Source of the DNA: Acidobacteriota bacterium
Lineage (GTDB): Bacteria; Acidobacteriota; Terriglobia; Bryobacterales; Bryobacteraceae
Assembly (NCBI GenBank): GCA_026394015.1
Contig: JAPKZA010000223.1
Span: forward strand, 1-35,226
DNA: 35,226 nucleotides
Reading direction: 5' to 3'
Shown here: in pieces, positions 1 through 35,226 of the stretch
How the letters are laid out: each line of letters opens with the position of its first letter
Position numbering within the stretch: the first letter of the stretch is position 1
Notes under the pieces: generated by a model
The model's input: the letters and a program-made list of their open reading frames with translations, nothing else
The model's database searches: none
What the model was told of the DNA's origin: nothing
Program-made: the position numbers and the translations under genes

Positions 1-992
1 TCTGTATTGTCCTGAAAAAACGCGATCTCGCGTTCAAATATCTGCGTCATCAACGCGGAACTCGGCGGCGAATAGCTCGGAATCTGAATAAGCCCGATCG
101 TTTTGCCTTCGGCCACATAGGTTCCGCTGACAAAGAACTCATTAGGCCCACCAGCCAGCCGCAATCGAAAGCCCGCCGGCGGGTCAAAGATCGGTGCGGG
201 TCCACCATAGTTGAGCACCGCTTCCACATCGCGGGGCAACTTCACGTTCAACATCCCAGCGATAGGCCTCATATGCGGCTCAAGCGAATCATCCTCCACG
301 ATCGCCCGGGGCCCCGGTTTCACACTACGAGCGACCGGCACCGAACCGAAGTCCATCATTGGCACCCCGGTCTTCACCCACGTGAGCTTGAACGTTTCCA
401 AATTTCCGTTGGCTCGCCGGATCTCCAGATCAGTTGTCTCGCCGAGCAGTGCGGCGCTCGGGATGATCGCCTGCGGCCGGACTGTCAAAAGTTGCGCGGC
501 CCATCGACGGGTCGACCGCGGATTGGCCGCGATGAAGTACTTCCGCAATTGCTCAATGGCGGTGGCCGCGGGAATGCCGTCGATCGAGACGAGTTCGTCG
601 TCGATCTGGGCAGCAAACCGGGCCACCGGCAGCGTGGTCCGGTTGATCGAATCGATCAGGGGCTTGCCGTCGAACAGGTCGACCGTGAGCCCCAGCGAGG
701 CCCGGAAGTTAGAGGGGAAGGACAACGAGACATGAGCGTCATCCAGGCTGGAGGTATAGTCCACCAGCACCTCCATGAACTCGATATCGTTCTTGGTCGC
801 CTCCACCTTGGCCAGCCAGGGCTTCAGATCCATCAAATCAAATTTGATGGTTTGGAGTTTCCAGTGATACGGCCCGTAATTGGCCGCATAGGTTTGGGCC
901 AAGACGTTAAAGTCGAGGAGCTTTTGCTCTCGCGTGAGAGCCGCGAATCCTGAACCTGCAAAAACAAGGAAGAGTGCAAGGGTGCGCTTCAT
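1..992 (-). CDS. Secreted S41-family (PDZ/tail-specific) peptidase, C-terminus outside window
   Basis: The ATG is at 992, with a GAGG-type ribosome binding site directly upstream, and the frame stays open to the left edge, giving about 330 residues. The N-terminus (MKRTLALFLVFAGSGFA) is a Sec signal peptide, so the product is exported. Next comes a helical region containing YTSSLDDAHVSL, typical of the N-terminal part of S41 proteases. A PDZ-like stretch with ARFAAQIDDELVSIDGIPA follows. The last visible part (EGKTIGLIQIPSYS) looks like the first strand of the S41 catalytic core. The catalytic Ser and Lys would lie beyond the edge, so activity cannot be judged here. It starts 18 bases after the amidohydrolase stop and is probably co-transcribed with it and galE. 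The family assignment rests on the N-terminal pattern only. Confidence 0.72.
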   Translation of the reverse strand, partial: MKRTLALFLVFAGSGFAALTREQKLLDFNVLAQTYAANYGPYHWKLQTIKFDLMDLKPWLAKVEATKNDIEFMEVLVDYTSSLDDAHVSLSFPSNFRASLGLTVDLFDGKPLIDSINRTTLPVARFAAQIDDELVSIDGIPAATAIEQLRKYFIAANPRSTRRWAAQLLTVRPQAIIPSAALLGETTDLEIRRANGNLETFKLTWVKTGVPMMDFGSVPVARSVKPGPRAIVEDDSLEPHMRPIAGMLNVKLPRDVEAVLNYGGPAPIFDPPAGFRLRLAGGPNEFFVSGTYVAEGKTIGLIQIPSYSPPSSALMTQIFEREIAFFQDNT

Positions 993-1010
993 ACCTCGCA
1001 CTCTAGCAAG

Positions 1011-2294
1011 CTATTTCCGGCCGCGTACTCCCTCGGAAACCGTGCCGTCCCAAGTCCAGTCGGCCTGCGGGCCGTACTCCTTTGGCAGTTTATCCCAGCT
1101 CTGACGAGCCAATCCGTTCAGATCCCAGTACATTCTGCCGCCCTTAAAGGTCAGCTCAGAGGTGATCATCTGCGTCCCCTCAAGCTTGGCTCCGTAGACG
1201 TCCGTGAATCCGAATTTCCCTTTTTGCACAGAAAACACGGCCACATCCGCCGTCATCCCCACACTCAAATTACCCAATTCGGTCCGCTTAATCTGCCGCG
1301 CAGGGTGCCAGGTCGAAGCCCGAATTACCTGCTCCAAACTCATTCCCATATTCAGGAATTTCGACATCACATTCGTCATGTCCTTCATGCCGCCGATCAT
1401 CGACGAAGCGTGGAGGTCGGTCGAGATCGAATCCGGGATAAAGCCCTGCTTGATCGCCGGCACCGCGTAGCGAAACACGAAGCTGCCCCCACCGTGACCG
1501 GCGTCAAACAACACGCCCCGCTTCCGGCCGTCCCAGAGATACTGCCGAACCTTGCCTTCCTTATCGAGCATCGGCACCGCCGGCAGATAGAGGTGCGTGT
1601 ACATGTCGCCCGGGCGCAGCCGCTTCGAGATCAATTCCTCATGCGGCCGATCCACCCGAAACGCGCCGAAGTCGACGATGACCGGGATGTTCGCTCCGTT
1701 GCCAGCCTTGATCGCGTTGTCGACGGGGGTCCATTCGGGGCCCGTGAAATGGGCCGTCTTCACGCCGACGATGATCTCCGGATACTTCTTGGCCAGCGCG
1801 ATCAGCGGAGCCGGGTCCATGTCGTTCTGGTTTTGCTCTACGGCTCCGCCCATGCCCGCGCCTACGATATTGACGAAGGAGAGCACCCGGGTCTTCGAGC
1901 GATCGATGATCCGCTTCTTGAAAATCTCAAAATTCTTCGATCCCGCCGTCCCGGCGTCGACCATCGTCGTCACCCCACTGCGGAACGAGAAGGCGTCCGG
2001 CAATACGCTCAGGCCGCCGTCGCTGTAGCTGGGGCCGTCGCCGTAGAAGACGTGAACGTGCAGATCGATTAAGCCCGGGGCCACGTACAGGCCCGCCACG
2101 TCGATCACCTTCTTCGCCTTGGCGGCGTCGATCGATGCTTCGACGGCGGCGATCTTTCCTCCGCTGATCGCCACATCGCGGCGGGCGTTCAAATTGTTCT
2201 TAGGGTCAATGACAGTGCCACCCTTCAGCAGCAGGTCATAGGTGGGCTGTGCCGCTAGCGAACCGGCGACGCACAGGAAGAGCAGAAATCGCAT
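1011..2294 (-). CDS. Secreted amidohydrolase/deacetylase-family metallohydrolase
   Basis: This 427-residue protein begins with a short Sec signal (MRFLLFLCVAGSLAAQ) and a dihydroorotase-like beta-sandwich start (LLLKGGTVIDP). The metal-binding HxH is at His79 and His81 (GLIDLHVHVF). Lys179 in the segment IIVGVKTAHF is placed where amidohydrolases of this type carry a carboxylated lysine. Later GHGGG and STDLHA segments probably supply the remaining metal ligands. Family members hydrolyse cyclic amides or N-acyl amino acids, but the substrate cannot be read from sequence. A periplasmic location is inferred from the signal. It begins 9 bases after galE and ends 18 bases before the S41 peptidase, so the three probably form one transcript. 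A peptide or amide degradation role with the neighbouring protease is possible but unproven. Confidence 0.85.
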   Translation of the reverse strand: MRFLLFLCVAGSLAAQPTYDLLLKGGTVIDPKNNLNARRDVAISGGKIAAVEASIDAAKAKKVIDVAGLYVAPGLIDLHVHVFYGDGPSYSDGGLSVLPDAFSFRSGVTTMVDAGTAGSKNFEIFKKRIIDRSKTRVLSFVNIVGAGMGGAVEQNQNDMDPAPLIALAKKYPEIIVGVKTAHFTGPEWTPVDNAIKAGNGANIPVIVDFGAFRVDRPHEELISKRLRPGDMYTHLYLPAVPMLDKEGKVRQYLWDGRKRGVLFDAGHGGGSFVFRYAVPAIKQGFIPDSISTDLHASSMIGGMKDMTNVMSKFLNMGMSLEQVIRASTWHPARQIKRTELGNLSVGMTADVAVFSVQKGKFGFTDVYGAKLEGTQMITSELTFKGGRMYWDLNGLARQSWDKLPKEYGPQADWTWDGTVSEGVRGRK

Positions 2295-2303
2295 TCCGTC
2301 ATT

Positions 2304-3278
2304 CTACGCCCATCGGAGCTGTTCGCTGGGCCAGGCGGAAGCGACGATCTGTTCGAGCTCCGTAAACTCGGGCGACCAACCAAGCTGGGTCCGCAGTTTC
2401 GTCGAGTCGGCAACGAGTTCGGCCGGGTCGCCCTCCCGGCGTTCCCCGAAAACATGGGGCACCGGTTTGCCGGTTACCTTCTCGACCGCGACCAGCATTT
2501 CACGGACGGAAAAGCCGCTACCCGTCCCCACGTTGAAGGCCTCGCTCCCGCCGCCGGCCAGCAGATGGTCGATCGCCACGATGTGCGCTTTGGCCAGATC
2601 GTCGACGTGGATGTAGTCGCGGATACACGTGCCGTCCGGCGTCGGGTAGTCGGTGCCGAAAATGGTCATCGGCTGGCCCGTAACGACGGCTTTCAGCATC
2701 AGGGGGATCAGGTGGGTCTCCGGCACATGCCGTTCGCTCAAGCCCGCCGCGGGGTTGGCCCCGCAGGCGTTGAAGTAGCGGAGCTTTACGCTGCGCAAGC
2801 CCTTCAGTTGGTCGAGCCAGGCGAGGACCCGCTCCACCATCACCTTCGTCTCGCCGTAGGCGTTCACCGGCTGAATCGCTGCTGTCTCCGGAATCGGGGT
2901 GCTCACCGGATTGCCATAGATTGCCGCGGTCGACGAGAACACCAACTTATCGACGCCAGCCTGACCCATCGCCGTGAACAGCGAAATGCTGCCCGACACG
3001 TTATTCGTAAAGTACTTCTCCGGCTCTTTGGTCGACTCGCCCACGGCGATGAAGGAAGCGAAATGGACCACCGCCTCGATCTTCTGGCGGACGAGAACTT
3101 GCCGCACCTGCTCGGTATCAAACAGCGAGCAGATATGGAGGTGTCCTTCGGGAACAGCATCGCGAAAGCCGGTCGAAAGGTCATCAAGAACGGTAACGGT
3201 GTAGCCCCGTTGCATTAACTGATAAACGGTGTGGGAGCCGATGTAACCGGCCCCGCCTGTGACTAGGATGTTCGACAT
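2304..3278 (-). CDS. galE: UDP-glucose 4-epimerase
   Basis: A 324-residue extended SDR protein of normal family length. The NAD-binding GGAGYIG is at residues 8-14, DDLSTG at about 32-37, the catalytic Ser/Thr region SSTAAIYG at about 115-122, and the YxxxK pair is Tyr141/Lys145. The segment RYFNACGAN and the C-terminal half resemble GalE closely. It interconverts UDP-glucose and UDP-galactose in the cytosol. Together with galU in this window it would supply UDP-hexoses for envelope glycans. The gene is divergent from the ThDP enzyme with only 14 bases between start codons, so its promoter must lie within the start of that gene. Confidence 0.95.
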   Translation of the reverse strand: MSNILVTGGAGYIGSHTVYQLMQRGYTVTVLDDLSTGFRDAVPEGHLHICSLFDTEQVRQVLVRQKIEAVVHFASFIAVGESTKEPEKYFTNNVSGSISLFTAMGQAGVDKLVFSSTAAIYGNPVSTPIPETAAIQPVNAYGETKVMVERVLAWLDQLKGLRSVKLRYFNACGANPAAGLSERHVPETHLIPLMLKAVVTGQPMTIFGTDYPTPDGTCIRDYIHVDDLAKAHIVAIDHLLAGGGSEAFNVGTGSGFSVREMLVAVEKVTGKPVPHVFGERREGDPAELVADSTKLRTQLGWSPEFTELEQIVASAWPSEQLRWA

Positions 3279-3292
3279 GACAAACTTTCAGT

Positions 3293-4915
3293 ATGGCAGA
3301 CACGAATAATGGCGCCGGGCTCTTCCTCGATAGCCTGGAGACTTTGGGTATCGACCGCATCTTTACGCTGGTCGGGGATCACTTGAACGAGTTACTTTCG
3401 CAGGCGGGTGCCCGCGGCGTGGAGATCGTCCACATGCGGCACGAAGCGGCCGTGGTGCACGCGGCCGACGCCTGGGCCCGGTGCACGCGACGCCCGGCGC
3501 TGTCGCTCGTCACCGGCGGCCCCGGACACACGAACTCCTTGACCGGCCTCGCCACGGCCCAGTCCAACGGATCGCCGTTGATCGCCGTCAGCGGAGCGCC
3601 CGCGCAACTGATGCGGCATCGGGTCGTGTTCCAGGATCTCGACCAAGCCGCCATGGCGGCACCGGCGGCGAAGTGGACGCACACCGTCACCTCCGCCGCG
3701 CAGATTCCGTTCGCCCTCGGCAAAGCCTACGCCGAGGCGTCGACGGGCCGGAAGGGCGTGGCGCATTTAACGATTCCGGTAGACTGCTTCCGCGGCAGCG
3801 GCGCGGGAAAGCTCGCGGTACCGCGGGTGGCCCCGATGCTCGGAGCGCCCGACGTCGGCCCCGTGCTGAAGCTGCTAAAGGCCGCTAAGCGGCCGGTGGT
3901 AATCGGCGGCAGCGGGCTGTGGTGGGCCGATGCGGGCGTTGCCCTGCGCGAGTTTATTGAACGAACCGGGCTGCCCTACTACGACGTCACGATGGCTCGT
4001 GGCTTAATGCCCAGCCGCGGGTACGCGGACCCGGCGTTGAACAAGGTGGCGCCGGAAGTCTTCCGCGAGGCGGACCTGGTGCTTGTGTTGGGCAAGCGCA
4101 TTGACTATCGCTTGGCCATGGGCGGGACGCGGCTGTTTTCGCCGTCTGCGAAGTTCGTGCAGGTGGATATCCATGCTCCCGAGTTGGGTGCGAATCGAGA
4201 ATTGGCGCTGGGCCTGTGTGGCGATGTGCGGCAGGTGCTGGAGGCGCTGAACGGGAAGCTCGGCAAGTGGCAGGCACCGGACTGGGTGGCGCCGTCGGCG
4301 TGGCCGGCCGAGCTCGACGCGTTGGCCGTCGCGCGGGCCGGAGACCGGATGATGCACCCGGCCTCGTTCTTCGCCGAGATGCGGCGGACGCTGCCAACAG
4401 ACCCTCTGATTTCCTGGGACGGGGGCGACTTCGTGCACTGGGGTCGATGCATGATGCCGGCGCGGCATCCCGGCGGATGGCTGCGGCTCGGGCCGATGGC
4501 GACGATCGGCGCGGCCCTGCCGAACGCCATTGCGCTGCAGATGAACCGGCCGGAGCAGCCGGTGTTGATGGTGACCGGCGACGGCTCGTTCGGCTTCTAC
4601 CTCGCCGAACTCGATACGGCGGTGCGTTACAAGCTACCGATCGTGATCGTGGTGGGCAACGACGGCGGCTGGGGACTCGAGCGTGAGTTGCAGGGCCAAC
4701 TGCTGGGAACGACGGTGGCGTGCGAACTGCGGCGGACGAGGTACGACCAGATCGCCAAGGGCTTCGGCTGCGGCGGGGAGAACATCACGAAGCTGAGCCA
4801 AGTGGGGCCGGCGATGGCGCGGGCGTTTGCTTCGGCGGTGCCTTACGTACTGAATGTGAACGTGGAGGGCGCCCGGTCCCCTTTTACGCAATGGCAGCTC
4901 GATGGACGGGGCTAA
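3293..4915 (+). CDS. ThDP-dependent enzyme of the acetolactate synthase / 2-hydroxyacyl-CoA lyase type
   Basis: A 540-residue protein with the three-domain layout of the IlvB superfamily: PYR domain, central domain, PP domain. The cofactor-activating glutamate is Glu51 in MRHEAA, followed by TGGPGHTNSLTG and a QDLDQ segment. The C-terminal ThDP/Mg motif begins at about residue 428 (GDGSFGFYLAELDTA) and ends with VVGNDGGWG. These residues support an active decarboxylating or carboligating enzyme. The substrate is uncertain: the GDGSFGF...ElDTAVRY pattern resembles oxalyl-CoA decarboxylase and 2-hydroxyacyl-CoA lyases as much as acetolactate synthase. No ilvN or other branched-chain gene is adjacent, which argues against anabolic acetolactate synthase. 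Its 3' end overlaps the start of the decayed methyltransferase by 14 bases. Confidence 0.85.
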   Translation: MADTNNGAGLFLDSLETLGIDRIFTLVGDHLNELLSQAGARGVEIVHMRHEAAVVHAADAWARCTRRPALSLVTGGPGHTNSLTGLATAQSNGSPLIAVSGAPAQLMRHRVVFQDLDQAAMAAPAAKWTHTVTSAAQIPFALGKAYAEASTGRKGVAHLTIPVDCFRGSGAGKLAVPRVAPMLGAPDVGPVLKLLKAAKRPVVIGGSGLWWADAGVALREFIERTGLPYYDVTMARGLMPSRGYADPALNKVAPEVFREADLVLVLGKRIDYRLAMGGTRLFSPSAKFVQVDIHAPELGANRELALGLCGDVRQVLEALNGKLGKWQAPDWVAPSAWPAELDALAVARAGDRMMHPASFFAEMRRTLPTDPLISWDGGDFVHWGRCMMPARHPGGWLRLGPMATIGAALPNAIALQMNRPEQPVLMVTGDGSFGFYLAELDTAVRYKLPIVIVVGNDGGWGLERELQGQLLGTTVACELRRTRYDQIAKGFGCGGENITKLSQVGPAMARAFASAVPYVLNVNVEGARSPFTQWQLDGRG

Positions 4916-5335
4916 CGGTTACGAAGCAATTGCGGCGGAGTACATCGCGTCCCGCCCGACCCGCCGCATCGGAGAGTCGACCGTAGCCGAGTGGGCCGCC
5001 GAGCTACCCGACAGAGCGGCGGTCCTCGATTTGGGTTGCGGCTGCGGCGATCCGATCGCGGCATTTCGGGTTCGATTCCCGGACGCGAAAGCGGAGTGGT
5101 CGACGGTAGAACAGTCGAGTTTCTTTGACCCCCCAATTCCAGGCGGTCGTGGCCTGGGGACTATTGTTCCTGCTTGCTCCGGCGACCCAGCGGGAAGTGA
5201 TAGATGACCGGCCTGGAGTCCGCTTCGTTAGGGCTGGACGAGTACGCGCGGGAGTTGGAAGCGGCCGGGTTCGAACTGGACGGGTTTCGGCTGGATGAGG
5301 GCGAGAACCATTACTATCTGGCGACGCGCCGATAG
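4902..5335 (+). pseudogene. Decayed class I SAM-dependent methyltransferase (two frameshifts plus internal deletions)
   Basis: The ATG at 4902 opens a methyltransferase start (YEAIAAEYIASRPTR) with SAM motif I, VLDLGCGCGDP. About 25 residues expected after motif I appear to be missing before FRVRFPDAKAEW. Around 5125-5137, near a run of C, the reading shifts by one. The next piece (FQAVVAWGLLFLLAPATQREVI, from 5137) is recognisable as motif IV in the second frame. The C-terminus (from ATG 5204: TGLES...GLDEYAREL...ENHYYLATRR) is in the third frame and ends with TAG at 5333-5335. A block between the last two pieces, including the usual LRPGG segment, is absent. The order of pieces is that of an intact gene of about 200 residues, so this is a remnant. 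The simple 101-residue frame 4902-5207 is not a functional protein. The remnant overlaps the convergent glycosyltransferase by 22 bases. Confidence 0.85.
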
Positions 5336-6651
5336 ATCACCGCTCCCGGTGTCCGGCCGATCTCCTCGTACTGGCCGAGCCACGTCGCCAAGTCCGGGTA
5401 GCGGGTGATGGCGAGTTCGGGGTTGTAGGGGCCGAGGCCATCGACGATGTAGTGGGGCAGGCTCTCGATGAGGCGGCGACGGTCGCCGGGGACGCTGGGG
5501 GTCGATGAGGTGAGATGACGGTCGGCCATCACGCCGGTGACCGGTTGCGAATCGAGATACGGCGAGCCGGGTGGGCAGCCGGAGATGGCGTAGATGTCCG
5601 GGCGATAGCCCCAAACGAAAAGGCTCCGGCAACCAACCAGACGAGCGGCCACCTGATGGCTGTCCCGCTCCATGGCGAGGTCGGCCCAGTTCTCGTGCCA
5701 GTAGTAGCGGGGGCCGAAGCGGACGAACGGGATCAACAACAGGAGCAGCGCGGCGTAGGCCCAGCGCCGGGGCAGCAGCACGAGGCCGCGGCTCGCCAGC
5801 AGGACCACGATGGGGAGAACGTGAAAATAGTAGCGGGGGAAGAAGCGGAGCCCGGCCGCGACCGCGACGAACGAGATCGCCAGCCAGAGCAGCCAGCGGC
5901 GGCGACCCGGACCTTGACGTAGGAACCAGCCGGCGGCAACCACAGCAGCCGATTGGAAGCCGAGCCAGTTGGCGGTGCGGAGCAGGCCTTCGCGCAGGGG
6001 CTGGAGCACGAATGTGTCCCGCGAGTAGGCCATCCCCCAGATCCAAACCTGTTGCCAATACTCCCGCGCAACCGGCAGCAGCACGAGCTGCGGAGCCAAC
6101 ACCGCGAGGCCGAACGCAGGCAGATGGCGATAGAGCCAGAAGGCGCAGACGGCGGCGATGAACATCGCTTTGGTATTCACGAGCAGTCCTGCTCCGCACC
6201 ACAGGCCGCTGAGCAGTGGCCGGCCGCGCCACGCGTAATGCACCGCCATCAGATGCGGCACAATCAGCAGCATGTCCGGGCCCAGCACGAGGGCGGCGCT
6301 GGGGACCGTGAACGTGAGATAGAACGCCAGCAGCCCTGCGGCGAGAAAACCTTCGCGTCGGCCCCACTCGGAATGAGCGAATCGATAAGCGGTGTAGCTG
6401 GCGAGGGTGATGTAGAGCGCTCCGGCGAGGCGGAGCACCCAACCCGTTTGCGCGCCCCAGAGCAGATAGAGGAACGCGCTGCCGGGCGGCTTATCGAACC
6501 AGATGTCGCGATAGAGCCAAGCGCCTTGGCGGATGGCCAAAGCGGCGGCCGCGGGGTAACCTTCCTCCACCCAGACGATAGACTGATGCCCCAGACGCAC
6601 GACCAGCACCACTGCGAACAGCAGCAGGAACAGGACGCGCGGGCTGATCAT
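5314..6651 (-). CDS. GT39/PMT-like polytopic membrane glycosyltransferase
   Basis: A 445-residue integral membrane protein with many hydrophobic helices, starting MISPRVLFLLLFAVVLVV. The first periplasmic loop carries the acidic pair in VWVEEGYPAAAA, then DIWFDKPPGSAFLYLLW. An acidic residue in loop 1 and DKPP are the signature of the ArnT/PMT (GT39-like) superfamily, which uses polyprenyl-phosphate sugars as donors. The C-terminal part holds a small soluble domain (FVWGYRPDIYAISG). It probably transfers a sugar to a periplasmic lipid, glycan or protein, but the acceptor is unknown. The ATG at 6651 overlaps the galU stop (ATGA at 6648-6651), so the two are translationally coupled. This ties it to UDP-glucose metabolism, perhaps by way of a lipid-linked glucose donor. 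Confidence 0.8.
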   Translation of the reverse strand: MISPRVLFLLLFAVVLVVRLGHQSIVWVEEGYPAAAALAIRQGAWLYRDIWFDKPPGSAFLYLLWGAQTGWVLRLAGALYITLASYTAYRFAHSEWGRREGFLAAGLLAFYLTFTVPSAALVLGPDMLLIVPHLMAVHYAWRGRPLLSGLWCGAGLLVNTKAMFIAAVCAFWLYRHLPAFGLAVLAPQLVLLPVAREYWQQVWIWGMAYSRDTFVLQPLREGLLRTANWLGFQSAAVVAAGWFLRQGPGRRRWLLWLAISFVAVAAGLRFFPRYYFHVLPIVVLLASRGLVLLPRRWAYAALLLLLIPFVRFGPRYYWHENWADLAMERDSHQVAARLVGCRSLFVWGYRPDIYAISGCPPGSPYLDSQPVTGVMADRHLTSSTPSVPGDRRRLIESLPHYIVDGLGPYNPELAITRYPDLATWLGQYEEIGRTPGAVIYRRVAR

Positions 6652-7538
6652 TTGCGGCCGAGCAGCCTTTCCAGAGTGACCCGGAAATCGGCGCCGTAGA
6701 GCGGATCGGCGAGGGCGAACTCGACGAACGTTTCAAAATAGCTGGGAAAGTTGCCGATGTCGTAGCGCTTGTCCTGCGGCGGCAGCTTCAAAGCGACGAC
6801 GCGCTTGCCTTCTTCGCACAGGAGCTGGATGGCGTTCGTCAGTTGGATCTCGCCGCGCTTATCGGGGAGCACCCGGCGGATCATGTCGAAGATGATGGGC
6901 GAAAAGGCGTAGCGACCAGCGACGGCGTAACGGCTCGGGGCGGAGTCCTTCGAAGGCTTTTCGACAATGTTGCGGATGCGCGTCCAATCGCCTTCGCCTT
7001 CGCCGGGGTCGATGATGCCGTAGTGGTGGACCTCGTCTTCGGGCACCTCCTCGACGGCAATGATGCAAGTAGCGCGCAGTTCGACGAACAGCTCCGACAT
7101 GCGGGCGACGCTGCGGGAGAGGCCGTTGATGCCGAGGATCGAGTCACCGAGAGCAACGAGGAAGGGCGATTCGCCCGCGAAATTCTCGCCGCAAAGGATG
7201 GCGTCGCCGAGGCCACGTTGGACGCGTTGGCGGGTGTAGTAGAACTTGGCGGCGAGCTCCTCGAACTTGAGTTCGTCGAGTAGGTCCTGCTTCTTGCCTT
7301 CCGTAAGGACGCGGGTGAGTTCGGGATCGGAGTCGAAGTGGTCTTCGATGGAGGTCTTGCTGCGCCCGGTGATGAAGCAGATATTCTCGATGCCGTTGGA
7401 GACGAGCTCTTCGGCGACGTATTGCACGATGGGCTTGCGCGCGACGGGGAGCATCTCTTTCGGCTGTGACTTAGTCGCGGGAAGAAGGCGGGTGCCGTGG
7501 CCGGCTACAGGAACTATCGCGCTGCGGATCATCTTCAC
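6648..7538 (-). CDS. galU: UTP-glucose-1-phosphate uridylyltransferase
   Basis: A 296-residue nucleotidyltransferase of normal GalU length. The N-terminal signature VPVAGHGTRLLPATKSQPKEM holds the nucleotide-binding loop and catalytic Lys. It continues with LPVARKPIVQYVAEE and FITGRSKTSIEDHFD, both characteristic of bacterial GalU. LVALGDSI and IVEKP support the sugar-phosphate site. The enzyme makes UDP-glucose from UTP and glucose-1-phosphate in the cytosol. The reading frame begins with GTG at 7538, and an ATG two codons in (7532) is an equally possible start. The gene is coupled to the membrane glycosyltransferase downstream and is divergent from the pseudouridine synthase with 14 bases between start codons. 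Confidence 0.95.
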   Translation of the reverse strand: MKMIRSAIVPVAGHGTRLLPATKSQPKEMLPVARKPIVQYVAEELVSNGIENICFITGRSKTSIEDHFDSDPELTRVLTEGKKQDLLDELKFEELAAKFYYTRQRVQRGLGDAILCGENFAGESPFLVALGDSILGINGLSRSVARMSELFVELRATCIIAVEEVPEDEVHHYGIIDPGEGEGDWTRIRNIVEKPSKDSAPSRYAVAGRYAFSPIIFDMIRRVLPDKRGEIQLTNAIQLLCEEGKRVVALKLPPQDKRYDIGNFPSYFETFVEFALADPLYGADFRVTLERLLGRK

Positions 7539-7552
7539 AGGATACTGGACAG

Positions 7553-8455
7553 GTGGAGTTTCATGTCGATGATACCGAGAAGGGCCAACGGCTCGATCAC
7601 TACTTGCAGGAGAAGCTGCCGGAGTTTAGCCGGTCGCGGGTGCAGGAGTGGATCAAGGCCGGACGGGTTCTTGTCGGGGGGACGGTCCCGAAGGCCTCGC
7701 TTTCGCTGAAGGGCGGGGAGACGATTGCGGTGGAGCCGATGCACCGACCGCCACTGCGGGCGGAGGCGGAGGATCTGCCGCTTGACGTGCTGTATCAGGA
7801 CGACGACGTCGTCGTCGTGAACAAGGCGGCCGGGGTGGTGGTCCACGCCGGAGCGGGGCAGCATTCGGGAACGCTCGTGAACGCTTTGCTCCACCACTTC
7901 GGGACGCTTTCGACCGAGGGCGGCGATGAGCGGCCCGGCATTGTCCATCGCCTCGACAAGGAGACGAGCGGGGTGTTGGTTGTCGCGCGGACGGACGCGG
8001 CGCACCGTTCGCTGAGCGAGCAGTTCGCCAGCCGCGAGGTGGACAAGATCTACCTGGCGATGGTGCAAGGGTTGCCGAAGGCCGAGAGCGGCCGGGTGGA
8101 GAAGCCGATCACGCGGGATCCGATGCACCGGACGAAGATGACGTGCCGCCTGGAAACGGGACGGCATGCGTTGACCGACTGGAAGGTGCTGCGCCGGTTC
8201 ACCGAGCACAGCCTGCTGGAGGTGAAGCTCGGCACCGGAAGGACGCATCAGATCCGGGTGCATCTGTCGTCGTTGGGGCATCCGATTCTGGGTGATCGCG
8301 TGTATGGGGCGCGCGGGACGGAACTATTGACCGACCGATTCTTTTTGCACGCGGCGCGATTGGCGTTTCGGAGCCCGGGGACAGGGGAGCGGATTTCCGT
8401 CGAAGCTCCGATGCCGTCGGAGTTGACGGCTATAATCGAGTCAGGCAGTTTATGA
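7553..8455 (+). CDS. RluA/RluD-family 23S rRNA pseudouridine synthase
   Basis: A 300-residue protein beginning with GTG at 7553. Residues 1-70 form an S4 RNA-binding domain (RLDHYLQEKLPEFSRSRVQEWIKAGRVLVGG). The catalytic domain has DDVVVVNKAAGVVVH and the signature HRLDKETSGVLVVAR, whose Asp is the nucleophile. The segment LGTGRTHQIRVHLSSLGHPILGD is also diagnostic. It isomerises uridines in structured RNA; S4 plus this core is the RluD arrangement, which modifies helix 69 of 23S rRNA, but RluC or another paralogue cannot be excluded. The stop overlaps the ATG of the VWA gene (ATGA at 8452-8455), which couples two functionally unrelated proteins. Confidence 0.92.
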   Translation: MEFHVDDTEKGQRLDHYLQEKLPEFSRSRVQEWIKAGRVLVGGTVPKASLSLKGGETIAVEPMHRPPLRAEAEDLPLDVLYQDDDVVVVNKAAGVVVHAGAGQHSGTLVNALLHHFGTLSTEGGDERPGIVHRLDKETSGVLVVARTDAAHRSLSEQFASREVDKIYLAMVQGLPKAESGRVEKPITRDPMHRTKMTCRLETGRHALTDWKVLRRFTEHSLLEVKLGTGRTHQIRVHLSSLGHPILGDRVYGARGTELLTDRFFLHAARLAFRSPGTGERISVEAPMPSELTAIIESGSL

Positions 8456-9354
8456 ATCGACGTACTTTCCTTACTTCGTTGGCGGCAGTTCCGGCGGCGG
8501 CGCAACAGGCGTCCGACGAGCGGACGCGCATCGTGCTGGACGTGGCCCGCGTGAACATGTTGTTCGCGGTGACGGACAAGAAAGGCCGATTCGTGACGAA
8601 CCTGACGAAGGACGACTTCGAGATCAAGGAAGAGAAAAAAGAGCAGCAGATCCTGGAGTTCGTGGCCGAATCGGATCTGCCGCTGCGGCTGGGCATCCTG
8701 GTCGATTCGTCGAACAGCGTGCGGGACCGGTTCAAGTTCCAGCAGGAAGCGGCGGTCGAATTTGTGAATTCGGTGGTGCGGCCGGAAGATAAGGCCGTCG
8801 TCGTGAGCTACGACTCCGGCGCTGAGCTGGTGGCGGATCTGACCGGCAACACGGAAGTGCTGGCGAAGGCGATTCGCAGTCTGCGGCCGGGCGGCGGGAC
8901 GGCGTTGTACGAGGCGATCTATTTCGCTTGCCGGGACAAGCTGATGCAGGACCAACCGCGGCACAAGTTCCGTCGGGCGATGGTGGTACTCGGCGACGGC
9001 GACGACAACGCGAGCCGGTACACGCGGGACCAAGCGCTGGAGATGGCGCAGAAGGCTGATGTGGTGGTCTATACGATTTCGACCAACAACAGTAAGATTG
9101 AGCAGGAAGGCGACAAGGTGCTGCGGTACTTCGCTTCCGAGACCGGCGGCATGCCGTTTTTTCCTTTCCAAGCGCGGGAGCTGGCGCAGTCGTTTGAGAA
9201 CATTTCGAACGAGCTGCGGCACCAGTACAACGTGTTGTATCGCCCGGAACCGCTGAAGGCAGACGGGCTGTTCCATCGGGTGGACGTCCGGGTGAAGACG
9301 CGGAAGGATTTGACCGTACGGGCTCGGAAGGGCTACTACGCTCCGCGAGCCTGA
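8452..9354 (+). CDS. Secreted VWA protein with VWFA-related Acidobacterial domain
   Basis: A 300-residue protein with a twin-arginine-like N-terminus (NRRTFLTSLAAVPAAAQQ), suggesting Tat export. After a small beta domain (FAVTDKKGRFVTNLTKDDFEIKE) the VWA fold begins at about residue 75. The MIDAS metal site is Asp85-Ser87-Ser89 in ILVDSSNSV, followed by GGGTALYEAI (MIDAS Thr) and VLGDGDDN. The order of the short beta domain, VWA and a closing VRVKTRKDLTVRARKGYYAP is the hallmark of the VWFA-related Acidobacterial domain, which is expanded in this phylum. Family members are secreted and of unknown function; a protein- or polymer-binding role is inferred from the VWA fold. It is coupled to the upstream pseudouridine synthase, and its last 19 bases overlap the convergent sulfatase. 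Confidence 0.92.
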   Translation: MNRRTFLTSLAAVPAAAQQASDERTRIVLDVARVNMLFAVTDKKGRFVTNLTKDDFEIKEEKKEQQILEFVAESDLPLRLGILVDSSNSVRDRFKFQQEAAVEFVNSVVRPEDKAVVVSYDSGAELVADLTGNTEVLAKAIRSLRPGGGTALYEAIYFACRDKLMQDQPRHKFRRAMVVLGDGDDNASRYTRDQALEMAQKADVVVYTISTNNSKIEQEGDKVLRYFASETGGMPFFPFQARELAQSFENISNELRHQYNVLYRPEPLKADGLFHRVDVRVKTRKDLTVRARKGYYAPRA

Positions 9355-10700
9355 AGAATCGCTTCGAGCTGTTGGCGCAGGGCTGCTTTTTGTGGGGCGG
9401 TGGCGGCGATGTTCTTGAACTCGCGCGGGTCGGTCTGGTAGTCGTAGAACTCTTCGCCCTCGGTGCCCTTGTTCCACATCGTATAGCGGTAGCGTTCGGT
9501 GCGGATAGAGTAGCCCATCACTTTGCCACGCTGCACCTGGCTGACGGCGGGGTGGTCCCACTTGGTTTGCGGCTTTTCGAGCAGCGGCTTCATGCTGCGG
9601 CCGTGGAGGCCAGGCGGCGGCTTTAGACCGCAGAGATCGGCGAGCGTGGGATAGATATCGAGCATCTCAACGGGTGCCGGGCAGACGCGATTTCGAGCGG
9701 AGACGCCGGGGCCGGCGAAGAGCAGCGGGATCCGGGTGGACGGCTCAAAGAGGGCTTGTTTCATCCACTGGCCGTGTTCGCCGAGATGGTAGCCGTGGTC
9801 GGACCAGAAGACGATGTTGGTGTTGGCGGTGAGCTTGAGCCGATCGAGCGCGTTGAGGATTTTGCCGACTTGGACGTCGAGGAAGGCGATGGAGGCGTAG
9901 TAGGCCTGCAGGGCTTCCTTCCGTTGCTGGAGGGACATGCCCCAATTGCCGGGCTTGGTGAAGTAGGCCCACTGGGGGGCGATCTTCATCTCGTCGGCTT
10001 CGAAGGAGACGGGGTCCATCTTATCCGCGGGGAAGAGGTCGAAGTACTTCTTGGGGGCAATCCAGGGGACGTGAGGGCGGTAGAACCCCATCGCCAGGAA
10101 GAAGGGTTTGTCCTTGTGCTTTTCGAGCAGGCTGACGGCGTGGGCGGCGCCGATGCCGTCGGTGTGTTCTTCGTCGGGCCGGTCGGAGGCGTGCAGGGTG
10201 ATGGCGCTGCCGATGTTCTTCCGCTCCGGGGTGTGGTTGATCAGGAGCGGCTCTTCCTGGGTCTTGTCGACACCGATGGGGTTGAAGGTGTAGTCCCAGG
10301 AGGGCGCGTCGTCGAGGCCGGGGGTGCCGATGTCGCCGGGGACGCCGTAGTGATAGATCTTGCCGATGCGGGCGGCGAAGTAGCCGTTGTTGCGGAAGAG
10401 TTGGGGCAGGGTGACGGTGTTGGGCCGGGACTCGCGGAAATGTTTGGCGAGGTTGTAGACGCCGGTCGCATCGGGCGACAGGCCGGTCATCAGGGACGTG
10501 CGGGAGGGGCTGCAGAAGGGGTACTGCGTATAGGCTTTATCGAAGCGGACCCCGGCTTTGGCGATGCGGTCGATGTTGGGCGTTTTGACGAGCGGATGGC
10601 CGTAGCAACTGAGGCAGGTATTGAGATCGTCGACGCCGATGAAGAGGACGTTGGGACGGGGAGCGGGGGCGAGGGCGGCGAGAAAGGTTCGGCGGGTCAT
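9336..10700 (-). CDS. Iduronate-2-sulfatase-like Cys-type sulfatase, Tat-exported
   Basis: The start is ATG 10700, giving 454 residues. The open frame continues further upstream, but that part is low-complexity Arg/Pro-rich shadow of the next gene. The N-terminus TRRTFLAALAPAP is Tat-like and is followed at once by the sulfatase core PNVLFIGVDDLN, with Asp24/Asp25 as calcium ligands. The modified cysteine is Cys63 in PFCSPSRTSLMTG, matching CxPSR, the formylglycine site. GFYRPHVPW, WSDHGYHLGEHGQW and the C-terminal RYTMWNKG resemble iduronate-2-sulfatases and their bacterial relatives. It removes sulfate esters, probably from sulfated polysaccharides outside the cytosol; the exact glycan is unknown. 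The start overlaps the stop of sulfatase 2 (ATGA at 10697-10700). Confidence 0.93.
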   Translation of the reverse strand: MTRRTFLAALAPAPRPNVLFIGVDDLNTCLSCYGHPLVKTPNIDRIAKAGVRFDKAYTQYPFCSPSRTSLMTGLSPDATGVYNLAKHFRESRPNTVTLPQLFRNNGYFAARIGKIYHYGVPGDIGTPGLDDAPSWDYTFNPIGVDKTQEEPLLINHTPERKNIGSAITLHASDRPDEEHTDGIGAAHAVSLLEKHKDKPFFLAMGFYRPHVPWIAPKKYFDLFPADKMDPVSFEADEMKIAPQWAYFTKPGNWGMSLQQRKEALQAYYASIAFLDVQVGKILNALDRLKLTANTNIVFWSDHGYHLGEHGQWMKQALFEPSTRIPLLFAGPGVSARNRVCPAPVEMLDIYPTLADLCGLKPPPGLHGRSMKPLLEKPQTKWDHPAVSQVQRGKVMGYSIRTERYRYTMWNKGTEGEEFYDYQTDPREFKNIAATAPQKAALRQQLEAILQARGA

Positions 10701-12067
10701 ACGGAGAGGACTTCCTTGTGGAGCGCGAGCAGTCGGGTTTTGAGCTTCAAGAGCTGCTTGGGGTTCTGGGCGGAGAGGTCGGTCTTTTCGCCGAGGTCGG
10801 TGGGGAGATGGTAGAGCGCGAAGCGGGTGAGCGACTGCTGCCGGGCGATTTCGAGATGAGGCGGCCGGAAGCTGGCGACTGGCACGGAAGGAGCACCGAC
10901 GGGCCACATGCCGACGACTTTCCACGGGCCATCGCGGAGGGAGGCTTTGGGATCGTACATGGAGTTGAGGTAGTGCCAGTGGAGGGGGACGTTGCGTTTG
11001 ACCGGCTTGCCTTTGAGGATCGGCAGGATACTGGCTCCGTCAAGCGGCTTGACGGGCTTGCTGGCATGGGCGGCTTCAACGAGGGTCGGCAGGACGTCGA
11101 CGCAGCAGATGGGTTCCGAAGACGTGACGCCGGCCTTGGCATGGCCGGACCAGCGGAGAATGCCGGGGACGCGGTAGCCACCTTCGTAGAGCGATAGCTT
11201 CATGCCGCGGAAGGGGCCGGGGGTTCCGTAGGATCGATGGGAGCCGGGGTAGCGGAGGAGCGTTTCGGGGCCGTTATCGGACGTGAAGTAGACGAGGGCG
11301 TCGCCTCGGCCCTGCGCTTCGAGCGCGGCCATGAGGCGACCGAAGTGGTGGTCCATTTCGGCGACGTTGCCGAAGTACTCGGCGCGTTCGCGGGGCGTGG
11401 CAGAGCCGTATTGGGCCGTGAAGGCGTCCGACGTCGCGACGGTCTCGTGCGGCGAGTGGAAGCAAGTAAAGAGGCAGACGGGTTTCGAGGCTGGGACGGA
11501 CTTGAGCCAAGCGATGGATTCATCGGCGACGATCTGGCTGGAGAAGCCGGTAAGCGGCCCGACGGGTTGCCCGTTGCGAACGAAGTTGACGGGGTTGCGA
11601 TGGGTGGGGAGCGAGTTGTTTTGCGTCGAGACCCAATGGTCGAAGCCGTGGTCGTTCGGCTGCGGCTGGGCGGGCGAATTGAAGAGGCCGTTGCAGTGCC
11701 ACTTGCCGATGTGAGCGGTGGCGTAGCCGCTCGTCTGAAGCAGCTTGGCAAAGGTCTGCTCGGAGCGCTGGAGATGATAGGCGGAGCCTTCGGGGATCCA
11801 ATCGTAGACGCCGAGGCGGGTGGGGGTGCGGCCGGTGAGCAGGCCGCAGCGCGACGGCGAGCAGACGGGGGCGGCGGCGTCGCAATCGGTGAAGCGGATA
11901 CCTTGGGTCGCGAACTTATCGAGGTTCGGCGTGAGGATGTTCGGATGGCCGAAGCAGCCGAGATCGCCGTAGCCGAGGTCGTCGCAGAGGACGACCACGA
12001 TATCGGGCTGCTTCGATTTGGCGGTGAGCAACGCGGGGGCGGCGAGGAGAGCTCGACGGCTGATCAT
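10697..12067 (-). CDS. Arylsulfatase-like Cys-type sulfatase, Tat-exported
   Basis: The start is ATG 12067 (ISRRALLAAPALLTA, a Tat-like signal), giving 456 residues. The much longer open frame upstream is an Arg/Pro-rich shadow. The core begins PDIVVVLCDDLGYGDLGCFG with the metal-binding Asp pair at 29-30. The formylglycine cysteine is Cys69 in APVCSPSRCGLLTG. Further support comes from HIGKWHCNG, FTSDNGPE and RVPGILRWSGHAKAG, which are typical of arylsulfatase A-type enzymes of family S1. The substrate is a sulfate ester of unknown identity. It lies between a DUF4380-like gene and sulfatase 1, with ATGA overlaps at both ends, so all three are coupled. This suggests stepwise processing of one sulfated sugar polymer. 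Confidence 0.93.
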   Translation of the reverse strand: MISRRALLAAPALLTAKSKQPDIVVVLCDDLGYGDLGCFGHPNILTPNLDKFATQGIRFTDCDAAAPVCSPSRCGLLTGRTPTRLGVYDWIPEGSAYHLQRSEQTFAKLLQTSGYATAHIGKWHCNGLFNSPAQPQPNDHGFDHWVSTQNNSLPTHRNPVNFVRNGQPVGPLTGFSSQIVADESIAWLKSVPASKPVCLFTCFHSPHETVATSDAFTAQYGSATPRERAEYFGNVAEMDHHFGRLMAALEAQGRGDALVYFTSDNGPETLLRYPGSHRSYGTPGPFRGMKLSLYEGGYRVPGILRWSGHAKAGVTSSEPICCVDVLPTLVEAAHASKPVKPLDGASILPILKGKPVKRNVPLHWHYLNSMYDPKASLRDGPWKVVGMWPVGAPSVPVASFRPPHLEIARQQSLTRFALYHLPTDLGEKTDLSAQNPKQLLKLKTRLLALHKEVLSV

Positions 12068-12972
12068 GCGAGTAACGGCAGGAGATGGGCGTCGAGTTCG
12101 TCGTCGGTGAAGGCGCTGAGGGGAACGTCGGGATGGAGGCTCCAGAGTTCCGTGTGGGTGAGCGCTTCGCCGTGAGCGAGTTGGGTCAGCGGGCCCATGG
12201 TTTCGAGTTCGAGGAAGTCGCCGTTTGTGAAGATCTCGAAGGAGGCGCCGAATTCGGGGTGCTCTTCGGCGAAGCCGTCGGGGAAGTATTGCTTCAGGAA
12301 GAGGCCGCCGTGGAGGCTGTAAGCGCCCCAGGTGTGGTCGTTGAAGTGGCCGAGCTTTTGGGGGACGGGATTGGCGGGATCCTGGCGGAGCAGGAGGTAT
12401 TTCTTCGTGAACTTCCAGCGGGGGTCGCTGAGGTCCGTGAAGGCCCACATGATGATGGGGTTGGTCGGTTCGAGCATTTCGGGGTGAGTGCCGCGCGGGG
12501 GCCAGCCAGTGATGCCGACACCACCGGGGGCCATGACGGTGGGGGTCCAGGCGGCGAGTTCGACGGGGAGGGTGTTGGTGTTCTCGATGCGGTGGAGGAC
12601 TTCGACCGAGGACGAATCTGGCGAGAGGGTGAGGTGGATGGACTTGCGGAGGCCGGTTTCGCGTTCGACGGGCTGGAGGGCGAGGATGGACAGTTCGTTG
12701 GTTACGATCTCGACGGGACCGTTGTCGAGGGCGTAGGTGGCGAGGCGATCTTCGGGGCCTTTCCAGAGGCGGTGGCCGCCGCGGATCATCCACTGGGCTT
12801 CGCCGGAAGAGCCCATCATCTCGTCGAATTCCTTGAAGAAGTTGGGGCCGCCGGTGAAGCCGAAGTGGATGACGCGGGGGCCGACGTCACTGGTGACGAT
12901 CAGGTCGACGATGCCGTTGGATAGCCGGTAGGAGTTGGGCCAGCCGCGGAAGTTGAGTTTCTCGATAGACAT
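12064..12972 (-). CDS. DUF4380-like (aldose-epimerase-fold) protein
   Basis: The start is ATG 12972 (SIEKLNFRGWPNSYRLSNG), giving 302 residues; the upstream extension of the frame is a Ser/Pro-rich shadow. The segment YRLSNGIVDLIVTSDVGPRVIHFGF is characteristic of DUF4380-type proteins, a beta-sandwich family related in fold to galactose mutarotases. Later HRLWKGPED, NDHTWGAYS and FEIFTNGDFLELETMGP also fit. There is no signal peptide, so a cytosolic location is expected. Biochemical function is unproven; carbohydrate binding or mutarotation is an inference from fold. It is coupled by ATGA (12064-12067) to two sulfatases, which supports a role in handling a sulfated sugar. It starts 13 bases after the preceding gene's stop. 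Confidence 0.75.
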   Translation of the reverse strand: MSIEKLNFRGWPNSYRLSNGIVDLIVTSDVGPRVIHFGFTGGPNFFKEFDEMMGSSGEAQWMIRGGHRLWKGPEDRLATYALDNGPVEIVTNELSILALQPVERETGLRKSIHLTLSPDSSSVEVLHRIENTNTLPVELAAWTPTVMAPGGVGITGWPPRGTHPEMLEPTNPIIMWAFTDLSDPRWKFTKKYLLLRQDPANPVPQKLGHFNDHTWGAYSLHGGLFLKQYFPDGFAEEHPEFGASFEIFTNGDFLELETMGPLTQLAHGEALTHTELWSLHPDVPLSAFTDDELDAHLLPLLA

Positions 12973-12985
12973 GTAAACCGCTAGT

Positions 12986-14239
12986 TTATCTCCAGCGGGG
13001 GGCGAGTTGTTCGACGTCGAGGAGGACGTTGAGGGTGTGGTCACCGGCGCGGCGGATTTCTTCGGGGGCGACTTTGGATTCGCGGAGGAGACGGTGGACG
13101 TAGGTGAGCCATTCGGTGGGGTGCTCGGTTCGCATGGGAGAGAGGGCGAGGAAGGTGACGTACTCGGTGGTGACTTTGCGATGGAGGGGGTTGGGGGGAA
13201 TGATGGCGAAGAGGGCTTGGTGGATGATGGCTCGTTGGTGGAAAATGGAACGGGGTGTTTCGTCATCGTCGTGCTTCCACTCGGAGAGTTCGGTAAGGAA
13301 GGCGCGAAGGCGAGCTTCCCATTCGGGCTTGCGGCGTTCGGCTTCCGGGAGGATCTGTTCCGTGCCGCCGAAGCGGAGTTCCTTGTAGTGGGCCATGATC
13401 CGCTTGCCCTTTTCGGAGACCCAGAAGATCGGCATGGGGGGCGTCTTATCGACTTCGGAGGGCTTCATCTCTTTGGGGTCGATGGGGGTATCGGAGAGTT
13501 TGTTGAAGAACTCGATGGCCGTTTCGTGCGAAGCGATTTGGCGGGACGGGGAGCAGCGGCGGCCGTTTAGATGGGCGGTGAACCAGGCGCGCCAGGCAGG
13601 CAGGAGATGGCGGTGCGCAGGAAGCTCTTTGGCGATGCTGAAGGGGGTCGGCGAGAACGCGCGCCAATTGTCGTGGATCTCGGGGAGGGCACCGGCGAGA
13701 AAGACGGCGAGTTCGTTGGGGTGGGGCAACTGGGAGATTACGCCAAGGGCGGGCCCGACTTGCGAGGAGGTGGTGATGCGGCGGAAGGCATCGGGGGCGG
13801 CTGCAGGGAAGCGGGGGAGGTTTTGGTAGTAGATGTCGGGCCGATAGGAGAAGGGATCGTCGCACGTTTGCAGCGGGGGCGCGGGGTTGATCTCTCGAAA
13901 GAGCTTGGCGGATTTGAGCTCGACGGCGGCTCGGACCTGAATGGAGAGGCGATCCAGCTTGAAGAGACCGGAGGCGGCGATGACGCCGGGGAGTGAGTCG
14001 CTGTAGGTCCCGACGTCTTCGTTGTTATCGGGCTGGACGTCGAACTTGACTTGCGAGGCGAGGAGGAAGATGCGTTCGAGGAGTTGCTCGGGGTCCTTGA
14101 CCTTGAGCTTGTCGGCTTCGGCGAGGCGAAGGACGACGTCGGCGTAGAGTTCGGGGGGTAGGGCGGAGGCGCGGTCGAGAAGGTCGGACTGCGCGAGCAG
14201 GGGCAGGGCGAAGAGGCTACTTACGAGCGAGGATCGCAT
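12986..14239 (-). CDS. Secreted protein of unknown function, helix-rich
   Basis: I do not recognise a family. The 417-residue protein starts with a Sec signal (MRSSLVSSLFALPLLAQS) and then a helical region with charged repeats (ALPPELYADVVLRLAEADKL, DPEQLLERIFLLASQ). It is rich in Pro, His and Arg, has no membrane segment after the signal, and has three cysteines besides any in the signal. Its position between an O-methyltransferase (its start overlaps that gene's end by 23 bases) and the DUF4380/sulfatase group places it in the same long - strand run. Similar exported proteins without assigned domains are common in Acidobacteria; this one could act as a periplasmic scaffold or repeat protein, but nothing in the sequence decides. 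Confidence 0.75.
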   Translation of the reverse strand: MRSSLVSSLFALPLLAQSDLLDRASALPPELYADVVLRLAEADKLKVKDPEQLLERIFLLASQVKFDVQPDNNEDVGTYSDSLPGVIAASGLFKLDRLSIQVRAAVELKSAKLFREINPAPPLQTCDDPFSYRPDIYYQNLPRFPAAAPDAFRRITTSSQVGPALGVISQLPHPNELAVFLAGALPEIHDNWRAFSPTPFSIAKELPAHRHLLPAWRAWFTAHLNGRRCSPSRQIASHETAIEFFNKLSDTPIDPKEMKPSEVDKTPPMPIFWVSEKGKRIMAHYKELRFGGTEQILPEAERRKPEWEARLRAFLTELSEWKHDDDETPRSIFHQRAIIHQALFAIIPPNPLHRKVTTEYVTFLALSPMRTEHPTEWLTYVHRLLRESKVAPEEIRRAGDHTLNVLLDVEQLAPRWR

Positions 14240-15182
14240 CGAGGGGAGCTCCGGTTCGATGGGCGGTGACCTGGGTGAAGCCCGCCGCGGTAAGCAGGGC
14301 TTGATACTCGGGGAAGGAGCGCTCGCGGCCTTCGGTACAGGTGAGCATGTTGAGCGACTGCAGCAGGGCCGGGCGGGGGCCGGTGTGATCGTCGTCGAGG
14401 AGGGCTTCGGCGATGAGGAGGCCGCCGTGCGGGGGCAGAGCGGCGTGGATCTTAGCGAGGAGGAGTTCGACCTTCGGCGTTGACCAATCGTGGAGGATGC
14501 GGCCGAGGGCGTAGAGGTCGGCGGGGGGTAGCGGATCGGTGAAGAAGTCGCCGGGGATGCCGTACTGGGGATAGGCGTCTACGACCACGGGGAGGTCAAA
14601 GTTGCTGACCTGGAGATGCGGCCAACGAGCGATGGCGGCGGCGGGGAGATGGCCGGTGCCGCCGCCGAGGTCGCAGAGGTGGGTGAAGGGGGTTAGGTCA
14701 AAGGCGGCTACGACTTGTGGCGAGGAGAGAAGGCCGAAGCCGTGCATGCCTTGCTGAAAGGTCTGGAGCGATTCGGGGGTGCGGAAGAAGTGGCGGAAGA
14801 TGTCGGCGGAGGAATCGACTTGGAACGTTTGGGACCAACGGTGGGAGCCTTCGCGGACGGCGTCCGGGAGGTTGGCCCAAAGGTGCCAGAGGACGTCGCG
14901 GGAGTAGAGGATATACCCGGCGAGGGTTTCTGGGCTGGACCGGGTACAGTAGCGCTGGGCGTCGGGCGAGTTGCGGTAGCGCCCATCGGCTTTCGTGAGC
15001 AGCCCGAGATTGACGCAGGCGTCGAGCAGGAGTTCGGTGGCGCGCAGGTCGGCGGCGATGCGGTTGGCGACGGCGGCGGCGGTATGGCCGGTCGACAGGA
15101 GATCGAAGACGCCGAGGTGGACGGCGGTGAACATCACCTGGGAGCGGCGGAAGGATTCGATGAGATCAAGAACGGGGTTCAT
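14217..15182 (-). CDS. O-methyltransferase, plant-COMT / acetylserotonin O-methyltransferase type
   Basis: The start is ATG 15182 (NPVLDLIESFRRSQVMFTAVHLGVFDLL), giving 321 residues; the longer open frame upstream is a shadow. The N-terminal 80 residues are the winged-helix dimerisation domain seen in COMT-like enzymes. The SAM-binding motif is THLCDLGGGTGHLPAA, and DYALGRILHDW-type sequence (LYALGRILHDWS) carries the expected catalytic His. The C-terminus (IAEALLDDD, SLNMLTCTEGRERSFPEYQALL) is also diagnostic. It would methylate a hydroxyl group on a small molecule, often aromatic or polyketide. The substrate is unknown and no biosynthetic cluster surrounds it. The ATG lies 17 bases inside the end of thiL, so translation is probably coupled. 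Confidence 0.88.
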   Translation of the reverse strand: MNPVLDLIESFRRSQVMFTAVHLGVFDLLSTGHTAAAVANRIAADLRATELLLDACVNLGLLTKADGRYRNSPDAQRYCTRSSPETLAGYILYSRDVLWHLWANLPDAVREGSHRWSQTFQVDSSADIFRHFFRTPESLQTFQQGMHGFGLLSSPQVVAAFDLTPFTHLCDLGGGTGHLPAAAIARWPHLQVSNFDLPVVVDAYPQYGIPGDFFTDPLPPADLYALGRILHDWSTPKVELLLAKIHAALPPHGGLLIAEALLDDDHTGPRPALLQSLNMLTCTEGRERSFPEYQALLTAAGFTQVTAHRTGAPLDAILARK

Positions 15183-16029
15183 GGTAGTGGTCCCAGCCGA
15201 GGGGCGGGAGGGGGGTGCCTTGAAAGGAGACGCAGTCGGGATGGGATTGGACGATTGCGCCGATGGGAATTGTGCCGGGGATGTGTTTTCGGGAGGTGAA
15301 GAGGAGGTGGTAGTCCTCGCCGCCATGGAGAGCGTGCGCCACACGGGCTCCTTTGGCCCTGGGGACGGCCGTGAGGCGCGCCGAGACCCCGCTGGCGAGG
15401 CAGAGGCGGCGGAGGTCGGTGGAGAGGCCGTCAGAGAGGTCCATGGCGCAGCGGACGCCTTGGGCATAGAGCGTGCGGCCGAGGGCGAGTTGGGGCTGGG
15501 GAAGGCGGGGCTTGCCGCGTTCGAGCGCGAGGGCGGCGGCACCGAGGGGGCCGGAGACGTAGATGGTGTCGCCGAGGCGGGCTTTTGAACGCAGGAGGGC
15601 CTGGCCGCGGGGGACGCTGCCGCAGACCATGACGTCGCAAGAGGGCGTGGACGTGGCGGAGAGGTCGCCACCGGCGAGGATGACGCCGTGGCGTTGGGCG
15701 AGGGGGAGGAAGCCGGCGTAGAAGCCGTCGATCCAGACGGGGTCGGCTGCGGCAAGGGCAACGAGGGCGAAGAGGGGGCGGCCGCCCATGGCGGCGATGT
15801 CAGAGAGGGAGCGAGCGAGGGCGGTGTGGCCGACCTGGCTGGCTTTGGTGGTCGCCGTGAAGTGGCGATCGAGGTGCATTTGGTCGGTCGTGAAGAGGAG
15901 ATCGTCGCCGGATTTGGGGCGAAAGATGGCGCAATCGTCGCCGATGCCGGTGACGATGCCGTTGCCGGTGGAGAGTCCGCGGCGGGCGAGGCTCTTTTCG
16001 ATTTTGGAAATGAGGTGGGCTTCGTCCAC
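15166..16029 (-). CDS. thiL: Thiamine-monophosphate kinase
   Basis: The start is placed at GTG 16029 (DEAHLISKIEKSLARRG), the usual ThiL N-terminus, giving 287 residues. An open extension to 16116 overlaps the divergent RNase T2 gene and has no family-like sequence. Diagnostic segments are GIGDDCAI, DLLFTTDQMHLDRHF, ALARSLSDIAAMGG, ILAGGDLS, MDLSDGLSTDLRRL and LHGGEDYHLLF, which form the ATP and metal site of the AIR-synthase-like fold. The enzyme phosphorylates thiamine monophosphate to ThDP, the cofactor required by the ThDP enzyme elsewhere in this window. Only 19 bases separate its start from that of the divergent RNase gene. Confidence 0.92.
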   Translation of the reverse strand: MDEAHLISKIEKSLARRGLSTGNGIVTGIGDDCAIFRPKSGDDLLFTTDQMHLDRHFTATTKASQVGHTALARSLSDIAAMGGRPLFALVALAAADPVWIDGFYAGFLPLAQRHGVILAGGDLSATSTPSCDVMVCGSVPRGQALLRSKARLGDTIYVSGPLGAAALALERGKPRLPQPQLALGRTLYAQGVRCAMDLSDGLSTDLRRLCLASGVSARLTAVPRAKGARVAHALHGGEDYHLLFTSRKHIPGTIPIGAIVQSHPDCVSFQGTPLPPLGWDHYHEPRS

Positions 16030-16048
16030 AGGGCTATTGTATGTTGGT

Positions 16049-16699
16049 ATGGCTATGCGATTGGCTTTGGTTGTGTTTCTTTTGACGGTTTCGGCGTGGG
16101 GACAGCGGCGGGACAACCCGCGCGGGGAGGCCGGTAAGTTCGACTTTTACCTGCTGAGCTTGTCGTGGTCGCCGCAGCATTGTTCGACTCCGGCGGGCGA
16201 GCGAGACCGCATGCAGTGCGGGGGAACGCGGCAGTACGACTTCATTGTGCACGGGCTATGGCCGCAGTACGAGCGGAGTTGGCCGCAGTTTTGCGAAACG
16301 AACGAGACGCTGCCGAAGCCGGTGATTGATAAGACCCTGGACATTATGCCGAGCCCGGGGCTGATTCGGCACGAGTGGAGCAAGCATGGGGTCTGCGCCG
16401 GCGGGAGTGCGGACCAGTATTTCGACCGGGCGCGGCGCGCCTTTCGGGCGCTGAAGATTCCGACGGCGATGCAGAGCCCGAAGAAAGCGCGGACAGTGGC
16501 TCCGGCGGTGATCAAGAACGAGTTTTTGGCCGCGAATCCGGGGATGCCGGCGGATGCGGTGTCGGTGGGCTGCAACGGCAAATTTCTGAACGAAGTCCGG
16601 GTGTGCCTGACCAAGGACCTGAAAGCTCGGGCGTGCTCGGCGGACGTGGTGCGGCAGGCTTGCCGGATGTCTGAGATTATTGTGCAGCCTTTGCGGTAG
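16049..16699 (+). CDS. Secreted ribonuclease T2
   Basis: The start is ATG 16049, or ATG 16055 two codons on, giving 216 residues. A Sec signal (AMRLALVVFLLTVSAWGQ) is followed by FYLLSLSWSPQHC, the usual T2 opening. Both catalytic signatures are present: CAS I as FIVHGLWP with His69, and CAS II as HEWSKHGVC with Glu109 and His113. Six or more cysteines fit a disulfide-bonded extracellular enzyme. It cleaves single-stranded RNA via a 2',3'-cyclic phosphate, probably in the periplasm or outside for phosphate and nucleoside scavenging. The C-terminus (SVGCNGKFLNEVRVCL) is also typical. The longer upstream frame back to 15788 is a shadow of thiL. Confidence 0.94.
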   Translation: MAMRLALVVFLLTVSAWGQRRDNPRGEAGKFDFYLLSLSWSPQHCSTPAGERDRMQCGGTRQYDFIVHGLWPQYERSWPQFCETNETLPKPVIDKTLDIMPSPGLIRHEWSKHGVCAGGSADQYFDRARRAFRALKIPTAMQSPKKARTVAPAVIKNEFLAANPGMPADAVSVGCNGKFLNEVRVCLTKDLKARACSADVVRQACRMSEIIVQPLR

Positions 16700-16747
16700 G
16701 CTGAAGCGGTTTCGGGGCGGCGGGGCGATTTTGCGATTCGAAGTGGG

Positions 16748-17422
16748 TCAGCAGCGCGGGGTGAACGCCGTCGCGCCGGCGGCCATCGTGAGCGGTTTTT
16801 GCGATTCGAACTCGGTGGGCGGGGGAACCGGTTCCGGCTTGACGACCACCAGAACTGGTTTCGCTTTTTCGACGGCCGGGGGCGGGGGTACGACCTCGGG
16901 ACGGTTCTTCCGGGCGTTGAGCAGGTTTTTGAGAGCGCGTTGATGGCTGCGTTCGGCGGTGGTGACGTAGCGCTGGAGGCGTTCCCAGACGACGGAGTAG
17001 TCCGTGTTCCAGAAGGCTTCGGCGAGGTCTTCGTTCTCCTGGTCGAGGGTGTTGAGCGTTTTGGCTTCGACGCGGCGAGCGCGGAGCAGGCGCCATTCGG
17101 CTTCGACGAGTTGGTCGGTGAGGAGCGTTTCAACGGGATTGGCCGGGGCGTAGGCGGCGATGATGCCGGCCTTTAGCTCCTCGAACTCGGTGGGTGATTC
17201 GCTATCGAGGAGGAGGGCGGTGGAACAGAGGCCGTGGGCGAGGCGGTTTTTGCTGGCGCGGGCTTTGCCTTCCGCGGTGCGGGGTCCGGTGGAGCCCTTC
17301 GGGTTGCTGATGTAGAGGCCATAGCGGGCCAGGTCGATGGGGGGCGGCATGTGGGCGCGGGCTTCGGCTTCGAAGGCGAGCTTCTGTTCGGGCGTCATCT
17401 GGTCATAGGGCGTGTGGATCAT
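16748..17422 (-). CDS. STGPRT-motif protein of unknown function, possibly frameshifted near its end
   Basis: The start is ATG 17422, with GGGAGA eight bases upstream, giving 224 residues. Residues 40-70 hold the motif STGPRTAEGKARASKNRLAHGL, found in many multicopy hypothetical proteins of Acidobacteria and Planctomycetes. A charged helical middle follows (TDQLVEAEWRLLRARRVEAKTL), then a Pro/Val-rich linker and a short FESQKPLTM tail. No catalytic motif is visible. The C-terminus may be altered: in the +1 frame just past the stop lies LLTHFESQNRPAAPKP, which repeats the FESQ element and ends at 16677. The copies are often associated with repeats or mobile DNA in related genomes (from memory, not checked). 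There is no signal peptide. Confidence 0.7.
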   Translation of the reverse strand: MIHTPYDQMTPEQKLAFEAEARAHMPPPIDLARYGLYISNPKGSTGPRTAEGKARASKNRLAHGLCSTALLLDSESPTEFEELKAGIIAAYAPANPVETLLTDQLVEAEWRLLRARRVEAKTLNTLDQENEDLAEAFWNTDYSVVWERLQRYVTTAERSHQRALKNLLNARKNRPEVVPPPPAVEKAKPVLVVVKPEPVPPPTEFESQKPLTMAAGATAFTPRC

Positions 17423-17607
17423 GGTCGTATCTCCCGGGTGCAAAAAATGAAAAACCCGACGGGCCGATGGGGTAGGCGCGACGGGTAGATCTGTTTGGAA
17501 TTTACGCTGCGGGAGGGGGGTGTTCAGGGGACCATTTTTTCAAGCTATTGATAAGACGGCAAATATAATTTTCAATTGCTTGTGATTTTTGTTTGCTACG
17601 ATTGTAG

Positions 17608-17997
17608 TTATTTTGATCGAAGACCGAGATGCCGTTGGAAGGCGTCGAAATCGCGGTCGTTGTGGAGGAGTTCGTAGCCGCTCTCAATACAGCGGGTGGC
17701 AATCAGGACGTCGATGGTTTTGCGAACCGTTATGCCTAGCTTCCGTAGGGTTCGAAAGTTCTTGGCGGCCTGGATGGCGATTTCCTGCCCGCCGAGTTCG
17801 ACGACCGTCAGCGAAGTGAGCATCTCGCGGGCTTGACGGAAGTCGCGATCGTGATCGAAGCCCTGGAGAACTTCAGTGAGGATCAGGTCGCCGATGGCCA
17901 AGGGCTCGCGACCGAGCAAAAGGTCGAGCTTGTCCGTTTGGGGGTTGGCCGTCCCCCGAAAATAGTCGATCCAGACGTTGGAATCAACGAGAATCAA
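17608..17997 (-). CDS. vapC: PIN-domain ribonuclease toxin of a type II TA pair
   Basis: A 129-residue PIN-domain protein of normal VapC length. The acidic metal-binding residues are Asp5 in MILVDSNVWIDYF, Glu42 in ILTEVLQGF, Asp96 in TIDVLIAT and Asp114 or Asp116 in LLHNDRDFDAF. VapC toxins cut RNA, commonly initiator tRNA or the 23S sarcin-ricin loop. Which target applies here is unknown. Its ATG overlaps the stop of the antitoxin (ATGA at 17994-17997), the standard vapBC order. The DNA just beyond its stop (about 17540-17610) is markedly AT-rich relative to the neighbourhood, which may reflect transfer of the pair. Confidence 0.93.
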   Translation of the reverse strand: MILVDSNVWIDYFRGTANPQTDKLDLLLGREPLAIGDLILTEVLQGFDHDRDFRQAREMLTSLTVVELGGQEIAIQAAKNFRTLRKLGITVRKTIDVLIATRCIESGYELLHNDRDFDAFQRHLGLRSK

Positions 17998-18188
17998 CTG
18001 TCGGTCCTCATCGCGTTCAGGTCACCTTGCCAATCGAGTTTGCCGCGGAGACTACGAATTTTCTCCTGCGTCTTGAGGCGCAGTAACGTCCGAAGGGCTT
18101 CGTCGACTGCTTCGCGCTTGGTCTTGAGGCCGGTGACGCGGAGCGTGTCTTGCATCAACTGGTCGTCGATTACGATGTTGGTTCGCAT
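17994..18188 (-). CDS. vapB: VapB-type antitoxin, ribbon-helix-helix
   Basis: A 64-residue protein. The N-terminus (MRTNIVIDDQLMQDTLRVTG) has the short beta strand and helix of a ribbon-helix-helix DNA-binding domain of the VapB_antitoxin type (KTKREAVDEALRTLL). The Trp-containing C-terminal tail (IRSLRGKLDWQGDL) matches the part that wraps around VapC and blocks its active site. It is likely to autorepress the operon by binding an inverted repeat just upstream. It precedes vapC with a 4-base overlap. Confidence 0.92.
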   Translation of the reverse strand: MRTNIVIDDQLMQDTLRVTGLKTKREAVDEALRTLLRLKTQEKIRSLRGKLDWQGDLNAMRTDS

Positions 18189-18191
18189 GGA

Positions 18192-18219
18192 TGTGTACTA
18201 TTCTATCTAAACATACACA
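18192..18219 (-). promoter_or_regulatory. Candidate vapBC operator: inverted repeat
   Basis: A 6-base inverted repeat (TGTGTA, 18192-18197, and TACACA, 18214-18219), spaced by 16 AT-rich bases, starts 4 bases upstream of the vapB ATG. On the minus strand a TAGAAT hexamer inside the spacer could be a -10 box. The placement is right for autoregulation by a VapB-VapC complex. This is inference; no binding data. Confidence 0.45.
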
Positions 18220-18304
18220 CGATCGACACCGTGCGCGACCAGCGGTTGCTGCCTTCGAGAACGAAGGTTTCGGTGGGCACGGGTGGGGTCCCCCGCCGAT
18301 CGGT

Positions 18305-18985
18305 TCACTTGGGGCGTTCGGCGAAGACCCGATTTAGCCGGGCGAGTATCTCTAGCTTTTCTGCGGCGATCACGTCGTTGTCGGCAAGTACGTCGTACTT
18401 TCGTATCGTCATGAAGCGGTCCTCGAGAGAGTACTGGCGGGACGCCTGTTCAAGCGAATACCTGATCGCATAAGTAGAGATCACAAAGCGGTGGTTGCCA
18501 TAGTGGCTCTCGTCGAATCCCGAGACGAATCCCGCAGTCACGAAGATCGGCGATTCAGAAATCCCCGGGCCGTCGAGAAAGCGATTTTGGCTTTGGTTCG
18601 AGACGGAGAGGGAGTACGGAAAGATATTCTCAAGCTCCTTGCCTGAGCCGGGCCGCAGAAGGGCATAGTGAATCTCCCAACCACTCACTCCCCCGCTGGC
18701 GGCCGAAAAGAGGAGCGCCAGGGTCTCCTTGTCAAGTTGCACCAATTCGACTTTCGGAAACCTTCCGAAGTCCTCCGGAGCGGTGTAGCACTGCCGGAGT
18801 GGCGCGCCTTCCACGCAGATCGAGGCTGGTCCCAGCGGGTAAAAACCGTCGGCATCGAGTTTCGGCACGACAACCGTGATAGGCCTCCCCATAAATGACT
18901 TCGGCGGAGGCGGGCCGACGCCCGACTGCGCGACCAAGCCAGCAGCGAGCATGAGCGCGACGAAGAAGCAGCGAACTGTCGGCAT
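18305..18985 (-). CDS. Secreted protein of unknown function
   Basis: I do not recognise a family. The 226-residue protein starts with a Sec signal (MPTVRCFFVALMLAAGLVAQS) and a Pro-rich stretch (GVGPPPPKSF). The rest is a mixed sequence with two cysteines close together (ASICVEGAPLRQCY) that could form a disulfide. The C-terminal third is helical and charged (SLEQASRQYSLEDRF...AAEKLEILARLNRVF). Signal peptides ending in AQ or AQS are frequent in Acidobacteria. The gene stands alone between the vapBC pair and a repeat-rich intergenic stretch. Start choice is supported by the signal peptide alone. Confidence 0.7.
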   Translation of the reverse strand: MPTVRCFFVALMLAAGLVAQSGVGPPPPKSFMGRPITVVVPKLDADGFYPLGPASICVEGAPLRQCYTAPEDFGRFPKVELVQLDKETLALLFSAASGGVSGWEIHYALLRPGSGKELENIFPYSLSVSNQSQNRFLDGPGISESPIFVTAGFVSGFDESHYGNHRFVISTYAIRYSLEQASRQYSLEDRFMTIRKYDVLADNDVIAAEKLEILARLNRVFAERPK

Positions 18986-19030
18986 ACCTCTTATGATTCT
19001 AAACAGAGCGGAACGAGGTTGCGAACGGTT

Positions 19031-19110
19031 AACCTGGACCGGGAACCGAGCGACGCTCGCACTCCCCGAATCCGAACGCCCGTAGCGACGTTCGGAGGCG
19101 AGTCCAGGTT
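19031..19110. repeat. Nested inverted repeats (REP-like intergenic element)
   Basis: An outer 9-base inverted repeat (AACCTGGAC at 19031-19039; GTCCAGGTT at 19102-19110) encloses an 8-base hairpin (TCCGAACG at 19071-19078; CGTTCGGA at 19089-19096; 10-base loop) and a small CGAG..CTCG palindrome at about 19049-19059. Short direct repeats flank it: GGTTGCGAA near 19018 and 19107, and GAACCGAG near 19043 and 19113. It lies between the 5' end of the secreted protein gene and the 3' end of the regulator gene. It could fold in RNA or be a copy of a dispersed extragenic repeat. Confidence 0.55.
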
Positions 19111-19126
19111 GCGAACCGAGCCGTGA

Positions 19127-19783
19127 TTAGGACGCTTTGGCGAGTTCGGTCTCTCCGCGTTGGCGCATCACCGAAAGGGCCAAACCGTAGCGGCCGCGAA
19201 CACCCGTCTTTTCGAAAATGTGTTTCAGGTGGATTTTGACGGTCCCGGGACGGATCCCGAGTTCCCGCGCGATCTCCTTGTTCTTCATTCCCTGCTCCAC
19301 AAGCTCCATCACTTGATGCTCCCGCGGAGTCAGTTCACTGCGCGCATAGCGCTCCTGGCGACCCCCGTCCCGGAAAACAGAATCCGCCATCCAACTGTTT
19401 CCGTTCGAGACCGAACGAAGGCAGGCGATCACGGTTTCGGCGTCCGAGGTCTTGCGCAAAATGCCGCGCGCCCCGGTCTGGAGAAACCGAAGCGACTCGA
19501 CTTCGGTAATCGAAACACCCCACACGATCACCTCCGTATGGAGCGGAAGCGTCGCCTTGGCGTTGGCGAGCCATTCGAGAACCGATTGAATTCCCAGGGA
19601 CTTATCGATGAGGACGACGTTCGGACGCTGTTGTCGGACGATCTCGCTAACGCCCGCAAGCGTTTCGGTGCGGCCGATGTATTCGAGATCCTCGCAACTG
19701 GCCAACAGGGCGCGAACACCTTCGGCGGTCACCGGTTGCGTCTCGCAAAGCAGGACGGTCTTCTTGATTAGATTCTGTTCCAT
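19127..19783 (-). CDS. LuxR/NarL-family response regulator with atypical receiver
   Basis: A 218-residue two-domain regulator. Residues 8-125 form a receiver domain with the phospho-acceptor Asp in NVVLIDKSLG and the conserved Lys in GILRKTS. The N-terminal acidic pair is reduced to one Glu (LLCETQPV), and the usual Thr/Ser of strand 4 is replaced (VIVWGVS), so phosphorylation may be weak or absent. Residues 150-205 form a LuxR-type HTH (LTPREHQVMELVEQGMKNKEIARELGIRPGTVKIHLKHIFEK). No sensor kinase is nearby. It is divergent from the CpaE-like gene across about 150 bases, so it may control that operon; the target is not shown by the sequence. Confidence 0.9.
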   Translation of the reverse strand: MEQNLIKKTVLLCETQPVTAEGVRALLASCEDLEYIGRTETLAGVSEIVRQQRPNVVLIDKSLGIQSVLEWLANAKATLPLHTEVIVWGVSITEVESLRFLQTGARGILRKTSDAETVIACLRSVSNGNSWMADSVFRDGGRQERYARSELTPREHQVMELVEQGMKNKEIARELGIRPGTVKIHLKHIFEKTGVRGRYGLALSVMRQRGETELAKAS

Positions 19784-19934
19784 ATTCTTACCCCACTGGC
19801 GGGGATTACTCCTCTTGAAGGGGCATATCGACCGCCAAGGAGCGGGTATTAGTTCAAAAAGGCGTGTCGATCGATCAATTTGGCCTCATGCTTTTGCTGG
19901 ATTCCGCCGATCAATCCTTAAAGGTGAATGGCGT

Positions 19935-21149
19935 TTGCCCAAGGACAACTGGCAAGTAATCGTAATCAGCCCCAGCCGGAAGTACGTAGCCGAGCTACTA
20001 CCTCTGATCTCGAACGAAATGGCCGATGCGTCACTCGTTGAGTTGGGCGGCTATCCCTCGACTAAAAACATCTCCGATCTGCCGATGAACAGCTCGGCCA
20101 ACCTCTGCTTCCTCGATGTGTCGAGTGATCACCAACAGGCGCTGACAACGATTGCCGCGCTGGTTGGTCTGAAGGCCAATCTCCAAATCGTGGTTCTGGT
20201 CGAAGAAGCGGATCCGAACCTGATCCTGCAATGCCTGCGCCAAGGTGCGCAGGAGTTCCTGACCCGGCCGTTCAGTCAGGAACAGTTACAGCAGGTGCTC
20301 GAAAAGCTGAGCCGCCTGCATCCTTCACTGAGCTCCGAACGCGGGCGGGTGACGGCGATCATCCCGGCGAAAGGTGCCTGCGGTGCCACGACGCTTGCCT
20401 CGAATTTAGCGGTCCACCATAAGAAGATCAGCGGTGGACGGGTGCTCCTCGCCGACCTCGACCCTCTTACCGGTACGATCTCGTTTCTTCTGAAGCTGAA
20501 ATCCACCTACAGCTTTATGGACGCTCTCCAGCACGCCTCCAGCCTGGACGCCGATCTTTGGAAGGGCCTCGTCACCCAGAGCCAGGGCGTGGACGTACTC
20601 CTTCCCCCGGACAATCCGGTGGATAGTATTCACGGGCTCCAATCGGCCCTGCCGGTGATTGAGTTCGCCCGTCGCCTGTACGAGCATGTGATCATCGACG
20701 TCGGGTCAATCTATGGCGATTGGACGGTTTCGATCGCCAAGGCCGCCGACGAAGTGCTGATCGTGTCGACCAACGAACTTCCCGCCCTGCAGGCGACCTC
20801 TCGCGGATTGCAGTATCTGGAAGGCGCTGGCGTGCAGAAGCACAAGATGAAACTCGTCATCAACCGCTTCAACAAAGAGGCCGGCCTGACGAAAGAGATG
20901 ATTGAGATGGCCCTGCGTACGGATGTCTATCACTTGCTGCCGAGTGACTATGAAACCGTGCAGCGGGCGTTGCTCGACGGCAAGGTGATCCCGACGTCCA
21001 CGCCTTTTGGCAAAAGCGCCCTGGCCCTATCGCAGAACCTCCTCGGCAAAACCGGCAAGGAGCAGGATAGCCCAGCAAAGAAATCGGCGACGAGCGGCGT
21101 CTTTTCGGGCAGCCTGACCGGGATTTTCAGGGCATTCTCCCGCGGGTAA
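19935..21149 (+). CDS. CpaE/TadZ-like MinD-family ATPase with pseudo-receiver
   Basis: The start is placed at TTG 19935 (PKDNWQVIVISPSRK), with AAAGGTGA a few bases upstream, giving 404 residues. The upstream extension of the frame overlaps the divergent regulator gene. Residues 1-125 look like a response-regulator receiver (NLCFLDVSSD, QIVVLVEE, GAQEFLTRPFS). A MinD/ParA-like ATPase follows at about 138-370, with the deviant P-loop at 146-153, KGACGATT, in which the Lys after the second Gly is replaced by Ala. ADLDPLTGTISFLL and IIDVGSIYGDW are the remaining ATPase strands. This layout is that of CpaE/TadZ, which position Tad pilus or secretion machines at the pole. No other tad genes are here, so the role is uncertain. 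The next gene starts 15 bases on. Confidence 0.82.
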   Translation: MPKDNWQVIVISPSRKYVAELLPLISNEMADASLVELGGYPSTKNISDLPMNSSANLCFLDVSSDHQQALTTIAALVGLKANLQIVVLVEEADPNLILQCLRQGAQEFLTRPFSQEQLQQVLEKLSRLHPSLSSERGRVTAIIPAKGACGATTLASNLAVHHKKISGGRVLLADLDPLTGTISFLLKLKSTYSFMDALQHASSLDADLWKGLVTQSQGVDVLLPPDNPVDSIHGLQSALPVIEFARRLYEHVIIDVGSIYGDWTVSIAKAADEVLIVSTNELPALQATSRGLQYLEGAGVQKHKMKLVINRFNKEAGLTKEMIEMALRTDVYHLLPSDYETVQRALLDGKVIPTSTPFGKSALALSQNLLGKTGKEQDSPAKKSATSGVFSGSLTGIFRAFSRG

Positions 21150-21164
21150 CTGATATCCTGACGG

Positions 21165-22115
21165 TTGCTTCTCCTCAACCCGAGCAACGCCAGTGCCTAC
21201 CTGAACAGCCGGGGCTTCCCGGTAACCGGCTCGGTGCGTCCGCTGGGGGGAGGGGTGTCGAACACCGTTCTCCTGGCCGAAACGGCCTGTGGTCGGATCG
21301 TCCTGAAACAGGCGCTCGAACGACTCAACGTGGCCGCGCCCTGGCACTCAGACCCGGCGCGGACTCTGCGGGAGGCCCGCGCGCTCATCGACATCGCCGC
21401 CTGCCTGCCACCCGGGGCCGCCGTCGCCGTCTTCTTCGTCGATGAAGACAACTACATTTACGCGATGGAAGCAGCCCCGCCGGAGGCCGCCGACTGGAAG
21501 ACCCTGCTGCTCGCCGGGGAAATTGAACCCGGAATCGGCGCAGCGGTCGGGGCTCTGTTCGCCCAGCAAGTGCGGGCGACGGGAGGGGACAGTTGGCGGG
21601 AACGCTACGGGGATCAGCGGGTTTTCGACGAGTTGCGGCTCGACCCCTACTATCGCTACACCGCGCAGCAGCACCCCGACCTTGCCCCCCATTTCGCTCG
21701 TTCGATCGAACGCTGCCGTACCGACGCCGTCAGTCTCGTCCACGGAGACTGGTCGCCCAAGAATATTCTGGTTTCCGCAGGCCGACCGATGATCATCGAC
21801 TACGAAGTGGTTCATTTCGGCGACCCCGCTTTCGACGCCGCGTTCCTGCTCAACCACCTGTTGCTTAAGTCCATTCATCTGCCGCAGTGGAAAAGCCGCT
21901 ACCGGGCGGTGGCCGAGGCGTTCTGGGAGGGTGCGCGGGGAGTGGTGGTGCCGGAGGGGGTAAGGACCCATCTCGGTTGCCTGCTGCTCGCGCGCGTGGA
22001 CGGGAAATCCCCGGCGGAGTACCTGAGCGCCGAACAGAAACCCATCGCGCGGGCCCTGGCTCGCGATATCCTTGAAAATCCGCCAGCGGAAATACTCGAC
22101 GTGTGGAGCCGATGA
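21165..22115 (+). CDS. APH-family (aminoglycoside phosphotransferase/choline kinase-fold) kinase
   Basis: A 316-residue protein beginning at TTG 21165, 15 bases after the CpaE-like stop; the start is not certain. The N-lobe has a glycine-rich loop (VRPLGGGVSNTVLL) and the ATP-binding Lys in RIVLKQAL. The catalytic Brenner motif is LVHGDWSPKNIL with the Asp and Asn in place. The metal-binding segment is MIIDYEVVHFGDPAFDAAF. These residues support an active small-molecule kinase. The arrangement resembles methylthioribose kinase and homoserine/choline-kinase relatives, but the substrate is unknown. Its stop overlaps the enolase ATG (ATGA at 22112-22115), an association that suggests a shared pathway with a phosphorylated carboxylic acid. 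Confidence 0.85.
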   Translation: MLLLNPSNASAYLNSRGFPVTGSVRPLGGGVSNTVLLAETACGRIVLKQALERLNVAAPWHSDPARTLREARALIDIAACLPPGAAVAVFFVDEDNYIYAMEAAPPEAADWKTLLLAGEIEPGIGAAVGALFAQQVRATGGDSWRERYGDQRVFDELRLDPYYRYTAQQHPDLAPHFARSIERCRTDAVSLVHGDWSPKNILVSAGRPMIIDYEVVHFGDPAFDAAFLLNHLLLKSIHLPQWKSRYRAVAEAFWEGARGVVVPEGVRTHLGCLLLARVDGKSPAEYLSAEQKPIARALARDILENPPAEILDVWSR

Positions 22116-23419
22116 GCCTGACCCTACAAAACCTGCGTGCCCTGGAGATCCTGGATTCCCGGGGTCGCCCTACTTTGGCCGTCGAAGCCTGGCTGAGCGA
22201 TGGCACGCGCGCCTCGGCCCAAGTGCCGTCCGGCGCCAGCACCGGCACCCACGAAGCGCACGAACGGCGTGACGGCAGCCCCCGTTTTGACGGCAAAGGG
22301 GTCCGCGACGTGGCCCGCGATGTGGCCGCCATTTTTCTGCCGGCGCTGCAGAATCTTCCGGCCGAGGATCAGCGAGCGCTCGACGCCCGGCTGATCGAAA
22401 TCGACGGCACCCCGAACAAATCCCGCTACGGCGCCAACGCGACCCTGGGCATCTCCTGCGCCGTGGCGCGCGCCGTTTCGGTCGCCCGCCGCGAACCGCT
22501 GTTCCGCACGCTCTCGACTGGCACCCCGGTGCTGCCGGTGCCGATGATCAACATCCTGTCCGGTGGACTGCATGCGGGTGGCAATTTGGAGTGCCAGGAT
22601 TTCCTGATCGTGCCGCACGGCTTTTCGACGATGGCCGACGCCCTGGAAGCCTCGGTGCGCATCCATACAACCGCCGGCGATATTCTCCGCCGGAGCGGCT
22701 ACACCCTGACCGGGGTCGCCGACGAGGGCGGGTGGGGGCCGCGACTGCCTTCAAACGAGGAGGCGTTGTTCCTGCTCACCATCGCCATTGGCGAGGCCGG
22801 CTATCTACCCGGTGAACAGGTCTCGATCGCCCTTGACGTCGCCGCGACCCACTTCTATAAAGATGGCAAGTATCACCTGGAAAGCGAAGGGCGGGAGTTG
22901 AGCAGCAGCCAGATGGTGGACATGCTCGCCCGCTGGTGTTCCAGTTTCCCGGTGATCTCGATTGAAGACGGCTTAGCCGAGGACGACTGGGACGGCTGGG
23001 CGGAATTGACCGAGCGCCTTGGAGCCATTCAACTGGTCGGCGATGACCTTTTCACGACCAACGCGGCCCGCCTGCGCGAAGGCGTCAAGCGAAAAACCGC
23101 CAACGCGGTGCTCGTCAAAATGAACCAGATCGGCACGCTGACCGAGACGCTCGATGTCTGCGCGCTCGCCCGCGAGATCGGCTATTCCGCGGTGGTTTCG
23201 GCCCGTAGCGGAGAGACCGAGGACTCGTTCCTGGCCGATCTGGCGGTCGCCTCCGGGGCGGGCCAGATCAAGATCGGATCCATCACCCGCTCCGAACGGC
23301 TAGCCAAATATAACCGTCTGCTCGAACTGGAAGCCTGGGAAGGATTGACCTTTCCGGGGTACGCCGGGCCGGCCAGAGCCAGCCAGCCGATGACGGACGA
23401 AGAGACAGAGGACGATTAA
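22112..23419 (+). CDS. Enolase paralogue with altered active site
   Basis: The start is ATG 22112, overlapping the upstream stop, giving 435 residues, the usual enolase length. The N-domain has ILDSRGRPTLAVEA and the mobile loop SGAST at 40-44. Metal ligands (yeast numbering in brackets) are kept: Asp242 (246), Glu285 (295) and Asp311 (320). The bases Glu205 (211) in VADEGGWGP and Lys336 (345) in VKMNQIGTLTET are kept, as are Arg365 (374) and Lys387 (396). Two conserved residues differ: yeast Glu168 is Asp163 (CQDF instead of QEF), and the invariant His373 is Ala364 (VVSARSGETED instead of SHRSGETED). So it is an enolase-fold dehydratase that may be slow, specialised or act on another 2-phospho- or 2-hydroxy acid. 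A normal eno elsewhere in the genome is expected. It sits between a kinase-fold gene and a sulfatase. Confidence 0.9.
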   Translation: MSLTLQNLRALEILDSRGRPTLAVEAWLSDGTRASAQVPSGASTGTHEAHERRDGSPRFDGKGVRDVARDVAAIFLPALQNLPAEDQRALDARLIEIDGTPNKSRYGANATLGISCAVARAVSVARREPLFRTLSTGTPVLPVPMINILSGGLHAGGNLECQDFLIVPHGFSTMADALEASVRIHTTAGDILRRSGYTLTGVADEGGWGPRLPSNEEALFLLTIAIGEAGYLPGEQVSIALDVAATHFYKDGKYHLESEGRELSSSQMVDMLARWCSSFPVISIEDGLAEDDWDGWAELTERLGAIQLVGDDLFTTNAARLREGVKRKTANAVLVKMNQIGTLTETLDVCALAREIGYSAVVSARSGETEDSFLADLAVASGAGQIKIGSITRSERLAKYNRLLELEAWEGLTFPGYAGPARASQPMTDEETEDD

Positions 23420-23424
23420 TTTTT

Positions 23425-24804
23425 ATGCCCATTTCGCGCCGCACCGCCCTGACGCTGGCCGCTCCCTTCCTGAACCTACGTGCCCAGAATCGGAACGATC
23501 GGCCTAATATTTTGTGGATCCTGGGCGACGATCTCGGCCCCCAACTCGGCTGCTATGGCCACCCGCTGGTCCACACCCCCAACGCCGATCGGATCGCGGC
23601 GGAAGGTACCCGTTTCACCCATTGCTTTACCACCGCGCCGGTCTGTTCGCCGAGCCGTTCGGGCTGGAACACCGGGGTCTACCAAACGACGATTGGGGCG
23701 CACAATCACCGCAGCCATCGGCAGGACGGGTATCGGTTGCCGGACGGGGTGAAGCTGATTTCTCATCGCATGAAGGAGGCCGGGTACTTCACGGCCAACG
23801 TGAAGGAGCTAGCCCCAGGCATCAAGGTGCCGGGCAAGACCGACTTTAATTTCGGCGCGGATAAGCCTTTCGACGGGACCCATTGGAGGCAGCGGGCCAA
23901 GGGCCAGCCGTTTTACGCCCAGCTCAATTTCACGGCCCCGCATAAGGGTCCGATCTGGCCCGCCGCCCGGGCCCAGAAGAGGTTGATCGATCCAGCGAAG
24001 GTGGAACTTCCGCCCTACTATCCGGACCATCCGGTGGTGCGCGATGAGGTGGCCAACTACCTGGACGCGGTGAACTACTGGGATACCCAAGTGGGCGCGG
24101 CGATGGATTTGTTGAAAGAGGACGGCTTGCTGGAAAACACGGCGATTTTCGTGTTCGGCGACAACGGCCGTTGTTTGTTGCGCGGCAAGCAGTGGCTCTA
24201 TGACGCGGGAACGCATGTTCCGCTGCTCGTCCGTTGGCCGGGGCATGTGAAAGCCGGAGCGGTCCGCAATGATCCGACGATCTCGCTCGATATCACCGCG
24301 ACCAGTCTGGCGATGGCCGGGATTGCGCCACCGGCCCTGATGCACGGTCAGGACTTATTTGGCAAGGCGAAACCGCGGACGCAAATCTTTACGGCGCGGG
24401 ATCGCTGCGATATGACGGTGGATCGGATTCGGGCCGTCCGGGATAGCCGCTATAAGCTGATTCGGAATTTCATGCCGGAGAAGCCGTATACGCAGTTCAA
24501 CGACTACATCACGAAGAGCTATCCGACGCAGCAGGTGATCAAGGACCTGCATGCGGCGGGGAAACTGAACGCCGTGCAGAGCCAATGGATGGCTCCGCGT
24601 AAGCCCGAAGTGGAACTTTATGACCACCAGGCGGATCCGCACGAAGTGAAGAATCTCGCGTTGGAGCCGAAGCACAAAGGTACCGTGGCCAAGCTTTCCG
24701 CCGCGCTGGACCGTTGGATTGTCGACACTGGCGACCAAGGTCGCACTCCGGAGCCCAAAGAGGTGATTGATCGGGAGGAACCGAGGGCTACTCCAAGAGA
24801 TTAA
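23425..24804 (+). CDS. Sulfamidase-like Cys-type sulfatase, Tat-exported
   Basis: A 459-residue protein starting ATG 23425, five bases after the enolase stop. The N-terminus ISRRTALTLAAPFLNLRAQ is Tat-like. The core begins RPNILWILGDDLGPQLGCYG with calcium-binding Asp residues at 35-36. The formylglycine cysteine is Cys74 in APVCSPSRSGWNTGVY. The segments HNHRSHRQDG and LISHRMKEAGYFTANVKE resemble heparan N-sulfatases and related family S1_8 enzymes. FGDNGRCLLRGKQWLYD and LLVRWPGHVKAG complete the active-site region. It probably hydrolyses a sulfate ester or sulfamate of a polysaccharide outside the cytosol. The last 17 bases overlap the convergent SET-domain gene. Confidence 0.92.
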   Translation: MPISRRTALTLAAPFLNLRAQNRNDRPNILWILGDDLGPQLGCYGHPLVHTPNADRIAAEGTRFTHCFTTAPVCSPSRSGWNTGVYQTTIGAHNHRSHRQDGYRLPDGVKLISHRMKEAGYFTANVKELAPGIKVPGKTDFNFGADKPFDGTHWRQRAKGQPFYAQLNFTAPHKGPIWPAARAQKRLIDPAKVELPPYYPDHPVVRDEVANYLDAVNYWDTQVGAAMDLLKEDGLLENTAIFVFGDNGRCLLRGKQWLYDAGTHVPLLVRWPGHVKAGAVRNDPTISLDITATSLAMAGIAPPALMHGQDLFGKAKPRTQIFTARDRCDMTVDRIRAVRDSRYKLIRNFMPEKPYTQFNDYITKSYPTQQVIKDLHAAGKLNAVQSQWMAPRKPEVELYDHQADPHEVKNLALEPKHKGTVAKLSAALDRWIVDTGDQGRTPEPKEVIDREEPRATPRD

Positions 24805-25255
24805 TGGTGCCGCGGCACTTCGCCGCCCCGCAGCCGCACAACACGATCTCAACGTCTTTGCCGAATCGGTAGTCGATGGTGAGCTCTTCGCCGGGCTCGA
24901 TGTCGCGCAAACTCAAGTAAAGAATGTGTTCCTTCACGATCCGCGCCTCGATATTCGGTTCGCAGCAGTGGTTGACGTATTCGGCTCCGCTGCCGCCGGT
25001 CGAGCCATCGATACACCAGTAGCTGTTGAGCGTGAACATATAGTTGAATTCACGCTCAAACACGCGACGTTTGGTTTCCCGGCGACTGCACCGCTCGCCG
25101 GTGTATTCCATAATTTTGCGTCGCTTCGGAATCAATTCCTCAGCGAACACGCCCCAGCGATGGATCGCCGACGGACGGACCGCCAAGCGGAAGCAAGCGT
25201 ATTTTTCAACGATGCTGGGGGCCAGCGGCTGGGCCGCCTGCTTCTTTCGCGCCAT
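24788..25255 (-). CDS. SET-domain lysine methyltransferase
   Basis: A 155-residue protein with a complete minimal SET domain at about residues 20-150. The N-SET strand is RLAVRPSAIHRWGVFAEELIPK, followed by IMEYTGERCS. The SAM-binding and pseudoknot motif is EYVNHCCEPN at about 98-107, and the catalytic region is ELTIDYRFG with its conserved Tyr. The C-terminus (LCGCGAAKCRG) is a post-SET cysteine cluster suited to zinc binding. The family methylates lysines of proteins and is best known from eukaryotic histone methyltransferases; bacterial members occur in Acidobacteria and Chlamydiae. The target here is unknown. Its ATG shares one base with the stop of the upstream micro-protein gene, so they are probably coupled. 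Confidence 0.93.
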   Translation of the reverse strand: MARKKQAAQPLAPSIVEKYACFRLAVRPSAIHRWGVFAEELIPKRRKIMEYTGERCSRRETKRRVFEREFNYMFTLNSYWCIDGSTGGSGAEYVNHCCEPNIEARIVKEHILYLSLRDIEPGEELTIDYRFGKDVEIVLCGCGAAKCRGTINLLE

Positions 25256-25374
25256 TAGAAGTCGTTCTCATCCGCCTTCGGCTTACCAGCGCCTGCTTTG
25301 CGCCGCATGATGATAACTCCGATGCAGACGACCGCCAAAATACCGGCGATGATTTGTACTGTACCTTGATCCAT
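25255..25374 (-). CDS. 39-residue single-span membrane protein
   Basis: A short frame starting ATG 25374 and ending with TAA at 25255-25257, immediately before the SET-domain ATG (TAATG). The protein MDQGTVQIIAGILAVVCIGV followed by IIMRRKAGAG has one hydrophobic span at about residues 6-23, then a positively charged, Lys/Arg-rich stretch and an acidic end (ENDF). The positive-inside rule suggests the C-terminus is cytosolic. I do not recognise a family. It is close to the SET gene and about 105 bases downstream of the mdh stop. Its reality rests on the coupling to SET and on the coherent composition. Confidence 0.6.
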   Translation of the reverse strand: MDQGTVQIIAGILAVVCIGVIIMRRKAGAGKPKADENDF

Positions 25375-25423
25375 AGTGTTTGTCGGGCCTCCGTGAAATA
25401 GGGAAAAACTAGTATACGAGAAA

Positions 25424-25460
25424 CGCCTGCGGGTTGTTAGACAACTCGAACCCGCAGGCG
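25424..25460 (-). terminator. Rho-independent-type terminator after mdh
   Basis: A perfect 12-base stem (CGCCTGCGGGTT at 25424-25435; AACCCGCAGGCG at 25449-25460) with a 13-base loop lies 20 bases after the mdh stop. On the - strand it is followed by TTTCTCG, a short U-rich end. It would separate mdh from the small-protein/SET pair. Confidence 0.75.
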
Positions 25461-25479
25461 GCAATAAAGTTCCTGACCG

Positions 25480-26469
<990 letters not shown>

Positions 26470-26538
26470 CTATAACGTGGGTCAAAAATTCAGGCGATCA
26501 CTACATTTTGTGGGCAAAAGATAGTTCGCATCTAGTCG

Positions 26539-26566
26539 TTGACAGACTGCGCCAGATCCGTACAAT
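26539..26566 (+). promoter_or_regulatory. Sigma-70-type promoter for the MerR-like gene
   Basis: A TTGACA -35 box (26539-26544) and a TACAAT -10 box (26561-26566) are separated by 16 bases, close to the consensus. Transcription would start near 26573, about 35 bases before the ATG at 26608. This supports that ATG over longer starts. Confidence 0.65.
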
Positions 26567-26607
26567 TGAGAAGACTTATTCCCGTTCTGAAACGCAACTC
26601 TCCTTTT

Positions 26608-27120
26608 ATGTTCAAAACAAAAAAAGCGAAACCTGAAGTTCAACCCGCGGAACGCTCCTTTGCGTCCAGCGAGATATCGGAGATGACGGGGGTGAGTCTG
26701 CGGCAGTTGCAATGGTGGGACGAGCAGAAAGTAGTTTCGCCGCGGCATGAGGGACATAAGCGGGTCTATCTGCCGGAAGAGGCGGTTGAGATTGCGGTGA
26801 TCGCTGAACTGCGCCGGAAAGGTTTCTCGCTGCAAAAAATTCGTTCGGTACTTCGCTTCCTGCAGAAAGAGATGGGCAAGCGGTTGAACGAAATCTTCGG
26901 GGCCGCAAGCGAATGGCATTTGGTCACCGATGGCAAGCAGATCTATCTTGAAGACAATAACCAGCGAATCATCGACATTTTCAAGGACGCCGAGCAGCCG
27001 ATGTTCCTCGTTTGTGTCACCGATCAGGCTCGTCGGTTAGGGATCGCGCAGTCGGCGACGGCTCGAAAGCCGGTGCGGGCGGAAATTTCTGCTAACCAAC
27101 GCAAAGCCCGCGCCGTCTAG
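26608..27120 (+). CDS. MerR-family-like transcriptional regulator
   Basis: The start is ATG 26608, giving 170 residues; a good promoter 40-70 bases upstream fits. The winged HTH spans about residues 18-85: FASSEISEMTGVSLRQLQWWDEQKVVSPRHEGHKRVYLPEEAVEIAVI, followed by the helix LRRKGFSLQKIRSVLRFLQ that continues the MerR fold. The C-terminal half (WHLVTDGKQIYLEDNNQRIIDIF) is compact, without a cysteine pair or a known ligand-binding domain, so the effector is unknown. The gene lies before ctpA and may control it or itself; mdh is divergent. The family assignment is from the HTH only. Confidence 0.85.
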   Translation: MFKTKKAKPEVQPAERSFASSEISEMTGVSLRQLQWWDEQKVVSPRHEGHKRVYLPEEAVEIAVIAELRRKGFSLQKIRSVLRFLQKEMGKRLNEIFGAASEWHLVTDGKQIYLEDNNQRIIDIFKDAEQPMFLVCVTDQARRLGIAQSATARKPVRAEISANQRKARAV

Positions 27121-27170
27121 GACGGTAGGCCTTGCTATACTCGAAGTCAAGTCCTCGGAGGTCCCGCGGT

Positions 27171-28763
27171 ATGGCTATACGCCGATCTATTGTTCTCATC
27201 CCGGCTACGGTAATACTCTGCTCGTTATTGGGCGGGGTTTTTGGCCCTGGAGTAACGGGAGTCGCCGCCGCGAGCGGGGAAGATGAAGTCCAGAATAGCG
27301 TCAAGACGTTTGCTAAGGTCTATGCGCTGGTCGAAGAGAACTTCGCGGACAAGGTGACCTCGGACAAGGCGATCTATAAAGGTGCGATCGGCGGTATGCT
27401 GCGTACCCTCGATCCGCACTCGAGCTTTTTCGATCCGAAAGATTTTCAGTCGATGCGTGAGGACCAGCGCGGACACTATTACGGGGTCGGCATGACGGTC
27501 AGCGAGCGGAATCGCCGCACGGTCGTGATCGCGCCGTTCCCCGGTTCTCCGGCGTACAAGGCGGGCATCCGGCCGGGTGACACCATTCTGGAAGTGAACG
27601 ACAAGCGGACAGACACGCTGACGACGACGGAAGTGGCCGACATTTTGAAAGGACCGCGCGGTACGGTGGTGCAGGTTAAGGTGGCGCGGGAAGGCGTCGA
27701 CAAGCCGATCACCTACAACATCACCCGCGACGAGATTCCCCGCAAAAGCGTGCAGGATGCCTTCTTCGTGAAGCCGGGCATTTTGTACCTCGATATTGAA
27801 TCCTTTAACGAGAACACGAGCCGCGAAGTGGAAGACAACTTCAAGCGAGTCGGCGAGCAGAACGTGAAGGGGCTGATTTTGGATCTGCGGGAGAACCCGG
27901 GCGGTCTTTTGAACGAAGGCGTGGCCGTCGCCGGCCGCTTCCTCGCTCCTGGCCAAACTGTCGTCTCGCATCGTGGCCGCGCTTTCGCGGAACGCCCGTA
28001 TGTGGCCAAGAACGGCAGCACGAAGCGCGAATACCCCATCGTCATCCTGGTCAACCGCTACTCGGCCTCGGCTGCGGAAATTGTGGCCGGTGCGTTGCAG
28101 GACCATGATCGTGGCTGGATCCTGGGCGACAACACGTTTGGGAAGGGTTTGGTGCAGACGGTTTATCCGATGTCGGACAACACGGGCCTGGCCCTGACGA
28201 CGCAGAAATACTACACCCCGAGCAATCGACTGATCCAACGCGACTACCAGCACACGTCGTTCCTGGATTACTACTACCGCAAAGATACGGCGACGCCGAA
28301 CATGAACGACGTGAAGATGACCGACAGCGGCCGGACGGTTTACGGCGGCGGCGGCATTAAGCCGGACGAACAGTTCACTGCGCCGAAGTTCAACAAGTAT
28401 CAGACGGAGCTTTTGCGGAAGTTCGTGTTCTTCTCGTTCACGGCGAAGTACTTCGGCTCGCGCGAAGCGAAATTGCCCCAGGGTTGGGACCCGGACGAAG
28501 CCATGATGAATGACTTCCACCAGTTCATGACCAAGGAAAAGATCAGCTTCACGGAGGCCGAATGGAAGGAAAACAAGGATTGGTCCAAGCAGTTCCTGAA
28601 GCGCGAGATGTACCTGACCGCCTTCGGGGCGGAGGAAGCGCGGAAACTCTCCGTCGAGACTGACCCGATGGTTCTCTCCGGGGTCGATGCGATGCCGAAA
28701 GCGAAATCGCTGCTTGAGAACGCTAAGAAATTGATCGTCCAGCGGACGGCTCCGCAGGAATAG
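27171..28763 (+). CDS. C-terminal processing (tail-specific) protease, S41 family
   Basis: The start is ATG 27171, with GGAGGT about ten bases upstream, giving 530 residues. An N-terminal signal/anchor (RRSIVLIPATVILCSLLGGVF) puts the protein in the periplasm. Residues 40-100 are the helical N-domain (YALVEENFADKV...LDPHSSFFDPKDF). A PDZ domain follows (GVGMTVSERNRRTVVIAPFPGSPAYKAGIRPGDTILEVND). The S41 core carries Ser300 in NRYSASAAEI and Lys325 in GDNTFGKGLVQT, the Ser-Lys dyad spaced 25 residues apart as in E. coli Prc. It cleaves proteins from their C-terminus and trims envelope proteins. The long C-terminal extension (about 130 residues after the core) is rich in charged helices and may bind an adaptor. 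It is 14 bases upstream of guaA. Confidence 0.93.
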   Translation: MAIRRSIVLIPATVILCSLLGGVFGPGVTGVAAASGEDEVQNSVKTFAKVYALVEENFADKVTSDKAIYKGAIGGMLRTLDPHSSFFDPKDFQSMREDQRGHYYGVGMTVSERNRRTVVIAPFPGSPAYKAGIRPGDTILEVNDKRTDTLTTTEVADILKGPRGTVVQVKVAREGVDKPITYNITRDEIPRKSVQDAFFVKPGILYLDIESFNENTSREVEDNFKRVGEQNVKGLILDLRENPGGLLNEGVAVAGRFLAPGQTVVSHRGRAFAERPYVAKNGSTKREYPIVILVNRYSASAAEIVAGALQDHDRGWILGDNTFGKGLVQTVYPMSDNTGLALTTQKYYTPSNRLIQRDYQHTSFLDYYYRKDTATPNMNDVKMTDSGRTVYGGGGIKPDEQFTAPKFNKYQTELLRKFVFFSFTAKYFGSREAKLPQGWDPDEAMMNDFHQFMTKEKISFTEAEWKENKDWSKQFLKREMYLTAFGAEEARKLSVETDPMVLSGVDAMPKAKSLLENAKKLIVQRTAPQE

Positions 28764-28777
28764 GTGTTGCGTAATTT

Positions 28778-30556
28778 GTGAATGATGCATCTGTGAACGA
28801 TCTGGTTCTTGAACCTCAGATTTACATATTGGATACGGGTGGCCAGTACACCCACTTGATCGCCCGTAAGGTTCGCGAGTTAGGTGTTTATGCCGAAGTG
28901 GTCTCGAGCGAAACCGAGGCCACTCGCTTTTCGAAGGCCAAGGGCGTGATCATCTCCGGCGGTCCTTCGAGCGTTTACGAGAAGGGTAGTCCGTACGTGG
29001 ATCAGGCTGTGCTGGGCCAAGGCGTTCCGATGCTGGGCATCTGCTACGGTCAGCAACTGATGGCGTTTCAGTTGGACGGCCAAGTCCGTCAGGGCAATAA
29101 AGGCGAGTACGGTTTGGCCCACTTGGCGATCGATGGGGCCAGCCCGCTGTTTCGCGACGTGGCCAATCATCAGCAGGTCTGGATGAGCCACCGGGATACG
29201 GTTTTCGCGCCGCCCACCGGATTCAGCATTTTGGCGCATACCGACACCTGCGCAATCGCGGCGATCGGCAACGAGTCCACGCGGCAATACGGCGTGCAGT
29301 TTCATCCGGAAGTGGTGCACACAACCGAGGGCCGGAAGATTTTGCGGAACTTTGTGTTTGCCATCTGCGGCTGCACGGAAGATTGGCAGCCGGCGAGCCG
29401 GATTCCAGTGGTGGAACAGCAGATCCGCGACGTCGCGGGCGATCGCAATATTTTCTTCTTCGTTAGCGGCGGGGTGGACTCGACGGTCGCGTATACCCTC
29501 TGCCTGCGAGCACTGGGCGAGGCGCGGGTCCATGGCGCGTATGTCGATACGGGCTTGATGCGGGAAGACGAGACGGAATTTGTCCGCGGAATCTTCGATT
29601 CGCTGGGAGCGCGTCACTTCCGCATCGAACTGGCGCAGGAAGATTTCCTGGAAGCGCTGGACGGCGTCGTGGAGCCGGAACGGAAGCGCAAGATCATCGG
29701 AGAGAAATTCGTGGAGATCCAGGAAGGGGTGCTCGAAAGCGGCCCTTATCTGGATGGTCACTGGATCCTGGGCCAGGGCACGATTTATCCGGATACGATC
29801 GAAAGCGGCGGCACCGCCAAGGCCGATCTGATTAAGACCCACCACAACCGAGTGGCGGGTATCCAAAAGTTGATGGCCGAAAATCGGATTGTGGAGCCGC
29901 TGGCGTCGTTTTATAAGGATGAGGTGCGAGAGATTGGTCGCGAGCTTGGTTTGCCCGCGGCGTTCCTGGACCGTCACCCGTTTCCCGGCCCCGGGCTCGG
30001 GATCCGTTGTCTCGGAGCCGAGCGGGATGAGCCGATCGAACTCCTTGCCGATGGATCCTGGATCGCCCCGGTGCATTCGGTAGGGGTACAGGGCGATTCC
30101 CGGTCGTATCGGCCGGTGCTGATCGTCGACCATTTGGACCATGCTCGGGCGACCGAAGCGATCAATGCGAACCAGCGGGTGAACCGGGTGATCGGGATCG
30201 TGGGCTTAAATTTGCCGCTGGAGCGACTCAGCGTGATTGCCAGCAGCATCACCCCGGACCGGATGGACCGGCTTCGCAGGTCCGACGCGATTGTTCGCCG
30301 GCTGTCTCTGCAAGCTGGCTTTGATGCGCAAGTTTGGCAGTTCCCCGTCGTTTTGATTCCCATTGGCGGCGATGGTCTGCCCGATTCAGTTGTTCTGCGC
30401 CCCATCCATTCCGTCGACGGGATGACCGCCCAAAGCGTCGTCATGCCCGAAACTCTGCGGAACGGGATGCGCGACGCCTTGCTCGCCGTCCCCGGAGTGG
30501 CGGCTGTTTTTTACGATCTCACGCATAAACCACCCGGCACGATCGAGTGGGAGTGA
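28778..30556 (+). CDS. guaA: GMP synthase (glutamine-hydrolysing), long eukaryote-like form
   Basis: A 592-residue protein from GTG 28778 (a second GTG at 28793 is possible). The glutaminase domain has Cys89 in GICYGQQ with His176 and Glu178 in FHPEVV. The ATP-pyrophosphatase P-loop is SGGVDST at 230-236. The dimerisation domain is longer than the usual 515-525 residues of bacterial GuaA: after SVGVQGDSRSYRPV come about 60 extra residues before the end. It closes with FYDLTHKPPGTIEWE, as human GMPS does (KPPGTTEWE). So this is the long form of the type found in eukaryotes and some bacteria. It makes GMP from XMP, glutamine and ATP in the cytosol. Its neighbours, ctpA and ppiD, are functionally unrelated. 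Confidence 0.95.
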   Translation: MNDASVNDLVLEPQIYILDTGGQYTHLIARKVRELGVYAEVVSSETEATRFSKAKGVIISGGPSSVYEKGSPYVDQAVLGQGVPMLGICYGQQLMAFQLDGQVRQGNKGEYGLAHLAIDGASPLFRDVANHQQVWMSHRDTVFAPPTGFSILAHTDTCAIAAIGNESTRQYGVQFHPEVVHTTEGRKILRNFVFAICGCTEDWQPASRIPVVEQQIRDVAGDRNIFFFVSGGVDSTVAYTLCLRALGEARVHGAYVDTGLMREDETEFVRGIFDSLGARHFRIELAQEDFLEALDGVVEPERKRKIIGEKFVEIQEGVLESGPYLDGHWILGQGTIYPDTIESGGTAKADLIKTHHNRVAGIQKLMAENRIVEPLASFYKDEVREIGRELGLPAAFLDRHPFPGPGLGIRCLGAERDEPIELLADGSWIAPVHSVGVQGDSRSYRPVLIVDHLDHARATEAINANQRVNRVIGIVGLNLPLERLSVIASSITPDRMDRLRRSDAIVRRLSLQAGFDAQVWQFPVVLIPIGGDGLPDSVVLRPIHSVDGMTAQSVVMPETLRNGMRDALLAVPGVAAVFYDLTHKPPGTIEWE

Positions 30557-30557
30557 G

Positions 30558-30589
30558 TCTCGCGATATAATTGCGAGAGTAACTTTTTT
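30558..30589 (+). terminator. Possible Rho-independent terminator after guaA
   Basis: A 6-base stem (TCTCGC at 30558-30563; GCGAGA at 30573-30578) with a 9-base loop is followed within six bases by a run of T (30584-30589). It begins 2 bases after the guaA stop and lies 37 bases before the ppiD ATG. The stem is short, so readthrough into ppiD is likely. Confidence 0.5.
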
Positions 30590-30625
30590 AGTCTTAGTCA
30601 GGATCAGTCAGGAGTTTCCCTTCCC

Positions 30626-32554
30626 ATGTTCGATTTCTTTCGTAGCCGCGACAAGAACGTCCGCATTCTGCTTGGCGTCTTGTTGGGTTTTGTTGCGCTT
30701 TCCATGGTTGCCTATTTGGTGCCCGGCGGTCCTGGTGGACCTTCGATGGCCGGCAACGACACTGTAGTCGCTGAGATTGGCGACAAGAAGGTCACGATGC
30801 AGGAAGTGCAGCGGACTCTCCAGGGTGCTCTCCGCGGGAAACAGTTCCCGACCGAGATGCTTCAGAATTACATCCCGGTCCTGGTGGACCAGATGATCGC
30901 CGAACGCGCCGTTGCCTATCAGGCTGACCGCATGGGCTTCACCGTGACCGAAGATGAGCTCGGCAACTCGTTGCGCTCGATGCTGGGTAGTATTCTGCAG
31001 GGCGGTTTTGATAAAGACCGTTACACGGCGTTTTTGGCGCAACAGAATATGACGGTAGCCGAATTCGAAGGCAACGTCCGGACGCAGATGCTGCTGACCA
31101 AGTTGCGCAATATCGTTCTGGAAGGGGTAGTGGTAACGCCCGATGAGATCGAAGGCGAATACCGCCGCCGGAATGAAAAGGTAAAGCTCGACTACATCCT
31201 TTTCAACTCGGACACGCTCAAGAAGGATGTGAAGCTGACGCCCGAAGACATCCAGAAATTCTTCGCCTCGAGCCGGTCGGCGTTCCGGGTTCCGGAGAAG
31301 CGGAGCTTTGAAGTCCTGGTGGCGAACGAAGAGAAAATCGGCGCGTCCATCACGATGGGCGACGACGTTCTGCGCGCCGCCTACGCGGCGAACATGGACC
31401 GGTACCGGAGCGGCGAGCGCGTCATGGGCCGTCACATCCTGTTGATGACCCAAAACAAGTCTGCAGACGATGCGAAAAAGCTTGAGGTCAAGATTGGCGA
31501 GCTGTTGAAGCAGATCAAGGGTGGAGCTGACTTTGCGGAAATCGCGAAGAAGAACTCCGAGGATCCCGGTTCGGCGCCCAAGGGCGGCGATTTGGGCTGG
31601 ATCAGCAAAGGGCAGATGGTCCCCAACTTTGAGGCCACCGCGTTTTCGCTTAAGAAGGGCGAAATCAGCAACGTCATCAAGACCGAATATGGCTTTCACA
31701 TCGTGCAGGTTACGGATCGGGAAGATGCCCGGGTGAAGCCGTTTGAGGAAGTGAAGGAGGAGCTGGCGACCGAGACGAAGAAGAAGCAGGTGTTTGACCG
31801 GATGCAGAGCGCTTCCGAACAGGCCCGCGCGGCGCTCGTGAAGAGCCCCGGTTCGGGCGCTCAGATCGCGCAGCAGTTCAACCTGAACCACTACGTCGTG
31901 CAGAACGCGAGCAGCAACGACCCGGTGCAGGAGATTGGCATCAACGCCGAGTTCGGCGGGACGATGTTTGGCCTGCAGAAGGGTGGCGTCACCCCGCTGG
32001 TGACCGCTCCTGGTAACAAGATCGCCTTCGGGGTCCTGACGGGGATCTCGCCGTCTCGGAACGCGGAATTGGCCGAGGTGGAAGCACAAGTTCGTGAGCA
32101 GGCGACCAGCGTCAAGGCGCGGGAACTCCTGGTCGGCAAGAACGCTGAGGCGGCTCGGTCGATGGCCGCGGCCGGCGGCGATTTTGCCAAACTGGCGAAG
32201 TCTTTGGGTGGCGAAGTGAAAACGACGGCCGATTTTGGGCGCGACGGCGCGGCCGACGGTCTGGGTGACGCGGCGTACTTTGCCGAAGCCTTCGTCAAGC
32301 CGGTTGGCACGATCCTCGGGCCCATCTCGATGATGGAGCAGTTGGTGATTGTGCGGGTGAACTCGAAAGTCGAAGCCGACCTTGGTAAACTGGCCGCCGA
32401 GCGGGAGACGATGGTTGGAGCGCTGAAGGGCCGTAAGTCCCAGGAGCGCAAGGACCTGTTCGAAGAAGGGCTCGTTCATCGTTTGATTGACCAAGGCAAG
32501 ATCAAGATCAACACCGACGCCATCAAGAAGCTGCAGAGCAGCTACCGTAGCTAG
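30626..32554 (+). CDS. PpiD-like membrane-anchored periplasmic chaperone/PPIase
   Basis: A 642-residue protein from ATG 30626. One N-terminal membrane anchor (NVRILLGVLLGFVALSMVAYLVPGG) is typical of PpiD. The SurA-N-like chaperone domain spans about residues 45-260 (VAEIGDKKVTMQEVQRTLQ, NYIPVLVDQMIAERAV). The parvulin domain is at about 270-365: RHILLMTQNKSADDAKK, AEIAKKNSEDPGSAPKGGDLGWISKGQMV and YGFHIVQVTD. A second chaperone-like segment makes up the rest. It assists folding of exported proteins at the inner membrane. A large periplasmic part fits the many secreted proteins in this window. It ends 6 bases before the DedA gene. Confidence 0.93.
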   Translation: MFDFFRSRDKNVRILLGVLLGFVALSMVAYLVPGGPGGPSMAGNDTVVAEIGDKKVTMQEVQRTLQGALRGKQFPTEMLQNYIPVLVDQMIAERAVAYQADRMGFTVTEDELGNSLRSMLGSILQGGFDKDRYTAFLAQQNMTVAEFEGNVRTQMLLTKLRNIVLEGVVVTPDEIEGEYRRRNEKVKLDYILFNSDTLKKDVKLTPEDIQKFFASSRSAFRVPEKRSFEVLVANEEKIGASITMGDDVLRAAYAANMDRYRSGERVMGRHILLMTQNKSADDAKKLEVKIGELLKQIKGGADFAEIAKKNSEDPGSAPKGGDLGWISKGQMVPNFEATAFSLKKGEISNVIKTEYGFHIVQVTDREDARVKPFEEVKEELATETKKKQVFDRMQSASEQARAALVKSPGSGAQIAQQFNLNHYVVQNASSNDPVQEIGINAEFGGTMFGLQKGGVTPLVTAPGNKIAFGVLTGISPSRNAELAEVEAQVREQATSVKARELLVGKNAEAARSMAAAGGDFAKLAKSLGGEVKTTADFGRDGAADGLGDAAYFAEAFVKPVGTILGPISMMEQLVIVRVNSKVEADLGKLAAERETMVGALKGRKSQERKDLFEEGLVHRLIDQGKIKINTDAIKKLQSSYRS

Positions 32555-32560
32555 GCGTTC

Positions 32561-33211
32561 ATGTTCCATTCGGTCCTTGAGTTTCTAAAATCCCTCACCA
32601 ACCCGGACGCGCTGATGCAGTTGCTGAACAGCGTGTTCTCGGGCTGGCAGGGCTACGCGCTGCTGGCCGCCATCGTTTTTTCCGAAACAGGCCTTCTCGT
32701 TGGTTTCTTCCTACCCGGAGACTCGCTGCTGTTTACAGTGGGCGTAGTGGCCGGGGCGGGGGGGCTGAATGTGTGGGCGATCATTGGCGTCATGATCGTG
32801 TCCGCGATTGTAGGCGATGCGGTTGGCTATGCGCTCGGGCGCAAGGCCGGGGTCAGCATTTTCAATAAGCCGGATTCGAAGCTGTTTAAACGGGAGTACT
32901 TGCTGCGGACGCAGGAGTTCTACGATAAGCATGGCGGCAAGGCGATCATTTACGCCCGGTTCGTGCCGATCATCCGAACCTTTGCCCCGTTTATCGCCGG
33001 CGTCGCGAAGATGGACTATCCGCGGTTCCTCTCCTTCAACGTGTTCGGCGGAATCGGCTGGGTGATCTCGATGACCATGGCCGGTTACTTCCTCGGCGAT
33101 AACGAGATCGTCCGAAAGCACTTCGAGAAGGTGATCATCGGCATTGTGTTTATTTCCGTGCTGCCGATCGTGTTCGAATTCCTCAAAGGTCGCGGGCGCA
33201 GCGAAAGCTAA
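32561..33211 (+). CDS. DedA-family membrane protein
   Basis: A 216-residue polytopic protein from ATG 32561, six bases after ppiD. The family signature is FSETGLLVGFFLPGDSLLFTVG, with conserved acidic residue and Gly-rich re-entrant segment. Next come GDAVGYALGRKAG and YARFVPIIRTFAPFIAGVAKMDYPRFL, with the conserved Arg pair. FGGIGWVISMTMAGYFLGD is the last part. DedA proteins are linked to envelope homeostasis and to flipping of undecaprenyl phosphate or phospholipids; which lipid is not decided by sequence. Its 3' end overlaps the convergent FGE gene by 29 bases. Confidence 0.93.
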   Translation: MFHSVLEFLKSLTNPDALMQLLNSVFSGWQGYALLAAIVFSETGLLVGFFLPGDSLLFTVGVVAGAGGLNVWAIIGVMIVSAIVGDAVGYALGRKAGVSIFNKPDSKLFKREYLLRTQEFYDKHGGKAIIYARFVPIIRTFAPFIAGVAKMDYPRFLSFNVFGGIGWVISMTMAGYFLGDNEIVRKHFEKVIIGIVFISVLPIVFEFLKGRGRSES

Positions 33212-34166
33212 TATTGGTGGTTGCGCTGTCAGGGGTGTTTTTGGTCCTGGCGGCGGGCCTGTAGCGATTGCAGTAGCTTTTGTGGCAGAGATAGCTGCCG
33301 CCCTTCATGACGCGCTCCCGGCCCTCGGGGGGGCCAACCGGGTTTAGAGCGGTGGCAGTCATGTGCCAAGTCGGGTGGAACCAATCCTGGCACCACTCCC
33401 AGGCGTTGCCGGTGACCGAGAGCAGGCCATAGCCGTTGGCGGGAAAAGCGTCCACGGGGCCCGGCGCGGTGAACCCGTCGTCGCCGAGGTCGATTTTGGG
33501 GAATTCGCCCTGCCAGATATTGCAGAGATGGCGCCCTTGGGGCGTCAGTTCGTCGCCCCACGGGTACTTCTTCTGTACCAAGCCGCCGCGGGCGGCGTAC
33601 TCCCACTCGGCCTCGCGCGGCAGGCGTTTCCCAGCCCAGGCGCAATAGGCCTGCGCGTCGTTCCAGGACAGATGGACAACCGGATGATGAGGCCGCTCCC
33701 GCACCGACGAATCGGGTCCTTCCGGGTGCTTCCAATCGGCACCGGGGACTTTGCACCACCACTCGTGCCCCAGGACGGTGTCTTCGACGATGCGGCGATA
33801 TTTTTCCTCTGGGATGTGGCCGGCGAAAACGAAGCCCCAGCCGAAGCGTTCGCTTTCGGTTTGGTAGCCGGTGGCCTGGACGAATTCGGTGTACTCGACG
33901 TTCGTGACCGGCGCGGTGTCCATATAGAACGGGTCCACGTGGATCTCGCGGATCGGCCCTTCGCCGTCCGCCGGGAAGCCTTCGGCGTCTTCGGCCCCCA
34001 TCAGAAAGCGACCGCCGTCCAGCTTGGTCATCGTGCTGGTCGAACCGGTGCGGACAATCAGGCGTTCCTCGGCCATGCGGCGCGACAGCGCGGCCTGCTG
34101 CTCCCGCTGCCGACTCGGGAGGCAGCACGGATTCACTCCACCGAAAACGCGAAACGGATCGCTCAT
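33183..34166 (-). CDS. Formylglycine-generating enzyme (sulfatase-modifying factor)
   Basis: A 327-residue FGE-sulfatase-domain protein. Both catalytic cysteines are present at Cys294 and Cys299 in GGSYLCHKSYCNRYR, spaced as Cys336/Cys341 of human FGE, followed by AARTKNTPDSATTN. The substrate-groove and calcium motifs HPVVHLSWNDAQAYCAWAGKRLP and REAEWEYAARGG are also present. Many proteins with this domain lack the cysteines, so this one is likely a true copper-dependent oxidase that turns a sulfatase Cys into formylglycine. It has no signal peptide, so it acts in the cytosol. The N-terminus holds CCLPSR at residues 14-19, which matches the CxPSR substrate motif itself. The ATG overlaps the upstream PPIase stop (ATGA at 34163-34166). 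Confidence 0.95.
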   Translation of the reverse strand: MSDPFRVFGGVNPCCLPSRQREQQAALSRRMAEERLIVRTGSTSTMTKLDGGRFLMGAEDAEGFPADGEGPIREIHVDPFYMDTAPVTNVEYTEFVQATGYQTESERFGWGFVFAGHIPEEKYRRIVEDTVLGHEWWCKVPGADWKHPEGPDSSVRERPHHPVVHLSWNDAQAYCAWAGKRLPREAEWEYAARGGLVQKKYPWGDELTPQGRHLCNIWQGEFPKIDLGDDGFTAPGPVDAFPANGYGLLSVTGNAWEWCQDWFHPTWHMTATALNPVGPPEGRERVMKGGSYLCHKSYCNRYRPAARTKNTPDSATTNISFRCARDL

Positions 34167-35041
34167 ACAGCGGGTTGCTTGGCGGTCTTGATCACCGCTT
34201 TCTCCTTCAGCGCGTCGACGAAGGCTTCAAGAGCCTGCTCGCGAATGCCGGCCTGCATGGCACCTTCGATCTCTTCGCGGACATCGTTGAAGGGGCGTAC
34301 GCCTTCGGGGCGGCGGTCGTGTAACTGGGCGATATGAAAGCCAAAGACCGAGCGGAAGACCGGGCTGACCTGGCCGGGCGCCAAGGGCAGGACGGCGGCT
34401 TCAAACTCTTCGACCATCTCGCCGAGCGGGAACCAACCGAGGCTGCCGCCCTGGCCGGCGCAATCGGAGTGGCGGTCGGCGACCTCGGCGAAGGCGGCTC
34501 CGGCGGCGAGTTCGGCTGTAGCGACGGCGATGGCGGCGCTGGCGGTCTCCTCGTCGACGCTATCGTTCACGTTCTTCACGATGTGGGAGGCGTGGAGCAT
34601 CGGCGGGACGGCGAAGCGTTCCTGGTTGGCCTTATAGAAGTCGAGAAGTTCCTGTTTCTTCGGCTTGGGTGCTTTTTCGCCGACGTCCTGGACCAAGCGT
34701 TCCAGTTGGATCTGCGTCCGGATTTCGGCTCGCATCGCGTCGTGGTCGACGCCAGCGCGGGTGGTGCCCGCTTCGATGTCGTCCGGGTCACCGGGGGGAG
34801 GGAGCAGGGCGGTCATCCGCTCGTCAAGCTCTTCGTCCGAGATCAACGGTGCCCGGCTGGCGGCTTCCTGGCGCAGCAGAACGCGCTCGATGACGTTCTC
34901 TTTGCTCCAGTCCTTCAACTGGATCTCGCGCGCGATGGGCTCCATGTCGGCCATCATCGCTTCGTAGTGTGGACGCAGCGAAGTCATCTCCTCGCGGATC
35001 AATGCTTCGTCGACGTATTCCCCGTTTATCAGTAGGCCCAT
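34163..35041 (-). CDS. Parvulin-type peptidylprolyl isomerase
   Basis: A 292-residue protein from ATG 35041 with a strong AGGAGG site just upstream. A short N-terminal strand (LLINGEYVDEALIREEM) and a helical SurA/PrsA-like chaperone part (RVLLRQEAAS...ISDEELDERM) fill residues 1-150. The parvulin domain follows at about 160-260: MLHASHIVKN, AEVADRHSDCAGQGGSLGWFPLGEMVEEFE and FGFHIAQLHDRR. There is no signal peptide or anchor, so a cytosolic location is expected, unlike PpiD and PrsA. It is coupled to the FGE gene and could hold sulfatases unfolded for modification; this is an inference from the overlap. Confidence 0.9.
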   Translation of the reverse strand: MGLLINGEYVDEALIREEMTSLRPHYEAMMADMEPIAREIQLKDWSKENVIERVLLRQEAASRAPLISDEELDERMTALLPPPGDPDDIEAGTTRAGVDHDAMRAEIRTQIQLERLVQDVGEKAPKPKKQELLDFYKANQERFAVPPMLHASHIVKNVNDSVDEETASAAIAVATAELAAGAAFAEVADRHSDCAGQGGSLGWFPLGEMVEEFEAAVLPLAPGQVSPVFRSVFGFHIAQLHDRRPEGVRPFNDVREEIEGAMQAGIREQALEAFVDALKEKAVIKTAKQPAV

Positions 35042-35086
35042 AATCCTCCTGTTATCCTATCGCGGATCCTAGAACCGGCGCACCCA

Positions 35087-35226
35087 ATCGGGATAGGGGG
35101 AAGCCTCGCGGCTCCTCCCCTCCCACACCACCGGACATGCGGGTCCGCATCCGGCGGTTCGGCGGGTTAAGCTATTGCCCGCCAGTTAGGCTCGGAATCC
35201 CGAGCGAGTCGAAGTAAGCATTGGAC
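35087..35226 (-). mobile_element. 3' end of a group II intron (domains V and VI), rest outside window
   Basis: On the - strand, 35158-35127 folds as a domain V hairpin: an 8-base lower stem (ACCGCCGG with CCGGTGGT), a 2-base bulge, a 5-base upper stem (ATGCG with CGCAT) and a 4-base loop, with CGC at the catalytic-triad position. A domain VI stem follows (GGGAGGGG...CCCTATCCC), capped by GCGA, with a bulged A eight bases from the end. The intron ends in TATCCCGAT at 35087. The - strand frames upstream close with stops near 35165, so the C-terminus of an intron-encoded reverse transcriptase may be present; I could not identify it. The intron sits 45 bases upstream of the PPIase start. Confidence 0.75.

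Follow-up and report, generated by a model that had tools for sequence, protein, structure and literature searches.

The FGE gene and its surroundings

The window analysed here, a stretch of 35,226 nucleotides from an Acidobacteriota bacterium, contains three sulfatase genes and, at its end on the minus strand and preceded by a gene for a PPIC-type peptidyl-prolyl isomerase, a gene for an FGE (sulfatase-modifying factor) (Table 1). The FGE matches the Pfam family PF03781 (FGE-sulfatase) over residues 44–325 (268 bits, 1.2e-79), reaches a Z score of 36.5 to 2q17 in structure comparison and has both catalytic cysteines, C294 and C299, within a CHKSYC loop. By domain, fold and CHxxxC loop it would be an enzyme of the copper-dependent (aerobic) type, predicted to bind Cu(I) and to oxidize CxPxR motifs. 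The source genome has 13 FGE-domain matches; among the eight with loci, the window FGE alone has a two-cysteine loop. Two things favour this start codon, the overlap (ATGA) with the gene before it and the likeness of residues 1–13 in seven close relatives; no ribosome-binding site is evident ahead of this ATG.

Table 1. Positions in the window of the FGE gene, its N-terminal features and the associated genes
Feature	Position	Strand	Basis or remark
Sulfatase with CSPSR at 10500-10514	9336..10925	-	PF00884
Sulfatase with CSPSR at 11849-11863	10697..12793	-	PF00884
Sulfatase with CSPSR at 23644-23658	23425..24804	+	PF00884
FGE / sulfatase-modifying factor gene, 327 aa	33183..34166	-	PF03781 match
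Catalytic loop CHKSYC, C294-C299	33270..33287	-	Cu(I) ligands by homology
N-terminal tail, residues 1-43	34038..34166	-	Ahead of Pfam domain (44-325)
CCLPSR, residues 14-19 of FGE	34110..34127	-	Translation, alignment
Invariant pair C14-C15, codons	34122..34127	-	Alignment
PPIC-type peptidyl-prolyl isomerase gene	34163..35041	-	Overlaps FGE start by ATGA

An earlier note on this DNA had drawn attention to residues 14–19 of the FGE, CCLPSR, as a fit to CxPSR, the motif that the enzyme itself oxidizes in sulfatases, and had read CSPSR in all three sulfatases of the window. Translation confirmed the segment, and each CSPSR could be located. Dozens of CxPxR or CxAxR matches occur in the six frames of the window, so that a single match is weak evidence; what lifts this one above chance is conservation.

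The PPIC–FGE gene pair is present at 24/25 and 20/22 loci of acidobacterial relatives with enough upstream sequence. A PPIC gene lies upstream at 2 of 19 loci in a wider acidobacterial sample and at single loci in the samples of Verrucomicrobia and Hydrogenedentota, and at none of 11 actinobacterial loci or of 34 non-acidobacterial loci from a genome scan. The isomerase was therefore rejected as a partner of the tail, being mostly confined to Bryobacterales and a few others; it may be a helper of the sulfatases or of the FGE.

Conservation of the cysteine pair in close relatives

Among 17 FGE genes of the same genus, the window gene included, CLPSR or CIPSR is found in eight and CVPSK in nine. 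Conservation of the literal CxPSR was rejected on this count and on that of a broader set, where CCxPSR occurs in only 9 of 100 tail-bearing clusters. In an alignment of 73 sequences no column ahead of residue 56 is invariant except those of C14 and C15; apart from the window protein, these sequences came from a tail-biased scan, one of whose six patterns was FGGVNPCC. Across the seven close relatives synonymous differences occur in the codons for C15, P17, S18 and R19, the C14 codon is unchanged, and residue 16 accounts for all seven amino-acid differences within residues 13–19. Of the codons that changed in these relatives, the fraction with a non-synonymous change is 0.21 for residues 13–19, 0.44 for the linker (residues 20–43) and 0.23 for the core.

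Survey across phyla

FGE-domain proteins were classed by their catalytic loop, independently of the tail, and a CC pair was sought within 110 codons ahead of the core, behind any possible start codon. The genomes searched were 61 relatives, 247 from the window's own phylum, 145 from the phylum of a Verrucomicrobia MAG, 296 from that of an Actinobacteria assembly, 299 from that of a Paenibacillus, 68 from that of a Hydrogenedentota MAG, 325 from the class of the genome G317 and 150 from its genus (presumed Streptomyces), the last searched again in 392 genomes with a 33-residue query. Of the matches from the genus of G317, 30 of 58 were classed, and of those from its class 30 of 60; plasmids were represented by 30 hand-chosen records from 60 listed of 151. 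The sample of relatives leaves out 11 matches (fragments and second copies) and the own-phylum sample leaves out one (G975:C406). Planctomycetota, Chloroflexota, Cyanobacteriota, Myxococcota and chromosomal Pseudomonadota lay outside the survey, and Bacteroidota and Deinococcota entered it through one plasmid each, both with other loop classes and no CC pair. Among viral contigs one stretch fits a pattern and no relative was found. A contig scan with FGGVNPCC among its six patterns is biased towards the tail, and counts are hence also given without it.

The pair proved to be tied to the catalytic class. CC stands in the N-terminal tail of 229 of 232 distinct sequences with a CHxxxC loop (115 of 118 if the pattern-based scan and the later actinobacterial samples are left out), while the rest of the tail is variable. 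Proteins with other two-cysteine loops (CAPxYC, CTDQYC, CSENYC and the like) have it in 2 of 68 (L205 and L256, in segments that look hydrophobic by eye), and those whose loop lacks the catalytic pair in one of nine, L170, a frame-broken FGE with the tail CCTPER. The tail-bearing FGEs among the sampled FGE-domain proteins come from six bacterial phyla and from haloarchaea. There are three CHxxxC exceptions: the tail of L149 is short; L207 has an N-terminus resembling a signal and falls with the other loop classes on both trees described below; and L241 (genome G023) has the tail CPNCSPRR, in which the pair is spaced as CxxC and C-x-P-x-R is kept. Of 16 annotated CHxxxC genes on plasmids, 14 are annotated so as to include the pair, starting 2–22 codons ahead of CC, and two so as to cut it off.

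The conserved feature is thus a vicinal cysteine pair. It belongs to an N-terminal dicysteine tail, of which CCLPSR is the local version and which marks the sampled CHxxxC-loop FGEs; the usual pattern is M-x(2-15)-C-C-x-[P]-[S]-[R/K] followed by a variable linker to the core. The earlier note had proposed that recurrence of its motif in other phyla would reveal a neglected feature of the family. The feature that contains the segment does recur, with CC in 100 of 103 clusters at 75% identity in the enlarged set; the literal CxPSR is local. The note had seen a real thing and named a motif narrower than the conserved one.

Two observations concern possible export. A second class of FGE-domain proteins (L140, L141, L193, L195–L199 and others) has two cysteines in loops such as CTDQYC and no CC tail, and its N-termini often look by eye like signal peptides or lipoprotein signals. 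Separately, L202, from the phylum of the Hydrogenedentota MAG, has a Tat-like signal by eye (MAITRRQFLGAGAAAALTPALARA) shortly ahead of a CCAPAR tail, which suggests an exported FGE that retains the cysteine pair.

Sulfatase-like residues around the pair

Counting from the first cysteine of 73 tail-bearing clusters (75% core identity) as they were first assembled, the third position after the pair's start is proline in 57 and the fifth is arginine in 39 and lysine in 12 more; both P and R (CCxPxR) are present in 27. When the other tail residues were shuffled 500 times, the corresponding means were 7.2 for P, 6.1 for R and 0.7 for both, with maxima of 15, 14 and 5. Further cysteines are absent from 62 of the 73 tails. 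Of the 100 tail-bearing clusters in the enlarged set, 75 have P at +3, 50 have R at +5 (62 with K counted as well) and 35 have CCxPxR; at +2 the usual residues are A, T, V, S and G, and the distance from the pair back to the nearest start codon has a median of seven codons. The strict sulfatase signature, given as C-[STACG]-P-[STA]-R in PMC7279497, is found in 13 of these 100. Proline and arginine therefore stand at the sulfatase-motif positions far above chance, and P-S-R is a strong tendency and not a universal one: arginine is missing from many tails (VPSK, VPSV, TPSS, and CCAPAT in Streptomyces) and proline from many tails of Bacillota.

Start codons, solved structures and predicted structure

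No solved FGE chain aligns by sequence with residues 1–31 of the window FGE, the earliest alignment starting at residue 32. By structure the FGE chains align from residue 39–44 of the window FGE, and its residues 1–36 match no listed chain; the structures of human FGE comprise the core and align from residue 87–89 (1087 in one entry). OCTIN, an FGE-domain crystal protein described with disulfides in PMC5915273, was set aside as a protein of another branch that has no catalytic cysteines.

For the crystallized bacterial enzymes, starts were judged from predicted start codons at the loci of near relatives. The S. coelicolor chains in the PDB read (A)VAAPSPAAAAEPGPAARPRSTRGQVRL. The locus L308 (genome G1354), which differs from these chains in four places beyond the tag junction, has an in-frame GTG 15 codons upstream of the internal GTG where the native part seems to begin; this upstream GTG is followed by TLTHRPCCAPATAP and preceded by gattcGAGGAccc, with GAGGA, resembling a ribosome site, ahead of it, and a start there would add VTLTHRPCCAPATAP ahead of the crystallized protein. 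All 11 related Streptomyces loci (L309–L317 and L263 among the loci read) have a start codon exactly seven codons ahead of CC (ATG in eight, GTG in three). The S. coelicolor FGE used for crystals thus looks as if it starts at an internal GTG, a late start codon. The T. curvata case looks alike: its PDB entry 6s07 has PSFDFDIPRRSP after two residues, while L318 (genome G1705), with 88% core identity to T. curvata FGE, reads TTG-ADRPHERPACCAPALSAEVTAAPTFGFDIPRRSP, with GTGGAG before the TTG and CC upstream of where 6s07 begins.

AlphaFold gave the tail little confidence. For the window FGE the mean pLDDT was 48 for residues 1–10 and 59 for residues 11–20; from residue 21 block means of 91–95 were reached, and most of the core and a helix at residues 19–33 were confident, with values of 50–74 for residues 281–310 around the active-site loop. 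A Paenibacillus protein had 38 and 47 over its first 20 residues. Neither of these two models placed the tail confidently in the substrate groove.

Core phylogeny and the human enzyme

Trees were built from the core alone. In a FastTree of 109 rows the CHxxxC proteins used, except L207, form, together with human and T. curvata FGE, one clade with support of 99; a quick IQ-TREE of 57 rows recovers the clade, again except L207 and with human and T. curvata FGE within it, with support of 95. On either tree, with two PDB rows left out, tail presence requires three state changes. Human FGE lies inside the clade in one tree and is its first branch in the other, which makes it plausible that human Cys50/Cys52 and the prokaryotic pair share an origin; the human cysteines would then probably descend from that pair. 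The window FGE shares with the human-type extension the possession of two cysteines ahead of the core (C14 and C15).

The two-cysteine extension of human FGE is described in a review (PMC7279497) as unique to higher eukaryotes, and the same source reports that replacement of C50 and C52 by alanine abolishes both sulfatase activation and the interaction with ERp44. According to PMC4505483, removal of the extension leaves human FGE with similar activity in vitro, whereas an earlier study had found the extension necessary, and the core produced without it in insect cells contains 0.34 Cu per enzyme.

Discussion

We tentatively favour, as the most likely of the readings considered, a tail that acts as a tethered Cu(I)-loading arm for the active site. 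The vicinal cysteines would pick up cellular Cu(I), the P-x-R part, which resembles the sulfatase motif, would dock in the empty substrate groove, and exchange of thiolates would then carry the metal to C294/C299, by way of a state with three thiolates like that formed with the substrate. The proposed copper transfer is modelled on COX17, whose neighbouring cysteines hold Cu(I). A tail that docks like a substrate and carries a cysteine pair could bring about such an exchange; FGE is described in PMC12123546 as binding Cu(I) between two cysteine thiolates, with the substrate cysteine as the third. Conservation of CC, the scarcity of other tail cysteines, the enrichment of P and R and the single core clade all argue for this proposal. 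Against it stand the low AlphaFold confidence for the tail and the many tails from which arginine or proline is missing. Among the options of the earlier note (pseudo-substrate, auto-modification site, copper ligand or regulatory tail) the copper ligand ranks first in our judgement.

Data on copper content bear on the proposal in both directions. S. coelicolor FGE produced in E. coli carried about 0.01 Cu per enzyme and depended on stoichiometric copper (PMC4505483); the protein so measured seems, by the start codons of its relatives, to have been without the tail, although the cytosol of E. coli may itself be poor in copper. In human FGE the extension is not essential for copper loading, since the core alone is active and carries copper, and the loss of function in the C50/C52 mutant has another explanation in the lost interaction with ERp44. 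The human in vitro data count against a strict need for the tail, be it in copper loading or in reduction, unless DTT or added copper in the assays replaces it.

The main rival, in our estimate somewhat unlikely, is that the pair is a tethered reductant that supplies the two electrons of each turnover: one cysteine would attack the Cu-sulfenate or oxidized active site, its neighbour would resolve the intermediate, and thioredoxin, glutaredoxin or glutathione would re-reduce the pair. A strictly vicinal arrangement suits attack and resolution, whereas a direct disulfide between adjacent cysteines is strained. FGE requires a two-electron reductant, and DTT in assays could mask a need for the tail, in keeping with an extension that is dispensable in vitro in the human enzyme while C50 and C52 are needed for activation; but glutathione or other small thiols of the cytosol could suffice without any tail. 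PMC12123546 states that the reductant serving FGE physiologically is not known.

It is improbable that the tail serves to dock a partner, its cysteines forming mixed disulfides or binding another protein as human Cys50/Cys52 do with ERp44. That human precedent and the isomerase gene directly upstream of FGE in Bryobacterales and relatives would fit such a role, yet the tail is equally conserved where no isomerase lies upstream, ERp44 is a protein of the ER, and the cytosol is reducing.

The pseudo-substrate idea of the earlier note, taken here to mean that the tail would fill the groove and autoinhibit the enzyme or that Cys15 would itself become formylglycine, finds partial support but is very improbable. 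It gains from the excess of P, R and CCxPxR over the shuffles and from +2 residues close to the sulfatase signature, and loses by the rarity of the strict signature, by a second cysteine that a pure pseudo-substrate would not require and by the lack of confident docking in AlphaFold. The cysteines are kept where P or R is lost, which disfavours auto-formylglycine formation and makes auto-modification unlikely as a general function. A better fit is a dock that resembles a pseudo-substrate and aids a cysteine pair engaged in copper handling or redox chemistry. Hardly credible, finally, is that the pair is a clade marker kept by descent, or that it appears because translation was read from upstream of the real start: start codons are indeed inferred, the CC test accepts any possible one and the tail does not dock confidently in AlphaFold, but the pair is fixed while the remaining tail drifts, codons around it vary synonymously, most annotated plasmid genes include it, and the same test finds next to nothing in the other classes.

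The dicysteine tail is a conserved and apparently overlooked element of a known enzyme family; no description of it in prokaryotic FGEs was found in the open-access literature among the matches listed. It is conceivable, if short of probable, that the bacterial FGEs used for crystals and kinetics have been without a conserved working part through late-placed starts, and that this part is a built-in donor of Cu(I), of electrons or of both (the missing physiological loader or reductant) that predates the divergence of the enzymes of bacteria, archaea and animals and survives as human Cys50/Cys52. The start codons of relatives suggest that the standard S. coelicolor FGE protein may be truncated. 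With the pair in nearly every sampled CHxxxC FGE and outside the aligned part of the solved chains, copper loading and reduction become directly testable, and the human Cys50/Cys52 result acquires a possible general meaning beyond retention in the ER. According to PMC7279497, every cellular sulfatase in humans is activated by FGE, and it is this enzyme that is deficient in multiple sulfatase deficiency; the use of FGE for making aldehyde-tagged proteins is described in PMC4505483.

Comparison with known systems

The S. coelicolor and T. curvata FGEs (2q17, 6muj, 6s07 and 5nxl) share the fold of the window protein (Z 35.5–36.5) and its catalytic loop, whereas their crystallized chains begin after the site of the CC tail in near relatives. 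The tail resembles the type I sulfatase motif CxPxR in that x-P-S-R often follows its second cysteine; it differs in the cysteine directly before and in an arginine that is often replaced by lysine or lost. COX17, reported to hold one Cu(I) between Cys22 and Cys23 (PMC7582641), offers a likeness in its Cu(I)-binding vicinal pair, which the FGE tail matches by its CC, but it is a mitochondrial protein of the CHCH fold; we draw an analogy of working and claim no homology. Human FGE (SUMF1) has Cys50/Cys52 in an N-terminal extension and its core in the CHxxxC clade; its cysteines are separated by one residue, and the protein, which has a signal peptide, resides in the ER and relies on ERp44.
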